Source of the DNA: an uncultured Flavobacteriales bacterium
GTDB lineage: Bacteria; Bacteroidota; Bacteroidia; Flavobacteriales; Schleiferiaceae
NCBI GenBank assembly: GCA_913055685.1
Contig: CAJXKC010000002.1
Location: 496,001-560,000, forward strand
DNA length: 64,000 nt
Direction of reading: 5' to 3'
Part shown: piece after piece, positions 1 to 64,000 of the stretch
How the letters are laid out: the number at the start of each line of letters is the position of its first letter
How positions within the stretch are numbered: the first letter of the stretch is position 1
Translations under genes and position numbers: made by a program
The notes under the pieces: model-generated
Told to the model about the DNA's origin: nothing
Databases searched by the model: none
Seen by the model: the letters and a program-made list of their open reading frames with translations, nothing else

Positions 1-1
1 A

Positions 2-640
2 GGCCGCACTATTGAGGAGGCTTGTCAGAAGAAAGGTATAAGTATTTGGGAACTTTTAAAAGAGCTTGAGGTAGTAATGTCTGAGCCTCAAAAAGACACG
101 ACTGACTACAAAAGCTGGCCATTGGATTTGTTGGCAGATTATATCGAAAAAAAACACCATCGTTATGTGGAGCAGCGTAGTCAGGAGATAAAGCCATTTT
201 TGGACAAATTGTGCCGAGTGCATGGAGAACGACACCCTGAGCTACTCGAGATTAACGGATTATTTACCACTTCTGTATCTGAGCTAGCAAAGCATATGAA
301 GAAGGAAGAGCTCGTGCTGTTTCCATTTGTGAGAAAAATGGTGGCCGTAAATCATGCCGGAGAGCCTGCACCTGCAGCTCACTTTGGCACCGTAGAAAAC
401 CCAATAAGTATGATGATGCATGAGCATGATACCGAAGGTGAGCGCTTTAGAAAGATTGCAGAGCTTAGCAATGATTATTATCCTCCTGCTGATGCTTGTA
501 ACACCTATAGGGTAACCTTTGCATTGCTGAAAGAGTTTGAAGATGACTTACATATGCACATTCACCTGGAAAACAACATACTGTTTCCAGGAGCAATCGC
601 CTTAGAAAAGCAGTTGAAGATCAAAGAAGTTATACAATAA
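2..640 (+). CDS. ric: Iron-sulfur cluster repair di-iron protein (RIC/ScdA/YtfE family), 5' partial
   Basis: RIC proteins repair Fe-S clusters damaged by nitric oxide or peroxide in the cytoplasm. The reading frame is open to the left edge, so the ATG at 77 is probably internal. The codons before it (from base 2) read like the end of the ScdA N-terminal domain (DUF542), with a TIEEACQKKGI-type helix. The rest is a hemerythrin-like bundle with the expected His/Glu ligands: KKEELVLFPF, MMHEHDTEGERF and HMHIHLENNILFP. It lies 39 nt before a truncated haemoglobin gene on the same strand, which fits NO or oxygen stress. The family call is firm; the true start lies outside the window. Confidence 0.88.
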   Translation, partial: GRTIEEACQKKGISIWELLKELEVVMSEPQKDTTDYKSWPLDLLADYIEKKHHRYVEQRSQEIKPFLDKLCRVHGERHPELLEINGLFTTSVSELAKHMKKEELVLFPFVRKMVAVNHAGEPAPAAHFGTVENPISMMMHEHDTEGERFRKIAELSNDYYPPADACNTYRVTFALLKEFEDDLHMHIHLENNILFPGAIALEKQLKIKEVIQ

Positions 641-679
641 AGTGTGGCTTTAAACATTCTTCTAAAAGGTAAACCAAGA

Positions 680-1072
680 ATGATGAAGAAAGACATTTCC
701 AGTGTACAGGACATAAAACTGCTGGTAGATGAGTTTTACAGTAAGGTGCAAAAGAATCCACTCATAGGTCCCATTTTTATTGGTGTGATACAAAATCGGT
801 GGCCAGAGCATTTGGAAAAAATGTATCGCTTTTGGCAAACCATTTTGTTGGATGAGCATACTTATAATGGTCGGCCTTTTCCACCACATGCACACATGCC
901 ATTAAGTCAAAAGCACTTTGAAATATGGTTGGGATTATTTCTGCAAACTTTGGATGAGCATTTTGAAGGAACAGTAACAGAAGATGCTAAAATGCGCGCC
1001 AGAAATATGGCCTCTATATTTTTACACAAAATAGAGTATATCCGCAGCAACCCTGGTCAGAAAACAATTTAA
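680..1072 (+). CDS. Group III truncated haemoglobin
   Basis: This is a small cytoplasmic haem protein of about 130 residues. Group III truncated globins bind O2 or NO, and several are linked to NO detoxification. Visible family marks are the FPPHAHMPL stretch and the KHFEIWLGLF helix, whose His is the expected proximal haem ligand (F8), plus the aromatic-rich FYSKVQKNPLIGPIF start. A GTG at 644 would add 12 residues, but the ATG at 680 begins just before the globin fold, so I chose it. It sits between a RIC protein and a haem dioxygenase-like gene (15 nt gap), so the three are probably co-transcribed. Physiological ligand unknown. Confidence 0.85.
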   Translation: MMKKDISSVQDIKLLVDEFYSKVQKNPLIGPIFIGVIQNRWPEHLEKMYRFWQTILLDEHTYNGRPFPPHAHMPLSQKHFEIWLGLFLQTLDEHFEGTVTEDAKMRARNMASIFLHKIEYIRSNPGQKTI

Positions 1073-1087
1073 TAGCATTTGAAAATA

Positions 1088-2002
1088 ATGAATGACATCA
1101 ACCAAAGGATAAACGAAAAATATCACAAACTGGGTGAAAACCCCGAAACTTATAAGGAAGGATTGCTTCTTTCCAAACCCACTACCTATTGGGATTATAT
1201 TCAAGTAGACACCTTGCTTTCGTTGCAAAACCCGAGAACCGACTTTGCAGACGAAAAGATATTTGTAATCTATCATCAGGTTACAGAACTGATGCAGGAA
1301 CTGGTACTTCATGAGCTTAGACAGATTACAGGAAAAGTAGAGGTAAGCGAGCAGCAGCTGGCAGAGAAGGTAAAGCGCATGAATCGCTACACTCGCATGC
1401 TTATTACTTCTTTTGATGTGATGCGTGATGGGATGGATTATGATGATTACAATACCTTTAGAAAAGCTCTCGCTCCTGCAAGTGGATTTCAAAGTGCGAG
1501 TTTTCGCTACATAGAGTTGCGTTGTACTTCATTACAAAACCTGGTGAATGAGCCAGGAAAAATGAGGCTTCCTGAAACCCCTGATTTAGACAGCTACTTT
1601 GAAAATCTATATTGGAAAGATGCAGGGCTAAATCGACAGACAGGTGAACAGACGCTTACGCTAAAGTTGTTTTGCGAAAAGTATGAAGCACAAATGAAAT
1701 CTCTTGCCAGAGAAATGACTAGCCATACTTTGGAAGACAAAATCAAGCAATTGGGTGATGGGCTACAGCACGAAACACGTGAGTTATTACGTGAATTTGA
1801 TAAGCTGTATAATATAGAATGGCCGCTGGTACACCTGCGTACTGCAGCTCACTATTTGGATGCCAAAGGCGAAACCAAAGCTGCCACCGGAGGTAGCAAA
1901 TGGAAAAAATATTTGCACCCAATGTATCAGCAACGTAAGTTTTTCCCCTCACTTTGGAGTAATGAAGAAATAGAAAACTGGGGAAAAGAATTTCAATTGT
2001 GA
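1088..2002 (+). CDS. Tryptophan 2,3-dioxygenase family haem protein
   Basis: Tryptophan 2,3-dioxygenases open the indole ring of L-tryptophan to give N-formylkynurenine, using haem. The 304-residue product carries the family signature DDYNTFRKALAPASGFQS (around residues 117-134), whose Arg and Phe contact substrate in known enzymes. Near the C-terminus is a His-containing helix (WPLVHLRTAAHYL) followed by an ATGGS motif that matches the haem-side loop of the family. The start is the ATG at 1088; the TTG at 1079 is less likely. No kynurenine pathway genes are adjacent. The neighbours are NO-responsive iron/haem proteins, so a role other than Trp catabolism is possible. Confidence 0.8.
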   Translation: MNDINQRINEKYHKLGENPETYKEGLLLSKPTTYWDYIQVDTLLSLQNPRTDFADEKIFVIYHQVTELMQELVLHELRQITGKVEVSEQQLAEKVKRMNRYTRMLITSFDVMRDGMDYDDYNTFRKALAPASGFQSASFRYIELRCTSLQNLVNEPGKMRLPETPDLDSYFENLYWKDAGLNRQTGEQTLTLKLFCEKYEAQMKSLAREMTSHTLEDKIKQLGDGLQHETRELLREFDKLYNIEWPLVHLRTAAHYLDAKGETKAATGGSKWKKYLHPMYQQRKFFPSLWSNEEIENWGKEFQL

Positions 2003-2020
2003 AATGGTATGTTGAGTGCG

Positions 2021-2040
2021 GGCTCACGTCCAGAGCCTTT
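2021..2040 (+). terminator. Possible weak terminator after the dioxygenase gene
   Basis: A GGCTC/GAGCC stem with a 7-nt loop is followed by a short T run, 19 nt after the stop codon. The stem is short and the T tract has three bases, so this is a weak call. If real, it marks the end of the ric-globin-dioxygenase unit and lies just outside the probable left border of the integrated element. Confidence 0.35.
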
Positions 2041-2451
2041 AGATTTTCGATACACCTCATAAGGGGATTTCATGAGGCCTCAACACGCTTGTAGTCTACG
2101 ATTTAGCGTCTAAAAGTGCGCAACAAACCGGCAGCAGGTGCCTGTTTTGGCGTTTTGTAGCGCAACAAATAAGCAACACCAAAGAACGGATAATTCTTTT
2201 TTGTCAATGCTTCGTTTTGGTGATCGATTTTGGATCGGAGAGATGGCTTAGGTTCTGTGTGGGGATAGCTGAAGTGAAGGTTTTAAATCTCATTATTTGA
2301 ACCCTCCTTATTTTAGTTAAGACCTATGAAAGCGCATTGAAATATCGCATATCGCGATTTGCAATAATTTTTTTCCAGCCCTCAATGCCGCACGGGCACT
2401 GATCCTTTTTAACAAAAACATTTTTTTGAAAACGACTACAAAGAAATAAAA

Positions 2452-2480
2452 TTGATTTTTATCGTTTTTGCCTATCTTTG
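2452..2480 (+). promoter_or_regulatory. Bacteroidota-type promoter of the defence operon
   Basis: TTG at 2452-2454 and TATCTTTG at 2473-2480 are 18 nt apart, which fits the Bacteroidota sigma factor consensus (TTTG, N19, TAnnTTTG). Transcription would begin about 7 nt further on, some 20 nt before the ATG at 2507. No other promoter of this quality was noticed before hsdR, so it may drive the whole cargo operon. Confidence 0.65.
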
Positions 2481-2487
2481 TGGAGAC

Positions 2488-2505
2488 TTTGTAAGACACT
2501 ACAAA
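2488..2505. promoter_or_regulatory. Inverted repeat touching the first start codon of the R-M operon
   Basis: TTTGTA, six bases, TACAAA forms a perfect 6-bp dyad ending one base before the ATG at 2507 and overlapping the predicted transcription start. The right arm is part of ACTACAAA (2498-2505), which also occurs at 2435-2442 upstream of the promoter. The placement suits a repressor or controller site. The binding protein is unknown and chance cannot be excluded in AT-rich DNA. Confidence 0.35.
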
Positions 2506-2506
2506 A

Positions 2507-3070
2507 ATGAACGAGGTAAAAGTCGAAGATATCGCATCGCTGCAGTTTGGCTTATACGCCAAGTCAAAAGGTGCTGGCACTGTAAAATACTTGCAGGCCA
2601 AGCATTTTAATGATGACGGCGTTTTGGAGCAAGATGTGGATACCTTTTTAGACAGAGACGCTAAAAACGATAAACACCTTCTTATGGATGGTGATGTGCT
2701 CTTTGTGGGAAAAGGCTTTCGGAATTTTGCCTGGGTGTATCGAGACGAGATGGGAGACGCGATAGCTTCTTCCATTTTTTTTGTTCTTCGTCTGGATACT
2801 AATAAGGTCTATCCGGAATTCCTGGCCACATTGTTTAATACTTCCGCATACCAGTCTCTTTTTCAGAGTATGGGGGCAGGGAGTAAGATCACCTCCATTC
2901 GAAAATCTGAATTGGCGGCGATTACCCTAAAGTTACCTGCGCTGGAATTGCAATGTAAGATTGCTGATCTAAGGACCGTGCATCTTCAAGAAACTCAACT
3001 AAATAAAAGACTTATAGAACTGCAGGAGCTCAGGTTTCAGTCTGCGGTTCAAAACCTATTAAATCAATAA
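2507..3070 (+). CDS. Half-size type I restriction specificity protein (single target-recognition domain)
   Basis: HsdS subunits direct type I restriction-modification complexes to their DNA site. A usual HsdS has two target-recognition domains and about 400 residues. This one has 187 residues: a single recognition domain (opening VEDIASLQFGLYAKS) and one C-terminal spacer helix (LELQCKIADLRTVHLQETQLNKRLIELQELR). It lies 3 nt before hsdM, while a full-size HsdS lies after hsdM. Half-size S proteins can act as dimers in known cases, so this may give the methylase a second, symmetric specificity or modulate the full HsdS. It starts cleanly after its own promoter and is not obviously a broken gene. 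Confidence 0.75.
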   Translation: MNEVKVEDIASLQFGLYAKSKGAGTVKYLQAKHFNDDGVLEQDVDTFLDRDAKNDKHLLMDGDVLFVGKGFRNFAWVYRDEMGDAIASSIFFVLRLDTNKVYPEFLATLFNTSAYQSLFQSMGAGSKITSIRKSELAAITLKLPALELQCKIADLRTVHLQETQLNKRLIELQELRFQSAVQNLLNQ

Positions 3071-3073
3071 TTC

Positions 3074-4600
3074 ATGTCAAAAAAGGTTACACAAAAGGAA
3101 ATTAACCAAACGGTTTGGAAGGCTTGTGACACGTTTAGGGGAGTGGTAGATCCTTCCCAGTATAAGGACTATGTACTTACGATGCTTTTCGTGAAGTATG
3201 TGTCTGATGTTTGGCTCGATAAGAAGGCTATATACTCGGCCAAGTACAAGGGAGATGCTCAACGCGTGGAGCGCGCTTTGCGAAATGAGCGCTTTCAGGT
3301 ACCAGAGAATTGCACCTTCGAGTTTTTGTATGACAGTCGTAATGCGGCGAATCTTGGTGAGCTAATCAATACCGCATTAGAGGGGCTTGAGGATGCCAAC
3401 AGGAGTAAGCTGGACCGCGTTTTTAGAAATATTGATTTCAATTCTGAATCGAACCTAGGCCGAACCGGCGACCGGAACCGACGACTGAAGAACTTATTGG
3501 TTGATTTTGCAGACTTGGACCTACAACCCTCTCACTTAGCGGATGGAGATGTAATTGGTGATGCCTATGAATACTTGATTGAAAAGTTTGCCAGTGACGC
3601 AGGTAAAAAAGCGGGGGAATTTTACACGCCAAGCCAAGTGTCCACTTTGTTGGCCAAGCTGGTTCAACCGCAAGCCGGAGATCGCATCTCCGACCCCAGT
3701 TGTGGTTCAGGCTCCCTGTTGATCAAGGCTTTAAAAGAAGTGGGAAGTAACAACTTCTCGCTTTACGGACAAGAGATCAATGGTAGTACCTGGGCATTGG
3801 CTCGTATGAATATGTTCCTGCATGAAATTGACAATGCTACCATCGAGTGGGGAGATACCCTAAACAACCCTCGCTTGATTGAAGGTGATAGCCTGATGAA
3901 GTTTAATGTAGTGGTAGCCAATCCTCCCTTTTCCTTAGATAAATGGGGTGCCGATAATGCTACGGCCGATCAATACGCACGCTTTCACCGTGGTGTTCCG
4001 CCAAAAAGTAAGGGGGATTACGCCTTCATCAGCCACATGATTGAAACTACCTACCAGGATAATGGCCGGGTTGGAGTGATTATGCCGCATGGAGCTTTAT
4101 TTAGAGGCAGTAGTGAGGGGAAGATTAGAAAGCAACTGATTGATGAAAACCTATTAGAAGCGGTCATTGGGCTACCGGCTAACCTATTCTTCGGTACGGG
4201 TATTCCGGCTTGTATTCTGATTTACAATCGCGCGAAGGGTAAGAACAAGGACGTACTTTTTATTGATGCGAGCAGCCAGTTTGAGGCAGGGAAAAACCAA
4301 AATAGACTAAGAGATTCGGATATCGAAAAAATTCTGAACACCTATCTGGAATTCAAAGCTGGCGAGCCATTGGATAATGAAGAAGGAGTTGTAATCGAGG
4401 ATAAATACGCCTATCGTGCTACGCTCAAAGAGATTCAGGAAAACGACTACAACCTGAATATTCCCAGGTATGTCGACACTTTTGAAGAGGAAGAACCAGT
4501 GGATATTGCTGCCACACAGCAGAGTATCGCAGAGCTCAAAAAGGAATTGGCCTCAGTAGAGCAGAAAATGGAGTCTTACCTTAAAGAATTGGGATTTTAA
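3074..4600 (+). CDS. hsdM: Type I restriction-modification methyltransferase HsdM
   Basis: HsdM transfers a methyl group from S-adenosylmethionine to adenine N6 in the type I recognition site and is part of the R2M2S complex. The 508-residue product has the N-terminal helical domain (EINQTVWKACDTFRG, then YVLTMLFVKYVSD). The methylase core follows, with AdoMet motif DPSCGSG at residues 207-213 and catalytic NPPF at 283-286. A GEFYTPSQV segment precedes motif I, as is standard. The C-terminal coiled coil (QSIAELKKELASVEQKMESYLKEL) should contact HsdS. The gene is clearly richer in GC than the module after hsdS. Complete and well supported. Confidence 0.95.
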   Translation: MSKKVTQKEINQTVWKACDTFRGVVDPSQYKDYVLTMLFVKYVSDVWLDKKAIYSAKYKGDAQRVERALRNERFQVPENCTFEFLYDSRNAANLGELINTALEGLEDANRSKLDRVFRNIDFNSESNLGRTGDRNRRLKNLLVDFADLDLQPSHLADGDVIGDAYEYLIEKFASDAGKKAGEFYTPSQVSTLLAKLVQPQAGDRISDPSCGSGSLLIKALKEVGSNNFSLYGQEINGSTWALARMNMFLHEIDNATIEWGDTLNNPRLIEGDSLMKFNVVVANPPFSLDKWGADNATADQYARFHRGVPPKSKGDYAFISHMIETTYQDNGRVGVIMPHGALFRGSSEGKIRKQLIDENLLEAVIGLPANLFFGTGIPACILIYNRAKGKNKDVLFIDASSQFEAGKNQNRLRDSDIEKILNTYLEFKAGEPLDNEEGVVIEDKYAYRATLKEIQENDYNLNIPRYVDTFEEEEPVDIAATQQSIAELKKELASVEQKMESYLKELGF

Positions 4601-4609
4601 AGTTAAGAT

Positions 4610-5857
4610 ATGCTAAAAGTACAAGATATTAAAACTGGCTTCATTGAAACACAAGTAGGTCCACTTCCTTCTGACTGGAAGTTAGTGCCTTTAGGGTATT
4701 TATTTGATTTTAAAAATGGCGTGAATGCTGATAAGAGTGCCTATGGAAATGGCGTGAAGTTTATCAATGTGATGGAAATCATTAACAATAATATTATTAC
4801 GGATGATAAGGTTCCGGGAACAATTACCCTTGAAGAAAAGCACATTAAATCTAATCTAGTTCAATTTGGGGATGTACTTTTTAATAGAACCTCAGAAACA
4901 ACAAATGAAATTGGTTTGTCAGCGGTCTATCTAGATAAAGGACAAACTGTTTTTGGTGGATTTGTAATTCGAGGGCGAAGTAAAAACAATGAACTTTTTG
5001 AGTTATTTAAAAAGGACTGTTTTCAATCAAGTTTAGTAAGAAAACAAATTATTGCAAGAGGTCAGGGTGCGGTTAGATCAAACATTGGACAGGGTGATTT
5101 GGAAAAGGTTTTATTACCTGTGCCACCCCTTCATGAACAAAAAAAAATATCCGAGATTTTAACTGAATGGGATAACGCCATAGATCTTACACAAAATCAA
5201 ATTTCCACGTTAAAAATTAGAAACAAAGGAATATCGCAACAATTACTTTCAGGTAAAAAAAGAATTTCAGGATTTAATTCAAAAGTCAATTTTATAAGAT
5301 TAAAAGGCTTAATAAAGGAAGTTAGCAAGCGAAACAAAGATTTGTCAGTGAGTAATGTTCTTTCAGTAACTAACTCAAGAGGTTTTATTAATCAAAGCGA
5401 ACAGTTTGATAGATCAGTTGCTAGTGTAGATTTAAGTAATTACAAAGTAGTCGAGAAAGGGCAATTTGCATACAATCCTTCTAGGGTGAATGTCGGCTCT
5501 CTTGATCTTCTTAAAAATTTTGAAGAAGGTGTTTTGAGCCCTATGTATGTGGTTTTCAAAACTGATCCTAAACAGCTTTTACCTGAGTTCTTATACTATC
5601 ATCTTAAATCTTGGTGGTTCACTGGTCATATTCCTCAATATGTTCAGGGGAGCGTAAGAGATAGCCTTTCATTTGATGGGTTACAGTCAATGAGTTTCTT
5701 CATTCCGTCAGTAGATGAACAGAGAAAAATTGTAGAGGTGCTGTCAGAAGCGAGGCAAGAGCTGGAAATGAAACAAAAACATTTAGAAGAATTAAATAAC
5801 CAACGAAAAGGCTTGATGCAAAAGCTTTTGACTGGCGAAGTGAGGGTTAAAATTTAG
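4610..5857 (+). CDS. hsdS: Type I restriction specificity subunit HsdS (two recognition domains)
   Basis: This 415-residue protein has the standard two-repeat HsdS layout. Recognition domain 1 (about 1-180) ends in PPLHEQKKISEILTEWD and a spacer helix closing with QQLLSGKKRI. Recognition domain 2 (about 220-385) ends in PSVDEQRKIVEVLSEAR and a helix closing with QKLLTGEVRVKI. It would set the DNA target of HsdM and HsdR; the target cannot be read from sequence. It follows hsdM by 9 nt. Base composition shifts to AT-rich inside this gene and stays so through the CD-NTase gene, as often seen for exchanged recognition domains and late insertions. Confidence 0.93.
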   Translation: MLKVQDIKTGFIETQVGPLPSDWKLVPLGYLFDFKNGVNADKSAYGNGVKFINVMEIINNNIITDDKVPGTITLEEKHIKSNLVQFGDVLFNRTSETTNEIGLSAVYLDKGQTVFGGFVIRGRSKNNELFELFKKDCFQSSLVRKQIIARGQGAVRSNIGQGDLEKVLLPVPPLHEQKKISEILTEWDNAIDLTQNQISTLKIRNKGISQQLLSGKKRISGFNSKVNFIRLKGLIKEVSKRNKDLSVSNVLSVTNSRGFINQSEQFDRSVASVDLSNYKVVEKGQFAYNPSRVNVGSLDLLKNFEEGVLSPMYVVFKTDPKQLLPEFLYYHLKSWWFTGHIPQYVQGSVRDSLSFDGLQSMSFFIPSVDEQRKIVEVLSEARQELEMKQKHLEELNNQRKGLMQKLLTGEVRVKI

Positions 5858-5862
5858 AATTC

Positions 5863-6636
5863 ATGAAATATTTAGTTTGGGATCTTAAACAACTTAAAAG
5901 AGGTGAACGAGTAAAAGTTGCCTTAACTGGAAATGCTGCGAATGTTCGCTTAATGACTAACACAAACTACCAAAACTACAAAAATGGTAGGAGGCATAGC
6001 TATGTTGGTGGGCTAGTTACTAAATCGCCTGTTGTTTTAGGTATTCCAAGCTCTGGTCACTGGTTTTTAACTGTAGATATGCAAGGGTTACGGGGTAGCA
6101 CAAATGCGAGCGTGCAAGTTTTACCATCCCCTCTTCCAACTTTTCAGGATGCTCCATTGTCATCAGTTCCATCCTTAGTACAAGGAAGAAATGATGAATC
6201 GTTTGGCTTTCAAGATGACGATTTAAGAGAGCATGATGTTTTTATTTCACATGCTTCAGAGGATAAAGATGAAATAGTACGTCCTCTAGCCATGGCTTTA
6301 AAAAATGCTGGTTTATCAGTTTGGTATGATGAGTTCGAATTAAAGATTGGAGATAGCTTAAGGCAAAAAATCGACAAGGGTCTTGCTAAAAGCAAATTCG
6401 GGATAGTCGTTCTCTCAAAAAGCTTTATTAGAAAAGGTTGGACGAATTATGAGTTGGACGGGATCATTACCAAAGTGGTGAGTGGAGAACAAGTTCTATT
6501 ACCAATTTGGCATAATATCACAAAGCAAGAGGTAGTAGATTTTTCACCCTCAATTGCAGACAAGCTTGCAAGAAATACTGCAAATTTCACTGTGGACGAA
6601 ATTGCTATTGAAATCTCAGAATTAATAAGAAGTTAG
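5863..6636 (+). CDS. DUF1883-TIR domain protein, candidate NADase effector
   Basis: Residues 1-88 match DUF1883 (an LKRGERVKVALTGNAANVRL opening, then a NGRRHSYVGG turn and SSGHWFLTVD). A linker of about 35 residues leads to a TIR domain (124-255) with DVFISHASEDKDEI and WYDEFELKIGDSLRQKI. Glu197 in GWTNYEL sits where plant and animal TIR NADases carry their catalytic Glu. Many bacterial TIR proteins kill infected cells by degrading NAD+, and DUF1883 is of unknown function. There is no signal peptide or membrane segment. The gene lies 5 nt after hsdS and 2 nt before the four-TM gene, tying it to the CD-NTase module. The effector role is inference. Confidence 0.8.
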   Translation: MKYLVWDLKQLKRGERVKVALTGNAANVRLMTNTNYQNYKNGRRHSYVGGLVTKSPVVLGIPSSGHWFLTVDMQGLRGSTNASVQVLPSPLPTFQDAPLSSVPSLVQGRNDESFGFQDDDLREHDVFISHASEDKDEIVRPLAMALKNAGLSVWYDEFELKIGDSLRQKIDKGLAKSKFGIVVLSKSFIRKGWTNYELDGIITKVVSGEQVLLPIWHNITKQEVVDFSPSIADKLARNTANFTVDEIAIEISELIRS

Positions 6637-6638
6637 AT

Positions 6639-7412
6639 ATGGCAAAGTACGCACCTCAATATAATACATTTCAAATAGTTTTAAAACTAGACCATATTAA
6701 TAAGATTATGATATGGACGGTGTTTACTCTTTCGCTGCTACCTTACTTTTTCAAGCAAATTTGGTGGGATAGCAAAAACTCTGATATAGCCGTTCAAACA
6801 ATTGAATATCTGAACATCACATTGTTGATCATTGGATTTATTCTCAATGCGATAAAAGACTATCATTTATTTCCCCTTGCAGAAAGAAAAAGGAGGAAAG
6901 ATTTGATTGACAACGCATTCAGTACAAAATATTCACTTAAAAACTCCGAAGAATATTATACAAATGAAGAAGTAAAACCTGGTATCAATAAACTTGGAGT
7001 AAATCTTTTTCAGAATTTATTTTTCACAGTAACTGTTGCAAAAGGAATGAGGGCTAAAGTTATCGTTAAGTCTTCCTTGTTCTTGGTAGTTTTCATTTTA
7101 ATGGCAATCTATGGGTTTAAGAACAGTCCCTTAGCATTACCTACACTGCAAATTTTATTTTCAGCATTCGTTTTAGGAGACCTAATCAAGTTGTTGCTCT
7201 TTATTCATCGAAACGAGATCATACTTGAAAATGTTCAACAATATTTTTCCGAAGCCCAAAATAATGAAGCAACGATATTGAAAAGTTTTGTGGAATATGA
7301 AACTAATTTGTCTTGGGCGAGCATCTTACTTGACGGAAAAGTATTCAATAAAATAAACGACCAAACAGAAATGGAATGGCAATTAATTAAAGAGAAATAC
7401 CAAATACAATGA
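6639..7412 (+). CDS. Four-transmembrane protein, candidate CD-NTase-associated membrane effector
   Basis: This 257-residue protein has hydrophobic segments at about residues 22-42, 57-76, 141-160 and 164-190. Between TM2 and TM3 is a charged cytoplasmic-looking loop (AERKRRKDLIDNAF onward), and a helical tail of about 65 residues follows TM4. Layout and neighbourhood recall the S-4TM or SLATT membrane proteins predicted to act as pore-forming effectors beside SMODS nucleotidyltransferases. I cannot assign it to either family with certainty by eye. Its stop overlaps the CD-NTase start by 4 nt (ATGA), so the two are translationally coupled. A likely role is membrane disruption on receiving a cyclic nucleotide signal. 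Confidence 0.55.
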   Translation: MAKYAPQYNTFQIVLKLDHINKIMIWTVFTLSLLPYFFKQIWWDSKNSDIAVQTIEYLNITLLIIGFILNAIKDYHLFPLAERKRRKDLIDNAFSTKYSLKNSEEYYTNEEVKPGINKLGVNLFQNLFFTVTVAKGMRAKVIVKSSLFLVVFILMAIYGFKNSPLALPTLQILFSAFVLGDLIKLLLFIHRNEIILENVQQYFSEAQNNEATILKSFVEYETNLSWASILLDGKVFNKINDQTEMEWQLIKEKYQIQ

Positions 7413-8200
7413 TTAGCATTAACACATATTTAAACACTTTGGCTTCCAATTATTTTATTAGTCATGGTTCTACTGAAAGAAATTCTATAAACACTTCATT
7501 AAGTGCTTTGAAAACCAACCTAAATGCACATTTTAAATCTGATATTTTATCAGTAGAAGTATTTGGTTCTTGGAAACGAGACACAACGCTCCCAAGAAAA
7601 TATGATAGTTATTCTGATGTTGATGTAATGATAATTTTTGATCATGACAGATTACAAAAAACACCGGAAACATACAGGAATTGGGTCAAAACGTTTGCGG
7701 AAACAAAATATACTAGGTCGGCTATTCAAAAAGATTTCCCAACGGTAAGGATAGATATGAATCACATCACTTTTGATTTGATCCCAACTAAAAAAACGAC
7801 ATGGTTATTAACTTCTTATCACATCCCTGATAAGAATAACAATTGGATGACAACGGAGCCTCACTCATTTACTAATACTGTTATTTCTACCAATACAAAT
7901 AATGGATCTAGAGTAAAACCGGTTCTTAGACTTATTAAGGCATGGAATACAAATAATGGTCGCCCATTCGACTCTTACCTTTTAGAAAAGCATGTTGCTG
8001 AGAACGTATGGTGGAGCTTTAATACAACAATAGAATCTGCCTTTTTTACAGCATGCAAGTCCTTATCAACTTGGAGTGGTACTACCTTCCAAAATCAGAA
8101 AGTCCAAACACTTCACAGTAATGTCGATTGGGTTAAGAGCTATCTTGAAAAGGATGATGTAGTGAAAGCAAAGCAATGGCTGCATAAAATTTTACCATAA
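7409..8200 (+). CDS. CD-NTase (SMODS-like) nucleotidyltransferase, putative cyclic oligonucleotide synthase
   Basis: The 263-residue protein has the polymerase-beta-type nucleotidyltransferase signature: GSWKRDT (Gly53-Ser54), then SDVDVMI with Asp70 and Asp72, and a third Asp at 123 in ITFDLIP. All three metal-binding acids are present, so it should be active. C-terminal helices (SRVKPVLRLIKAWNT onward) resemble the SMODS/OAS-type helical domain. Such enzymes make cyclic di- or trinucleotides in CBASS anti-phage defence. It is coupled to a four-TM gene and lies just downstream of a TIR gene. No Cap2/Cap3 or HORMA/TRIP13 genes are seen, so it would resemble a minimal CBASS. The product nucleotide cannot be predicted. 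Confidence 0.75.
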   Translation: MISINTYLNTLASNYFISHGSTERNSINTSLSALKTNLNAHFKSDILSVEVFGSWKRDTTLPRKYDSYSDVDVMIIFDHDRLQKTPETYRNWVKTFAETKYTRSAIQKDFPTVRIDMNHITFDLIPTKKTTWLLTSYHIPDKNNNWMTTEPHSFTNTVISTNTNNGSRVKPVLRLIKAWNTNNGRPFDSYLLEKHVAENVWWSFNTTIESAFFTACKSLSTWSGTTFQNQKVQTLHSNVDWVKSYLEKDDVVKAKQWLHKILP

Positions 8201-8212
8201 AAACGATTTAAC

Positions 8213-8446
8213 ATGGCAAAGAAAAATAATACAAGACACGTAGTTCCCAACCAAGATGGAGGCTGGAGCTCTAAAAAAGGTGGAGCGGATAGAGCTTCCA
8301 AAAACTTTGATACCAAAAAGCAGGCAGAGCAATGGTCAAGAGACCTTAGCCGTAAAGAAGGTTCAGAATTGGTGATTCATAAAAAAGATGGAACCATCCA
8401 AAAAAAGGACAGTCACGGAAACGATCCCTATCCACCAAAAGGATAA
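8213..8446 (+). CDS. DUF2188 family small protein
   Basis: A 77-residue basic, soluble protein matching DUF2188: RHVVPNQDGGWSSKKGGADR, then ASKNFDTKKQAEQW, SELVIHKKDGTIQKKDS and a GNDPYPPKG end. Function of the family is unknown; members often sit in mobile or defence regions. It follows the CD-NTase gene by 12 nt and precedes the AlbA_2 gene by 3 nt, so it is co-transcribed. Whether it belongs to the signalling module or to the restriction system is unclear. Confidence 0.8.
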   Translation: MAKKNNTRHVVPNQDGGWSSKKGGADRASKNFDTKKQAEQWSRDLSRKEGSELVIHKKDGTIQKKDSHGNDPYPPKG

Positions 8447-8449
8447 CCA

Positions 8450-9814
8450 ATGACCAATCAACTTACACCCAATGATATAAAAAGTGTTGTACAAGCAGGA
8501 GAAGGGTACAATGCTGAATTCAAAATAAAAGTCCCAAGTAAGGTTCGGGAGTTAACAGAGGAGGTATGTGCTTTTGCCAATGCGGCCGGGGGTGTATTAC
8601 TGATAGGCGTGAGTGATGACAATGTTATACATGGAGCCGTATTGGATAATGCCAAACGTTCTGCTATTCAGAATTCACTAAACGATATTAATCCGCATTT
8701 AGCTACCGAATTCTATTCCGTTGATGTTGATGGGAAAACCGTTTGGGTTATTGAAGTGAATTCGGGCATTCAAAAGCCTTACGCATTGTCTGGGGCCATT
8801 TTTGTTCGCCAAGGCCCAAACACGCAAAAACTTACTACAGTAGAGCAAATGCGCGATTTCTTTCAGCAATCAGATCGCATTTACTTTGATGAGGCACCCT
8901 GTCCAATGTTCGATATCCAAAAGGATATTGATCCAACCTGGTTTCAGGAATTCAGAACCAGAAGCGGTTTATCGTCAGCGGTAAGTCAGGCGCAAATCAT
9001 AGGCAACTTGAGATTGCTCTTGCCAGATGGTCAACCTAAGAATGGAGCAGCCTTGTTTTTCGGGCGTGAGCCTGAGTCTTTTATTGATACTGCAATTGTG
9101 CGCTGTATTGCCTTTGACGGCACTACCAAAACACAAATAATAGATGACAAGGCTTTTGGTGGTCCGTTATACCACCAATATGAACAGGCTATGCGATGGC
9201 TTAAGAGCAAATTGTCTGTCCGGTATGAAATTGAAGGTGGTGGACCGAGAAAAGAAATTTGGGAAATTCCAGAAACAGCATTTAAGGAGGCCATTATTAA
9301 CGCGCTTTCCCACCGCGACTACTATGACAAAGGTGCAAAGATCACCATTGAACTGTTTGCCGATAGAGTGGAGATAAGTAACCCTGGTGGTTTGACAAGT
9401 GCTATTTCACCCCGTGAATTTGGGACGAAAAGTCATAGCCGAAATCCATTGATCTTTGGATTGTTCGTCCGAATTCAAATGGTAGAGCAAGTGGGCTCGG
9501 GTATAGGCCGAATCAAAGATCTCATTAAAGCAGCTGGACTACCAGAACCCCAATTTAAAACAGACGGAATATTCACGGTCGTTCTCCACAGGGCTGTGGA
9601 AGAAACTGTGGAAGAAACTGTGGGAGAAACTGTGGAAATCATCTTGAATGCGATGAGGAAGAATCCTAAAGTGACTGCAAAAAACTTGGAAGAATTAACA
9701 GGATTGAAACGTCGGGGGGTTGAATACCACATAGATAAACTGAAAAAAGAAGGTCGCATAAAAAGGCATGGACCTACTAAGGGCGGGTACTGGGAAGTGC
9801 TTGGTGAAAAATAG
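8450..9814 (+). CDS. AlbA_2 / HATPase_c_4 / winged-helix protein (Schlafen-AAA-like)
   Basis: This 454-residue protein has an N-terminal AlbA_2 (Schlafen AAA_4) domain (about 10-125: EGYNAEFKIKVPSKVRELTE, AFANAAGGVLLIGVSDD). A GHKL-type ATPase-like C-terminal module follows (about 275-385: KEAIINALSHRDY, VEISNPGGL, MVEQVGSGIGRIKDLI). It ends in a winged helix (about 400-450: NPKVTAKNLEELTGLKRRGV). A short acidic tandem repeat (VEETVEETVGETVE) links the last two parts. Such proteins are common companions of type I R-M loci and are thought to regulate transcription or defence, but none is well defined. It lies 6 nt before hsdR. Confidence 0.85.
   Translation: MTNQLTPNDIKSVVQAGEGYNAEFKIKVPSKVRELTEEVCAFANAAGGVLLIGVSDDNVIHGAVLDNAKRSAIQNSLNDINPHLATEFYSVDVDGKTVWVIEVNSGIQKPYALSGAIFVRQGPNTQKLTTVEQMRDFFQQSDRIYFDEAPCPMFDIQKDIDPTWFQEFRTRSGLSSAVSQAQIIGNLRLLLPDGQPKNGAALFFGREPESFIDTAIVRCIAFDGTTKTQIIDDKAFGGPLYHQYEQAMRWLKSKLSVRYEIEGGGPRKEIWEIPETAFKEAIINALSHRDYYDKGAKITIELFADRVEISNPGGLTSAISPREFGTKSHSRNPLIFGLFVRIQMVEQVGSGIGRIKDLIKAAGLPEPQFKTDGIFTVVLHRAVEETVEETVGETVEIILNAMRKNPKVTAKNLEELTGLKRRGVEYHIDKLKKEGRIKRHGPTKGGYWEVLGEK
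9594..9642 (+). repeat. Short in-frame tandem repeat inside the AlbA_2/HATPase gene
   Basis: Units close to GTGGAAGAAACT repeat in tandem (12-nt period, slightly degenerate) and encode VEETVEETVGETVE between the ATPase-like and winged-helix parts. The unit is a multiple of three, so slippage would change linker length without breaking the frame. Confidence 0.7.
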
Positions 9815-9820
9815 GATAGC

Positions 9821-12800
9821 ATGGAAACACCATCATTTATAGAAGATCACATCTCTCAGATTCCAGCCTTAAAGCTGTTGATGAATTTAGGTTGGAAGTA
9901 CCTAACGCCGGATCAAGCTTTGGAACTAAGAGGGCAGCGTACTTCCAACGTACTGCTCGAGGAAGTTTTAAGGACTCAACTGAAAAAGATCAATAGAATA
10001 GAGTATCGACAAAAGGAATTTCCCTTTTCGGAAATCAATATCAATAATGCTATTCTGGCCTTACGGGATCTCCCTGTCCAGGACGGTTTTCTTTCGGCCA
10101 ATAAGTTTTACTATGAGCTCATTACGCTAGGGAAAAGCTTCGAGCAAACAGTATTGGGAGACAAAAAGAGTTTTTCCTTCAAATACATAGATTGGGAAAG
10201 ACCTGAGAATAATGTTTTCCACGTAAGTGAAGAGTTCAGCGTGGTTCGCCATGAGCGCAATGATCATTACCGGCCCGATATAGTTCTTTTCGTGAACGGG
10301 ATCCCTATGGTGGTGGTGGAGTGTAAGAGTCCGAAAATAAAGGACCCCATCGATAAAGCCATAGAGCAGCATCTCCGTAATCAGCAAGAAGACGGCATCC
10401 GCTCGCTATATCATTATTCCAATCTTACCCTGGCTTTGGCTACCAATGATGCCCGCTATGGGACTACCGGAACACCTAAAGAGTTTTGGAGTGTTTGGAA
10501 GGAGGTATTCAAGCGAAAGGAAGAGTTAATAGAGTGGGAAGAGCAAATTAAAGAGGCTAAGAACAGGCAGCTCCCAAATGATGAACGGACAGCCTTGTTT
10601 CAGGAGCGTTTTAGAAACGTTTGGACCTATTTTGAGAAACTTGAAGCCAATGATCAAGCTATAAGCGAACAAGATAAATTGCTTTTCAGCCTTTGTCATC
10701 CCACACGTCTGTTAGATCTTATTTTCAATTTCACCCTCTATGATGATGGGATTAAAAAAATTGCCCGCTACCAGCAGTATTACGCGGTAAGAAATACCCT
10801 TAGGAAAATACTGAAGACGGATGCTGCAGGACGACATCAGGGTGGGGTTATTTGGCATACGCAAGGCAGTGGAAAATCCTTAACCATGGCCATGCTCGCC
10901 CAACTTATTGCATCCAATCCGAAAATTAAAAACCCAAAGATTCTGTTGGTAACTGACAGGATTGATTTGGATGACCAGATTACCGAAACCTTTAAAAAGT
11001 GCAATGTTCCGGTTGAAAATGCACAAACAGGAAAACACCTGGTAGAATTAATCAAAAGCCCTGGAGATGCTGTAATAACTACTTTAATTCACAAGTTTGA
11101 AGCTGCTGTAAATCAATCGAAAGAGGGATTTGACTCTTCGGAGATATTTGTATTAATCGATGAAGGGCACCGCTCGCAATATGGGACCTTTAACGTGAAA
11201 ATGCAGAAGGTATTTCCAAACGCTTGCTTTATTGCATTTACCGGTACGCCATTGATGAAAAAGGAGAAAAGCACGGCCAGTAAATTCGGAGGAATCATTG
11301 ATGTGTACTCTATCACCGATGCGGTTGAAGACGGTGCTGTAGTCCCACTACTTTACGAAGGAAGACATAACCTGATTGAAGTCAATGAAAAACCATTAGA
11401 CTCTTTCTTTGATCGGGTTTCAGAGCCATTAACAGAATACGGTAAGGCCAATCTGAAGAGAAAGTACAGCTCTAAGAATGTCCTTAATAAGGCGGATCAG
11501 GTCATCTACGCCCGAGCTTGGGATATCAGTGAGCACTATACCCAAAACGTACAGGGTATCACATTTGGTGGACTAAAAGCCAAAGGTCAATTGGTGGCCC
11601 CGAATAAAACCACAGCTATTAAATACCGTGAATACCTCAAGGAAATTGGAAAGGTAAGCTGCGAGGTATTGATCTCCGCACCTGATGTGCGGGAGAACTA
11701 TGATGATGCTTTTGAAGAGAGCGAAGATCTGGTATTGAAGTTTTGGAAGAGCGTGATGGACAAATACAACAAGGCAGAGACCTATGAGAAATTTGTAATC
11801 AACTCGTTTAAGAAGCAAGAGCATCCGGAAATTATTATTGTGGTGGACAAGTTGCTAACCGGATTTGATGCACCCAATAATTACGTGTTGTATCTCACCC
11901 GGCCACTGAGAGAGCATACTTTACTCCAGGCCATTGCACGGGTTAATCGTTTGGCACCGGGAAAAGAGCATGGAATTATCATTGATTATTACGGTAACCT
12001 AGAGCACCTTGATACCGCTTTAGCAACCTATTCCGGTGATGATGAGTACGATCAGGATGATCTTCAAGGAACAGTCACCAATATCAATGAAGAAATAAAA
12101 AAGCTACCTCAAGCGCATTCAGAGGTTTGGGATCTCTTCAAGACCATTGCCAACAAATACGATGAAACGGCCTATGAGGAAATGTTAGCGGATGAGGCCA
12201 TTCGTCATACTTTTTATGAGAAGGTATCCGCTTTCGTTCGATTGTTGAAACTGGCGCTTTCCAGTTTTGATTTTGCGACCAAAACTCCAGAACAACAAAT
12301 CCTCAAGTATAAAAAGGATGCAAAGTTCTTCCTGGGTCTAAGGGTTTCTGTGAAAAGGAGATATTCCGATGATATCGATTACAAAGAGTATGAGCCACAG
12401 GTACAGAAACTGATCGACAAGCATATTACCACCAATGGTGAGGTATTGCGATTAACGGAGTTGGTCAACATTTTCAACCAGGAAGAACGGGAGCAGGAGT
12501 TGGAAAAGCTCACCAGTAAAGCGGCCAAAGCTGATCATATTTCCAGCCGGACCGTGAAGGCAATTAATGTGAAAATGAATGAAGACCCGGTGTTCTTTAA
12601 AAAGTTGTCAAAACTTATCCGGGAGACGATCCAGGATTATCATCAGCACCGAATTGACGAGGCAGAATATTTGAGAAAAGCAAAGGCCTTTGAAGATCAG
12701 TTCTTGAACGGACGTCAGGACAATATTCCAGAATCTCTACGTGGCGATGAGACGGGTATTGCCTACTACAATTTGATTTCAGAGATTTTTGAAACAGAGC

Positions 12801-13051
12801 TCAAATCGGAAATAGATATCGCAGCAGAGATGGCCAAGGGAGCGGAGAATGTCATTAAATCATTGGTTTACGAAGGAGGTAAGCTAATTGTTGACTGGCA
12901 AAACAAATCTGACCTGGAGGGGCAGATTAGAATTGCCATCGATGACTATGTCTTTGATCTCAAATCCAAATATGACAAAGAGTTTTCCTTTGATAAGATA
13001 GATCAGTTTGTGGAGGAAGCCCTGAATGTTGCGAGAATAAAGTTTGTTTGA
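9821..13051 (+). CDS. hsdR: Type I restriction endonuclease subunit HsdR
   Basis: HsdR is the ATP-dependent translocase and nuclease of type I systems: it pulls DNA through the complex and cuts far from the site. The 1076-residue product has the PD-(D/E)xK nuclease near the N-terminus (Asp153 in YRPDIV and ECK at 167-169). The helicase motor follows, with Walker A QGSGKS at 348-353, DEGH at 447-450 and motif III FTGTPL. Helicase motif V/VI regions (DKLLTGFDAP, LLQAIARVNR) and a helical C-terminal assembly domain complete it. All motifs appear intact, so the enzyme is probably functional. It is separated from hsdM and hsdS by six inserted genes. Confidence 0.95.
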   Translation: METPSFIEDHISQIPALKLLMNLGWKYLTPDQALELRGQRTSNVLLEEVLRTQLKKINRIEYRQKEFPFSEININNAILALRDLPVQDGFLSANKFYYELITLGKSFEQTVLGDKKSFSFKYIDWERPENNVFHVSEEFSVVRHERNDHYRPDIVLFVNGIPMVVVECKSPKIKDPIDKAIEQHLRNQQEDGIRSLYHYSNLTLALATNDARYGTTGTPKEFWSVWKEVFKRKEELIEWEEQIKEAKNRQLPNDERTALFQERFRNVWTYFEKLEANDQAISEQDKLLFSLCHPTRLLDLIFNFTLYDDGIKKIARYQQYYAVRNTLRKILKTDAAGRHQGGVIWHTQGSGKSLTMAMLAQLIASNPKIKNPKILLVTDRIDLDDQITETFKKCNVPVENAQTGKHLVELIKSPGDAVITTLIHKFEAAVNQSKEGFDSSEIFVLIDEGHRSQYGTFNVKMQKVFPNACFIAFTGTPLMKKEKSTASKFGGIIDVYSITDAVEDGAVVPLLYEGRHNLIEVNEKPLDSFFDRVSEPLTEYGKANLKRKYSSKNVLNKADQVIYARAWDISEHYTQNVQGITFGGLKAKGQLVAPNKTTAIKYREYLKEIGKVSCEVLISAPDVRENYDDAFEESEDLVLKFWKSVMDKYNKAETYEKFVINSFKKQEHPEIIIVVDKLLTGFDAPNNYVLYLTRPLREHTLLQAIARVNRLAPGKEHGIIIDYYGNLEHLDTALATYSGDDEYDQDDLQGTVTNINEEIKKLPQAHSEVWDLFKTIANKYDETAYEEMLADEAIRHTFYEKVSAFVRLLKLALSSFDFATKTPEQQILKYKKDAKFFLGLRVSVKRRYSDDIDYKEYEPQVQKLIDKHITTNGEVLRLTELVNIFNQEEREQELEKLTSKAAKADHISSRTVKAINVKMNEDPVFFKKLSKLIRETIQDYHQHRIDEAEYLRKAKAFEDQFLNGRQDNIPESLRGDETGIAYYNLISEIFETELKSEIDIAAEMAKGAENVIKSLVYEGGKLIVDWQNKSDLEGQIRIAIDDYVFDLKSKYDKEFSFDKIDQFVEEALNVARIKFV

Positions 13052-13059
13052 GTTTGTCA

Positions 13060-13752
13060 ATGCATCAGATAAAATATGGCAGTCAGCTTATTGATTATGA
13101 GCTGATTCATCGTGATCGCAAATCACTTGGAATCAAAGTGTATCCTGATTGCAGCGTAAGGGTGTTTGCCCCGCAGGATAGTTCATTGGAGAAGGTAGAG
13201 TCCAAGGTCCATGAAAAAGCACGTTGGATAATAAAGCAGCAGAATGAATTTCTCTCTTATCATCCACTCACGCCACCAAGGCAATTTGTAAATGGCGAAA
13301 CCCATCTGTACTTAGGCAGGCAATATCGATTAAGGATTGAATTGGGTACGGAAAAAGGTATAAAGCTTTTTCGGGGTAGGTTATTAGTAGGTGCCCCGGA
13401 CCAAAAAGATGTGGAGCGTATTATCAATGACTGGTACCGCGAAAAGGCCAAGAATCATTTTAAAGATATCTTGGAGAGGACTTTTCCTAAATTCAAGAAG
13501 TATTCCATTCCTTTTCCGGAGCTTTCGATTCGTCACATGCCTACTAGGTGGGGTAGTTGCACACCAAAAGGAAAGGTTATCCTCAATCCGGAGCTGGTAA
13601 AGGCTCCTAAAGGCTGTATAGAGTATGTAATCATACATGAACTCTGCCACCTGATTGAACATAACCATACTAAAGCCTTCTATGATTTACAAGAAACCAT
13701 CTTTCCGGAATGGAAAAAATGGAAAGAACGGTTGGAATATCAGTTGGTCTAA
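13060..13752 (+). CDS. YgjP-like (DUF45) zinc metallopeptidase family protein
   Basis: About 230 residues with the zinc-binding HELCHLIEHNH motif near the C-terminus and the MPTRWGSC stretch that marks the DUF45/YgjP family. The N-terminal half is beta-rich (SLGIKVYPDCSVRVFAP). Members are frequent at the end of type I R-M operons in many phyla. Possible roles are proteolytic control of HsdR or processing of DNA-bound protein, neither shown. I chose ATG 13060, just after the hsdR stop at 13051. A TTG at 13048 overlapping that stop is an alternative. It converges with the next gene, 7 nt away. Confidence 0.85.
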   Translation: MHQIKYGSQLIDYELIHRDRKSLGIKVYPDCSVRVFAPQDSSLEKVESKVHEKARWIIKQQNEFLSYHPLTPPRQFVNGETHLYLGRQYRLRIELGTEKGIKLFRGRLLVGAPDQKDVERIINDWYREKAKNHFKDILERTFPKFKKYSIPFPELSIRHMPTRWGSCTPKGKVILNPELVKAPKGCIEYVIIHELCHLIEHNHTKAFYDLQETIFPEWKKWKERLEYQLV

Positions 13753-13759
13753 GTGATTA

Positions 13760-14473
13760 TTACCCCAGTATCTCCTCCAAATACATCAAATCTGCCTCAA
13801 ACGTCTTCCAGGAATAGGAGCAATCCTGATTTTCGTCTGAATCTTGGTCGAAATCTTCCTCGTATTCCTCAAAATCGTCCGCATCCTCCCAACTTTCATC
13901 TGAATCTGAAGCGAAAGGATATATATTGTCCCGCATTTGGTCCAATTGTCCCACCCATTCTTCTGTTTTGGCAATTAATTCCTTGAGAATGTCCAAGCAA
14001 TCGTCCCATTCGTCCAGTTGATGAATGCGGACATAGTCGGACAGTGTTTCTTCGTACCGGGACAATTGACTTTGCATGGTTAAGATGTCCTGATAGGTGC
14101 AAGGGACGGCACCATCTGAGTAACGGTTCATCAGTTTGAGTTGAAGGGACGCCCATTTTTGGATAGGTAGAAGAATTTTCCGCAGCTCAATACCTTTGGA
14201 TCGGTTTTGATCAATAGACTGATTTCGTCTCATTTCAAGCTCCTTTTCTTGTTGGGCCAGTTTTTTAAGCTCTAGTTCATGCTGTAGCTCCATTTTTCTC
14301 ATTTCCAATTGAATAGAGGGGTCTACATTATTGGTTTGATTGGCGGTTGATTTCCTGGATTTCTCTTGAAGCCATCTGGCCACCGTGCTTTTGCCAATAC
14401 CGAGTTGGTAGGCGATTTCACGAATAGATTTTCCTTGTTTGCTGAGTTGTAGGGCTTGTTCTTTTTGGTTCAT
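13760..14473 (-). CDS. Coiled-coil HTH DNA-binding protein with acidic tail, unknown role
   Basis: The N-terminus is a resolvase/transposase-type helix-turn-helix (QGKSIREIAYQLGIGKSTVARWLQ is the readable core, residues 14-37). A long charged coiled coil follows (about 55-90), then a helical middle. The tail is strongly acidic (about residues 190-225: runs such as DESWEDADDFEEYEEDF). There is no catalytic motif. The HTH resembles those of small terminase-like or transposase-associated proteins, but no partner is present. The acidic tail could mimic DNA or contact another protein. It is the last minus-strand gene of the element's core block, 89 nt from the DUF3987 gene. Confidence 0.6.
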   Translation of the reverse strand: MNQKEQALQLSKQGKSIREIAYQLGIGKSTVARWLQEKSRKSTANQTNNVDPSIQLEMRKMELQHELELKKLAQQEKELEMRRNQSIDQNRSKGIELRKILLPIQKWASLQLKLMNRYSDGAVPCTYQDILTMQSQLSRYEETLSDYVRIHQLDEWDDCLDILKELIAKTEEWVGQLDQMRDNIYPFASDSDESWEDADDFEEYEEDFDQDSDENQDCSYSWKTFEADLMYLEEILG

Positions 14474-14562
14474 AGTATCAAAATTGAATGGTTGATCAAT
14501 TGAGTTTTTGATAATTTGAGCATTTCAGGGGGCAGATTTGAAGTGATCATTTGATCAAAAGA
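14474..14562. promoter_or_regulatory. GATC cluster between two element genes
   Basis: GATC tetramers occur at 14494, 14545, 14553 and 14561, the last three exactly 8 bp apart within units GATCATTT, GATCAAAA and GATCATTG. Two lie in TTGATCAA palindromes (14492-14499, 14551-14558). They precede the coiled-coil HTH gene on the minus strand and could be binding sites for it or for another element regulator. No assignable promoter box was found here. Confidence 0.35.
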
Positions 14563-15954
14563 TCATTGACTCATGTGCTCATTCTGGTCCCTGTAGAGTT
14601 TGCGATATCGTCCGTGTCCAAGTCGCTCAAAGGGACCCTGGACCAAGTATCGGGTTATGGTTGGAGCAGATAGCTTCAGTGATTTTCCCACTTTATTGGC
14701 TTCATTCTTTGTGAACTCAAGGGGTAGCTTTTCAATGAACTGTTCCATTCTTCGGTGTTTCATGGACTGATCATGGTTTTTAGGCATGTCGGCCATATGG
14801 ATCAGGCTATGTTGAATGGTGTGCAAGGTGATTTGCATTGCCGTTTCCAGGTCCCTGGGATGGACTAATCCATCTGGTTTTTCCCTTTTGGTACCATCAA
14901 TAAACCACCTGATAGAGGAGAGGACCATCGTAATCCGAAAAGCTATTAGCCCGCTACGGTGAATGGTGGCTAAAACTCGCTCCCCCGTTTCGGAGTAGTA
15001 GATCTTGGTATAGTGGCTGAAGAACTTTACAAAGTGATCCTGCATTCGCTTGTCCAATCTCCATTGTATGCCTTCCTGCTGGGCTTTCAGAAACTGAAAT
15101 AAGTCCAGCAATTGCTGTCCCATGTCCTCAAAAAGCTGTCCCGGGACGTCCATTTCATGTGCAAAGACGTTTCGGAACTGTGGGACACTACGCATAGTGT
15201 AATACATGAATCGACTAAAAAGTCCATTCTCCGTATTTGGAATAAGCCTTTTAAACTGACCATTCGTACCAGTGAGTAGGGCACTTAATCTCGGTTCCTC
15301 TACCACCAGGTACTCCTTATTGGTTCTTCGTTGCATCTCTACTGACTCATGATGAAAGGCGCATCGTAAAATGTCACTAAAGTTTCCCCAATCCTGGGTG
15401 AGCGAGTTGGCTAGTGTATCCGCTTCTGTGCTAAAGAGGATCCCCATCTCATCATTTTCAGCAAGGGTGTTGATAAAGGAGCTGGCTGAATTGTTCGCCG
15501 GTATAAATAGCAGCTTTTGTTTTGGTGGTGGAGGAAGCTCGGACAGATCCTGGTTATTGACTTTTAACTCCGCTTTGTTTTGTTCGTAGCGGTTGATCTC
15601 GTCCTGACTTTTGGTAATTCGTTCACGGTGAATATGTTTACCCAATAACCTGAGGTGATTTAATATTCCTTTACCGGCACCTGCCGGAGCATCTACGAAG
15701 GTGAACAGGTGAGGGTAGACCATCCTATTGTCATAGATGCCAAAGATATTGGGTAGACACCCTGAAATAACGGTAATAGCACCTAGTAAAAGCACATCGC
15801 GTTCTTGTCTGTTATTAGCAATCTCCAGAAGTTGAGAGAGGCAAGCAGGCAGGTTCTTATATATTTCAGGAGTAAACATCCCATCGATGTGCTGGACGGG
15901 TGTTGGGACGAAGAAACTGTCCTCCCTGGAAAGGTCGTATTGTGCGGCTTTCAT
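14563..15954 (-). CDS. DUF3987 protein (primase/helicase-like P-loop ATPase of mobile elements)
   Basis: DUF3987 proteins are frequent in Bacteroidota integrative elements and are thought to be replicative helicase or primase-helicase relatives. The 463-residue product has a Walker A-like AGAGKG (residues 91-96, after VDAPAG), a KLLFIPANNSASSFINTL segment and a Walker B-like ILFSTEADTL. A SALLTGTNGQFKRL sensor-like stretch and an FSRFMYY arginine segment follow. There is no separate primase domain. A winged-helix-like segment (NEANKVGKSLKLSAPTITRY) lies near the end. Its start overlaps the stop of the upstream HTH gene by 4 nt. It may allow replication of the excised element. Confidence 0.78.
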   Translation of the reverse strand: MKAAQYDLSREDSFFVPTPVQHIDGMFTPEIYKNLPACLSQLLEIANNRQERDVLLLGAITVISGCLPNIFGIYDNRMVYPHLFTFVDAPAGAGKGILNHLRLLGKHIHRERITKSQDEINRYEQNKAELKVNNQDLSELPPPPKQKLLFIPANNSASSFINTLAENDEMGILFSTEADTLANSLTQDWGNFSDILRCAFHHESVEMQRRTNKEYLVVEEPRLSALLTGTNGQFKRLIPNTENGLFSRFMYYTMRSVPQFRNVFAHEMDVPGQLFEDMGQQLLDLFQFLKAQQEGIQWRLDKRMQDHFVKFFSHYTKIYYSETGERVLATIHRSGLIAFRITMVLSSIRWFIDGTKREKPDGLVHPRDLETAMQITLHTIQHSLIHMADMPKNHDQSMKHRRMEQFIEKLPLEFTKNEANKVGKSLKLSAPTITRYLVQGPFERLGHGRYRKLYRDQNEHMSQ

Positions 15955-16301
15955 TTCTTAAGGGGATTATTTCGGGTATAAAGTCGGCCTTCCTTGGAGA
16001 AGTGCGTCATTTCGTTTTGCTTTCCCCGGTTTAGCCAATCGTCCAGGTCGCCACGTCTGAAAAGAATTTTCTTCCCATTCTTGTAGAAAGGGACCTTCCG
16101 CTTACTGGTTAAAGTATAGAGGGTCTGCTTCGCAATATGGAGGTATGCGGCGGCCTGATCCGCGTTCAATACCTCCTCTCGTTGATCCTGCTCAACTTGT
16201 AGATTCTTGAGTTGAAGTTGGTGTTGTTGTAAAGCTGTTTGAACAGCCTCTGTCACCAGGTCGGTGATGAATGCTTCGAAATGAGAAAATGTTTTATCCA
16301 T
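15951..16301 (-). CDS. Helix-turn-helix (MerR/excisionase-fold) DNA-binding protein
   Basis: A 116-residue protein with an N-terminal helix rich in Gln (about 15-45) and a C-terminal excisionase-type wHTH: VLNADQAAAYLHIAKQTLYT, then KVPFYKNGKKILFRRGDLDD. This family is the usual partner of DUF3987 genes in Bacteroidota elements and is likely a regulator of excision or replication. It is coupled to the DUF3987 gene by an ATGA-type overlap. It is preceded by a 267-nt interval that should contain its promoter, though no clear TAnnTTTG box was found there. Confidence 0.8.
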   Translation of the reverse strand: MDKTFSHFEAFITDLVTEAVQTALQQHQLQLKNLQVEQDQREEVLNADQAAAYLHIAKQTLYTLTSKRKVPFYKNGKKILFRRGDLDDWLNRGKQNEMTHFSKEGRLYTRNNPLKK

Positions 16302-16547
16302 AGATTATCATTTTCTCTTCCGATCATCAAACAGAAAGCCATGCCAACTTTTATCGTTGGCTTGACTTTCTTATCGGACCTGATTTTGGCAAAATGAACC
16401 CTCGGACCCTGCGCAAAAGCCCGAAAATAGTGGAACATAGTGTATCAAATTGTAATACTAATTCCTGGTATTTCGGTTAAATGCGCAATCGCATATTTTT
16501 TTGTAACAAATTGTACAAAAAAGCAACCCAGTAAAATCGGGTCAAAA

Positions 16548-16569
16548 TGACAGTTCATTTTTGACAGTT
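16548..16569. repeat. Two TGACAGTT direct repeats at the 3' end of the integrase gene
   Basis: TGACAGTT occurs at 16548-16555 and 16562-16569, a 14-bp period, the second copy touching the integrase stop codon. Nearby are a TTGTACAA palindrome (16511-16518) and a weak ACCC/GGGT hairpin (16527-16542). Together with the rest of 16302-16568 there is no gene here. A regulatory role is only a guess. Confidence 0.3.
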
Positions 16570-17711
16570 TATTGGTCATTCTTGTCAGTTTTAAGTCCAA
16601 GATGGATCCTGTTCATGGCCTCTGTTTTCGTTTTATCCATCACCTTGCCGTATATCTGTGTGGTGTGAATATTCTTATGGCCAAGAAGCTTTGACACCGT
16701 ATAGATATCGGTTCCTTCCGCTAGTTGTAAAGTGGCGAAGGTGTGTCGGAAATTGTGAAAAGTGATTTTCTTGGTGATTCCAGACTTTTGAAGCCATCGC
16801 TGGAGTTCACTATAGAACAATTTGAAGTTGTATTCTCCAAAGATCTTATCTTCCGGATTGGTGGGCTCACCCAGTAATAGAATAGCTTCTTCGGACAAAG
16901 GGAGCGTTTCTTCCGCCTTGGTTTTGTTCATGTTAAAGCGAACAAAGTATCCGGTGGCATCAGAGTATTGGATTTTCTCCCAGGTCAGACTCATGATATC
17001 ACCCATTCGCATTCCGGTAAGGGCAGAGAAGAGGCAACTACGTTTCATAACGTCAGAACGAGTTTCGGTATTCGCCAACCTGACAAGCTCTTCCTTAGTA
17101 AGAAACTCTCTGTAAACCTCGGGTTGGGAAATTCCCTTGACCAGATCAAATGGATTCTGTTTTACGTAACCCAACGCGGTGGCCTCCCGAACGCAAGCCC
17201 GCAGTTTATTGTAGTAACTGTAAGCAGAGCTTTCCGATATACGCATCATAGGGGAGTGAATCCTGGTCGCTTTGGTTAGGAGATAATCTTTGTAATCGTT
17301 GATCAATTGTGGCTTCAGATCCCCGAAGGTGCATCGATCATTCACAAACTTGCGGAAGGTCTTATAAGAAGCTGCCCACCCACCTTGGTTACTGGTTTCC
17401 TTACTCTTCTTAAGCATTTGCTGTTCATAGAAGACTAAGAAATCATCGTACTCAGAGGAACGAGACAATCCATAACGACCAGCTATACGGTCCAATTGCC
17501 GTTCTGCGGCAATGGCCCGGGCCATGCTTTCAACCTCTCGGTTGTGTTTGCGTTCTACTTCATCACGTGGCGGGTTATAGAGGTACATTTCCAGGTATTC
17601 GAATCGGGTCGATTTACCGGTCTTAGGTGAAATAATAGGAGGGTAGTAATCCAGGTATAGTGAGATTTTACCATTATTACGTGGTCTTTTTCTAAGCGTA
17701 ACTTTCATCAT
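16569..17711 (-). CDS. int: Tyrosine recombinase/integrase
   Basis: This site-specific recombinase inserts and excises the element. The 380-residue protein has a beta-rich arm-type DNA-binding N-terminus (about 1-60, KISLYLDYYPPI), a SAM-like core-binding domain (about 90-190) and the catalytic domain. Catalytic residues are visible: Arg235 in TGMRMGD, Lys263/265 in NKTK, His319-x-x-Arg322 in HNFRH, His345 in LLGHKN and Tyr354 in TTQIYG. All are present, so it should be active. The start overlaps the upstream gene stop (ATGA at 17708-17711). It lies about 0.6 kb from the att core at the mnmE end, the usual placement. Confidence 0.95.
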   Translation of the reverse strand: MMKVTLRKRPRNNGKISLYLDYYPPIISPKTGKSTRFEYLEMYLYNPPRDEVERKHNREVESMARAIAAERQLDRIAGRYGLSRSSEYDDFLVFYEQQMLKKSKETSNQGGWAASYKTFRKFVNDRCTFGDLKPQLINDYKDYLLTKATRIHSPMMRISESSAYSYYNKLRACVREATALGYVKQNPFDLVKGISQPEVYREFLTKEELVRLANTETRSDVMKRSCLFSALTGMRMGDIMSLTWEKIQYSDATGYFVRFNMNKTKAEETLPLSEEAILLLGEPTNPEDKIFGEYNFKLFYSELQRWLQKSGITKKITFHNFRHTFATLQLAEGTDIYTVSKLLGHKNIHTTQIYGKVMDKTKTEAMNRIHLGLKTDKNDQ

Positions 17712-18088
17712 GACTTAAAGAATTTTTTAAACGACTTCTGAGAAATGATTCGGCGGCCAAGAAGCTTGGCAGACTCAAGCTTACCTTGTTTAATGGCCCT
17801 CTGAACAGTCCACCGGGATACACCCAGGATAATAGCTGCTTCTTCTACGCTGATGTATTCTCGCTTTTGAAGCGTCTTGATTGGTGCAGAAAGTTTCTCC
17901 AGGTTTTCTTTTTGAGCTTCCTGGTTTCGTTCTTGTCGCTTACGCACTTTGTAAGCCTTTGCTGCACATTTCTGAGAGCAGTACTGGGTTGTGGATTTCT
18001 GTGCCTCAAATAGATTTTGGCAAAACATGCAAATCTTTGGAATCGGGTCTTTACTCGCTACCATAACAGATTTTTTGCGCTGGTGCAC
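17708..18088 (-). CDS. Zinc-finger plus HTH protein, candidate excisionase (recombination directionality factor)
   Basis: The N-terminal part holds a treble-clef-like zinc site: Cys20-x2-Cys23 and Cys37-x3-Cys41 (numbered from the GTG at 18088). A basic helix (YKVRKRQERNQ) follows, then an excisionase-type wHTH (REYISVEEAAIILGVSRWTV). It is translationally coupled to the integrase, which suggests an excisionase or an integrase regulator. The ATG at 18064 is an alternative start. Just upstream lie four 10-bp-spaced TGGTGCA-like repeats and several GCGCAACAA motifs, plausible binding sites for it and for Int. Confidence 0.75.
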   Translation of the reverse strand: MHQRKKSVMVASKDPIPKICMFCQNLFEAQKSTTQYCSQKCAAKAYKVRKRQERNQEAQKENLEKLSAPIKTLQKREYISVEEAAIILGVSRWTVQRAIKQGKLESAKLLGRRIISQKSFKKFFKS

Positions 18089-18117
18089 CTTGGTGCAAAA
18101 TGGTGCAGAAAGGTGCC
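18081..18117. repeat. Four tandem TGGTGCA-type repeats with exact 10-bp spacing
   Basis: TGGTGCA begins at 18081, 18091 and 18101, with a fourth variant AGGTGCC at 18111. The 10-bp period places every copy on the same face of the helix, which favours cooperative protein binding. The array overlaps the GTG start region and upstream side of the excisionase candidate. AGGTGCC also occurs once at the other end of the element (2136-2142). Likely Xis- or regulator-binding iterons; not proven. Confidence 0.6.
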
Positions 18118-18161
18118 AGCCGGTTCAACAATTAATTCAACCGCTCAATGAGTGAGGCCAA

Positions 18162-18202
18162 TTTGTTGCGCACCTCCTTGAGCGCAACAAGTGCGCAACA
18201 AA
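18162..18202. repeat. 12-bp perfect inverted repeat with GCGCAACAA motifs (probable integrase arm sites)
   Basis: TTTGTTGCGCAC (18162-18173) and GTGCGCAACAAA (18191-18202) are perfect inverse copies separated by 17 nt. Within the spacer is another direct GCGCAACAA (18182-18190). The same motif occurs twice near the left end of the element: GTGCGCAACAAA at 2116-2127, identical over 14 nt counting AA in front, and GCGCAACAAA at 2160-2169. Motifs repeated at both ends of an integrated element fit arm-type binding sites for integrase. Confidence 0.6.
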
Positions 18203-18314
18203 AAGGGGGCAAAACGCAAAAAGAGCGAAGATTGACAGATGTCAAAATTCGCTCGTAAACTACTGTTAATAAAGGTGTTGAGTTTGTTTTTAGCTATCGT
18301 TGTTTATCGATAGT

Positions 18315-18335
18315 TATCGGGTTTACTTCCCGATA
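18315..18335. promoter_or_regulatory. attR core: 7-bp inverted arms with a 7-bp spacer over the mnmE stop codon
   Basis: TATCGGG (18315-18321), TTTACTT (18322-18328) and CCCGATA (18329-18335) form the arm-spacer-arm layout of a tyrosine recombinase core site. Read on the mnmE strand, the region TTTTGTATCGGGAAGTAA closely matches the 18-bp SGI1 attachment site at the same gene end (recalled as TTCTGTATCGGKAAGTAA). The left arm would be element DNA and the right arm mnmE DNA. Confidence 0.65.
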
Positions 18336-19720
18336 CAAAACTTACCAAAGATATTTCCAAGTATATCCTTATCGACATCTACCTCCCCAATAATACTGCC
18401 TAAGTTTTGCAAGGCCTCTCGAATGTCGAAAGACAATAAATCACCGCTTAAACCCTCATTCAGGCCCTGCTGCACTTTTTCAATATTTACTAAGCTAAGT
18501 TGTAGGGCCTTAAGATGGCGAACATTTGTTACAATACTCTGCTGGGCAGCAAGATCGCCCCAATTGTAAAATGAACTAATGCGCTCATTTAATTGCTCCA
18601 ATCCAAAACCATCCTTGGCATTCATGGATATCGGCTTAAGGTCCTGAATAGATTCGGGGATTGATTCCTTTAAACTACTCACCTTATTAATGATAAGTAT
18701 GAAATTTCGCTCCCCAATTTTGTCCACTATATGGGCTAACTCCTCATTTAAAACTCGGCGCTCTGCCTTGGAGTTAAATCTTTCTGCATCAATGAGGTAA
18801 AGCACTAAATCACTTTGCTCAATTTTCTCAAATGTCTTTTTAATCCCGATGCTTTCAACTAAATCTTCTGTTTCGCGGATACCCGCGGTATCAATAAAAC
18901 GGTAATTAACACCATCAATACTGATCTCATCTTCAATGGCATCTCTAGTAGTACCCGCTATTTCCGTAACAATAGCTTTATCTTCTTTTAGCAGAAGATT
19001 TAGCAAGGTAGACTTACCGGCATTAGGCGCTCCTATTATTGCCACCGGCACACCGCTCTTAATTGCATTACCGGTATCGTAAGAGGAAATCAAACTGCTT
19101 AATACTCCTTCAATCCGTTTAAGCAAATTGTTTAAGGCCGAACGATCCGCAAATTCAACGTCCTCTTCGGCGAAGTCAAGTTCTAATTCGATTAGGGAAA
19201 CAAAGTCAATTAGCTCTTTACGAAGGGCTTTAATCTCTTTAGAAATTCCACCTTTTAAATGTTGTAAAGCAATTTGGTGGCTCGCCTTATTTTCGGAAGC
19301 AATTAAATCAGCCACCGCTTCTGCTTGAGAAAGATCCATTTTGCCATTGATATAGGCTCGCAGGGTATATTCTCCCGGGTCGGCTAATCTTGCCCCATTT
19401 GTGGTCAATAAACGTAGGATTTGCTCTTGGATATAGGTCGAGCCATGACAGGCAATTTCAATCACATCTTCGCCGGTGTATGATTGCGGGCCTTTAAAGA
19501 GGTTTAACATTACCTCATCAACCGTCTGCCCTTTATCATCAATCAGTTTTCCTAAAACACAAGAATAAGGTTCGGCTTTACTTATATCATGCTTTTGGGA
19601 TATCGGTTTAAAGAAGCGATTAACAATCGGAAAGCAATCCTTGCCGCTTACGCGGATTAGGGCAATAGCTCCCATTCCAGCCGCTGTAGATAGGGCGCAT
19701 ATAGTGTCCTCCATTCTCAT
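18323..19720 (-). CDS. mnmE: tRNA uridine-5-carboxymethylaminomethyl modification GTPase MnmE
   Basis: MnmE with MnmG modifies U34 of tRNAs in the cytoplasm. The 465-residue product has the N-terminal tetrahydrofolate-binding domain (DTICALSTAAGMGAIALIRVSG), a helical domain and an inserted GTPase domain: G1 GAPNAGKST, G2 GTTRD, G3 DTAGIRE. It ends in the conserved FCIGK with the essential Cys. The G4 motif reads NKVS, not the usual NKxD. The last codons overlap the recombinase core of the adjacent element but the protein end is intact. The gene lies 9 nt after a giant PAS protein gene. Confidence 0.96.
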   Translation of the reverse strand: MRMEDTICALSTAAGMGAIALIRVSGKDCFPIVNRFFKPISQKHDISKAEPYSCVLGKLIDDKGQTVDEVMLNLFKGPQSYTGEDVIEIACHGSTYIQEQILRLLTTNGARLADPGEYTLRAYINGKMDLSQAEAVADLIASENKASHQIALQHLKGGISKEIKALRKELIDFVSLIELELDFAEEDVEFADRSALNNLLKRIEGVLSSLISSYDTGNAIKSGVPVAIIGAPNAGKSTLLNLLLKEDKAIVTEIAGTTRDAIEDEISIDGVNYRFIDTAGIRETEDLVESIGIKKTFEKIEQSDLVLYLIDAERFNSKAERRVLNEELAHIVDKIGERNFILIINKVSSLKESIPESIQDLKPISMNAKDGFGLEQLNERISSFYNWGDLAAQQSIVTNVRHLKALQLSLVNIEKVQQGLNEGLSGDLLSFDIREALQNLGSIIGEVDVDKDILGNIFGKFCIGK

Positions 19721-19729
19721 GAGGCAAAG

Positions 19730-22700
19730 TTAAAAGGAGTCTTTGTTTTCTTGCTCGAACTCTTTGGTTTTATCTGTAATATCTCGCACTACTTTATCCA
19801 TCTCCTGGGCCGAATCCATTATATGCTTTAAATACAGAGAGGTATCGTCTTTAAGAGTCGCTTGTTCCATATCTATTAAATCCACCAAACCCATGATACG
19901 AGCCAATGGAGCTCTTAAAACGTGAGATTGCAACCAGGCAATTTCCTGTAAGCGTTGGTTTTGTTTTTCAACCGTTCTTAAATAAGTAAGTCTTTCGGTG
20001 GCATCGTAGGAGTAACAAGCTACCCCGGTGATAATTTTCCTCTGATTGTAAATAGGGTAGAGGTGTACACTATAAATAACTTCTTTTCCATCATGCTTCT
20101 CTTCGATAAGCTTTTGCACTTCTTCGCCCTTTAAAGCACTACTGTAAAGCGATTCCCAATTAGTATGATGATCTGGGTGATTAGTGTTAATGAGGGCGCT
20201 ATCACCAGTTTTAATGGGTTTAGCAGCCATTTTAGATAAATATTCTAAGTAATTTTTATTCGCACTTAGAATCTTAAAGTCATTATCAACTGACCAAATG
20301 TGGTCTTCGGTGGTGTTAATTAAAGCTTCAGTATTCTGTTTTAAGCGCTCTAAATCAGATTGCCGCTTTCTTAACTCGGTTATATCTTGGATAAAGATGG
20401 ATAAACCGTTGGATTGAGGGTATATAGATAGGTCAATCCACTTGCCATTATCGTGGTAATAAGTAATGATACCACGAGTTGCGCCATTTTGTAAAGCGTC
20501 GTCTATGCAATCATAAAGACCTTTGTGAGCGTGGAAGGGGAAAACTTGATTAATGCTAAATAAATTGGGGTTTAAGTCTTCACTTAGCTTTAAAATACGA
20601 GCGGCAGCAGGATTTAGATAGGTTATTTTGAGATTTGAGTTCAGACTAATAAAACCCTCATTTACCGAGCTTAAAATGTTCTCCCGTTCATTAAGAGTAT
20701 TGGCTAGTTCTTCTTCATAACTGGCAATTTGTGTGATATCCCAGTTTAAGCCAATTACTCGATGGGCATTGCCTTGTTCATCTCTAATGATTTTTGCTCT
20801 AGTACTAATGTGCTTAATTCCTCTATTGGTGCGAATTCTAAATCGCATGTTTAAGGTAGAGGAACCATTTTTCACGGCCTTTTCAAAGTTTTCGTTGGCT
20901 TTTTCAAAATCATCCTCATGTAGAGCACTTTGCCAATCCTTAAGTTTATTTTCAAATTGATCCTTGGCTATGCCATATATGGCGTACATGTTATCGTCCC
21001 ATAGGAGGACGTTTTTATCAAGGTCAAGATCCCAAATGCCAATTTCATTTTCACCCAAGGCTAATTCAAGTCTTGTACTTAGGTCTTTGTATTCCTCTTG
21101 TTTAATTCGCTCGGAAGAAACATTGCGTTGCAAGGATACGAAGTGACTTACCTTGCCTTGCTCGTCTTTAACGGGAAGAATGTTTAAACTAGCCCAATAG
21201 GGTTCACCACTTTTGGTGTAATTAATTAGTTCGGATTGAATTGACTCTCCGGCGCGTAAAGCTTCAGAAATTCTAGCTTTTTCGCCTCCCTGAGTATCTG
21301 GCCCACGAAGAATTTTCGGGCTTTTTCCAACTAATTCTTCTTCTGTATAGCCAGAAATGTTTTCCATGGCTCGGTTGGCATAGAGGATTATGGGCTGCTC
21401 ACCCGAGAGAATAGAGTTATCTGTAATTAAGATTCCATCGCGAGCATTATCCAATACGTTTTCAAAAAGATGCAAACGTTCTTGCCTTTGTTTCCTTTTT
21501 TCAATGTTTAATCGGATTCCTGTGATTTCTATAGGATTCCCATCTTCGTCGTAACTGGTAACCCGACCTTTATCTTCGAACCAACGATATTGTCCATCAA
21601 AACACTTATATCTGAGCTCCGTTTGATAGACATCCCTTTCTCCGCTTAAATATTCAGAAAATGCTGCTCTCGCATCTTCGAGATCATCAGGATGGATGCG
21701 TTTTAAGGAATCTTCAATCTGTATTTTGCAAATGGGACCTTCTGTCCGCACTAGCTCCGAAAAATGTTGGTCACCATAAATGATACGCGAGTTAAGGTCA
21801 TAGCGCCAAACTCCGGCCATCGCTCCCGCTAACGCCTCGTTTAACACCGCTGAGCTTTCTTTTAGTTGAACCTTAGAGCGAATGGCTTTTAAGGATGAGT
21901 TAACCTGGTTTCCTAAATTGTTGAATAGCTCTTGATCGAAGTCATCAGGTACACCTTTTAAAAAGCTTAAAAAGCAAATGCCTTGAACCTTTTCCTCGAA
22001 AAAGAAGCGATAGATATAGGTCTTACTATTGGGATAGTCTCGTGCTAGTATTTCTAACTTATTTTTATCCAAAAACCCTAAGTCTGAAAAGCCGCTAAGG
22101 TCTAACTCAAGGATATTGCTATCCGATAGACTTAATTTTTGGTTAAGGATGGCATTGACAGGGTAGAGGGTATTAGATTTAAAATCGGGTTTTAAAAGCC
22201 CGGAGTATGGGTTTAGGACTTGCTCTACTTTAAAAAACTCCTCACTTCCTTTTTCCAAACGAGAGCTCGTTAAAAGGTAGAAGTCTCTTCCCAGCCATTG
22301 ACTAAGAAATTTGGAATATAATTTATGAATTTCCTTTTCGCTTTCTGCGCCTATAAACTTAAGGCTAGCTTTAGCTAATCGCTTAAAGAAGATTCGTTGT
22401 CTATTTTCCTTAAGCCTTGCTAAGTGAATGGCGGTAATATCCCTACAAACTCCTTCAACTTTGATGATTTTGTTTTTCTCTTTCTTAGGGAACACGCTAA
22501 TCTCAATAAACTTAGTTTGCTTAGTAGTCCTTAAACGAAGGGTCTGTTTAAAACGCCTAAAAGACTTTAGCGCAGATCTATACTTACGGATAAAGTCTTT
22601 TCGATCTTCAAGGTCAACCTTAGTAATTAAATCGAAGATTGATTCAGGCTTATTTTTAAAGCTTTTGAAGTCAAAAATTTGAGACATACCAAAGGACCAG

Positions 22701-24763
22701 TCAAATTGATTGTTGATGTAATCAAAGTGCCAGTTACCAATTTTAGCTAGACTTTCAGCGGCTACTAAGTTTTTATTGGTAGTATTTAATTGATCTGTTT
22801 TTTGATACAATTCACTGACGTTTTCCCCAAAGACATTCGCCCCAATAATTTGTCCTTGGTCATCATAAGTTGGACTTATTTGAAAACTCATGACCTCCTC
22901 TTTACCTTTTTCTATTAATGAGGGTAATCGATCGATGTACAATTTCGATTTACCTTTAAAAGCTAGGTCATAGCGTCTTTTCCAGATATTGAGATACTTT
23001 TTAGAGAGGCCCTTTAGTTTATTTAAATTGCTACCAATTTGTAGGTCTATATCATAGTATCGCTTAAATTGCTCTTTAAAAACGGCATTCAAACTTATAA
23101 CTTCATAATTGAGGTTTAGGGCCCATATCTCATGTGGTATGCTATTGAGGGTATTGTTAAGATTAGCTTTGCTATGTCTTAAAAGTTTTTCTGTATTCTT
23201 TAATTTTAAATTTTTACTGTGTAAATCGCGATTGTCGAGAATTATTGAAACTAGCTTTTTTTCCTTTGTCGTTTCAACTACTCCCATCTGAATTAATGCT
23301 GGAATAGAGTTTTTATACTTATCGAATAAGTTAATCTGTAAGCTATGCTGTCTCTGGTCTTTCGCTAATTTCTTAAAGGTATCATCACGTTCCCTTTTGG
23401 ATTCCCATAGTCCGATTTCGACGGTAGTCTTTCCTAAAATGTCATCAGTATCATAACCAAATAGCCTGTTAAACTCATTGTTGCAGTTGATGATTCTACC
23501 AGTCTCAAAATCAGTGATTAATATACTACCAGGGCTAGCTTCGTAAAGTGCTTTGTATTCCTCACTCGCATGACTTAGCTCTTCCAGCAGTTTTTTCTCA
23601 TCCTCTATTATTCGGGAAATTAGGATGAAGACAGAATTATGAGAAAGACCGCGGTAATAATTTAAATGGGACTCTACCCAGAAATACTTTTTATCGCTAT
23701 GTTGAATACGATGCTGAAGCTTGATGGCTTGAAAAGAATCTGGCTTGTCTTCCTTGTTTTTAAAAGCAGATCTCAAAGCCTCTCGGTCTTCTTTGTGGAT
23801 TAATTTTAATACTTGACCGCCTTCGAGCTCACCAGACTTGTAGCCGAAGAGATCCCAGGCACTTGGTGATGCAGAAAGGATTTCGAACTGTTCATTGAGG
23901 GTTAGAATTAAATCAGAACTATAATTAAAGGCGATTTTGTTGAGCTCTTTTTCGACTTCTTGCGCCTCAATTTTTTGCACAACATCTGCTAAGTCGTAGC
24001 CAATACATAGAATTTCACAAGGTTTACCATTATGATCATTGACCGCAGTAAACTCCCAATAGGTATGTAAAATTGTTCCTTGTAAATAGCCAGGCTTTTG
24101 CAGCTCAACTGGTTGAGGAACACCTGGCTTGTCTAAAGCTCTCTGCACGGCTTCAAATGCTTTAGGGTGATCTTCCTCAATAATATGGGCTAAGGAGTGT
24201 TTACCAATAAAGTTTAAGCCTTGACCCTTAAGAAAGGCATCCTGAAAACGCTTATTGTAGAAGACATAATTCCCTTCGAGATCGGTACGCACTACATACA
24301 TACTTTTCTCGGACTCTAGTCTGTCTAATTTTGATAGCCTATAGTTTAATGCAGTTTTTAACTGCTCCTTTTCTTGTTTTAACCTGTGCCTTTGTATGCA
24401 AATTTGGATTGTCCTTTCGAAGAACCGACTATTGAGGTCATCCTTTAAAAGATAGTCGTTTGCACCGATTTCTACCGCCTTTAAGACGATTTCATTTCTG
24501 CGGTCACCAGATAATACAAGGATATTTAAATGTGGGTCTATTTCAATAAGTGATCTAACATTACCAACACCCTCTCTATTAGGTAGACCCAAGTCTAAAA
24601 TGATTAAATCATAATCTTTGCGGTGAATGAAGTTTAAACCTTCATCAAAGGTGCTTGCCTGATCTAGCGAAATTGAAATCAATTCAAAGGTTTCAGCATA
24701 CTCCTTTAAGAGTATCTGATCTCCAATATTATCCTCAATATGAAGTACTTTATAAGTCTTCAT
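19730..24763 (-). CDS. Giant receiver-multi-PAS protein with HisKA-like end but no ATPase domain
   Basis: This 1677-residue signalling protein has no membrane segment. An N-terminal receiver domain (1-125, phospho-acceptor Asp57 in LIILDLGLP) is followed by about ten PAS/PAC domains. A GAF-like region lies around 800-970. The C-terminus (about 1605-1677) holds a HisKA-like helix with the H-box core LQSHVLRAPLARIMG. No N, G1 or G2 boxes of a HATPase domain follow; the gene ends about 55 residues after the H-box. It may be a phosphorelay intermediate served by the kinase two genes upstream. It overlaps the upstream receiver gene by 14 nt. Confidence 0.85.
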   Translation of the reverse strand: MKTYKVLHIEDNIGDQILLKEYAETFELISISLDQASTFDEGLNFIHRKDYDLIILDLGLPNREGVGNVRSLIEIDPHLNILVLSGDRRNEIVLKAVEIGANDYLLKDDLNSRFFERTIQICIQRHRLKQEKEQLKTALNYRLSKLDRLESEKSMYVVRTDLEGNYVFYNKRFQDAFLKGQGLNFIGKHSLAHIIEEDHPKAFEAVQRALDKPGVPQPVELQKPGYLQGTILHTYWEFTAVNDHNGKPCEILCIGYDLADVVQKIEAQEVEKELNKIAFNYSSDLILTLNEQFEILSASPSAWDLFGYKSGELEGGQVLKLIHKEDREALRSAFKNKEDKPDSFQAIKLQHRIQHSDKKYFWVESHLNYYRGLSHNSVFILISRIIEDEKKLLEELSHASEEYKALYEASPGSILITDFETGRIINCNNEFNRLFGYDTDDILGKTTVEIGLWESKRERDDTFKKLAKDQRQHSLQINLFDKYKNSIPALIQMGVVETTKEKKLVSIILDNRDLHSKNLKLKNTEKLLRHSKANLNNTLNSIPHEIWALNLNYEVISLNAVFKEQFKRYYDIDLQIGSNLNKLKGLSKKYLNIWKRRYDLAFKGKSKLYIDRLPSLIEKGKEEVMSFQISPTYDDQGQIIGANVFGENVSELYQKTDQLNTTNKNLVAAESLAKIGNWHFDYINNQFDWSFGMSQIFDFKSFKNKPESIFDLITKVDLEDRKDFIRKYRSALKSFRRFKQTLRLRTTKQTKFIEISVFPKKEKNKIIKVEGVCRDITAIHLARLKENRQRIFFKRLAKASLKFIGAESEKEIHKLYSKFLSQWLGRDFYLLTSSRLEKGSEEFFKVEQVLNPYSGLLKPDFKSNTLYPVNAILNQKLSLSDSNILELDLSGFSDLGFLDKNKLEILARDYPNSKTYIYRFFFEEKVQGICFLSFLKGVPDDFDQELFNNLGNQVNSSLKAIRSKVQLKESSAVLNEALAGAMAGVWRYDLNSRIIYGDQHFSELVRTEGPICKIQIEDSLKRIHPDDLEDARAAFSEYLSGERDVYQTELRYKCFDGQYRWFEDKGRVTSYDEDGNPIEITGIRLNIEKRKQRQERLHLFENVLDNARDGILITDNSILSGEQPIILYANRAMENISGYTEEELVGKSPKILRGPDTQGGEKARISEALRAGESIQSELINYTKSGEPYWASLNILPVKDEQGKVSHFVSLQRNVSSERIKQEEYKDLSTRLELALGENEIGIWDLDLDKNVLLWDDNMYAIYGIAKDQFENKLKDWQSALHEDDFEKANENFEKAVKNGSSTLNMRFRIRTNRGIKHISTRAKIIRDEQGNAHRVIGLNWDITQIASYEEELANTLNERENILSSVNEGFISLNSNLKITYLNPAAARILKLSEDLNPNLFSINQVFPFHAHKGLYDCIDDALQNGATRGIITYYHDNGKWIDLSIYPQSNGLSIFIQDITELRKRQSDLERLKQNTEALINTTEDHIWSVDNDFKILSANKNYLEYLSKMAAKPIKTGDSALINTNHPDHHTNWESLYSSALKGEEVQKLIEEKHDGKEVIYSVHLYPIYNQRKIITGVACYSYDATERLTYLRTVEKQNQRLQEIAWLQSHVLRAPLARIMGLVDLIDMEQATLKDDTSLYLKHIMDSAQEMDKVVRDITDKTKEFEQENKDSF

Positions 24764-25175
24764 TGTAATTAGCTAGTGTTACATTGTTGAGCCAGAATCG
24801 ACAGATTTCTTTAATAATCACTTTGAACTCCCCAAAACCACCCGGCTTTACCAGGTAAGCGTTGGCGCCTAATTGATAGGCCTTGTGTACATCTCTTTGT
24901 GCGCTAGAAGTAGAGAAGACTAAACGTGGAATCCTTGAAACGGCCTCATATTTCCCTAGCCGCAATAATAATTCGAAGCCACTAAGTTTAGGTAAATTAA
25001 GGTCTAGTAATATTAGATCAACCGAGGGGTGGTTTTCATGTAAATAATCCCAAGCCAATGCTCCTTCTTGAAAGGATATAAGTTCAATATCCTGATCTAG
25101 TTCATCCAGAGCCGAGCGCGTTAACTCAATGTCACCGGCATTATCTTCAATCATTAATATTTTCTTACTACTCAC
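24750..25175 (-). CDS. Single-domain response regulator (Rcp1/CheY-like)
   Basis: A 141-residue stand-alone receiver. The acidic pocket IEDN (Glu10, Asp11), phospho-acceptor Asp58 in LLDLNLPK, the Ser/Thr of FSTSS and the Lys of LVKPGG are all present. There is no output domain, as in the Rcp1 family paired with PAS or phytochrome kinases. It lies 3 nt after the CheB/CheR kinase and overlaps the receiver-PAS gene, so it is the probable phosphate shuttle between them. Confidence 0.9.
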   Translation of the reverse strand: MSSKKILMIEDNAGDIELTRSALDELDQDIELISFQEGALAWDYLHENHPSVDLILLDLNLPKLSGFELLLRLGKYEAVSRIPRLVFSTSSAQRDVHKAYQLGANAYLVKPGGFGEFKVIIKEICRFWLNNVTLANYNEDL

Positions 25176-25178
25176 TTT

Positions 25179-28100
25179 CTAATTAAATTTTAATGAAAAT
25201 ATACATCCTTTGGATTCTACAGAGTTAAGGCTTATTTCGATGTTATTTCGACTAGCTATTCGCTTACAAATAGCCAGCCCCATACCATTACCTGAATAAG
25301 TCTCATTTGTATGCAAGCGATGAAAAATACTAAATACTTTTTCGTGGTAATCGGGGTCTATACCAATGCCATTGTCAATAACTTGAATCACTAAATCTTC
25401 GGAATTTTCTTCTCTTTCAATTGTTACTCTTGGTTTTTTAGATTCATTGAACTTTAAACCGTTGTGTATTAAATTCTGAAAGAGTCGAATTATCTGAGAT
25501 TCAATCCCTTGAATTTCACCTAAGCCTTTGCCTACACGTACTTCAGCCGCCTTATCATCAATGAAAATTTTAAGATTAGCTATTGCTTTATCAAGTATCT
25601 CATTTAAATCGCAAGGCTTGGGGTCCTCCTTATTACTGCCAATTCGAGAATACTCCAATAAGTCCTCGAGCATTTTCTGCATTCTTTGGGCACCATCATT
25701 AGCAAAGTTCAAATAGGAGAGTCCCTTATCATCAACTTGGTCCTTGTAACGATCATAAAAAAGCTGGGAGAAAGAGCTCACCATGCGTAAGGGTTCTTGT
25801 AAGTCATGCGAGGCTACGTAAGCGAAGTCTTGCAGTTCAATATTACTTCTGCGTAGTTCCTCATTAAGCTTTTGAGTTTTTTCTTTACTGTAGTACTCTT
25901 CCGTTACATCATGAAATATTCCCCAAAGCCTTACTACCTGGTTGTTTTCGTATATAGGGTTTCCCGTTACCCGAACCATAAGTTCGTTCTTCTGCGCGGT
26001 GCTAAAGGGTAAAACGACGTCGAATCGTTTGCCTTCCTTAATACAAGCTTCCATCAGCTTATTAAGCTTATTCTGTGCCTCGGGAGGGTAGAATTGTAAG
26101 CCGCGATTTAAATTAGTAAGGAAGTCCTCATCTACCTCATGGATGGCATAAACTTCTTTTGTCCATTTGGACTCGCCCGAATCTAAATCGAGCTCCCAGC
26201 CACCAACCCGTAGAGTAGCGCCAACCTCATTCATCAAATTTTGATACTGTTTCAATTCAATTTCCAGCGTCTTTTTCTCGGTAAAGTCAATAATTGCCAG
26301 ACTAATTTCTTTGATTTCTCCATTAAGAAATACAGGGCTAAAATTGAGTAGGAAATGTTTCTTTTGAAATTTATTGGTGGACTGACTTAAGCTTAGTTCC
26401 AACTGAACTGATTCGTCATTTTCGGTTAAAGCACCTAAAATTGGACTTACCTCGTTCGCCCATTGGGCCGGTAAAAGGGTAAGGAGGTTTTTACCAGCAT
26501 CCACTTTCTTGTTGGCTAAGTCAAGTACCAAGTCTTGGGCATTGGTATTAAATTTTAAAACTTGAAACTCTGGGTCAAGCAAGAAAAAGCTTTGTAGATT
26601 GTTATCGATAAGGCTAAGCAGTCGATCGTTCTGCAATTCAAGTTCTTTCTCCTTGCTTTTTAATAGGTCATGAAGATCTCTGAGCTCTTGATAGGCAATC
26701 TGCATTTCTTCATTGGTAGACTGCATTTCTTCATTCGAAGTTTCTAGTTCTTCATTAACACTTTGAAGCTCCTCATTGGTACTCTGCAGTTCCTCGTTTA
26801 AAGCTTGCATTTCCTCATTGGCGGTTTCCAATTCTTCAATGTAGGATTGAAGGTGCTCCTTTGTAGTGTCTAATTCTAATTCTAGTTCGGCAATCCGAAT
26901 ATTTTCGAACTCAGCGTTTGCACTATCTTCAGCTAATACCAGTAGATTATCGATAGGGAAGGACTCAAAGACAACTAAAAAGTAGGTGTCCTTGAAATGG
27001 AGCATTGGCTGGGCTAATATGCGGTACACTAAAACCTTATCCCCAAAATTGAGCTTTCTAGCCTGTGAAGAAACTGGTTCTAATTCACGAATGGCCTGTT
27101 GCACCGTGGTATGTACAATTAATTCAATACTCTTACGGCATTGTTTAATCAAATTAGCGGTCATAGCGCCTTGATTAAACTTCATAAAGGGTTGTACATC
27201 TCCTGAGATATACAGAATATCTAAAGTTTCATTGACCACCGCATAAGGATGTGTAAATTGATTGTAGAGTGTCTCTTCCACCCGCTGGGGGATGCTCTTT
27301 ACCTCGAAAGAAACTTTAGGCTTCCTTACATCGCCTAATTTTGGTCTTAATGCCTTATAGCGAGGTGACTCCAATTCGCTTCCCGCTAGTTTTGAGTAGA
27401 TTTTTGCTTTTTTATTAAGACTTGTAAATTTTTCACTGTAGACTCCAAGGTTTTCGGATTTGCCTAGAAATAATATCCCCTCATCTAATAAAGCATAATG
27501 GAAAATGGGAATTACCCGTTTTTGAAGTTCTAGTTTAAAATAAATGAGCAGGTTACGACAAGAGATTAAATCAAGCTTTAAAAAGGGCGGATTATTGCTT
27601 AAATCATGACGAGAAAAAAGCAAGAGACCACGGATTTCCTTCACCACTTCTAAGCCATTGCTATGCTGGGTGAAGTATTTGTGCTTAAGGTAATCAGGCA
27701 AAGTAGCTACATTTTCCTCTGCGTAAATTCCGCGTCGCCCAATACCAATAGCTTCATCATCAATATCGGTAGCAAAAATTTGTATGCTCCATTCTTGGAT
27801 ATGCTCACCGAGTAATTCACTAATCAAAATTCCTATAGTGTAAGCTTCTTCACCCGTTGCGCAACCAGGAACCCAAATCCGTAATTGTTTCTCGCCCTTA
27901 TTTTGAATGTGTTTTTCAAGTTCTTTTTTTAACGCTTCAAAATGCTCAGGATCGCGTAAAAACTGGGTAACCCCAATTAGCACCGAATTAAATAATTGGT
28001 CTACTTCACTGGGATTAGTATTGATATAATCTAAGTAAGCCTCAAGGCTTTTAATCTTTAGACTATTGAGTCGGCCGTACAGCCGTCGCTGAATGGTATT

Positions 28101-28805
28101 TATTTTATAATCGGAAAAATCGACTCCAGTCTTTTTTTCCAGTAAATCGAAAATGGGGTAAAACTCATGGTTTCTATCCGCTTTTGAGGACAGTTCCTTT
28201 TCATATTCTCCTTTGCAAATGGCCAATAATTCGGTTCCTAATTTTTCGGGTTTGTATTTACCATCTACTACACCCTGCTCAAAGGTAGCTAAGGGCATAC
28301 CGTCGTAAGTTGCTGTTTCAGGATCTTGGATAAGCACTATTCCTCCAGCCGCTTTTAGGGTTTTTACGCCATTTGAGCCATCTCGACCAGTTCCGCTGAG
28401 AATTATTCCAATAATTTCGGATTCGGTTTCTTTAGCAATGGACTGAAACAGCAGATCCACACTGGGTTTAGGTCCAATTTCGGTCTTAGGCTTGCTTAAA
28501 ATAATACGACCGGCCTGAACTTGAGAGTCATTATTGGGTGGAGTAATGTAAACGGTCATGGCTTGTAATGCTTCACCATTTTCAGCCTCTTTTACCAGCC
28601 AATTGGTATTCTTACCTAATAAGTCTACAAGGTGACTTTTATGGGTGGGACTTAAATGTTGGGCAACAATAATACAGAGGTCCATTTCCTCGGCTGGAAG
28701 ACCTTGTAACATCTTACTAAGCGCATCTAATCCTCCAGCGGAGGCTCCGATTCCACAAATGAACTTTGGTGCAAGAACTGGATTACCAGAATTGGTATTA
28801 GTCAT
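25179..28805 (-). CDS. CheB-CheR-coiled coil-PAS-histidine kinase fusion
   Basis: 1208 residues. Domain order: CheB methylesterase (about 1-190; Ser22 in GASAGG, His in AQHLS, Asp in GTGRDGSNG), CheR methyltransferase (about 210-480; WVPGCATGEEAYT), and a long coiled coil with repeated EELQSTNEELQSVNEEL-type heptads (about 640-730). PAS domains follow (about 740-1000), then HisKA with VASHDLQEPLRM and a complete HATPase (NLIHNGLKFN, DNGIGIDP, GNGMGLAI). CheB/CheR in such fusions probably modify a partner or the protein itself. No chemoreceptor gene is nearby. It heads a three-gene signalling operon. Confidence 0.92.
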   Translation of the reverse strand: MTNTNSGNPVLAPKFICGIGASAGGLDALSKMLQGLPAEEMDLCIIVAQHLSPTHKSHLVDLLGKNTNWLVKEAENGEALQAMTVYITPPNNDSQVQAGRIILSKPKTEIGPKPSVDLLFQSIAKETESEIIGIILSGTGRDGSNGVKTLKAAGGIVLIQDPETATYDGMPLATFEQGVVDGKYKPEKLGTELLAICKGEYEKELSSKADRNHEFYPIFDLLEKKTGVDFSDYKINTIQRRLYGRLNSLKIKSLEAYLDYINTNPSEVDQLFNSVLIGVTQFLRDPEHFEALKKELEKHIQNKGEKQLRIWVPGCATGEEAYTIGILISELLGEHIQEWSIQIFATDIDDEAIGIGRRGIYAEENVATLPDYLKHKYFTQHSNGLEVVKEIRGLLLFSRHDLSNNPPFLKLDLISCRNLLIYFKLELQKRVIPIFHYALLDEGILFLGKSENLGVYSEKFTSLNKKAKIYSKLAGSELESPRYKALRPKLGDVRKPKVSFEVKSIPQRVEETLYNQFTHPYAVVNETLDILYISGDVQPFMKFNQGAMTANLIKQCRKSIELIVHTTVQQAIRELEPVSSQARKLNFGDKVLVYRILAQPMLHFKDTYFLVVFESFPIDNLLVLAEDSANAEFENIRIAELELELDTTKEHLQSYIEELETANEEMQALNEELQSTNEELQSVNEELETSNEEMQSTNEEMQIAYQELRDLHDLLKSKEKELELQNDRLLSLIDNNLQSFFLLDPEFQVLKFNTNAQDLVLDLANKKVDAGKNLLTLLPAQWANEVSPILGALTENDESVQLELSLSQSTNKFQKKHFLLNFSPVFLNGEIKEISLAIIDFTEKKTLEIELKQYQNLMNEVGATLRVGGWELDLDSGESKWTKEVYAIHEVDEDFLTNLNRGLQFYPPEAQNKLNKLMEACIKEGKRFDVVLPFSTAQKNELMVRVTGNPIYENNQVVRLWGIFHDVTEEYYSKEKTQKLNEELRRSNIELQDFAYVASHDLQEPLRMVSSFSQLFYDRYKDQVDDKGLSYLNFANDGAQRMQKMLEDLLEYSRIGSNKEDPKPCDLNEILDKAIANLKIFIDDKAAEVRVGKGLGEIQGIESQIIRLFQNLIHNGLKFNESKKPRVTIEREENSEDLVIQVIDNGIGIDPDYHEKVFSIFHRLHTNETYSGNGMGLAICKRIASRNNIEISLNSVESKGCIFSLKFN

Positions 28806-29015
28806 GTTTTTGGTTTGGTTTGGCCCATGCAGCCCTATTCCAGGGCCTAAAGAAGCCGCTAACTAAGTTAAGGCAAAATTTTAAAATAATTCTGCTTCCT
28901 AAATAGCTATGAACAGCTCTACTTTGATAATTTTTTGCTTTCGGTCTTAAGATTTTCCTTGTGCCTTAACTTTTCTGGGCATTGAGCAGTAATTTAGCGA
29001 TACTAAAGCTCAACC
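28806..29015. other. 210-nt divergent intergenic region
   Basis: This interval separates the minus-strand signalling operon from the plus-strand biotin carboxylase gene and must hold both promoters. I found no clear TAnnTTTG box on either strand. A nested GGCCC/GGGCC hairpin lies at about 28823-28848, within the leader of the kinase transcript. No gene is visible. Confidence 0.4.
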
Positions 29016-30503
29016 ATGAATAAGATTTTAATCGCCAACAGAGGAGAAATTGCTCTTCGTATAATGAAATCAGCCAAAGAAATGGGTATCAAAACTGTGG
29101 CTGTATATTCCGAGGCAGATCGAAACTCCCCCCACGTTAAATATGCAGATGAAGCAGTGCTTTTAGGTCCACCTCCTAGTGCCCAATCTTACTTACTTGG
29201 TGATAAGATTATTGAGGTTTGTAAGACCTTGGGAGTTGATGGCATTCACCCAGGCTACGGGTTTTTAAGTGAAAATGGTGAGTTTGCCCAGGCAGTGGAA
29301 GAAGCGGGTATCACTTTTATTGGTCCCAAAGCGCATTCCATGAAGGTGATGGGCGACAAATTAAGTGCGAAAGAAGCAGCTAAGGAATTTGGAATCCCTT
29401 TGGTGCCAGGTACTGAGGGAGCGATTGAAGATCCGAAAGAAGCTATTGCGATAAGTCGTGAAATTGGTTTTCCGGTGCTCATTAAAGCTTCAGCTGGCGG
29501 CGGCGGCAAGGGTATGCGCATAGTTGAGAAGGAGGAAGAGCTGGAAGAACAAATTCATAGCGCCATATCTGAGGCTAAATCTGCCTTTGGGAATGGTGCT
29601 GTTTTTATCGAAAAATACGTGAGCTCTCCTCGGCACATTGAAGTGCAAGTTTTGTGCGATAGCCATGGAAATCGAGTGCACTTGTTTGAAAGAGAATGTT
29701 CCGTTCAAAGACGACATCAAAAAGTTATTGAAGAAGCACCATCGGCCATACTAAGCGATGAGCTTAGAGCAGAAATGGGTGCTAAAGCAGTTGATGTTGC
29801 GCGTTCTTGTAATTATTTAGGGGCAGGCACGGTAGAATTTATCATGGATGAAAGCCATAATTTTTACTTCATGGAAATGAATACCCGCTTACAGGTAGAA
29901 CATCCGGTAACTGAAATGATAACGGGAGTTGATCTTGTTAAAGAGCAAATAAAAATCGCCCGTGGAGAAGCACTTTCCTTTAAGCAAGAAGACCTTAAGA
30001 TTCATGGGCATTCTATCGAAGTGCGGGTGTATGCAGAAAATGCTCGAGAAAATTTCATGCCGGATATAGGTAAGCTTAGAGTCTACCAAAGGCCCCACGG
30101 AGTGGGCGTTAGAGTAGATGATGGCTTCGAGGAGGGTATGGACATACCGATCTATTACGATCCCATGATATCTAAATTAGTGACCTACGGAAAGGATAGG
30201 GAAGAGGCTCGTGTCCGTATGTTAAGAGCTATCGAAGATTATAAAATTGTTGGCTTACATACTACCATGGAGTTTGCGAAGTTTGTTATGGAACATCCTG
30301 CATTTATTAGTGGGGACTTCGACACTCATTTTGTGAATAAGCATTTTAAACCTGAGTATTTAGAAGCTGATGTTGCAGAAGAAGGCGAACAAGTTGCCGC
30401 TTTAATTAGTGCCTATCTTTTAAATCAGCAATCAAATAAGGGCATTAATCCCAGTGAAAAGCAGGCCAAGCAAAATAGCAAGTGGAAAGCAAATCGCCTA
30501 TGA
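29016..30503 (+). CDS. accC: Biotin carboxylase subunit of an acyl-CoA carboxylase
   Basis: Carboxylates biotin on its carrier protein using ATP and bicarbonate, the first half-reaction of acetyl- or propionyl-CoA carboxylase. The 495-residue protein has the N-terminal domain (KILIANRGEIALRI), an ATP-grasp fold with KASAGGGGKGM, and FIEKYV. The catalytic block EMNTRLQVEHPVTEMITG and the biotin carboxylase C-terminal domain complete it. It carries an extra tail of about 45 residues after the usual AccC end, a feature of the PccA-like Bacteroidota form. No biotin carrier or carboxyltransferase gene is adjacent, so acetyl- versus propionyl-CoA use is open. Confidence 0.93.
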   Translation: MNKILIANRGEIALRIMKSAKEMGIKTVAVYSEADRNSPHVKYADEAVLLGPPPSAQSYLLGDKIIEVCKTLGVDGIHPGYGFLSENGEFAQAVEEAGITFIGPKAHSMKVMGDKLSAKEAAKEFGIPLVPGTEGAIEDPKEAIAISREIGFPVLIKASAGGGGKGMRIVEKEEELEEQIHSAISEAKSAFGNGAVFIEKYVSSPRHIEVQVLCDSHGNRVHLFERECSVQRRHQKVIEEAPSAILSDELRAEMGAKAVDVARSCNYLGAGTVEFIMDESHNFYFMEMNTRLQVEHPVTEMITGVDLVKEQIKIARGEALSFKQEDLKIHGHSIEVRVYAENARENFMPDIGKLRVYQRPHGVGVRVDDGFEEGMDIPIYYDPMISKLVTYGKDREEARVRMLRAIEDYKIVGLHTTMEFAKFVMEHPAFISGDFDTHFVNKHFKPEYLEADVAEEGEQVAALISAYLLNQQSNKGINPSEKQAKQNSKWKANRL

Positions 30504-31195
30504 GAAATTGGGTTCTTAGTATCCTGTTACTTCTATTTTTTAGTCCAACCTTACAGTCTCAAGTAGACAGTACCAAGGGCGAAGACATTGTTCAGTATGC
30601 TTCTAAGAATCGCAATAATATCATGGACGCCATTATCGTTGATGGGGATACCATTCCTATTCTTGTTCTGGATGAGGTTTTGCTAGTTTCCAAGCCTAGT
30701 TTCGATAGTAGAGAAGCAAGAAGACGATATTACATCCTAAAACGGAAGGTAATGAAGGTCTATCCCTATGCAGTAATTGCAGGAAATAAACTAGATAGCT
30801 TAAATCTTCTATTGGTTGGGAAAAATCGCTGGCAAAAGCGCAGGCTTATTAAGGAGTTTCAAAATTATTTAGAGGACAAGTTTGAAGACAAGCTGCGAAA
30901 GTTAACCCATAGCGAAGGTCAAATCTTATCGAAACTAATTTATCGGGAAACAGGAATTACCACTTACGACCTAATCTCGGAATACCGTAGTGGTTGGAAT
31001 GCTTTCTGGTGGAATACCATTGCTTATTTCAATGAAATAAGTTTAAAAACCCCGTATCAGCCCTTAGAAGATGAAGAAGATAAGCTGATAGAGACTATCC
31101 TGCAAAGAGCCTTTGTGCAAGGTTTCTTAAAGGAGCGGGTACCTATTACAAGCTTAGATCCTGAAAGCACAGAAGACTCCAGTACTTCACCTTAG
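30500..31195 (+). CDS. DUF4294 protein, exported
   Basis: About 231 residues from the ATG at 30500, which overlaps the accC stop by 4 nt (ATGA). An N-terminal signal peptide (MRNWVLSILLLLFFSPTLQS) is followed by the DUF4294 core: ARRRYYILKRKVMKVYPYAV, then LIYRETGITTYDLISEYRSG and FWWNTIAYFNEISLK. The family is restricted to Bacteroidota and has no known function. The protein is probably periplasmic. The coupling with accC is a layout seen in this phylum but implies no shared function. A GTG at 30482 would spoil the signal peptide, so it was rejected. Confidence 0.82.
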   Translation: MRNWVLSILLLLFFSPTLQSQVDSTKGEDIVQYASKNRNNIMDAIIVDGDTIPILVLDEVLLVSKPSFDSREARRRYYILKRKVMKVYPYAVIAGNKLDSLNLLLVGKNRWQKRRLIKEFQNYLEDKFEDKLRKLTHSEGQILSKLIYRETGITTYDLISEYRSGWNAFWWNTIAYFNEISLKTPYQPLEDEEDKLIETILQRAFVQGFLKERVPITSLDPESTEDSSTSP

Positions 31196-31971
31196 ACAAA
31201 AGCCATAAGCAAGGCGATACAGAAGGTGTAAATCACGAATGAAATTAGAGTAAGGGAAAGCGACTCAATTATAGAGCGCAGCCAGCTTTTATGAAATAAG
31301 TCACGGTAGTAATACACAAAGTAGCCCACGCTTAATACCAGGTAAAAGCCATAGACAATGCCCATGTCTATTAGGCTCCCGAAGAAAAACACTAAGGTTA
31401 AGAGGTTTATTACCGAGGTGTAGAAAGTATTGAAAATCAGGTGCTCTGCGTAATTAAGCTCTTGTTTACGGTTGAACAACCAGGTGAAAAAAGCCACAAT
31501 AGGTATGTACAGCCAAATGATTAGGTTGAAGTAATTGGTGAAAAAAGCACCAACGGCTTCCGCCTTTTCATTTACCTTGGCTTGTTTCTCAGGATTTAAG
31601 TCTCCTTCGATTCCAGCGCCCAGCTTTAGCCCAGTTTTAAACTGAGCCTCACTAATGGTTTCGGTATTCTCTAATGCACCATTTTCAAAACCAAAGGTAA
31701 AGCCATCCGAGAAACCACTACTATTGAAAATGAGCACTAATAGGGTGGTGCTAACCACTAACAAGCGGAATGGAGAAACATACCTTAATCGTCCATCCTG
31801 CAAATAATGGCGCGTACTGGAACCCGGACTCTTTATTAGTGAAACGAGGGTGTACCACAGGCCTCTTTCTAGATTAAAAGACTCCATTATCGAACTGAAG
31901 GCATTTTTAAGGTCAAATCGTTTCAGTCTTCGTTCTTCACGAACCACAAATTCACTTTTCTTAGCTTTCAT
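31192..31971 (-). CDS. DUF3667-type integral membrane protein
   Basis: A 259-residue inner-membrane protein with about five hydrophobic segments: one at around residues 68-85, then a pair at around 150-195 and more to the C-terminus. The soluble N-terminus carries the family pattern FDLKNAFSSIMESFNLERGL followed by SLIKSPGSSTRHYLQDGRLR and YVSPFRLLVVS. Function unknown. It overlaps tex by 11 nt upstream and converges with the DUF4294 gene with a 4-nt overlap. Confidence 0.75.
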   Translation of the reverse strand: MKAKKSEFVVREERRLKRFDLKNAFSSIMESFNLERGLWYTLVSLIKSPGSSTRHYLQDGRLRYVSPFRLLVVSTTLLVLIFNSSGFSDGFTFGFENGALENTETISEAQFKTGLKLGAGIEGDLNPEKQAKVNEKAEAVGAFFTNYFNLIIWLYIPIVAFFTWLFNRKQELNYAEHLIFNTFYTSVINLLTLVFFFGSLIDMGIVYGFYLVLSVGYFVYYYRDLFHKSWLRSIIESLSLTLISFVIYTFCIALLMAFV

Positions 31972-34093
31972 TCTTCACCTGTTTTAAAGAGAGTTGAATC
32001 CTCGCTCGATTCAAATCTACGCTTAAAACCTTCACTCTCAGAGGCTGTTGTAATTTTAATTCCTCCGCTGGGTCACTAATAAAACGATCTGCTATTTCCG
32101 AGATATGTATAAGCCCGGCTTGCTTTAAGCCAATGTCTACGAAGGCTCCAAACTTGGTGAGATTGCTTACCAGACCGGGGACAATCATCCCTTCTTTTAG
32201 GTCTTCGAGTTTCTTTAGATTGGGGTCAAAGCTAAAGGCCCGCGCTAAGCCTCTTTGATCACGCCCACTTTTAAGTAATTCATCACGAATTGCCTCTAAA
32301 TGAATAGAGCCATACTCCGCTAAAAGCTCTGCTGGAGCCTCCATTTTCGATGTGAATTCTTTATCCTCAAGCAGGTTTTTCGGATTGCGTTTATGATACT
32401 TTGCCCATTGCCTTACAAGGTCATAAGTTTCGGGATGCAGGGCAGAGGAGTCTAAAATTTCTTCCCCATCACTAATCCGCAAAAAGCCAACCGAAAGCTC
32501 AAAAGCTTTAGGCCCTAAACCCTTTACATGCTTCAATTCTTTACGATTCCGAAACGGACCATTTTCCTTACGATGCTGAACAATGTTTTCTGCCAATTGA
32601 GGCCCTAATCCTGATATGTATTTTAAAAGGTGAGGGGAGGCCTGGTTTAACTCAACTCCAATTTGATTAACCACTGACACCACTGTTTTTTCAAGTTGTA
32701 TATCCAGTTTTTTAGGGTCTAAGTCGTGTTGATATTGACCAACCCCAATTGACTTTGGATCAATCTTAACTAGTTCCGCTAAGGGGTCTTGTAAGCGTCT
32801 ACCAATGGAAACCGCTCCTCTAACGGTTACATCGTATTGGGGAAATTCAGCTCGTCCTACCGAAGAAGCAGAATAAACGGAAGCACCTGCCTCGCTAACA
32901 CTGTAGACCTGAACCTTCCGTTTAAATTGACACTGATTAATTAGATTTTCGGTTTCTCTTCCCGCCGTGCCATTACCAATGGCTATTGCATCAATTTTAT
33001 AGGCTTCAACTAATTGGGAAATCTTGCGTTTGGCTTGGCTCCACTCGGCTTGAGGTGGATGGGGGAAGATATTTTCATTATGCTTTAAATCGCCTTGGGG
33101 GCTTAAGCAAACCAGTTTACAACCACTTTTAAATCCAGGGTCTATTGCCAGTACACTTTTTGCTCGAAGGGGTGGCGCCATTAATAGTTGACGCAAATTG
33201 GTAGCAAAGACTTGGATAGCAGTATTTTCTGCTTTCTCTAAGGCTTCTTTTCTAGCCTCCTTGGAAAGTGAAGGATAAAGAGCCTTTTGATAGGCCTGCT
33301 TTATTGCTTTAGATAGTAAGGGTGCTGCATTGGTACCGGAGGCGCAAATTGTTTTAGCGCAAAGAGCTAGTGCATCCGCACTTTTAGGTCCCAGTTTAAG
33401 TTTTAATACCCCAGCTTCCTCAGCTCTTAAAATGGCTAATAGACGGTGACTAGGGATTCGTTTTAAACTACCCGTATAATCGTGGTAGTCACGGTATTTA
33501 TCTTTTTGAGGATGATCACCGTCCTTTAGTTGCGATTCAATTAATGATTCTCGGAGAAACAATGAGCGTAAACGCTTTCTTAAAAACTGATTTTCATTAA
33601 TCCATTGAGCGCAAATATCCATTATCGCCGCAAGGGCCTCTTTTTCATTAGCATAGGGACCCCTTATTGCTTGGGGCAGAAGCTTATCTAAGGAAGCTTC
33701 ATCCTGCTTCATGATTAGAGCCGCAAATCTTCCTAAACCATGCTTTAAGGCGACATCAGCCTTAGTTTCTCGCTTGGGCTTGAAGGGTAAATAGTAGTCT
33801 TCAAGTTCTGTAGTAGAGCGAATCTTTTCGATGGCCGCCCTCTTTATCGGATCCAATACCTTTTGATCCTCTAGACTTTTTAAAATGCTCTCTTTACGCT
33901 TTTCTAATTTTCGGTAATAGGCGAGTCTTTCTTCAATTTTCTCAACTTGCTCTTCCTTTAAGCCCGAAGTTTGAGATTTACGATAGCGCGCAATAAAAGC
34001 TAAGGTTGAACCTTCATCTAGCAATTGCACACAGGCTTTCAAGGAGCTATAGCTTATGTTTAGCTCCTCTGCAATCCAATCAAAATATATCAC
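31961..34093 (-). CDS. tex: Tex family RNA-binding transcription accessory protein
   Basis: 710 residues with the full Tex layout. The N-terminal helical domain contains STLAFIARYRK. The YqgF/RuvC-like domain contains SVLAIDPGFKSGCK and AIAIGNGTAGRET. Tandem helix-hairpin-helix motifs follow (YISGLGPQLAENIV, HVKGLGPKAFE), and a C-terminal S1 RNA-binding domain (GMIVPGLVSNLTKFGAFVDI). Tex binds nucleic acid and affects transcription and stress tolerance; its exact reaction is unclear. It is coupled to the thioesterase gene upstream (4-nt overlap). Confidence 0.93.
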   Translation of the reverse strand: MIYFDWIAEELNISYSSLKACVQLLDEGSTLAFIARYRKSQTSGLKEEQVEKIEERLAYYRKLEKRKESILKSLEDQKVLDPIKRAAIEKIRSTTELEDYYLPFKPKRETKADVALKHGLGRFAALIMKQDEASLDKLLPQAIRGPYANEKEALAAIMDICAQWINENQFLRKRLRSLFLRESLIESQLKDGDHPQKDKYRDYHDYTGSLKRIPSHRLLAILRAEEAGVLKLKLGPKSADALALCAKTICASGTNAAPLLSKAIKQAYQKALYPSLSKEARKEALEKAENTAIQVFATNLRQLLMAPPLRAKSVLAIDPGFKSGCKLVCLSPQGDLKHNENIFPHPPQAEWSQAKRKISQLVEAYKIDAIAIGNGTAGRETENLINQCQFKRKVQVYSVSEAGASVYSASSVGRAEFPQYDVTVRGAVSIGRRLQDPLAELVKIDPKSIGVGQYQHDLDPKKLDIQLEKTVVSVVNQIGVELNQASPHLLKYISGLGPQLAENIVQHRKENGPFRNRKELKHVKGLGPKAFELSVGFLRISDGEEILDSSALHPETYDLVRQWAKYHKRNPKNLLEDKEFTSKMEAPAELLAEYGSIHLEAIRDELLKSGRDQRGLARAFSFDPNLKKLEDLKEGMIVPGLVSNLTKFGAFVDIGLKQAGLIHISEIADRFISDPAEELKLQQPLRVKVLSVDLNRARIQLSLKQVKNES

Positions 34094-34467
34094 TCAAAAG
34101 CAGTTTGAAAGGGTTCCTCAATACGTTTTGGCCTTAGATTATCTGAATCCAGAGCGATCCAGTTGGTGGTGCAGGAGCAGAGAACTTCTTCCCCGCGAAG
34201 GATATCAACCCGACGAATACTGCGGAAGCCTTCCATTTTTTCCACCCAGGTTCTTAAGCTTAAAATATCACCTTTAAAGGCAGGTTTGAAGTATTCAATT
34301 TCATGCTTACGCACCACCCAGATATAGCCACTGTTTTTTCCGGCTACCGAAAACCAGTGTGCACCCGCAACTTCCTGAACCCATTGTAGATAGACGATAT
34401 TATTGACATGAGACAAAGCATCAATGTGCTTTTCCTCAACTTCCACGCTTAGCTCAAATTGTACCAT
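34090..34467 (-). CDS. Acyl-CoA thioesterase, hot-dog fold (YbgC/FadM-like)
   Basis: About 125 residues of a single hot-dog domain with the 4HBT signature: VEEKHIDALSHVNNIVYLQW (catalytic-type Asp and the HVNN turn), then HEIEYFKPAFKGDILSLRTW. Such enzymes hydrolyse medium- or long-chain acyl-CoA or hydroxybenzoyl-CoA in the cytoplasm; the substrate is not predictable. I chose ATG 34467; the TTG at 34479 would add four residues. It lies first in a minus-strand set with tex and the DUF3667 gene. Confidence 0.85.
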   Translation of the reverse strand: MVQFELSVEVEEKHIDALSHVNNIVYLQWVQEVAGAHWFSVAGKNSGYIWVVRKHEIEYFKPAFKGDILSLRTWVEKMEGFRSIRRVDILRGEEVLCSCTTNWIALDSDNLRPKRIEEPFQTAFE

Positions 34468-34489
34468 AGTACAAAGCAAGCATAAATTT

Positions 34490-34969
34490 TTAGTTGCTTA
34501 TAGCAGAGTTCCACATATCGCGAGTAGAAACTAAACGGCCATTTACTTCTTGAAATAGCACCATGTAAAAGCCATGGTCAATCTCATTGCCGGCATCATC
34601 GTATTCGGTCCATCGGCCAGATTCTACGGCCATATCTTTACTGGTGGAAAAAACGTCGATTGTCGTGTACTTAAAATTATAGTTCCTTACTGTATCAGCC
34701 GCTACCGTATTTTTAAAGTGATTTACAATCTGCTGCTTGCCAAATAGTTGTTCACGGCCTTCACCATAAGTGACGGCATTTTCCGCATAGAATTTTTGAA
34801 ACAAATGGTGGTCTTTTTCAGCGTAAGCCATGGCTAGAGTATCTTCCATAGCCACGATATAGCTTTTAATGGCCTCTAAGTCAAAAGATTCTTCTGCTGG
34901 CCCTTGATCTTGTTTATTTCCACAAGCGAATAGGCTTAAAAAGAGGGGGATAAATAGTAATATTCTCAT
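34490..34969 (-). CDS. NTF2-like (SnoaL/DUF4440-type) lipoprotein
   Basis: 159 residues with a lipoprotein signal peptide (lipobox LSLFACGN, Cys16). The rest is an NTF2-like cone fold: IKSYIVAMEDTLAMAYAEKD, FYAENAVTYGEGRE, then a WTEYDDAGNEIDHGFYMVLF strand pair. These folds bind small ligands or act as enzymes; no catalytic residues can be assigned. Probably anchored in a periplasm-facing or outer-membrane leaflet. Its stop is 22 nt before the thioesterase start. Confidence 0.75.
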   Translation of the reverse strand: MRILLFIPLFLSLFACGNKQDQGPAEESFDLEAIKSYIVAMEDTLAMAYAEKDHHLFQKFYAENAVTYGEGREQLFGKQQIVNHFKNTVAADTVRNYNFKYTTIDVFSTSKDMAVESGRWTEYDDAGNEIDHGFYMVLFQEVNGRLVSTRDMWNSAISN

Positions 34970-35054
34970 GGTTAATTGATTTAGGTCTATCTAATTTACA
35001 AAAATCATAGGCGGTAAGCCGAAAAACAAGGCTTAAGTTTCCGCTCCATGACTA

Positions 35055-35085
35055 TTTGCTCAGCTCGTTTCACTGCTTACCTTTG
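35055..35085 (+). promoter_or_regulatory. Bacteroidota-type promoter of trkA-trkH
   Basis: TTTG at 35055-35058 and TACCTTTG at 35078-35085 are separated by 19 nt, an exact match to the Bacteroidota consensus. The start codon of trkA is 17 nt further downstream, giving a very short leader. Confidence 0.75.
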
Positions 35086-35102
35086 TTCTACATTTAGCGA
35101 AT

Positions 35103-36446
35103 ATGAAAATTATCATCGCTGGGGCGGGGGCCGTTGGAACCCACTTGGCTAACTGGCTTTCCAGAGAATCACATGACATTACCATTATCGACCACGATCA
35201 AGATCGATTGGTTACTATTGACAGCAATGTTGATGCGATGACCATTTTTGGGGAAGTAACTGATTTCTCGATTCTAGAAAGGGCTAGGGTACAAGAGGCC
35301 GACCTTTTTATTTCCGTTACTTCAGTAGAGGAAGCTAATATTCTTAGTGCTTTATACGCTAAGCGCCTAGGGGCAAAAAAGACCATTGCCCGCATTAGTC
35401 AGATGCAATATCTAACCGATGATCATATTTTAAACATTCGCGACCTAGGTATTGATGAGTTAATTTCACCCGAATCCTTAGCAGCTCGAGAAGTACGTCA
35501 CCTTATAAATACTAATGCTGCCTCGGAATCGATCGAATTTGAGAATGGTAAAATCACTTTATTGGGATTGGATATCGACGAGGACGCAAGTATTGCGGGT
35601 AAAACCATGTCGGAAATAGCCTCGATGAGTGAAGAACGCCACTACATAGTGGTGGCTATAAAAAGGGAAGGGGAAACCATTATTCCACGGGGCGATACTA
35701 CCGTTAATCCTAATGATCACTTATTTGTTGTTACCCATTCGGAAGGTCTTGAACAAGTACTTGAAGTAACCGGTCGTAGGAAGATAAAAATAAGTAATAT
35801 AATAATCATAGGGGGTAGTCGTACAGGTCGACACCTGGCCCGAAAATTAAGCAAGAATTTCCACGTCAAATTAGTGGAGGAGGACCCAGAGAAAGCCGAG
35901 GAAATCGCCTCGCAATTTCCAGAAGTGATGGTACTTAATTTTGACGGTACCGACGTTGAGAAATTAGAGGAAGAAGGCTTAAAAAACACCGATGCTTTGG
36001 TAGCAGTTACGGGCAACTCAGAGACCAATGTTCTCACTTGCTTGGTAGCTAAGGATCGCGGGGTCCAAAAGACCATTGCCATGGTTGAAAATATTGAATA
36101 CTTATCCTTAACGCAGTCCATTGGTATCGATAGCTTGATTAACAAAAAGTTAGCGGCTGCCAATTTCATTTACCGTTATATAAGACGGGGCGACTTTGTT
36201 ACTTTGAGCACCATTCACGGCATCGACTCCGAGGTAATGGAATTCAATGTTGGCGATAAATGTAAGGTTACCAAAAGTCCTATAAAAGACCTTCATCTTC
36301 CTAAAGGAGCACTTATAGGTGGTGTGATACGCAATCAGAAGGGACTTATCCCTAAGGGTGATTTTCAAATTGAAACTGGCGATAAAGTAGTAGTTTTCGC
36401 AAAGAATGACTGCGCGAAGAAAATCGCTAATTACTTTAGAAATTAA
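35103..36446 (+). CDS. trkA: Trk potassium uptake regulatory subunit TrkA
   Basis: TrkA is the cytoplasmic NAD(H)/nucleotide-binding gating ring of the Trk K+ uptake system. The 447-residue protein is a tandem duplication: a Rossmann RCK domain (MKIIIAGAGAVGTHLANWL), a TrkA-C domain, a second Rossmann domain (NIIIIGGSRTGRHLARKL) and a second TrkA-C domain (around 370-447). The second glycine pattern, GGSRTG, departs from GxGxxG, as is common in the second half of TrkA. The stop overlaps the trkH start by one base (TAATG). Confidence 0.95.
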   Translation: MKIIIAGAGAVGTHLANWLSRESHDITIIDHDQDRLVTIDSNVDAMTIFGEVTDFSILERARVQEADLFISVTSVEEANILSALYAKRLGAKKTIARISQMQYLTDDHILNIRDLGIDELISPESLAAREVRHLINTNAASESIEFENGKITLLGLDIDEDASIAGKTMSEIASMSEERHYIVVAIKREGETIIPRGDTTVNPNDHLFVVTHSEGLEQVLEVTGRRKIKISNIIIIGGSRTGRHLARKLSKNFHVKLVEEDPEKAEEIASQFPEVMVLNFDGTDVEKLEEEGLKNTDALVAVTGNSETNVLTCLVAKDRGVQKTIAMVENIEYLSLTQSIGIDSLINKKLAAANFIYRYIRRGDFVTLSTIHGIDSEVMEFNVGDKCKVTKSPIKDLHLPKGALIGGVIRNQKGLIPKGDFQIETGDKVVVFAKNDCAKKIANYFRN

Positions 36447-37903
36447 TGACACTTTTTAACCCGCGTATGATAGGCGCCTTAATTGGTGCTTTGTTGATGA
36501 TCGTTGCTGGCATGATGCTAATCAACGTGGCTATCGCGGTTTATTATCATGAAGATTGGCAAGCCCTTTTGCTGTCTGCAGGAATAACCTTTGCCACTGG
36601 AGCCCTGCTTTACCTACTAAATTTGAGTAATTCCAATAAGGAGGTACGCAAGAGGGATGGGTTTCTTATTGTAACCTTGGGCTGGGTTGCCATGTCCATC
36701 TTAGGTAGCTTGCCTTATGCCTTAACTGGATCCATCAGCAATATTGTTGACGCTATTTTCGAAACGGTAAGCGGCTTCACCACTACGGGAGCAACTATTT
36801 TAACGGATATCGAGTCGCAGCCTAAGTCCATTCTCTTTTGGCGTAGTATGACGCACTGGATCGGGGGAATGGGAATTATCGTTCTAACCGTAGCCATATT
36901 ACCTCTTTTAGGGGTAGGAGGAATGCAGCTTTTTGTTGCTGAGGCTCCTGGGGTTACCCCTGATAAGCTACATCCAAGGATAACGGGAACCGCCAAAAGA
37001 CTGTGGATTATATACGTTGCTCTAACCTCCATAGAAGCAATTGCTCTGATGTTGGCGGGTATGGAAGGTTTCGACGCCATTAATCACGCCATGGCCACTA
37101 TGGCCACGGGAGGCTTTTCCACCAAGAATGCCAGCATTGCTTTTTACCAATCGCCTGCCATTCACTACATCATTACCTTTTTTATGTTTCTAGCCGGAGT
37201 CAACTTTACTATGTTGTACTTCGGATTCACCGGTCGGTTTAGTCAGCTTAAGGCCAACGAAGAGTTCAGAGTTTACTTTTACAATACCCTTATATTCTCT
37301 GGGATAGTAGCTTTGGTCCTCATTTTATTTCAAGGATTACCAACCGAAGCCAGTATTCGAAATGCCCTATTTACGGTGGTTTCTATAACTACCACTACAG
37401 GTTTTGTGACAGACAACTATTTACTCTGGCCTAACTTCCTGATATTCTTAGTGTTCGTATTATTTTTCTCGGGCGGCTCAACCGGAAGCACCTCAGGAGG
37501 AATGAAGATAATGCGTCACATTATTCTAATTAAGAATAGCTTCTTAGAGCTAAAACGACAGATTCACCCCAATGCTATTATCCCCGTGCGTTTTAATGGC
37601 CGCGCCGTACCTCAGGGGATCACCAATACTGTAGCAGCCTTTATCTTAATTTGGCTAATCGTATTCTTCGTCGGGGCCTTTGTTATGTCTATGTTTGGCC
37701 TAGACTTTATGTCTGCTGTAGGCTCGGTAACGGCTACCTTAGGTAATATTGGACCCGGACTCGGTTCAGTCGGACCAGTAGACAACTTTGCCCATATACC
37801 GCCAGGAGGTAAACTGTTTTTAAGCTTTCTAATGCTATTAGGACGTTTAGAACTGTTTACAGTTTTGATTCTATTTATGCCCTACTTCTGGCAGAGACGC
37901 TAG
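36446..37903 (+). CDS. trkH: Trk potassium uptake channel subunit TrkH
   Basis: TrkH is the membrane pore for K+ uptake. The 485-residue protein has about ten to twelve hydrophobic helices and four selectivity-filter-like repeats: SGFTTTGATI, MATMATGGFSTKN, TTTTGFVTDN and TATLGNIGPGLG. HWIGGMGIIVL and GGSTGSTSGGMKIMR are typical of TrkH/KtrB. It is paired with trkA and overlaps the convergent stress-protein gene by 4 nt. With the neighbouring Na+-type V-ATPase it may belong to a salt-homeostasis region. Confidence 0.95.
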   Translation: MTLFNPRMIGALIGALLMIVAGMMLINVAIAVYYHEDWQALLLSAGITFATGALLYLLNLSNSNKEVRKRDGFLIVTLGWVAMSILGSLPYALTGSISNIVDAIFETVSGFTTTGATILTDIESQPKSILFWRSMTHWIGGMGIIVLTVAILPLLGVGGMQLFVAEAPGVTPDKLHPRITGTAKRLWIIYVALTSIEAIALMLAGMEGFDAINHAMATMATGGFSTKNASIAFYQSPAIHYIITFFMFLAGVNFTMLYFGFTGRFSQLKANEEFRVYFYNTLIFSGIVALVLILFQGLPTEASIRNALFTVVSITTTTGFVTDNYLLWPNFLIFLVFVLFFSGGSTGSTSGGMKIMRHIILIKNSFLELKRQIHPNAIIPVRFNGRAVPQGITNTVAAFILIWLIVFFVGAFVMSMFGLDFMSAVGSVTATLGNIGPGLGSVGPVDNFAHIPPGGKLFLSFLMLLGRLELFTVLILFMPYFWQRR

Positions 37904-38823
37904 CTCCAAAGTGCTTCTAGGGCTTTAAAAAAGTCAAGGTTCTCCCGTTTCGCCTTCATGATAAGCAAGGGAATATGTTTATTAAGACGCACTAATTCCT
38001 TGCTAAAGGATCCTAATAAGACCGAAGCAGAAGCGGTTCTACCTTTGGAATTCATTACAATCAAGTCAGCTCCCATATACTCGGCTTGAAACAAGCATCT
38101 TTCCGGACCATCACCCTGATTTTCGTAAAAATCACAGTTTAAATTTGCTTCAAGGTCATAAGTTTTCTTGAAGTGCTCCCATTCCTCCATACTATGCTTG
38201 CGGAGTGCCTCATTAATCTCTCTTTCCGTGCTAGCACTTTTAAGATAGTTTGGAGCTGAAGGGTAGAGGTGCATGCAGCGTAGGTCGGCGTGGATTAGAT
38301 TCGCCAATTTACTAGCGAAGTTAAGTGACTGGAGGCCGGTTGCACTAAAGTCGAGGGGTACCAAAATTTCATTGATCTCCAATACAGACTTCTCGGGCAC
38401 GAATAGTACAGAGCAGGGGCCTTGTTCGGCAAGACGACTGCCAATTAAATTATGATCTCTACTCGTAAGATGTCGACCTAAAATCATTAGATCAATGTCC
38501 TTTATATGCGACTGTCGTAGAATCTGATCAAAAGCTTCGCCTTCTAAACATACTACCTGAACTTCTGGAGCCTTTTTACCAAATGAATCCTTATAAAGCT
38601 CCATTAGGTATTTCTCGAGATGCTCTTCTTTAGGCGCGAGTAAATCAGGGTATTTATCTAGTAAAGCTTGGGGCAAAGCAAGATTTTTGCTTACATGTAT
38701 CAAGAAGATTTGCTCGACCTGATAGTGCTCTAAAAAATAAGCACTGTAGCGGAGGATCATCTCATCGAGAGATCCTCCGTCTAGGGCAATAAGCACACGG
38801 TTAAAGTCAGCCTGAGCTTTCAT
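37900..38823 (-). CDS. Universal stress protein, two UspA domains
   Basis: 307 residues with two tandem UspA folds: FNRVLIALDGGSLDEMILRY at the start and INEILVPLDFSATGLQSLNF near residue 150. The first half has LMILGRHLT; the second ends in the ATP-binding-like pattern MGADLIVMNSKGRTA...LLGSFSKELV. It lies one base after the V-ATPase K gene, so it is the last gene of that operon. A second stress protein heads the operon. Function probably in stress signalling by nucleotide binding; details unknown. Confidence 0.88.
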   Translation of the reverse strand: MKAQADFNRVLIALDGGSLDEMILRYSAYFLEHYQVEQIFLIHVSKNLALPQALLDKYPDLLAPKEEHLEKYLMELYKDSFGKKAPEVQVVCLEGEAFDQILRQSHIKDIDLMILGRHLTSRDHNLIGSRLAEQGPCSVLFVPEKSVLEINEILVPLDFSATGLQSLNFASKLANLIHADLRCMHLYPSAPNYLKSASTEREINEALRKHSMEEWEHFKKTYDLEANLNCDFYENQGDGPERCLFQAEYMGADLIVMNSKGRTASASVLLGSFSKELVRLNKHIPLLIMKAKRENLDFFKALEALWS

Positions 38824-38824
38824 C

Positions 38825-41083
<2,259 letters not shown>

Positions 41084-41087
<4 letters not shown>

Positions 41088-41674
41088 GACCTCTTTATTT
41101 GGCGGTTCTTAGCTATCTTTTTTGCAGCCGTGGCAATGTTCTCTTTATCCTCTAAAAAGCGTTTTACTTTCAAAATGGCTCCTTCATATTCAGGAATCTG
41201 AACTTTTTCATAGAGATTAACCTTCTGCGTAGTCTTTTTACGCGCACTCTCTAGTTCTGTCAATTTCAACTTGGTATATCTCAGCTCCAGTTTTAGTTCG
41301 ATAAACTTCTGCAAAGCCTCTATGCTTGCGGGTAACCAGGCTGGTTCAAAAAGAGGGTTTATTGAAAGTGACTTAAAGTGTACCGCCTCCAAATTCTTTA
41401 CCCTTGTTCCGGCAATATTTTCTGAAACTAGCTCAACTGACTCTACCCGAACCAAGGAGGGCATATCATTCCATACGGTTTCAAAGCGATCGAGGCGCTT
41501 TAACTCCGCTTCAAATTGCTTCTCTAATCCTTCGATATGCGGTTTCAGGTTGCTAATAACCTGGCGCAGTGCTGTTTCTTTACGCAGCAATACCGGCAAA
41601 GCCTTTTGACGCACCTTAAGGTTTTTGCGATAGTCCTGAATCGCGCTTTTTGTATAGGTAAGTGAAAGTGCCAT
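41084..41674 (-). CDS. V-type ATPase central stalk subunit D
   Basis: Subunit D is the rotor shaft inside the A3B3 head. About 196 residues, almost entirely helical coiled coil at both ends, with the family layout: MALSLTYTKSAIQDYRKNL, then LLRKETALRQVI, and a C-terminal LESARKKTTQKVNLYEKVQIP helix. ATG 41674 lies 7 nt after the subunit B stop; a TTG at 41704 inside B would give a longer form and was rejected. It overlaps I by 4 nt. No gene for the partner F subunit was found in the operon. Confidence 0.88.
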
Positions 41675-41681
41675 TAGGCGG

Positions 41682-43001
41682 TTAGTTAGGCCAATAGTTA
41701 TCAATTAGCTGCTGCTTTAAACCCAATTCAAAGGGTTTAAAGTATTTCGACATCAGGTGCCAACCTCGGTCGAGCATTTCATCTATTCCAATATTAATTT
41801 CCACGTCTAGAAGGTCGCGCGCATAATCTTTCGCAAAATCCAAACAGCGCTGGTCGTATTCATTTAGATCAAAACCATTTTCCTTCTTAGACCTGGCCTC
41901 CGCAGCATCAGCATAGAGTCGCACCATGGTATTCATTACCTGAGGATGATCCTCTCTGGTTTTCACTCCTATTACATTCTGCTTTAAACGGGAGAGTGAT
42001 CGGAAGGGATCGATAACCGTGAGGCCGGTATCTGGGTCTCTTTTTAGATAAAGTTGCCCCTCCGTAATATAACCGGTATTATCTGGTATCGCATGGGTAA
42101 TATCGCCATCATTTAAGGTCGTTACCGCGATAATCGTAATTGAACCTCCTTCGGGGAACTGCACCGCTTTTTCGTAAATCCGCGCCAAATCTGAGTAAAG
42201 GGAGCCCGGCATAGAGTCTTTACTGGGAATCTGATCCATTTTATTGGATACGATGGCCAAGGCATCCGCATAAAGCGTCATATCCGTTAGCAGCACCAAG
42301 ACCTTTTCATTCTTTTCGTAAGCAAAATACTCTGCGGTGGTACATACTTGATCGGGAATTAGGAGCCGTTCCAAGGGAGGGTCCTCAGAAGTATTAATAT
42401 AGCTTATGATTTTATCGCTGGCACCACTTTCTGCAAAGCTGTTTTTGAACATTAAGAAATCATCATGCGAAATTCCCATTCCCCCTAAAATGATACGGTC
42501 GGTTTCCGCACGCATGGCCACTTCTGCTAATACCTGGTTGTAAGGCTGGTCGGGATCGGCGAAAAATGGAATTTTCTGACCAGTAACGAGGGTATTATTT
42601 AAATCGATACCCGCAATACCGGTAGCTAATAATTCGGAGGGTAACTGACGCCTAACCGGGTTTACAGTACTGCCTTTTAAGGCTTGCTTTTTACCTTTCA
42701 CTTCATCTTTGTGGTCGATAGGCTGACCAAAAGCATTGAAGTATCGACCGGCAAGAAGAGGACTTAAATTAAGGGTAGGGGCAGCACCCGAAAATATAAC
42801 TTCGGCATTAGTACCCAGTCCCTCGGTGCCAGAAAACACTTGGAGACTCACCTGATCACCATCCACTTTAATCACCTGTGCAGTTCTACCATCAACCCAG
42901 GCTAATTCATCGTACTGCACGTTTTTCGCCTTGAGGCTTACCGTAGCTTTAGTTAGGGCCGTTATACTAGTGTATATAGGTTGGAAGGCTTTAGCTTTCA
43001 T
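41682..43001 (-). CDS. V-type ATPase non-catalytic subunit B
   Basis: The B subunit alternates with A in the head and lacks a working P-loop. About 439 residues from ATG 43001 (a TTG at 43019 is less likely). Family marks are GIAGIDLNNTLVTGQKIPFF where A would have a Walker A, then MGISHDDFLMFKNSF. The stretch SQFGSA-like in other enzymes appears here as SKKENGFDLNEYDQRC. The C-terminus is the expected helical bundle. It overlaps subunit A by 11 nt. Confidence 0.94.
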   Translation of the reverse strand: MKAKAFQPIYTSITALTKATVSLKAKNVQYDELAWVDGRTAQVIKVDGDQVSLQVFSGTEGLGTNAEVIFSGAAPTLNLSPLLAGRYFNAFGQPIDHKDEVKGKKQALKGSTVNPVRRQLPSELLATGIAGIDLNNTLVTGQKIPFFADPDQPYNQVLAEVAMRAETDRIILGGMGISHDDFLMFKNSFAESGASDKIISYINTSEDPPLERLLIPDQVCTTAEYFAYEKNEKVLVLLTDMTLYADALAIVSNKMDQIPSKDSMPGSLYSDLARIYEKAVQFPEGGSITIIAVTTLNDGDITHAIPDNTGYITEGQLYLKRDPDTGLTVIDPFRSLSRLKQNVIGVKTREDHPQVMNTMVRLYADAAEARSKKENGFDLNEYDQRCLDFAKDYARDLLDVEINIGIDEMLDRGWHLMSKYFKPFELGLKQQLIDNYWPN

Positions 43002-44751
43002 GAGCAAGGGTTTTTTCAAATTGTTCGTCTAACTGTCGGTTAAAGCCCTGGAAGGCCTCTGACTGAAACTCGCTGTAGTTCATCTGCTTAAATAGGTTGA
43101 TCAACTGCTTATAAAACCGGCTCACCTCGTTGAAGTCGGCAAACTCTATAGCACGGTCCGAAACCTCAAGCACTCTGTTTAAGACGAAAGATTGTCTTTC
43201 TAGACTAGAGTTCATATCAATATCGTCGAAGGAGTCTTGCTGAATAAAAGCAAAGTCGATCAGCTCACTTTTCCAAAAATCTTCATGGTAATCGATGGGT
43301 ACGGAATCATCACCTAAAATGCTTATCTGATCTCGAGCTTCAATACCTTTAGAAAGGATTTCTTTGGCACGCTGGACCTTTTCTACCCATGTACTCTCAA
43401 GAGTTTCAGCCGAAAACTTTTGAAACTCTGGGTAATCCAAATACCGGCTATAAGATTGTAAAGGATCAATCGCTGGATAGCGCTTGGCATCAGCTCTTTT
43501 TTGTGACAATGCGTAAAAACAACGGGCCACCTTAGCGGTTGACTCGGTTACCGGTTCCTTGAAGTTTCCTCCAGCAGGTGAAACCGTGCCCAGAAAAGTG
43601 ACTGAACCAAATTCACCATTATTTAATTCAACGATTCCCGCTCTACTGTAAAAGTTGGCGATCACCGCAGGCAGCTCCACCGGGAAGGCATCAGTGCCCG
43701 GAAGCTCCTCCATCCGGTTACTCATCTCTCTTAATGCCTGGGCCCAACGAGAGGTAGAATCGGCCAAAAGCAAAACTTTATGGCCCATGCTACGGTAATA
43801 TTCGGCCATGGTCATACCAACATATACCGAAGCTTCTCTCGCTGCCACCGGCATATTAGATGTGTTACAAACAATGGTGGTTTTTTCCTTGAGCTTACGT
43901 CCGGTTCTAATATCTTCTAGGTTAGGGAAGGAGTGGAATATTTCCACCACCTCATTAGCCCTCTCTCCGCAAGCTACTAGAATTACTACATCAGCCTGAT
44001 TATTCTTAGCGATAGCCTGTTGCAATACGGTCTTACCGGTCCCAAAAGCGCCAGGGATATAGGCTGTACCACCAATGGCCATAGGGTTTAGGGAATCGAT
44101 TACACGTAAACCAGTTTGGAAAATTTCTCCTGGCCTCAATTTATCCTGATAAGCTTTGATAGGCCATTTCACTGGCCATTTTTGGTACATCAGAACAGAG
44201 TGAATGTTTCCCTCTTCATCCTTTAATTGTGCCATTTCATCGGCTACTGCATAATCTCCTTCCTCATTTATCCTAATTAATTCCAATTCCCCTTTCAATT
44301 TAAAGGGGACCATTATTTTATGACTTAGGTGTTGTTCCATGACTTCACCGAGAAAGTCACCTGCTCGATACTTTTTCCCAACTGTAGCTAGGGGTTTAAA
44401 ATGATACTGCGCCTTTAGATCAAGCGCTGGGCTTTGCTCACCCGACTGAATAAAAGTTCCAGGCATAGCTTCCAAGTCATTTTGAAGACCGTCGTAATTG
44501 CGGCTTAAAATACCAGGACCCAGCCATACTTCTAAAAGCTCTCCGCTAAAACGAACTTCGTTACCAAACTGGAGGCCAGTGCCAGCCTCAAATAATTGAG
44601 CGTAGGCGATATTGCCATTAATTTTAATTACCTCGGCCATTAACTCCTTCTGATCTTGTTGAACGTAGCATATTTCGTTCTGAGCTACTGGTCCATCCAC
44701 CTCAATTTGTAGAAGGTTACTGGTGATACCTTTGATCTTACCCTTAGTCAT
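42991..44751 (-). CDS. V-type ATPase catalytic subunit A
   Basis: The catalytic subunit hydrolyses or makes ATP. About 586 residues from ATG 44751 (a TTG at 44760 is possible). The Walker A motif GAFGTGKTVLQQ lies around residue 235. ACGERANEVVEI follows with the catalytic Glu, then SNMPVAAREASVYVG and LLADSTSRWAQALRE, all standard for V/A-type A subunits. The non-homologous bulge domain lies before the P-loop. All key residues look intact. Confidence 0.95.
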   Translation of the reverse strand: MTKGKIKGITSNLLQIEVDGPVAQNEICYVQQDQKELMAEVIKINGNIAYAQLFEAGTGLQFGNEVRFSGELLEVWLGPGILSRNYDGLQNDLEAMPGTFIQSGEQSPALDLKAQYHFKPLATVGKKYRAGDFLGEVMEQHLSHKIMVPFKLKGELELIRINEEGDYAVADEMAQLKDEEGNIHSVLMYQKWPVKWPIKAYQDKLRPGEIFQTGLRVIDSLNPMAIGGTAYIPGAFGTGKTVLQQAIAKNNQADVVILVACGERANEVVEIFHSFPNLEDIRTGRKLKEKTTIVCNTSNMPVAAREASVYVGMTMAEYYRSMGHKVLLLADSTSRWAQALREMSNRMEELPGTDAFPVELPAVIANFYSRAGIVELNNGEFGSVTFLGTVSPAGGNFKEPVTESTAKVARCFYALSQKRADAKRYPAIDPLQSYSRYLDYPEFQKFSAETLESTWVEKVQRAKEILSKGIEARDQISILGDDSVPIDYHEDFWKSELIDFAFIQQDSFDDIDMNSSLERQSFVLNRVLEVSDRAIEFADFNEVSRFYKQLINLFKQMNYSEFQSEAFQGFNRQLDEQFEKTLAHES

Positions 44752-45571
44752 TGGATTCAATGTTTTGCAGTGCCTCCATTACTAGTCGATCTAGATGGGG
44801 GACCTCTTGATTTTGAAATAGTTGTTCACGTCGATAGAGCAAAAAGAGCTTTGCTACATAATTAAGTAAGGCAATACGATCGTAGTAATGTCCGGACGCA
44901 AGTTCATCCGCGAATTGCCACAAAACTTCATGTACCGCTTTACTAATATGAATAGGGTCTTTTCCCTTTAGAGCCTGGATGAGCTTTTCTAGATAAGGAT
45001 AAGCCAAGCGATCTTCTTCACTAAAGCGAATCGGGCGTCTTTTTAAAGCAGAGGCAATGGGCTCAGAGCTCAATATTAACTCTTGATTAATAAAGCCGTA
45101 CTCCGCTTGATGAAAGCTGGCCATAAGTCCGCGTACCAGATGCTCAAATTGGAAATAGTCTTTTATAAATGAGGGTTCTAAGTCTTCCGCGGCAGCGAAA
45201 AACTGAGACTGAATTTTATTCTCAATTTCATTGGGAGACCAAAAAGCTAATTGCTCTTTATGCTCTGGATACCATCCCCTTAGGAAAGGAGGAAGGATTT
45301 CCAAGTCGGCATCAATAGCTTTAAATTCCGCTTCTTGATGTAAATAAGGCTTGCGTAAAGGCCGGCTAGGGATATGGCCGTATAAATGTTGCCAATACTC
45401 AATTAAATTGAAGCACTCGTTACGATAGTAAAACCAGTTAATTTGCTCTAAGTCACCAGGATCGCATTGACGCTTTAAAAGCGCCATGGCCTCATCGAGA
45501 ATGTCTTCAGCTGGTCTTTCCTCTAAACTTAAATTGGGTAATGAGCTTAGGATGTAATAGTAATTAGTCAT
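44744..45571 (-). CDS. DUF2764 protein, V-ATPase-associated
   Basis: About 275 residues from ATG 45571, chosen because MTNYYYILSSLPNLSL is the family start; the longer frame back to 45643 would run into subunit E. DUF2764 proteins occur only in V-type ATPase operons of Bacteroidota, Chlamydiae and some others. They hold the operon place of subunit C or F. The protein is helical and soluble (EQINWFYYRNECFNLIEYW). It may be a stalk component, but this has not been shown here. It overlaps E and A by 8 nt each. Confidence 0.85.
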   Translation of the reverse strand: MTNYYYILSSLPNLSLEERPAEDILDEAMALLKRQCDPGDLEQINWFYYRNECFNLIEYWQHLYGHIPSRPLRKPYLHQEAEFKAIDADLEILPPFLRGWYPEHKEQLAFWSPNEIENKIQSQFFAAAEDLEPSFIKDYFQFEHLVRGLMASFHQAEYGFINQELILSSEPIASALKRRPIRFSEEDRLAYPYLEKLIQALKGKDPIHISKAVHEVLWQFADELASGHYYDRIALLNYVAKLFLLYRREQLFQNQEVPHLDRLVMEALQNIESND

Positions 45572-46154
45572 TTTCAAAGAGCATTTTCGATAAATCCTCA
45601 TTGAGGAATTCTTGGAATAGCGCTTTGAATTCATCCGGACCAAAATTCAATTGAAAGCCATCCTCAGTGCTGATAAGTTTCAGGTTTAAGTCATCCGACT
45701 TAACTAGCTCTAAATCTGTAAGTTTATCTTTAACAAAACCCTTCCAATCTGCTTCTAATTTAGCAGGGATTTGTAGTTGATATGATCCGGCTTGAATTTG
45801 CTCAGTAAAGCTTAGTATTAATGACTTTACTAGTTCTTGATCATCCAAATTTCGCTCGATATTTGGGTCAATCCAGTCCTTTTTAACCAGATGCAGAATT
45901 TGATCTTCTAATTTCTGCTTAAGCTGGAGAGCAGCCTGATTTAGTTCACTCTCTTGAACCTCTTTAATTTGCTTTAACTTCCTTTCGGTTTCTTTAAAGT
46001 AGGAGTCAGCCTTTAACTTGGCTTCATTAATGATTTTATCGCGTTCTTGCTCTGCTTGCTTTTTTAGCTCGGCGATTTCTTCATTAGCCTTAACTATAAG
46101 GTCCTCATAAAGCGAATCACTAAGCTTGTCTAAATTCTGAAATGCGGTACTCAT
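45564..46154 (-). CDS. V-type ATPase peripheral stalk subunit E
   Basis: 196 residues. A long N-terminal coiled coil (about 15-100: NEEIAELKKQAEQERDKIIN, ADSYFKETERKLKQIKEVQ) leads to a smaller C-terminal domain, as expected for subunit E, which links head and membrane sector. No separate G/H partner gene is visible, so the second coil is either absent or encoded elsewhere. It is the first ATPase gene of the operon, one base after the upstream stress-protein gene. Confidence 0.85.
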   Translation of the reverse strand: MSTAFQNLDKLSDSLYEDLIVKANEEIAELKKQAEQERDKIINEAKLKADSYFKETERKLKQIKEVQESELNQAALQLKQKLEDQILHLVKKDWIDPNIERNLDDQELVKSLILSFTEQIQAGSYQLQIPAKLEADWKGFVKDKLTDLELVKSDDLNLKLISTEDGFQLNFGPDEFKALFQEFLNEDLSKMLFEND

Positions 46155-46945
46155 TACTTAAGTATTAATAGTGGGATGGGGCTGTCTAAAACCAATTTTC
46201 TACTGAGGCTTTCCCGAAATAAGGTTTCTAAGAAATTATAATCACGAGGCATTACGGCAATAATATCTGCCTTATGCTCCTTAGCATAGCTTACTAAACC
46301 GCTGCCCACATTTGTGTCCTGATGATGGGTGAATTTATAGGGAATGTTTCTGAAGCGGTGTTTGAGCATTTTCCGATTAATTTTCTCCTTGCGACTGAAA
46401 TCTTCCTCCTTGCGGTTAACGGTTATTGCCTCAATGCTGCTTTTCTCCATTTCGGCCAAGAGCAATAGAGGAGCTAATCGACAATCACAATCAAGCGTAT
46501 CGTAATCGGCAGCTAAGAGAATCTTCTGAAGGCCTTTAAAGTCTGCGGTGGCAGGGATAACCACCACTGGAACTATGGCATCACGTACCACTGCTTCGGT
46601 TTTACTTCCCCAAAGCCGGTTTAAACCTTTGGCGCCATTAGTAGGCATTATAATAAGATCGGTTTCAACCTTGTCTGATTCGCGAAGGATTAAATCTTTT
46701 GACAAAGCAAATTCCCAATGGAACTCGGAGCTGATTTTCTCTAATCCTGGTAATTCTTTCTTAAATCGCTCCAGATTTTCCCGCACCTCTGCTTTATCGG
46801 CATTAATGCTTTTGCGCTTATGGCTTGCAGCGTGTACGATTTTTAAATGATGTTCCGATTTTTTAAGAAAGGGAAGGAGAGAAGCTAAAGTGCTGATGGA
46901 AAATTTACTGAAGTCAGTTGGATATAAAATGAAAAGCTTTTTCAT
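46154..46945 (-). CDS. Universal stress protein, two UspA domains
   Basis: 263 residues. The first UspA domain opens with KKLFILYPTDFSKFSISTLA and ends with DLIIMPTNGAKGLNRLWGSK and VVRDAIVPVVVIP. The second starts near residue 140 (LQKILLAADYDTLDCDCRLA) and ends ADIIAVMPRDYNFLETLFRE then SPIPLLIL. It heads the V-ATPase operon, with a second Usp gene closing it, so the enzyme is bracketed by two stress proteins. No clear promoter box was found upstream. Confidence 0.85.
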   Translation of the reverse strand: MKKLFILYPTDFSKFSISTLASLLPFLKKSEHHLKIVHAASHKRKSINADKAEVRENLERFKKELPGLEKISSEFHWEFALSKDLILRESDKVETDLIIMPTNGAKGLNRLWGSKTEAVVRDAIVPVVVIPATADFKGLQKILLAADYDTLDCDCRLAPLLLLAEMEKSSIEAITVNRKEEDFSRKEKINRKMLKHRFRNIPYKFTHHQDTNVGSGLVSYAKEHKADIIAVMPRDYNFLETLFRESLSRKLVLDSPIPLLILK

Positions 46946-47036
46946 GGTGAATTCAATTTCCTATACGATATTAGGGTAGAATTGCAGGTTGACCTATGAT
47001 AAATGTCAGCCTTAAAACTGAGCTTTAACATCTATT

Positions 47037-48155
47037 ATGCACATCAAACAATGGAGCTATTGGGAGAATAAAGAGATAAGGTCTTCTATAGACTTACTTA
47101 TTGTTGGCGCAGGCTTTACGGGCCTCTCCGCGGCCATTAGCGCTAAAAGAAAGCATCCAAATTGGCGAATCGTAGTTCTAGAGCGGGATATTAGTGGGGA
47201 AGGGGCGAGCACCAAGAATGCGGGTTTCGCCTGCTATGGCACGGTAGGTGAGTTTTTAGATGATGAAAAGTCCATGGGGCGTGATGCCGCTTTGACTTTA
47301 ATTGAAAAGAGAAAAAAGGGGCTTGAGTATTTACAGCGGATTGTTGCGCCAAAGGCAATGGACTTTCAAAAAAAAGGAGGAGTAGAACTATTTTTAAAAG
47401 GCGAGGAACAGGCTTGGGAAGCGGCGCAAGAAGAAATTAGCGCTTTAAATCAGGACTCAGGAAGCGTAAATTACAAGCGCTCCAATCATCATAATAAGTT
47501 TAAGTCGACCTTAGGGTCGATCTACACTAAGGATGAAGGCCAATTAAACCCATTTAAACTTTGGTTAGCCTTGAAAAAGGAGGCCGTGCTACTTGACATA
47601 ATAATTTTACATGGTGTTAAAGTAAAATCATATCATAACGGTAATGCTAATCAAAAGGTAATAATAGACAGTTCGCATGGAGAATGGCATACGCAAGAAT
47701 TATTCATTGCCACCAATGCATTTCAACTAAAGCAAGATAGCCTAGATATAATTCCGGCCCGAAATCAAGTCTATGTTTTAGAGAACCCAGACTTTCAGTT
47801 AGATTCATTATCCTATCACCAAAACGCAGGTTATTTATATTTCCGTGGCTTAGGTTCTAAGATATTAATTGGTGGTGCGCGTCATATTTCGCACAGAGAA
47901 GAAATTTCTAGGGAAATGGCCAGGAATGAAAAAATAGAGGCGTATTTGATGCAGTATTTGAAAGACCATTTCTGTAATACAGGAGATTGGCAGATTCATA
48001 ATCAATGGAGCGGAATTATTGCTACCGGTAAATCTAAAGAGCCAATTGTAAAAGCTTTAGAAGATAAGGTTAAGGTTTGTGTGCGATTTGGCGGTATGGG
48101 TGTGGCTTTAAGTGCTTTTACAGCACATGAAGCCGTGCACAGATTCTACCCATAA
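47037..48155 (+). CDS. FAD-dependent oxidoreductase, DAO/glycine oxidase family
   Basis: 372 residues with an N-terminal Rossmann FAD-binding motif (LLIVGAGFTGLSAAISA), GEGASTKNAGFACYGTVGEF as in amine and amino-acid oxidases, and GWSGIIA-like NQWSGIIATGKS near the end. A second FAD contact is near the C-terminus (VCVRFGGMGVALSAFTAHEA). The substrate is unknown: secondary amine or amino acid are likely classes. It is a single gene with a divergent stress-protein gene upstream and a convergent TPR gene downstream. Confidence 0.87.
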   Translation: MHIKQWSYWENKEIRSSIDLLIVGAGFTGLSAAISAKRKHPNWRIVVLERDISGEGASTKNAGFACYGTVGEFLDDEKSMGRDAALTLIEKRKKGLEYLQRIVAPKAMDFQKKGGVELFLKGEEQAWEAAQEEISALNQDSGSVNYKRSNHHNKFKSTLGSIYTKDEGQLNPFKLWLALKKEAVLLDIIILHGVKVKSYHNGNANQKVIIDSSHGEWHTQELFIATNAFQLKQDSLDIIPARNQVYVLENPDFQLDSLSYHQNAGYLYFRGLGSKILIGGARHISHREEISREMARNEKIEAYLMQYLKDHFCNTGDWQIHNQWSGIIATGKSKEPIVKALEDKVKVCVRFGGMGVALSAFTAHEAVHRFYP

Positions 48156-48206
48156 AGGTTATTCTAATTTTACCTTATAATTAATATTATGTCAAATAAG
48201 TATTTC

Positions 48207-48235
48207 AAAAAGAAAGGAGACTAAAACATCTCCCT
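48207..48235 (-). terminator. Intrinsic terminator between convergent genes (minus-strand reading)
   Basis: On the minus strand AGGGAGA, an 8-nt loop and TCTCCTT form a 7-bp stem (one G-T pair) followed by a T-rich tail. It lies 13 nt after the TPR gene stop and would end that transcript. Read from the plus strand the same hairpin has a weaker T run and may also serve the oxidoreductase gene. Confidence 0.65.
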
Positions 48236-48247
48236 TCTCTTAGGTTT

Positions 48248-49543
48248 TTATTCTTCCATTAAAGCCTTGGCTTTATCGTACATCTTTAAAGCACGATATA
48301 CCTGCATCAAAGCATTCTTTACTTGCTCGTCATCAGGATTTGCTTTTCTAGCTTTAGTTAAATATGGTAAGGCCACTTGGAAAACAGATTTCTGTTCCTT
48401 TTCTAATTTCTTGTACTTCGTGGTCGCATTAAGCGGAAGATCGTTCATTTTAGTTCCAATGGCATTTGCACTATCAATGTAAATGATACTGGTCATGTAC
48501 AAAGCATCCGCATACATACTATCAACTTCTAAGGCCTTTTCATAGGCTTTTAAAGCAGCTGGAATATCCTTGAATTCAGTTTGTAGGATCACCCCTTTAT
48601 TGTAGAGCATTACCACGTTCTTTGGATCCTGAGCTATAGCTGCATCCAAGTTTGCTAAAGCTTTATCGTATTGCTTGTTATCAAAGAACAATTGCAATTC
48701 TGCTCTTAATAAATCTACGTTTTCAGGGAAACGGGTTCTCCCCTCCTTCAAGCTACTTTCGTAAAGGGCGGTATCCCCATTTTGTAGTGCTAAAAACACT
48801 AAGGAGCGGTACAAGTCAGAGCGCACATCTCCCTCAATCATTGGGCTGGTGAATTTACCACTAGCAACCATACGGTCCATTTGCTCTTTGTTAGCAAATA
48901 CATTAGTGTCGCCAGTTTCAGCATTTATCGCTTTAAATGCCACCCCTTTGTAATCCATTTTAATAAGGTCTTGGTAAATTGGAATGGCCTTATCGTACAT
49001 CTTTCCTTGCTGTGCCATAATGGCGGCATTGAAAAGCATATTGGTGTCTACCATTTCGGCAAAGTCCTTTTTAAGCTCATAAGTCTTTAGGAAATCTGCA
49101 TAGGCATTAGGGAAGTCTCCTTTGTTATTGGCCATAATACCACGACTGGCAATATCATTGGCTACAAACTGAACTTGCTGCCTGGCATCATCGGAATAAC
49201 GATCGCGATCAACTTGCTTTTCAAAAGCCAATAGTTCTGAATATCCTTCCAAGGCTTTATCCAAAGCATTGGTATCCATGGCTTTAATTGCAGGATCGGT
49301 ACTCTGATGTACGCGGTAATTGATTTTACCCTTATAAAAATAGAATTTGGCTAAATCCTTTTCTCTAACCTCAGAAAGAGATTTGTTTTTGATGATGCCA
49401 GCTGCTTCATCAATATACTCTTTAGCACTTTTCACATCATTATTGCGGTCAATGGCAATAACTGCAGAAGAAATTACAGGTTTTTCTTGGGCTGAGGCAC
49501 TAAAACCAATTACTAGCGCCCCTAGGAAAAGTAGTTTTTTCAT
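48248..49543 (-). CDS. Exported TPR-repeat protein
   Basis: 431 residues with a signal peptide (KKLLFLGALVIGFSASAQ). Repeated helix pairs of the tetratricopeptide type follow, the clearest being ALANLDAAIAQDPKNVVMLY, IPAALKAYEKALEVDSMYAD and PYLTKARKANPDDEQVKNAL. TPR proteins are scaffolds; this one is probably periplasmic. No enzyme domain is visible. The CAAAACTA at 49564-49571 upstream is a good minus-strand promoter box. Confidence 0.85.
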   Translation of the reverse strand: MKKLLFLGALVIGFSASAQEKPVISSAVIAIDRNNDVKSAKEYIDEAAGIIKNKSLSEVREKDLAKFYFYKGKINYRVHQSTDPAIKAMDTNALDKALEGYSELLAFEKQVDRDRYSDDARQQVQFVANDIASRGIMANNKGDFPNAYADFLKTYELKKDFAEMVDTNMLFNAAIMAQQGKMYDKAIPIYQDLIKMDYKGVAFKAINAETGDTNVFANKEQMDRMVASGKFTSPMIEGDVRSDLYRSLVFLALQNGDTALYESSLKEGRTRFPENVDLLRAELQLFFDNKQYDKALANLDAAIAQDPKNVVMLYNKGVILQTEFKDIPAALKAYEKALEVDSMYADALYMTSIIYIDSANAIGTKMNDLPLNATTKYKKLEKEQKSVFQVALPYLTKARKANPDDEQVKNALMQVYRALKMYDKAKALMEE

Positions 49544-49563
49544 TGTGATTTTAACTTTGGTTG

Positions 49564-49571
49564 CAAAACTA
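49564..49571 (-). promoter_or_regulatory. -7 box of the TPR gene promoter
   Basis: CAAAACTA reads TAGTTTTG on the minus strand, matching TAnnTTTG, 21 nt upstream of the TPR start. No clear -33 TTTG was found, so confidence is moderate. Confidence 0.5.
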
Positions 49572-49619
49572 GTGTTTCTGATATTTTTTAAAGAATGTAT
49601 GCCAATTTAATGCCAAGTC

Positions 49620-49627
49620 TATATTTG
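49620..49627 (+). promoter_or_regulatory. -7 box of the hibernation factor promoter
   Basis: TATATTTG matches TAnnTTTG and lies 31 nt before the start codon at 49659. No convincing -33 element was found. Confidence 0.55.
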
Positions 49628-49658
49628 CATAAATAAATTTAAAACAAACCTCTCAAGA

Positions 49659-49958
49659 ATGAAGTGGGATATCCAAACTGTTGGCTTTCATGCTCAAGAT
49701 GAGCTCATCGCCTACACACAAGAAAAAACCGAAGGATTACAAAAGTTTTACGATCAGATTGTTGGAGCTGAAGTTTACTTGAAACTTGTTCAGGATCAGC
49801 ATAAGCAAACTAAAAAAGCGGAGATTAAATTAAATATCCCTGGAAATGATCTTTTTGCTGAAAGTAGCTCAGATGGATTCGAGAAATCCGTGAATGAATC
49901 AGTGGAGAAATTAAAAGGTCAGATTAGAAAGCTTAAGACCAAGCTTAATAAGCACTAA
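49659..49958 (+). CDS. hpf: Ribosome hibernation-promoting factor (short HPF/RaiA-type)
   Basis: 99 residues of the single HPF/YfiA domain: IQTVGFHAQDELIAYTQEKT, then AEVYLKLVQDQ and AEIKLNIPGNDLFAESSSDG. It binds the 30S decoding site and blocks translation in stationary phase. The basic C-terminal helix (VEKLKGQIRKLKTKLNK) is complete and no dimerisation domain follows, so this is the short type. It lies 13 nt before a glycosyltransferase gene. Confidence 0.92.
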   Translation: MKWDIQTVGFHAQDELIAYTQEKTEGLQKFYDQIVGAEVYLKLVQDQHKQTKKAEIKLNIPGNDLFAESSSDGFEKSVNESVEKLKGQIRKLKTKLNKH

Positions 49959-49971
49959 GAAAAGCACAGCC

Positions 49972-51003
49972 ATGCATATACTGGCCGCAGCCAAAGCTGG
50001 CTTTGATTATAACCGAACCCAAATTCTACTTAAAGGCCTAGAGGCCTTGGGGCATAAGGTTGAAAAGTATTTAATTCCCGATCGCAATGCTAAATTCGGT
50101 CGGGAATTAGCTTTTAAAAGCAAGGCTGCCGATTTGGTCTACGTCCCTCCTTTTCGTCACCGTGACCTATCTTTTGTACGCAATTACAGTTCTGCTCCGC
50201 TTGTCTTTGATCCCTTAATTTCTCGCTACCTCACTAAGGTGGTCGATTATGGTCATTATTGGAAGGCTCCGCAAAAATGGTGGGTAGACTTTAAAGACTT
50301 TCGAAATTGCGATTTACTTCTTGCCGACACTCAGGCTCATCTCAATTATTTCAAAAAAACTTTATTACTACCCTCCTCCCTTGCTACTGCAGTAGTGCCA
50401 GTGGGGGTTGATACAAGGACCTTCATTGGCCAGAAGAAAGAATCTAAGTTACCTTTTACAGTTGGGTTCTACGGAACCTTTGTACCCTTACAAGGGGTGT
50501 CTACCTTAATTGAGACCGCCGCCCTTTTAAAAAATGAAAATCACATTCGCTTCGAGTTTCTTGGTACAGGACATCAGTATCAGGAAATGCGGAATTTGGC
50601 CCAAAAACGCGGTTTAGACCTTGCCCTATTTAAAGGCTGGATTGCTTATGAAGAGCTAGCTAAGCACCTATCGAACTTCGACTTGGCTCTAGGTATTTTT
50701 GGCTCTTCTTTGAAAGCCGATTTAGTAGTCCCCAATAAGCTTTATCATTATGCTGCTTTGGGAATACCCTGTATTACTAAAGAGACCATAGGAGTTAATG
50801 AAGTCTTTACACAGAACGAAAACATCCTTACCCTAGAAGCTGAGCCTGCTCTCTTGGCTGAGAAAATACTAGAGCTCGCTGCGGACCAGAAAAAACTGGC
50901 TGATATTGGCTTAGCCGCTAAAAGTTTAATCGTTCGGGATTATTCACATCTGGCCATAGCTGAAAAATTTGTCACAGCAGTTGAGGAATCAGGCCTGATC
51001 TAA
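49972..51003 (+). CDS. Glycosyltransferase family 4-type
   Basis: 343 residues with a GT-B fold. The N-terminal half (MHILAAAKAGFDYNRTQILL) reads like an acceptor domain. The C-terminal half has the glycosyltransferase group 1 marks: VPVGVDTRTF, GFYGTFVPLQGVSTLIETAA, EFLGTGHQYQEMR and KLYHYAALGIPCITKETIG, the last with the usual donor-binding area although the E-x7-E spacing is not obvious. Substrate unknown. It is a single gene, not part of a polysaccharide cluster here. Confidence 0.83.
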   Translation: MHILAAAKAGFDYNRTQILLKGLEALGHKVEKYLIPDRNAKFGRELAFKSKAADLVYVPPFRHRDLSFVRNYSSAPLVFDPLISRYLTKVVDYGHYWKAPQKWWVDFKDFRNCDLLLADTQAHLNYFKKTLLLPSSLATAVVPVGVDTRTFIGQKKESKLPFTVGFYGTFVPLQGVSTLIETAALLKNENHIRFEFLGTGHQYQEMRNLAQKRGLDLALFKGWIAYEELAKHLSNFDLALGIFGSSLKADLVVPNKLYHYAALGIPCITKETIGVNEVFTQNENILTLEAEPALLAEKILELAADQKKLADIGLAAKSLIVRDYSHLAIAEKFVTAVEESGLI

Positions 51004-51378
51004 GATAGTTTTGATATTTGGTTTAAAGTATTGGTCACTTTTTAAAACCTTTCCGTCTTCACGGTAAATAGGCTCCCCATTTTTATCCAACTTCGACATA
51101 TTACTCCTTTGAATTTCGTCGAAAACCTCCTCGATTTTTTCCTGTAAGCCATGACTAAGAATGGTACCACAAAGGATGTAAAGCATATCTCCCAGGGCAT
51201 CGGCAATTTCTACTAAATCGCCATTTTGTGCTGCTTCCAAGTATTCTTCATTTTCCTCTCGCATTAATTTATAGCGAAGTAGACTGGTTCTTTCGTCTAT
51301 GTTAGCGCTTGGTTTATAGCGGTTTTCAATTTTAAAGGCATTGTGAAAGGTTTCAACTGCGGCTATTTGCTTTTTCAT
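50989..51378 (-). CDS. MazG-like all-alpha NTP pyrophosphohydrolase family protein
   Basis: 129 residues from ATG 51378; the longer frame to 51429 overlaps the divergent gene and was rejected. The MazG/PRA-PH motif is clear: REENEEYLEAAQNGDLVEIA with DALGDM, the Glu/Asp set for Mg2+. These enzymes hydrolyse nucleoside triphosphates to monophosphates and PPi; substrate unknown. The C-terminus (NMSKLDKNGEPIYREDGKVL) is typical of the PRA-PH-like branch. It converges with the glycosyltransferase gene with a 15-nt overlap. Confidence 0.85.
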   Translation of the reverse strand: MKKQIAAVETFHNAFKIENRYKPSANIDERTSLLRYKLMREENEEYLEAAQNGDLVEIADALGDMLYILCGTILSHGLQEKIEEVFDEIQRSNMSKLDKNGEPIYREDGKVLKSDQYFKPNIKTILDQA

Positions 51379-51405
51379 GAATACTTTTGTCTTAGATAAA
51401 TTGTT

Positions 51406-51594
51406 ATGGAAAATATTACTACCGGGCATTGGATTTTTGCAGGGATCTTTATGATCGCTTTTGTAGCTTACCTAATCTGGAGCTATCGAAAAGATCTTAA
51501 TCTGCATAAAACGCATTATGGAGGTAGTATATATGTATTGGTTGGCATCATCGTTATCCTCTTCCTGTTCTACATTTTCAAGCGTTTACTATAG
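51406..51594 (+). CDS. Small two-helix membrane protein
   Basis: 62 residues with two hydrophobic segments (about 9-27 and 41-59) joined by a charged loop (SYRKDLNLHKTHYGGS). I do not recognise a named family, though small proteins of this shape are common beside metabolic genes in Bacteroidota. It is divergent from the MazG-like gene with 27 nt between starts and overlaps the end of the aldehyde dehydrogenase gene by 6 nt. Conservation was not checked, so coding status is likely rather than certain. Confidence 0.6.
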   Translation: MENITTGHWIFAGIFMIAFVAYLIWSYRKDLNLHKTHYGGSIYVLVGIIVILFLFYIFKRLL

Positions 51595-52953
51595 GCTTTC
51601 CTTAATGTAAATGGTCTTTAGGTTAGTGAAAGACCTTATTCCCTCTGGACCTAATTCACGGCCGTAGCCCGAAGACTTTACTCCTCCAAAGGGCAAGCGT
51701 GGGTCACTTTTAACTAGTTCATTTATAAATACTGCCCCTTCCTCGAAATAAGGGGCCCATTTTAATAATTCGCTACTGTTTTTTCCAATTAGACTAACAC
51801 CTAGACCGAAAGGACTTTCATTACTAATAGCGATTGCTTCTTCAATATTGTTGAAGGATATAAGACTCGCGACTGGCCCAAAAACTTCTTCTTGCAGTAT
51901 GGGATTAGCCTTATTGCTTATCCTGATAATAGTTGGTTCAATAAAATTATCCCGTCGTTTACCACCTAAAAGCAAATCCGCCCCCTGATTCAAGGCCTTA
52001 TTAATCTGCTCTTGCACTTTTTCAGCTAAATCTCTGCGGGCTAAAGGTCCAATTTCGGTCTGACTGAGCCTAGGGTCACCCAATTGGTAGGACTTAAAAA
52101 CCTTAATTAACTCTTTACTAAAGTCCTCTATTAATGATTCGTGAACAATAAAGCGTTTAGCAGCAATGCAACTCTGTCCCGCATTCATTAAACGCGCTCT
52201 CCCTGCAAGTTCAGCCGCAGCTTTAATCTCTGCATCTTTAAAAATGATAAAAGCATTGGAACCACCTAGCTCCAATAATTGAGGTTTCAAATGTTTAGCC
52301 GCAATTTGAGCTACAGTTGACCCGGCTTGAGTGCTACCGGTTAAAGACAAGGCCTTCACCTCTTCCCTAGCCAATAATTCTGCTGCTTGCTCATTACTTA
52401 GCCGCAGGTTTTTAAATGCCCCTTGCGGAAAACAGTTTTGAAATAAATTTTCCAATAATTCCGCACTATGCGGACAATTAGGGGCATGTTTAAGTAATAC
52501 CCTATTACCAGCTAATAGCGCAGGTACTGCAAATCGAAAAACCTGCCAGAAAGGAAAGTTCCAAGGCATAATCCCAAGCACTATCCCTAAAGGCTCAAAG
52601 GTCTTAATGGCCTTATCTTCACCCAAGTCAATTTCTTCTGCGGCTAAATAAGCAGTCGCATTTTCTCGATAATAATCACATAACCAAGCGCATTTTTCTA
52701 TTTCGGCCTTAGCCTCAGAGAGAACCTTACCCATTTCACGACTAATAGCGTCGGCCAAAAACTCCTGGTCATCCCTAAGGAGTTTGGAAAGCCTGGAAAC
52801 TCCTTGTAGCCTAGCCTCTAGATTAAAGTTTAAGGCAAAGGGACTTAATTCCTGTGCAGCCGATAGAGCATCGCTAATATCATTAGAGCCATGTAAAGGG
52901 TATGTTTTGTATTCCTCGCCTGTGAATGGATTAACGCTTTTGTAGGATGCCAT
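51589..52953 (-). CDS. Aldehyde dehydrogenase (succinate-semialdehyde dehydrogenase-like)
   Basis: Oxidises an aldehyde to its acid with NAD(P)+. 454 residues with IMPWNFPFWQVFRFAVPALL, LSLTGSTQAGSTVA (cofactor site), catalytic Glu in LLELGGSNAFI and nucleophile Cys in NAGQSCIAAKRF. The end motif VNELVKSDPRLPFGGVKSSG is typical. It resembles the GabD/Sad group by its short N-terminus. The start overlaps the upstream carboxypeptidase gene by 23 nt. Exact substrate not assigned. Confidence 0.92.
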   Translation of the reverse strand: MASYKSVNPFTGEEYKTYPLHGSNDISDALSAAQELSPFALNFNLEARLQGVSRLSKLLRDDQEFLADAISREMGKVLSEAKAEIEKCAWLCDYYRENATAYLAAEEIDLGEDKAIKTFEPLGIVLGIMPWNFPFWQVFRFAVPALLAGNRVLLKHAPNCPHSAELLENLFQNCFPQGAFKNLRLSNEQAAELLAREEVKALSLTGSTQAGSTVAQIAAKHLKPQLLELGGSNAFIIFKDAEIKAAAELAGRARLMNAGQSCIAAKRFIVHESLIEDFSKELIKVFKSYQLGDPRLSQTEIGPLARRDLAEKVQEQINKALNQGADLLLGGKRRDNFIEPTIIRISNKANPILQEEVFGPVASLISFNNIEEAIAISNESPFGLGVSLIGKNSSELLKWAPYFEEGAVFINELVKSDPRLPFGGVKSSGYGRELGPEGIRSFTNLKTIYIKESL

Positions 52954-54088
52954 TGCTAAATTTAAAATTCTTAATGTTTGAGCTTAGGACAAATTCGGCT
53001 TTTTGATCAAGGTCAAGTCCATGGGTAGCCTCTAGGCTAAATTGATTATACTCTTCGATACCTTTTAAATGCTTGAGATCACCGATATCATCTACTTTAT
53101 AATACTCCTCCCAAGTCATACTATCTGGATTCACTTTCTCTACTCGCATTAAAGCCAAGTCGATTTTCAGACCTTTAAAATCCAGGTCACGGAATATCAT
53201 ATCTCTTAAATTGGACTGGTTTTCTGGAATCGACCAATAATCTTTAAGCTCAAATTCTTTCCACCCTCTAGAGACAATGAGCTCCAAAGCTGCCTTGAAG
53301 CCCTCATAACAAAGCTCCCTAGCTTTTTTTCGCTTTGGATCATCAGGGTATGCACCAGATTCAAAAAGCAAGCATGGTACCCCCTGTTTCACTAAGTTAT
53401 CGCCCAAAGCGCGCGGGTAAAATTCATCGGTATACCGACCAAAATGTGCTGGCGCTAAATCTTCAAGCTGCTTATGAATTGCAGCTATGAGCTGCATCGT
53501 TTTCTTACGATCCGGGTTTATGCTGCGCTCCAAATTAAAAGAAGGCGCTAAGAAACTTAAAGTTGCCGTCCTACCAGAGTCACCTGCGGCGAAAATATTT
53601 CTTTGATCATGTAGGTTAAAAGCCCAATGAGGATCAAAGTCTTCCAATGCCTTAAAAAAGGCCTTTGTTTCTGGCGCTTCCCGGCTTATCACATCCCTAT
53701 TAAGGTCAATTCCCACAGCATTGCGACGCTTATAGTACTCCGATCCATCGGGGTTAAGCATAATTATTAGGCGCAATCGCAGTTTACTTTCCAAGGCTGC
53801 TAAAGCCCCATTCAAAATGCATTCGCAAAGATCTATTAAGGCATAACTGGCAGTTGATTCATTACCGTGCATCTGTGACCAGGCCATAATACGCTCCAAA
53901 CCATAGCCCCAGTCGAGGGCGTAAATCTCCCGACCTTCTACAGAATGTCCGATTAGTTTTAAGTCAAATTCCTTCCTTTTAGACATAAAGTCCCAGAAGG
54001 GTTTAAGCGAAGCTGGTCTCAGCCATTTATGTGATAGTTCACGACCGGGAACTCTAATTATATTGGACTTTTTAGACTCAGCACTCAT
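52931..54088 (-). CDS. M14 family zinc carboxypeptidase
   Basis: 385 residues. The zinc site is visible as His and Glu in MAWSQMHGNESTASYAL and a third His in WAFNLHDQRNIF. The catalytic Glu candidate is in PCLLFESGAYPD. RRNAVGIDLNRDV is a usual M14 substrate-binding block. No signal peptide is present in the first residues (MSAESKKSNIIRVPG), so it appears cytoplasmic, perhaps acting on peptidoglycan-derived or other peptides. The C-terminal 100 residues are an unassigned beta-rich extension. Confidence 0.87.
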   Translation of the reverse strand: MSAESKKSNIIRVPGRELSHKWLRPASLKPFWDFMSKRKEFDLKLIGHSVEGREIYALDWGYGLERIMAWSQMHGNESTASYALIDLCECILNGALAALESKLRLRLIIMLNPDGSEYYKRRNAVGIDLNRDVISREAPETKAFFKALEDFDPHWAFNLHDQRNIFAAGDSGRTATLSFLAPSFNLERSINPDRKKTMQLIAAIHKQLEDLAPAHFGRYTDEFYPRALGDNLVKQGVPCLLFESGAYPDDPKRKKARELCYEGFKAALELIVSRGWKEFELKDYWSIPENQSNLRDMIFRDLDFKGLKIDLALMRVEKVNPDSMTWEEYYKVDDIGDLKHLKGIEEYNQFSLEATHGLDLDQKAEFVLSSNIKNFKFSNGILQKR

Positions 54089-54210
54089 AGTCTATTTCTA
54101 TCAATTTTGGGAATTCCGTGAATACCTTACAAATATGCCTAATATGATCATGTAACACTTCAATTAAACCAAGAAATAGATTTATTTTCGGGCCATAAAC
54201 ACTTTTTCCT

Positions 54211-55521
54211 ATGTCTAAATACATCTACAGCTTAGCTTTAATCTTAGCGTCTTTATACTCTGTAGCACAGAGTTCTATAATTAAATCAGGCCCTATGCTA
54301 GGCTATGCCGAAATGAGAGAAGCATTAGTCTGGATTCAATTAAAAGAAGCCGGAACGGTTAAGCTCCGATATTGGGTGAGTAGCGAATCGGAACCTGACT
54401 TTAAATGGACAGAAGAAGTTGGTACCTCTCCTTCTACTGCAAATACTGCCAAATTGTATTTAAGGTATCTAGAACCTGGTACAACTTACGCCTACGAAGT
54501 ATGGGTAAACGACCAAAAGCAAAGCATAGAATACCCCCTACTTGTTAGCACCGAGCCACTCTGGGACTACCGCCGCGAACCACCAAGCTTCAAAATAGCC
54601 ATGGGCTCTTGTACTTATATAAACGAGGCAGCTTATGACAGACCCGGAGAGCCTTATGGTGCTGATTATCATATTTTTGAGAGCATTCACGCTAAAAATC
54701 CAGAAGCCATGCTGTGGTTAGGGGATAATGTTTACTTAAGACCTGCAGACGAATGGACGCGCAGCGGTTACCTTGCACGTTACAGCCACACCCGCGCCCT
54801 ACCTGAAATGCAAGAGCTTTTAGCTAGCTGCCCGAATTACGCGATTTGGGATGATCATGACTTTGGCCCTAATGATGCTTCAGGTAGCTGGATTCATAAA
54901 GACCTTGCCCTGGAGGTATTTAAGCTATTCTGGGCTAATCCAAGCTACGGTTTCCGCGATAGACCCTCCACCTTTAGCGCTTTCAACTTTCGTGATTGTG
55001 ATTTTATCATGCTTGATAATCGGTTTTTCCGCAGCGAGGCCAGCGAAATCTACCCCGATCAAATGTTTGGTAAAGAACAGATTGACGACATGATTAACCT
55101 CCTCAAGGCTAGCAGAGCTCCTTTTAAATTTGTCCTTGCCGGTAGCCAGATACTTAATAGTGCCAAAGTATATGAGAACTTTAGTAATTACGAAGAAGAG
55201 CGCGATTATATGCTAGACCGTATTAGTGATGAGAAAATCCAAAACGTTATTTTCCTTACTGGAGACCGACACCATAGCGAAGTAATGAAAATGGACTTGG
55301 AAAGCGGCTACCCAGTTTATGAGTTTACAGTTTCACCCCTAACCAGTGGTCCAAACCTTAATGTTAAAGAAACTAACCTTTATCGAGAAAAGGGGTCTTT
55401 GATAAAACAGCGAAATTTCGCGGTAATGGAAATAAGCGGTCCTCGAAAAAAACGTCAACTGGAGCTTACCTTTTACGACTCAAACGGCGATAAAATATAC
55501 TTTTACGAGATTAGCGAATAG
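54211..55521 (+). CDS. PhoD-like alkaline phosphatase/phosphodiesterase, exported
   Basis: 436 residues with a signal peptide (KYIYSLALILASLYSVAQ). An N-terminal fibronectin-like strand domain (about 20-120) is followed by the PhoD metallophosphatase: KIAMGSCTYINE, EAMLWLGDNVYLR, YAIWDDHDFGPNDA and VIFLTGDRHHSEVM give the metal ligands Asp, Asn and His. It acts on phosphate esters outside the inner membrane. The last part (ETNLYREKGSLIKQRNFAVM) is the usual end. Ends before a strong hairpin terminator. Confidence 0.9.
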   Translation: MSKYIYSLALILASLYSVAQSSIIKSGPMLGYAEMREALVWIQLKEAGTVKLRYWVSSESEPDFKWTEEVGTSPSTANTAKLYLRYLEPGTTYAYEVWVNDQKQSIEYPLLVSTEPLWDYRREPPSFKIAMGSCTYINEAAYDRPGEPYGADYHIFESIHAKNPEAMLWLGDNVYLRPADEWTRSGYLARYSHTRALPEMQELLASCPNYAIWDDHDFGPNDASGSWIHKDLALEVFKLFWANPSYGFRDRPSTFSAFNFRDCDFIMLDNRFFRSEASEIYPDQMFGKEQIDDMINLLKASRAPFKFVLAGSQILNSAKVYENFSNYEEERDYMLDRISDEKIQNVIFLTGDRHHSEVMKMDLESGYPVYEFTVSPLTSGPNLNVKETNLYREKGSLIKQRNFAVMEISGPRKKRQLELTFYDSNGDKIYFYEISE

Positions 55522-55548
55522 GTTTACAAAAGTATTTTTAAATACATT

Positions 55549-55590
55549 AAAGTGCTATATATCAGTGATATATAGCACTTTTTTTAAGCC
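55549..55590 (+). terminator. Long perfect hairpin terminator after the PhoD-like gene
   Basis: AAAGTGCTATATATCA (55549-55564) and TGATATATAGCACTTT (55566-55581) are perfect inverse 16-bp arms around one central base. The T run 55579-55585 follows. The stem has only three G-C pairs per arm outside AT stretches, but the symmetry and T tract fit an intrinsic terminator. A second small palindrome, GTATTTTTAAATAC (55532-55545), precedes it. Confidence 0.8.
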
Positions 55591-55615
55591 TTGACTTTAA
55601 GCTTCTAAAATCTAT

Positions 55616-55635
55616 ATATTTACATATGTAAATAT
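55616..55635. promoter_or_regulatory. 20-bp perfect palindrome in the XRE gene promoter (probable operator)
   Basis: ATATTTACATATGTAAATAT is a perfect palindrome located 5-24 nt upstream of the TACATTTG -7 box (55640-55647), where the -33 element should be. Its core TACATATGTA resembles the motif TACAAATGTA found inside the XRE gene. The placement fits autorepression by the XRE protein, inferred only. Confidence 0.65.
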
Positions 55636-55639
55636 TTAT

Positions 55640-55647
55640 TACATTTG
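55640..55647 (+). promoter_or_regulatory. -7 box of the XRE regulator gene
   Basis: TACATTTG matches TAnnTTTG and lies 13 nt before the ATG at 55661, giving a very short leader. The -33 position falls inside the palindrome at 55616-55635, so occupancy there would block transcription. Confidence 0.6.
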
Positions 55648-55660
55648 AAAAAAATAGAGA

Positions 55661-56161
55661 ATGGATCCGGTAGCTGGTAGAATCAAAGAGCTAATAGAGG
55701 CTCTTAGTATTAGCAACAAAGACTTTGCTGAAGAAATAGATGTGGCTCCTGCAATTATTAGTCATGTACTTAGTGGCAGAAATAAGGCCTCACTCCATCT
55801 CATACAGCAAATTACAAATGTATATACAAATGTAAATTTAACCTATCTCCTACATGGTAGTGGTAAGTTGTTTAGCGATAGCAGTAGTGATCAGGAAAGT
55901 ACGGTTAGTATGGAAATGAATAGCTTACCATCTGGCGCAAGGTATGTCCCCCCTCCTTCTGGCGCTCCATTAAAAGCAAAGAGTGTAGAAGTAAAAGATG
56001 AAATGGTAGCTGAATCTATTTCCAAGGCTAATACTGAAGAGGAAAGTAAAAGTTCTCGATTAACAAATGTATATACAAATGTTAATCAGGACAAAAAGAA
56101 GAAGATAGCCCGCATTGTTATTTTCTTTGATGATAAAAGCTTTGAAGAATATCTTCCCTAG
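55661..56161 (+). CDS. XRE-family HTH transcriptional regulator
   Basis: 166 residues. The N-terminal HTH (about 1-60) has IKELIEALSISNKDFAEEID and VAPAIISHVLSGRNKASLHL. After a low-complexity linker rich in Ser, Glu and Pro, the C-terminus is a short basic/hydrophobic segment (KKKIARIVIFF). The peptide TNVYTNVN occurs twice (about residues 52-59 and 135-142), encoded by a 20-bp exact DNA repeat. A palindrome covers its promoter. A likely autoregulator; its targets are unknown. The next gene (DUF6580) has its own promoter-like box within 50 nt. Confidence 0.82.
   Translation: MDPVAGRIKELIEALSISNKDFAEEIDVAPAIISHVLSGRNKASLHLIQQITNVYTNVNLTYLLHGSGKLFSDSSSDQESTVSMEMNSLPSGARYVPPPSGAPLKAKSVEVKDEMVAESISKANTEEESKSSRLTNVYTNVNQDKKKKIARIVIFFDDKSFEEYLP
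55814..55833 (+). repeat. First copy of a 20-bp direct repeat inside the XRE gene
   Basis: ACAAATGTATATACAAATGT occurs here and again at 56063-56082. Each copy contains two ACAAATGT units 12 bp apart around a TGTATATACA palindrome. With flanking bases this copy gives two TACAAATGTA sites (55813-55822, 55825-55834), each one mismatch from the promoter core TACATATGTA. Confidence 0.75.
56063..56082 (+). repeat. Second copy of the 20-bp direct repeat inside the XRE gene
   Basis: Identical over 20 bp to 55814-55833. The distance between copies is 249 bp, a multiple of three, so recombination between them would remove 83 codons in frame, keeping the HTH and the basic tail. Confidence 0.75.
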
Positions 56162-56184
56162 CTTTTATTTCTCTCTTTCCTTCT

Positions 56185-56192
56185 TAAATTTG
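56185..56192 (+). promoter_or_regulatory. -7 box of the DUF6580 gene
   Basis: TAAATTTG matches TAnnTTTG and lies 16 nt before the ATG at 56209. No clear -33 element; moderate to low confidence. Confidence 0.45.
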
Positions 56193-56208
56193 CCCTACAT
56201 TCGACATT

Positions 56209-56745
56209 ATGAAAAAGCACTTAGTATATATCCTTGGATTGATTGCCTTGGCTTTGGTAAGCCGACTCATCCCCCACTGGCCCAACTTTACCGCAATGAT
56301 TGCAGTAGCCTTTACGGGAGGACTGTTATTTAAAAATCGTCTCGAAGCAATCCTGATTCCATTAGGGGTTCTTTTTGTTAGCGACCTACTTATAAATAAC
56401 ACGCTCTATGCTGCTGAAGGCTTCACTTTCTTTACCTCTGGCTTTGGATATATCTATGGGGCCTATGTGCTAATCGCTTTGTTAGGAGCATTAAGTGCCC
56501 GAACCTCAAAGTTGTCTCAAATTTTTGGCGCTGTATCTGGAGCTCTTAGCTTTTACTTGATAACGAATTTTGGGGCCTGGCTGGCCAATCCTATGTACAG
56601 CCAAGATTTTAGCGGACTTATAAGCTCTTACACCGCCGGTTTACCCTTTTTATTGAACAGTGTGGCCTCTACCCTCTTCTATGGAGCTATCATTTACGCG
56701 CTTAAATTAAGCTTTGAGCAAAATAGTGAGGTAGCTAAGGCTTAG
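56209..56745 (+). CDS. DUF6580 family membrane protein, putative transport protein
   Basis: 178 residues with about five membrane helices: HLVYILGLIALALVSRLIPH, MIAVAFTGGLLF, AILIPLGVLFVSDLLI, YGAYVLIALLGALSA and a last pair around 105-170. The pattern SRLIPHWPNFTAMIAVAFTG and GVLFVSDLLIN is typical of the family, which resembles ECF-type substrate-binding components. The substrate is unknown. The CobT-like gene just downstream on the opposite strand and the propeller lipoprotein behind it make a corrinoid-related substrate worth testing. Confidence 0.75.
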   Translation: MKKHLVYILGLIALALVSRLIPHWPNFTAMIAVAFTGGLLFKNRLEAILIPLGVLFVSDLLINNTLYAAEGFTFFTSGFGYIYGAYVLIALLGALSARTSKLSQIFGAVSGALSFYLITNFGAWLANPMYSQDFSGLISSYTAGLPFLLNSVASTLFYGAIIYALKLSFEQNSEVAKA

Positions 56746-56776
56746 ACAAAATTTGAATTAGTTTTCATTAAAGAAG

Positions 56777-56800
56777 CCCTGGTTGATACCAGGGTTTTTT
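56777..56800 (+). terminator. Intrinsic terminator after the DUF6580 gene
   Basis: CCCTGGT, loop TGAT and ACCAGGG form a perfect 7-bp GC-rich stem followed by six T residues, 31 nt after the stop codon. Read on the other strand it has no comparable T run, so it serves the plus-strand gene; the convergent cobT stop lies at its end. Confidence 0.85.
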
Positions 56801-57812
56801 ATTGCATTTGATTTACTGCCCGCAACTCGTTTTGTAAAAGAGCCCAAAGGAGGAAAATAGAATCTCCTTCTAGTCGATTCGGGTATTCATCACTTATCGA
56901 AAGCGCTTCAAAGGCAATAAGCGCCTTTAAGCTATCCTTTAATAAAACGCCGTAGGATTTTAGGTCGGCTTCGATATGCTGCGCATAAGCCCAAGAAATC
57001 GCGGCCATTTCGTCGCCGCAAACAAAAGGCAGACCTAATTCTGCACAGCGGATTTGCGCACCTAATAAAGCTGCCGTTTCAAAGCCTCCGTAAAAGCATA
57101 GATTAGTAAAGTGGTCTTTGCTAAGAGGGTGACTTTTAAAAGCCTTGTCAATCAATTCAAGATCCTCCTGGTCTATTGGACGGTTTAATCTAGATCCTAG
57201 ATTTTCTATCGGCTCACTGGCATAAAGCGCTTTAAGCAAAGCTAAAACACTGGCCCAAGATGCCTCGGCAGCACTGGAAAGGAATACCATATCACAGTTA
57301 TGGTAGTGCGCCCGATCAATGAACTTCCTGCCAATATCGAAGGCATTCTGCATCTGCTCATGGGTCATTGCCGGATAAAGGCTAAAGCTTTCCGTACCTT
57401 CCTTCAGCTTTGAACTCACCAGTTTATTCGAATGATTAAGCCAAAAATTGAAATTTGATTCAAAGGAGTATTCCAAGCCAACATCAATATAATAGTGCTT
57501 TAAACCTTGCTGAGGATTTTGATCGATTAAGGTCTTGCGCTTTAAACTGGCTAAAGCCTGATGAGCGACATCCCTTACACTGTCGGCTCGCTTTAGCTTT
57601 GGTCTAATACCATGATCAGAGAGAAATACAAAGCTCTCCGCTTTTATCAGACCGGGTTTCACGCTTGACTGTAAAGCAGAAATCTGCTGGAAAAATGAAA
57701 GATGCCTGCCGGAAAAATTTAACTGAGCTGCACGAGCTAGCTTATCCTTAAAACTTGCAGGAGCTTCGGGGGCTTTATTTATTTGAAACTGTCTACTATT
57801 TAAAAGCGACAT
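56799..57812 (-). CDS. CobT-like nicotinate-nucleotide:dimethylbenzimidazole phosphoribosyltransferase family protein
   Basis: CobT makes alpha-ribazole phosphate for the lower ligand of cobalamin. 337 residues, the family's usual length. FVFLSDHGI and the YGGFETAALLGAQIRCAELG block correspond to the DHG and GGFE motifs. Glu315 in NRLEGDS stands where the C-terminal catalytic Glu lies in Salmonella CobT (Glu317). It overlaps the propeller lipoprotein gene by 17 nt, so they are one transcript. The sequence is diverged, so activity on DMB is not certain. No cobalamin riboswitch was seen upstream. Confidence 0.78.
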   Translation of the reverse strand: MSLLNSRQFQINKAPEAPASFKDKLARAAQLNFSGRHLSFFQQISALQSSVKPGLIKAESFVFLSDHGIRPKLKRADSVRDVAHQALASLKRKTLIDQNPQQGLKHYYIDVGLEYSFESNFNFWLNHSNKLVSSKLKEGTESFSLYPAMTHEQMQNAFDIGRKFIDRAHYHNCDMVFLSSAAEASWASVLALLKALYASEPIENLGSRLNRPIDQEDLELIDKAFKSHPLSKDHFTNLCFYGGFETAALLGAQIRCAELGLPFVCGDEMAAISWAYAQHIEADLKSYGVLLKDSLKALIAFEALSISDEYPNRLEGDSIFLLWALLQNELRAVNQMQ

Positions 57813-58908
57813 CCCTTGGCTTAACCCCTACTCTAATGCTAGTTTTTAGACTACCCACCGGATCAAAGACTTGCAAGTCTCCATCCATATTAATGTCATT
57901 TGGGGTACGTAAACCGTATAATTCCTGATCTACCCCATCAAAGGCGATATTATAGAAATTGCCGCTCACCAGTGGGTTCTCGCTCACGCGATTGCTATTA
58001 GCCGACATGGAATAGATATTTCCGGTTGGGCTATTGCCAACATAATATAAGCTATTGCCATTGGGATCAAAGGCCAAGCTATGTGGCTTTAACTGATTGT
58101 CGGTAAAGTAAAGTACTGTATCCGGACTAATAACAAAATTGCTATCAATAGCCATTTGCATGGTATCCAAATTGTACTTCCATAAAGAACCTATGCCACT
58201 CATAGCCGGATTTGCAGCATTGTAATCTCCTGCACAAAGGATGTACATATTATTGTTATTGTCGATCACAAAGCTATTGGGAAAGCGTCCTACATTAAGT
58301 TTTGTGATTAAGGTATCCACTCCGGTACGAATAATCGCTACCGTACTATCCATAACAATGGGATCCCCCGTAATCGCAACAAAAGCTAGGTCCTCATGAA
58401 CAGTAATTGCGGTAGGATTAGTACCGTAAAAAACAAACTCCTCCACTAAATTTTGATTAAGTGGATTTACAATATAGACACCTTCAATTTCTGCAGAGCT
58501 AACGTAATAGCGGTTTGCCGCTGTTTTCGCGATATTATTGATGCGTAGAAGACCAGTAGTTGAGCCAATTAATTTGTAATCATCTAAATCGGCAAAAAGC
58601 ACTTTATCTGAGCCTGGTAATACAAAACTTAAAATCCTATTCTCGGCATCAATCATCATATCGCTCATTTGCGCCCCCATAGGATTGATGTTGGCCTTTC
58701 TATACAAGTTGTTTTCAACCTGCTGATTGGTAATATTGTATGAAGCTAAACTGCTAATTCCATTGGGAGAAGTTCCCTCTATGCCAATTAAGGCGGTACG
58801 TTGACCCGGGAGATTGGTGGTATTGTCCCCATCCGAATCTGAACCATCCTTGGTACATGCAGATAAACCTAAAACCAAGGTTCCAAAAACAAATAATAGC
58901 TTCTTCAT
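57796..58908 (-). CDS. Beta-propeller (YncE/DUF5074-like) lipoprotein, possible corrinoid-binding protein
   Basis: About 370 residues from ATG 58908; the longer frame back to 59031 lacks a signal and overlaps recN. The lipobox VLGLSACTKD gives a lipid anchor, followed by a DGSDSDGDN acidic linker typical of surface-exposed lipoproteins in Bacteroidota. The body is a repeated blade pattern (NPTAITVHEDLAFVAI, FPNSFVIDNNNNMYIL, KPHSLAFDPNGNSLYYVG, KPRDVAFK). Its coupling to a CobT-like gene recalls the BtuG cobalamin-capture lipoproteins of Bacteroides. No TonB receptor gene is adjacent, so the role is inferred from context. Confidence 0.75.
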   Translation of the reverse strand: MKKLLFVFGTLVLGLSACTKDGSDSDGDNTTNLPGQRTALIGIEGTSPNGISSLASYNITNQQVENNLYRKANINPMGAQMSDMMIDAENRILSFVLPGSDKVLFADLDDYKLIGSTTGLLRINNIAKTAANRYYVSSAEIEGVYIVNPLNQNLVEEFVFYGTNPTAITVHEDLAFVAITGDPIVMDSTVAIIRTGVDTLITKLNVGRFPNSFVIDNNNNMYILCAGDYNAANPAMSGIGSLWKYNLDTMQMAIDSNFVISPDTVLYFTDNQLKPHSLAFDPNGNSLYYVGNSPTGNIYSMSANSNRVSENPLVSGNFYNIAFDGVDQELYGLRTPNDINMDGDLQVFDPVGSLKTSIRVGVKPRDVAFK

Positions 58909-58972
58909 TTTAATAGCGTAATATCTGGTTAAAAATACAGGAAAGCCTGCATATTCCAAGCGAATCCCAAAA

Positions 58973-60628
58973 TTAAACCTCCAATAAAGCCCTTGCGTTG
59001 GCCAAAGCAGCCTCACTGGGAGCGTCACCACTTAGTAGACGTGCTATCTCTTGCTCGCGTTGGAAGGGATCTAAAATTCTTAAATGCGTGGCGGTACTAT
59101 CAGAGGAACTAACTTTCTCTACCTTAAGATGCTGATTGGCTTTAGAGGCAATTTGAGCTAAGTGGCTGATGCTAATGACTTGCAGGTTTTGCCCCATCTC
59201 CTTTAAGATCTGGGCAATCTTTATAGCCGTTTCACCGCTTACACCAGTATCAATCTCATCAAAAATGATGGTTGCCAAACTTTTTGATCGTGAAAGCAGC
59301 GCCTTTAAGGCTAGCATTACACGCGATAACTCTCCACCTGAGGCAACTTTTGATAGTACTTGTACCGCCTGACCAGGATTGGCAGAGAATAATAAGCTTA
59401 GTCGGTCTTTACCATTTATTCGGAACTGCTCCTCAGCTTCTAGTTTTATCTCGAATTGAGCGGCCTCCAAATTTAAATCCGCTAGTAAAGCCTGCATACT
59501 TTTAACTAAGTCAGGAATACAAGCAAGACGCTGGTCTCTAAGCTTTTTGGCCGCTTTTTCCAGTTGCTCAAATTGCTGTTCAATAGACCTTTCCAGTTCT
59601 TCAATTTCAGCTTTTCGACTTTCGGCATCAACAATTTTTTGCTCTATTTCCTCCTTTTTGGCTATTAGCCCTTCGAGGGAGTCCACTTGATGCTTTTTCT
59701 GTAGACTAATTATCTCACTCAGTCTTTGGTCACATTGCTCTCGTTCACGCGGATCAAAATTACTGTCGCTGCCAAAAGCTTCAATCTCCTGCCTTAGATC
59801 CTCAAACTCAATTTGCAGACTATTCACCCGCTCGAAAAGCTCGTTTAAGCGCTTGTCGAAGGTGCTTAAGCCAGAAAAATTATGGGTTAACTGCCTTAGC
59901 AACTCGCTAATCCCCAGAGGCTCACCATCTGCTAAGCGCAGAGAGTCTTGCAGCTTCTCTTCAATAGTGCCAGCATGTTCAAGGAGCTCTAATTTTTGCT
60001 CTAGTTCCTCCTGTTCTCCCGGAACCAATTTGGCAGCCTCCAATTCGTCAAACAAGAATTGCAAATAGTCACGGTCGCCGCCTTCATCTCTTTGTTTTTC
60101 TAAAAGAGTATTTAGTTGGTCTTTTAAACTGCGCCAATTTTGATACAGTTCCTTATAATTATTTAATTCTGCCCTATGCCCGCCATAGGCATCTAAAAGC
60201 TCTAATTGATAATCTTTGTCGCGTAGCAATAAGGTGTCATGCTGACTATGAATATCAATTAGATGGGCGCTTAAAGCGGAAAGTTGATCTAAGCGTACCG
60301 GACTATCATTTACAAAGGCCCTCGATTTTCCGCTAGGCAGAATTTCTCGTCGAATTATAGTTAAGGCTTCGTAGTCCAAATCCAATGACTCAAAAAGCGC
60401 TGGGTATTGCGTTGCTTTGAGGTCAAAATCTCCTTCGATAATACATTTCTGATCCTTGTTGCGCAATGCTTTCAGGTCGGCTCGCGCTCCCAATAGATGG
60501 GACAGCGCTCCTAATAAGATTGATTTACCCGCACCAGTTTCTCCGGTAATCACGGTAAAACCAGGCTCTAACTCTAATTCCAGAGCCTCGATAAGTGCGA
60601 AATTCTTAACTTTTAAAGCCTTTAGCAT
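58973..60628 (-). CDS. recN: DNA repair protein RecN
   Basis: An SMC-like ATPase acting in double-strand break repair. 551 residues: Walker A TGETGAGKSILLGAL near the N-terminus, a central coiled coil (about 155-370) with a hinge-like turn, and a C-terminal ATPase half with LSKVASGGELSRVMLALKA (ABC signature) and TIIFDEIDTGVSG (Walker B). All motifs are present. Start MLKALKVKNFALIEALEL is the family start. The gene lies 9 nt after the DUF4835 gene in a conserved Bacteroidota order. Confidence 0.95.
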   Translation of the reverse strand: MLKALKVKNFALIEALELELEPGFTVITGETGAGKSILLGALSHLLGARADLKALRNKDQKCIIEGDFDLKATQYPALFESLDLDYEALTIIRREILPSGKSRAFVNDSPVRLDQLSALSAHLIDIHSQHDTLLLRDKDYQLELLDAYGGHRAELNNYKELYQNWRSLKDQLNTLLEKQRDEGGDRDYLQFLFDELEAAKLVPGEQEELEQKLELLEHAGTIEEKLQDSLRLADGEPLGISELLRQLTHNFSGLSTFDKRLNELFERVNSLQIEFEDLRQEIEAFGSDSNFDPREREQCDQRLSEIISLQKKHQVDSLEGLIAKKEEIEQKIVDAESRKAEIEELERSIEQQFEQLEKAAKKLRDQRLACIPDLVKSMQALLADLNLEAAQFEIKLEAEEQFRINGKDRLSLLFSANPGQAVQVLSKVASGGELSRVMLALKALLSRSKSLATIIFDEIDTGVSGETAIKIAQILKEMGQNLQVISISHLAQIASKANQHLKVEKVSSSDSTATHLRILDPFQREQEIARLLSGDAPSEAALANARALLEV

Positions 60629-60637
60629 GGAGCAAAT

Positions 60638-61540
60638 TTAGCTATTTCCCATACTCTGATATGAGCTTGCATTATTAGGATCTAATTCTACTAAAAGCTC
60701 TTTAAGGTCTCCCAAGGGAATTGGGGCTCCGTCCCCAAATATTTTAACAATCTCGGCTTGTTTCGAATCAAACCAAATTTGCATAAGAAAGCTATTCCGA
60801 CGTTGATCGTTTACCTTTTTTAGTCCCATTAAGGCTTCCTTAATATTAAGCTTAGCGGGTCTAATTTTACTCGGGTCGCTCATCAGGTCCAAACCTTGAC
60901 GATGATAAGTGTATAATCCGGTTCTGAAATTATCAAAGGCCGGACTCAATAAATTATCTATTAGCCAAAAGCGGTTTTTATTGCTTCCGCCAAAGCTGTT
61001 CCAGCCAGGGTAATTACTTGTAGAAGCTTGACCTACAACATTTTGAGCCTCGCTGTAATATTCAGTGCCACTCATCGGTGCATAGGTGTCGTGGTCCATG
61101 CCAATAATCACGTAAGCGTAATAGGCCAAAACACTAGTGAGGTTGTTGATAAAGGTATTGGGAGCAAAGTCTAAGCGATCAAACTCCAAATATTCAAAGC
61201 TGATGTCATTATCGCGATGCACCAATACCGGCGATTGGTAATCCGATTTATAAATTGGGCGACTGTAAAAGACTTGAAGGTGTCCGCTGAAATTATTATT
61301 GCTACGATCGGTAATCGTTAAAACGAACTGACATTCAATGCGCTCTTCAATCTTATAGCTCTCTTTAGTCCATTTACGATTATTCAAAAACTCACGAATA
61401 GCGGTTTCCATCGTAGTGTAGAGCTGCTTATTGGTGGCTTGAATGTTTGGGGTCAAGACCTGTACACGAGCATTTAGCTCTTGTGCATCAACAAGCTGGC
61501 TAAACAGAATAATAGTCAATAAGGACATCCAATATCTCAT
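60638..61540 (-). CDS. DUF4835 protein (PorD-like, probable type IX secretion-associated)
   Basis: 300 residues with a signal peptide (RYWMSLLTIILFSQLVDAQ) and a beta-rich body: ELNARVQVLTPNIQATNKQL, then FVLTITDRSNNNFSGHLQVF and IIGMDHDTYAPMSGTEYY. DUF4835 is common in Bacteroidota and some members are annotated PorD in type IX secretion; I rely on recall for that link. The protein is probably periplasmic or outer-membrane associated. Its start lies 41 nt inside the end of coaBC, a long overlap; ATG 61528 would reduce it to 29 nt. Confidence 0.75.
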   Translation of the reverse strand: MRYWMSLLTIILFSQLVDAQELNARVQVLTPNIQATNKQLYTTMETAIREFLNNRKWTKESYKIEERIECQFVLTITDRSNNNFSGHLQVFYSRPIYKSDYQSPVLVHRDNDISFEYLEFDRLDFAPNTFINNLTSVLAYYAYVIIGMDHDTYAPMSGTEYYSEAQNVVGQASTSNYPGWNSFGGSNKNRFWLIDNLLSPAFDNFRTGLYTYHRQGLDLMSDPSKIRPAKLNIKEALMGLKKVNDQRRNSFLMQIWFDSKQAEIVKIFGDGAPIPLGDLKELLVELDPNNASSYQSMGNS

Positions 61541-62711
61541 GGGCTAATTCCTTCTTCGATTTTAAAGTTAAGGGAAGACGATCTCCCGAGCGACTTAAAA
61601 GTAAAACTTCATTGGTATCGTGACCAAATCCTCTTGCTTCTTTATCGGCTTGATTTAGAACGATCCAATCGCAGTTTTTCTTATCCAGTTTTTTTTGGGC
61701 ATTCGCTTCCGCATTTTCGGTCTCAAGGGCGAAGCCTACTAATACTTGGTCGGCTCCCTTTTTGGCACCCAGTGTTTTCAAAATATCAGGGTTCTCAACT
61801 AAGTCTAATTGCAAATTCCCTCCACTCTTTTTCATCTTTTGCACTGCCACTTCCGCGGGCCGGTAATCGGATACCGCCGCACTTAAGATGGTCCAGTCTG
61901 CACTGGGAAAAGCTTTTTCACAGGCGTCCAGCATTTCTTGAGTACTCTCCACCCGCTCAACATGAATGGACGGGTTTGTTACCTGCACTACACTTGGACC
62001 AAGCACCAATGATACCTGGGCTCCTTTTTTAGCCGCAGCTTCTGCCAAGGCTACACCCATTTTTCCACTAGAGCGATTACCTACAAAGCGCACTGGATCA
62101 ATCGCTTCATAAGTAGGTCCCGCATTAATCAAAACTTTTTTGCCGGCCAAGGGAGCTTGAGAGAGAAGATGCTTATGAATATGGGAGAATATGGTTTCCG
62201 GTTCCGCCATTCTACCCTCACCCTCTAAACCCGAAGCTAATTCGCCGCTCTCGGCAGGAATTAAAAAATGCCCAAAGGATTTTAACTTTTCAATATTGGC
62301 TTTAGTGGCGGGATGTTGGTACATATCCAAATCCATTGCCGGAGCAAAATAGACCGGACATTTGGCAGAAAGATAAACGGCCATTAGGAAGTTATCACTC
62401 TGGCCATTAGCCATTTTGGCCAGACTATTGGCAGTCAATGGTGCGAAAACCATTAGATCTGCCCAAAGCGCTAATTCCACGTGATTATTCCACTCGCCAG
62501 AATCTTCATCTTCTTCATTGATGTATTCCCAATGAACCGGATTCTTACTGAGGGTAGCCAAACTCAGCGGAGTTACAAAGTCGCGGGCCGAAGGGCTTAA
62601 AACAACACGTACCTCGGCCCCTGCTTTAACAAGCAAGCGCACGAGGTACGTAGTTTTATAGGCGGCGATACCACCGGTTACTCCCAGTAGTACTTTCTTC
62701 CCGCTAAACAT
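61500..62711 (-). CDS. coaBC: Bifunctional phosphopantothenoylcysteine decarboxylase / phosphopantothenate-cysteine ligase
   Basis: Two steps of coenzyme A synthesis in one protein. 403 residues. The flavin decarboxylase half (KKVLLGVTGGIAAYKTTYL, then APLTANSLAKMANGQSDNFL and PVYFAPAMDLDMYQHPATK) runs to about 180. The ligase half (KKVLINAGPTYEAIDPVRFV, SSGKMGVALAEAA, VGFALETEN) follows. Both active-site sets are readable. It lies 3 nt after rpoZ. Confidence 0.95.
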   Translation of the reverse strand: MFSGKKVLLGVTGGIAAYKTTYLVRLLVKAGAEVRVVLSPSARDFVTPLSLATLSKNPVHWEYINEEDEDSGEWNNHVELALWADLMVFAPLTANSLAKMANGQSDNFLMAVYLSAKCPVYFAPAMDLDMYQHPATKANIEKLKSFGHFLIPAESGELASGLEGEGRMAEPETIFSHIHKHLLSQAPLAGKKVLINAGPTYEAIDPVRFVGNRSSGKMGVALAEAAAKKGAQVSLVLGPSVVQVTNPSIHVERVESTQEMLDACEKAFPSADWTILSAAVSDYRPAEVAVQKMKKSGGNLQLDLVENPDILKTLGAKKGADQVLVGFALETENAEANAQKKLDKKNCDWIVLNQADKEARGFGHDTNEVLLLSRSGDRLPLTLKSKKELAHEILDVLIDYYSV

Positions 62712-62714
62712 CTT

Positions 62715-63047
62715 TTAGTCTTCTTTAGGCGTATCGCTTGGACGACGGAAATAAATTTGATCGTCATTCCATTCTTTAGCCGCAATTGAATGTGCTTTTG
62801 GAAGGCTTTCGTAGTAACGAGAAACTTCAATTTGCTCCTTGTTTTCAAAAATCTCTTCTAGAGAATCATTGTGAGTAGCAAATTCATCCAATTTTTCGTG
62901 AAGCTCCACTTTAATATCCTCAGCAATCTGATCGGCCCTTTTAGCTAAAATGGCAACCGACTCATACACATTACCGGTAGGACGATCGATATCGTTATGA
63001 TCGCGAGTAACAGTGTTTCTTGGAGCGTCTACTTTTTTGAAGTCCAT
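62715..63047 (-). CDS. rpoZ: RNA polymerase omega subunit, Bacteroidota type
   Basis: 110 residues: DRPTGNVYESVAILAKRADQ is the omega helix that clasps the beta-prime subunit, followed by ELHEKLDEFATHNDSLEEIF and an acidic end (QIYFRRPSDTPKED). It is longer than proteobacterial omega, as usual for this phylum. It sits between bamD and coaBC. Confidence 0.9.
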   Translation of the reverse strand: MDFKKVDAPRNTVTRDHNDIDRPTGNVYESVAILAKRADQIAEDIKVELHEKLDEFATHNDSLEEIFENKEQIEVSRYYESLPKAHSIAAKEWNDDQIYFRRPSDTPKED

Positions 63048-63059
63048 ATGAATATAGGA

Positions 63060-63869
63060 TTAGGATTGAATTCTTAAATTAGTAATAGTATCGTCTATAC
63101 CCTCAAAGAGCTTACTTAGTTCTTCTGCTCTTTCACTTTCGGGGTATGAATCTACAAATTCTTTGAATGCCGTACGGCTTTCGATATATCGTTGCAACTG
63201 CTTTTCTTGGATACTCTTTTCTGCTAAGCGGTATGCCGCAACAGTTTTAAAGTACAAGGCATCTTCACGATACTCAGTATCTGGATAATCATTAATCACA
63301 TTATCAAAAGCCACTACCGCCGATTGATAATACTCCATATTAAAGTATAACTTGGCGCGATCAAATGCTTTTAATTCCAGCTTAGCTCTCAACTCGTCAA
63401 TAAGTTCATTCACGCTAAGCAGTTTATCGCTATTAGGATAAAGATTAGCAAACAACTGCAAGTCATTCATCGCCTTGTAAGTATAATCTTGATCCAAACT
63501 AGCAGAGGGTGACTCCAAATAATGACAGTAGCCTACCATATAATAGGCAAGCTCGGTTTTGGGGTGATTTGGGAAAGTTTTCGCGAAGTTTTTGAAATGA
63601 TAAGCTGCGAGTATAAAGTCCTTCAACTCATAGCTACACATGGCGTAATAATAGTATACATCAGCGGCTTTGTCGCTTCCACGGTAGAGTAATAGTAATT
63701 CATCGAATAAAGGGTAAGCCTTTTGATACTCCCCATTTTCGTAATACTCAACTGCCTTTTCGTATTTGAAATCCACATTGGGACTTTTCAATACTTTTTG
63801 ATACTCATTACAAGCGCCAAGACTAAAGGTGATAATACCTATTAAAAAGATGTAAAACTTTTTCCTCAT
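63060..63869 (-). CDS. bamD: Outer membrane assembly factor BamD
   Basis: A TPR lipoprotein of the BAM complex that inserts outer-membrane barrels. 269 residues with lipobox TFSLGACNEY and TPR-type helix pairs: YEKAVEYYENGEYQKAYPLF, AAYHFKNFAKTFPNHPKTEL, YYQSAVVAFDNVINDYPDTE. The layout GACNEYQKVLKSPN after the signal is usual in Bacteroidota. It heads the rpoZ-coaBC-DUF4835-recN set; its promoter box is at 63881-63888. Confidence 0.92.
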   Translation of the reverse strand: MRKKFYIFLIGIITFSLGACNEYQKVLKSPNVDFKYEKAVEYYENGEYQKAYPLFDELLLLYRGSDKAADVYYYYAMCSYELKDFILAAYHFKNFAKTFPNHPKTELAYYMVGYCHYLESPSASLDQDYTYKAMNDLQLFANLYPNSDKLLSVNELIDELRAKLELKAFDRAKLYFNMEYYQSAVVAFDNVINDYPDTEYREDALYFKTVAAYRLAEKSIQEKQLQRYIESRTAFKEFVDSYPESERAEELSKLFEGIDDTITNLRIQS

Positions 63870-63880
63870 AAAACAGCTGG

Positions 63881-63888
63881 CAAAAGTA
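63881..63888 (-). promoter_or_regulatory. -7 box of the bamD promoter
   Basis: CAAAAGTA reads TACTTTTG on the minus strand, matching TAnnTTTG, 12 nt before the bamD ATG. The -33 region overlaps a pair of CCTAGG palindromes (63896-63901, 63907-63912) and no clean TTTG was seen. Confidence 0.5.
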
Positions 63889-63913
63889 CAATTTTCCTAG
63901 GAATAGCCTAGGT

Positions 63914-64000
63914 TTATTTTCTTTCAATATGAAAACGAGCAGAACTTAGATTTAGCCTTTTTAGGAGTTCTTTTTTTAAAAACTGTTCAAGATCCTCAAG
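63914..64000 (-). CDS. 3' end of an unidentified gene, cut by the right edge
   Basis: A minus-strand frame is open from the right edge to a TAA at 63914-63916 and encodes 28 residues ending LNLSSARFHIERK, with a charged helix before it (LEDLEQFLKKELLKR). The fragment is too short to name. Its place before bamD suggests a conserved housekeeping gene, and the 44-nt gap with a promoter box suggests bamD is transcribed separately. Confidence 0.55.
   Translation of the reverse strand, partial: LEDLEQFLKKELLKRLNLSSARFHIERK

Follow-up and report, generated by a model that had tools for sequence, protein, structure and literature searches.

The gene of an XRE-type (HTH_3) regulator in the 64-kb window, by which we mean the whole stretch of DNA analysed, carries the same short palindrome upstream of its start and, repeatedly, within its coding sequence. 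By comparison with relatives across the class, the protein can be read as a dedicated autoregulator, likely a repressor, that occurs across the class, would bind TACA-NN-TGTA and has more than once had its operator array extend into the gene that encodes it. From the sequences compared, we place the probability of this reading at about 0.8. The site, the confinement of its strong form to the locus, its conservation upstream of homologues and a DNA-level constraint inside the genes are observed.

The regulator, its neighbours and its homologues

The PF01381 (HTH_3) match of the encoded protein covers residues 8-63 and, at 29.4 bits (E 8.5e-7), lies above the curated cut-off of 23. An AlphaFold2 model built from 4 sequences (mean pLDDT 65.9) has ten-residue block means of 90-94 for residues 1-70 and below 50 for residues 76-87 and 105-147. 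The protein is laid out as a DNA-binding domain of about residues 1-70 with five predicted helices (3-15, 19-25, 30-38, 45-54 and 60-65), a low-confidence linker and a conserved tail, IARIVIFFDDKSFEEYLP. According to the model, the second of two TNVYTNV peptide repeats falls within a low-confidence, probably disordered stretch. The features of the locus are collected in Table 1.

Table 1. Features of the XRE locus, in positions of the window.
Feature	Position	Strand	Details
Distal operator-like site	55525..55534	.	TACAAAAGTA
Terminator-like hairpin	55549..55581	+	16-bp arms, then T run; 3' of upstream PhoD-like gene
Promoter operator (putative)	55616..55635	.	20-bp perfect palindrome ATATTTACATATGTAAATAT; core TACATATGTA at 55621-55630
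Degenerate second site	55640..55649	+	TACATTTGAA; also predicted TAnnTTTG -7 box
XRE (HTH_3) regulator ORF	55661..56161	+	166 aa; PF01381 match
Intragenic operator pair 1 (putative)	55813..55834	.	TACAAATGTA at 55813 and 55825; T52-N53-V54-Y-T56-N57-V58
Intragenic operator pair 2 (putative)	56062..56083	.	AACAAATGTA at 56062, TACAAATGTT at 56074; TNVYTNV, residues 135-141
DUF6580 membrane protein	56209..56745	+	downstream of XRE gene

Membership in a toxin-antitoxin pair was considered and rejected. A HigA antitoxin model (TIGR02607) scored 20 bits, below its curated cut-off of 47.7, and no toxin gene is adjacent, the neighbours being genes for a PhoD-like phosphatase and a DUF6580 protein. 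In family f1, 29 of 33 loci have the DUF6580 gene 3' of the XRE gene and in the same orientation, and there it may be an operon partner that shares the control of the XRE gene. At 56209-57812 of the window it adjoins a gene for a DBI_PRT phosphoribosyltransferase that we take to be CobT-like, and these surroundings are possibly cobalamin-related. A divergent gene for an M14 peptidase stands upstream in 18/20 f3, 8/33 f5 and 7/33 f1 loci, many of which have short flanks. Gene order thus supports orthology in f1 and f3; elsewhere orthology is judged from sequence only.

Homologues were matched in 31 of 88 family genomes (E 1e-8), 207 of 296 genomes of the order (L012 as query, 1e-7) and 106 of 296 sampled class genomes (1e-9, by profile). 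Reading the loci of 30 of the 31 family matches and 73 further loci of the order gave 103 genes, 33 of them in f1, and 40 loci from the class hits raised the number to 143. Targeted searches of f62, f19 and one f44 genus, made after one or two members had shown sites, matched in 10/41, 6/35 and 1/1 genomes, so that the counts for these families are ascertained; eight of the ten f62 genes, all site-bearing, were not picked on that ground. The final set comprises 155 genes; in five cases a refetched copy of a gene took the place of the earlier locus. Three loci (L031-L033) encode proteins identical to those of L009, L002 and L004, on contigs of equal length, and were left out of the counts. Two homologues in a single class genome (G447:C55:132851-133300 and G447:C1:90860-91264) contain one internal stop codon each.

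A palindrome upstream of the gene and within it

The original prediction described a palindrome upstream of the XRE gene and two exact, in-frame repeats within it, 249 bp apart and each read as TNVYTNV(N), and all of these were found. The upstream element, ATATTTACATATGTAAATAT, is the sole 20-bp perfect palindrome in the window, and its placement at -33 is a prediction. ACAAATGTATATACAAATGT, at 55814-55833 and 56063-56082, is likewise the window's sole exact 20-bp direct repeat with copies 20-500 bp apart. Each copy holds two ACAAATGT cores spaced by 12 bp, and the sequence just beyond differs between copies (GTAAAT versus GTTAAT); the two cores of pair 2 have one wrong outer base apiece. In the promoter of the window the nearest full copy is TACATATGTA, the TAnnTTTG fit sitting in the degenerate site at 55640. 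Sites near -150, such as the distal one in Table 1, recur in several f1 homologues. For the window gene alone, two sites against a mean of 1.1 in within-gene synonymous shuffles is not significant (p 0.30), and flanking codon usage as the reference gives p 0.012. The strength of the case therefore rests on comparison, in which significance values overstate independence, the sequences sharing ancestry.

Within the bacterium's own 2.96-Mb genome, TTACAWWTGTAA occurs once, at the XRE promoter. With one mismatch allowed it is found in 41 places against 56 for a reversed-pattern control, so that only the strong form of the site is specific. The double site ACAWWTGTNNNNACAWWTGT is present in 9 of 88 family genomes. 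All 7 genus genomes have two each at the XRE locus (G018 and G019 with one of theirs in the promoter), and G002 has one in its XRE homologue; a reversed-pattern control turns up no more than once in any genome. A search of the 7 genus genomes for exact TTACAWWTGTAA returned 3 places and hence no regulon for the strong form: the window promoter and one place each in G014 and G015, both inside open reading frames with mutually dissimilar surroundings. Two side observations concern related sites elsewhere. In G020 a double site, ACAAATGTATATACAATTGT, lies at G020:C2:30975-30994, 1.9 kb away from the XRE homologue and not inside it. In the own genome, mirrored sites TTGACATTTGTAA and TTTACATTTGTCAA stand 20 bp apart at C1:349669-349700 (L037, about 1499-1535); judged by eye, they precede a small membrane-protein-like gene and then another XRE-like gene, and a similar site may serve this second regulator.

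Across the order, TACWWWWGTA is found within 150 bp upstream of 82 of 103 genes, against 2.8 expected from dinucleotide shuffles. By family, it is present in f5 33/33, f3 19/20, f7 5/5, f1 20/33, f10 3/9, f2 2/2 and f4 0/1; the exact form is absent from this interval in 21/103 genes, including 13/33 in f1 and 6/9 in f10. Within 250 bp, 91/103 genes have a copy, and in 64 of them the nearest is TACATTTGTA. This common promoter-proximal site contains TAnnTTTG, which PMC9723704 gives as the sigma-A -7 consensus in F. psychrophilum. Of 79 more distal promoter copies 48 have a centre other than ATTT, and in the list of sites ATTT accounts for 31 of 82. With centres this variable, what the copies share is the palindrome, and not the promoter box.

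Distances between promoter sites in f5 tend to lie close to multiples of 11 bp (R 0.87 at 11.0, 103 distances), and periodicity is weak in other promoters (R at most 0.41, 122 distances); the spacing of about 11 bp hints at cooperative binding in f5 promoters only. Intragenic distances reach R 0.65 at 11.25 and 0.71 at 9.0 (36 distances) and do not amount to helical phasing, because R is higher at 9.0 and inherited spacings of 12 and 57 bp dominate. Five of the 33 f5 genes (L058, L061, L065, L124 and L130) carry TACAAAAGTA at +20, near codons 7-10 (ITKV/FTKV); where the -12 site is present, this copy prolongs the promoter array into the gene by about 32 bp.

A rank test that presupposes no motif compared the 256 possible palindromes made of 4-bp arms around a 2-bp centre. 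Upstream of the 155 class-wide homologues, TACA-NN-TGTA (TACANNTGTA) ranks 1/256 with 174 sites in 108 genes, and TACA arms are first in all 7 groups tested. They are also first in the coding sequences of f1, f62, f19 and f44 (33, 10, 6 and 7 genes), with 57 sites in 35/56 genes, the f44 rank being based on 3 sites in 2/7 genes. The runner-up there, TGTA, has 14 sites that arise within double sites. TACA arms rank 30th in the coding sequences of f5, 20th in f3 and 220th in the remaining families, and 29th in 500 bp of downstream DNA. Measured against flanking codon usage, coding TACANNTGTA counts are 27 vs 1.07 in f1, 19 vs 0.26 in f62, 8 vs 0.36 in f19 and 3 vs 0.18 in f44. Within-gene synonymous shuffles are a harsh reference because the genes' own codons derive from the sites; they give 27 vs 6.05 in f1 (maximum of 1000 shuffles, 12), 19 vs 1.24 in f62, 8 vs 1.14 in f19 and 3 vs 0.25 in f44. 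A scored (PWM) search, with its threshold picked by eye, gives 1.04 sites per kb in regulator genes vs 0.18 in flanking ORFs. Intragenic TACANNTGTA is nearly missing from f5 (1/33 genes), f3 (1/20) and the rest (0/46), which, with the 2/7 in f44, means that an intragenic site is not needed by every member.

The intragenic positions differ among relatives. Nine genes of genera g1-g3 (L001-L009) have a site at +152 in the HTH-coding region and a second core 12 bp further on, at +164, which matches in full in L001, L008 and L009; the others have at least one wrong base in it. In genera g4, g8 and g12 only the +164 position has a site, and in L011 that site is imperfect. A second pair before the C-terminal tail is found in the window gene, L002, L003, L008 and L009, with one core in L004; L010, L012 and L014-L016 have a site just past the HTH (+221), and L017, L020 (imperfect) and L022 have tail-proximal sites. 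None of these later sites occurs in L005, L007 or L013. The position therefore moves while the site persists. The reading frame is nearly constant, 65 of 67 scored intragenic sites lying in frame 2, where the site reads Thr-x-Val (TNV in the window gene). As read from the sequence, the usual A after TGTA creates a TAA stop in frame 1, and frame 0 forces Tyr-x-Cys; Thr-x-Val would be mild in a linker.

Constraint on the DNA and alternative readings

Codon choice separates a DNA site from a peptide motif. All 44 TNV tripeptides in f1 use ACA AAT, with Val as GTA in 33 and GTT in 11; elsewhere in the same genes ACA accounts for 58/230 and AAT for 201/290. On a tree of 16 homologues, Thr56 (16 sequences) and Asn57 (15) are the sole two of 53 conserved columns with 0 synonymous changes, the mean being 5.1 and the 14 columns of four-codon residues ranging from 0 to 9; this set omits L018, the tree neighbour of L016 (support 91/84), which has FPEL there and no HTH site. 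Val58 varies (GTA 10, GTT 6), so that many HTH pairs have an imperfect second core. Position 56 is Thr in 16/16 of these proteins and Pro in 73/87 other order homologues, encoded by CCT in 35, CCA in 16, CCG in 15 and CCC in 7. In L020 and L022, TTTCCAAATGTAAA is one base off the operator. Linker copies of Thr-x-Val in f62 and f19 differ in their middle residue, and the codon pattern is mostly kept: ACA in 20/24, GTA in 20/24 and a T-ending middle codon in 21/24 for f62, and 11/15, 13/15 and 13/15 for f19. A middle residue that varies within ACA-NNT-GTA is expected of a DNA palindrome whose centre is free, and not of a peptide motif.

Judged from these codons, the constraint is on the DNA, and the best reading of the TNVYTNVN repeat makes it a by-product of that site. 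The rank test and the codon data bear out the original view that promoter and intragenic sites are the same element and that DNA site and peptide repeat are linked by origin. Selection on the TNV peptide itself, as a fold element, oligomerisation surface or binding motif with DNA similarity as a side effect, could account for the excess of Thr-x-Val over shuffled linkers (24 vs 5.5 in f62, 15 vs 4.3 in f19, 28 vs 8.5 in f1, 8 vs 2.1 in f44). We nevertheless consider it very unlikely given the fixed f1 codons, the range of middle residues (N, D, T, S, I, Y, P, G) in site-bearing codons that mostly keep ACA-NNT-GTA, a site in another frame in L006, and a second repeat that the model puts in a probably disordered stretch. 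There is little to recommend the intragenic sites as antisense promoters, in which TACATTTG on the minus strand would fit TAnnTTTG. While 24 of 33 exact intragenic TACWWWWGTA sites in the 103 genes do have an AAAT centre (ATTT on the minus strand), other centres (such as ATAT, AATT, GA, TC and CC) break TTTG and keep the arms, and TTG stands 17-23 nt before the -7 box at 9/60 antisense sites (0.15; background 0.18) compared with 40/117 sense promoter sites (0.34; background 0.21).

Binding of the site by a different protein, with the XRE gene merely its target, would be compatible with the fact that XRE binding is itself predicted from sequence. It is improbable, however, since the strong form occurs only at the XRE gene in its own genome and the site tracks that gene across the class, as for an autoregulator. 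The comparison with orthologues, on whose repeats the original prediction depended, found them present and at the same time disfavours the heritable on/off or length switch proposed with it, in which recombination between the 20-bp repeats would remove 83 codons in frame. Although these repeats are exact, direct and in frame, and only linker would be lost, none of the 7 genus genomes (one assembly per species) has the deleted form, the five with both pairs space them 225-333 bp apart, L004 retains a single core of pair 2 and L005 has neither, and sites in other clades are not arranged as such a repeat. A deletion switch is accordingly the alternative to which we give the least credence, close to none. 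Autoregulation, possibly with looping, would remain the most economical use of promoter and intragenic sites together, as first suggested.

A proposed feedback array inside the regulator's own gene, and its known relatives

That the XRE protein binds the palindrome, that the effect is repression, and the mode in which intragenic copies act, we infer as follows. The protein would bind TACA-NN-TGTA, best in the form TTTACAWWTGTAAA and presumably as a dimer. In most relatives the start-nearest promoter copy also fits the -7 box, TACATTTG matching TAnnTTTG, and a protein bound at that copy would keep RNA polymerase out. Additional copies, upstream or in the gene, could raise occupancy through cooperative or looped binding, or act as a roadblock to elongation, and either would tighten negative feedback. 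The array would have extended into coding sequence in the window genus, its neighbours and three further families, where a site would be tolerated mainly in the Thr-x-Val frame, TNVYTNVN being the translation of two double operators.

We lean towards a class-wide autoregulator whose own coding sequence is an evolving operator array, with the site overriding the protein sequence (Pro to Thr at 56). It appears rather probable, too, that the site has repeatedly invaded linker or DNA-binding-domain codons, nearly always in the frame that avoids stop and Cys. If true, part of the regulator's peptide is spelled by the DNA site that it binds, and evolution can tune the feedback from within the gene. 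Binding sites within bacterial genes are often written off as chance; here a class-wide presumed operator can be followed into coding sequence, where it fixes synonymous codons and takes the place of a common residue. Synonymous recoding makes it possible to measure what such an intragenic operator costs and what it brings, and a predicted operator is now available for an uncharacterised regulator with homologues in 106/296 of the class genomes sampled.

Among known proteins, 14 solved sequences were matched, including the XRE/HTH_3 repressors SinR, DdrO and CylR2. Repressors of this kind often bind palindromes and autoregulate. The window protein shares their helix-turn-helix domain and differs in its tail, which is of the IERIVIFYSDGSFEEY type and follows a long, variable linker. 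The likeness to Bacteroidota sigma-A promoters, as PMC9723704 presents them, is that TACATTTGTA contains their TAnnTTTG -7 box, whereas distal and intragenic copies here often break TTTG and keep the palindrome arms. In the open-licence literature, judged from listings, we found no account of this regulator, its site or an operator array inside the gene of an autoregulator. Intragenic auxiliary operators are known from E. coli, where lac O2 lies inside lacZ and the gal internal operator inside galE. The locus has the marks of such an operator, with the same site in promoter and gene, conserved as DNA, and by analogy a site inside the coding region would work with a promoter operator, here putative. 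In lac and gal, however, the operator lies in a target gene; the sites here belong to the gene of the regulator itself, occur more than once, are conserved along with an altered protein residue and differ in position among relatives. Intragenic operators are in this sense a known kind, and what is new is an autoregulator gene that repeatedly takes up its presumed operator and visibly changes its protein in doing so.
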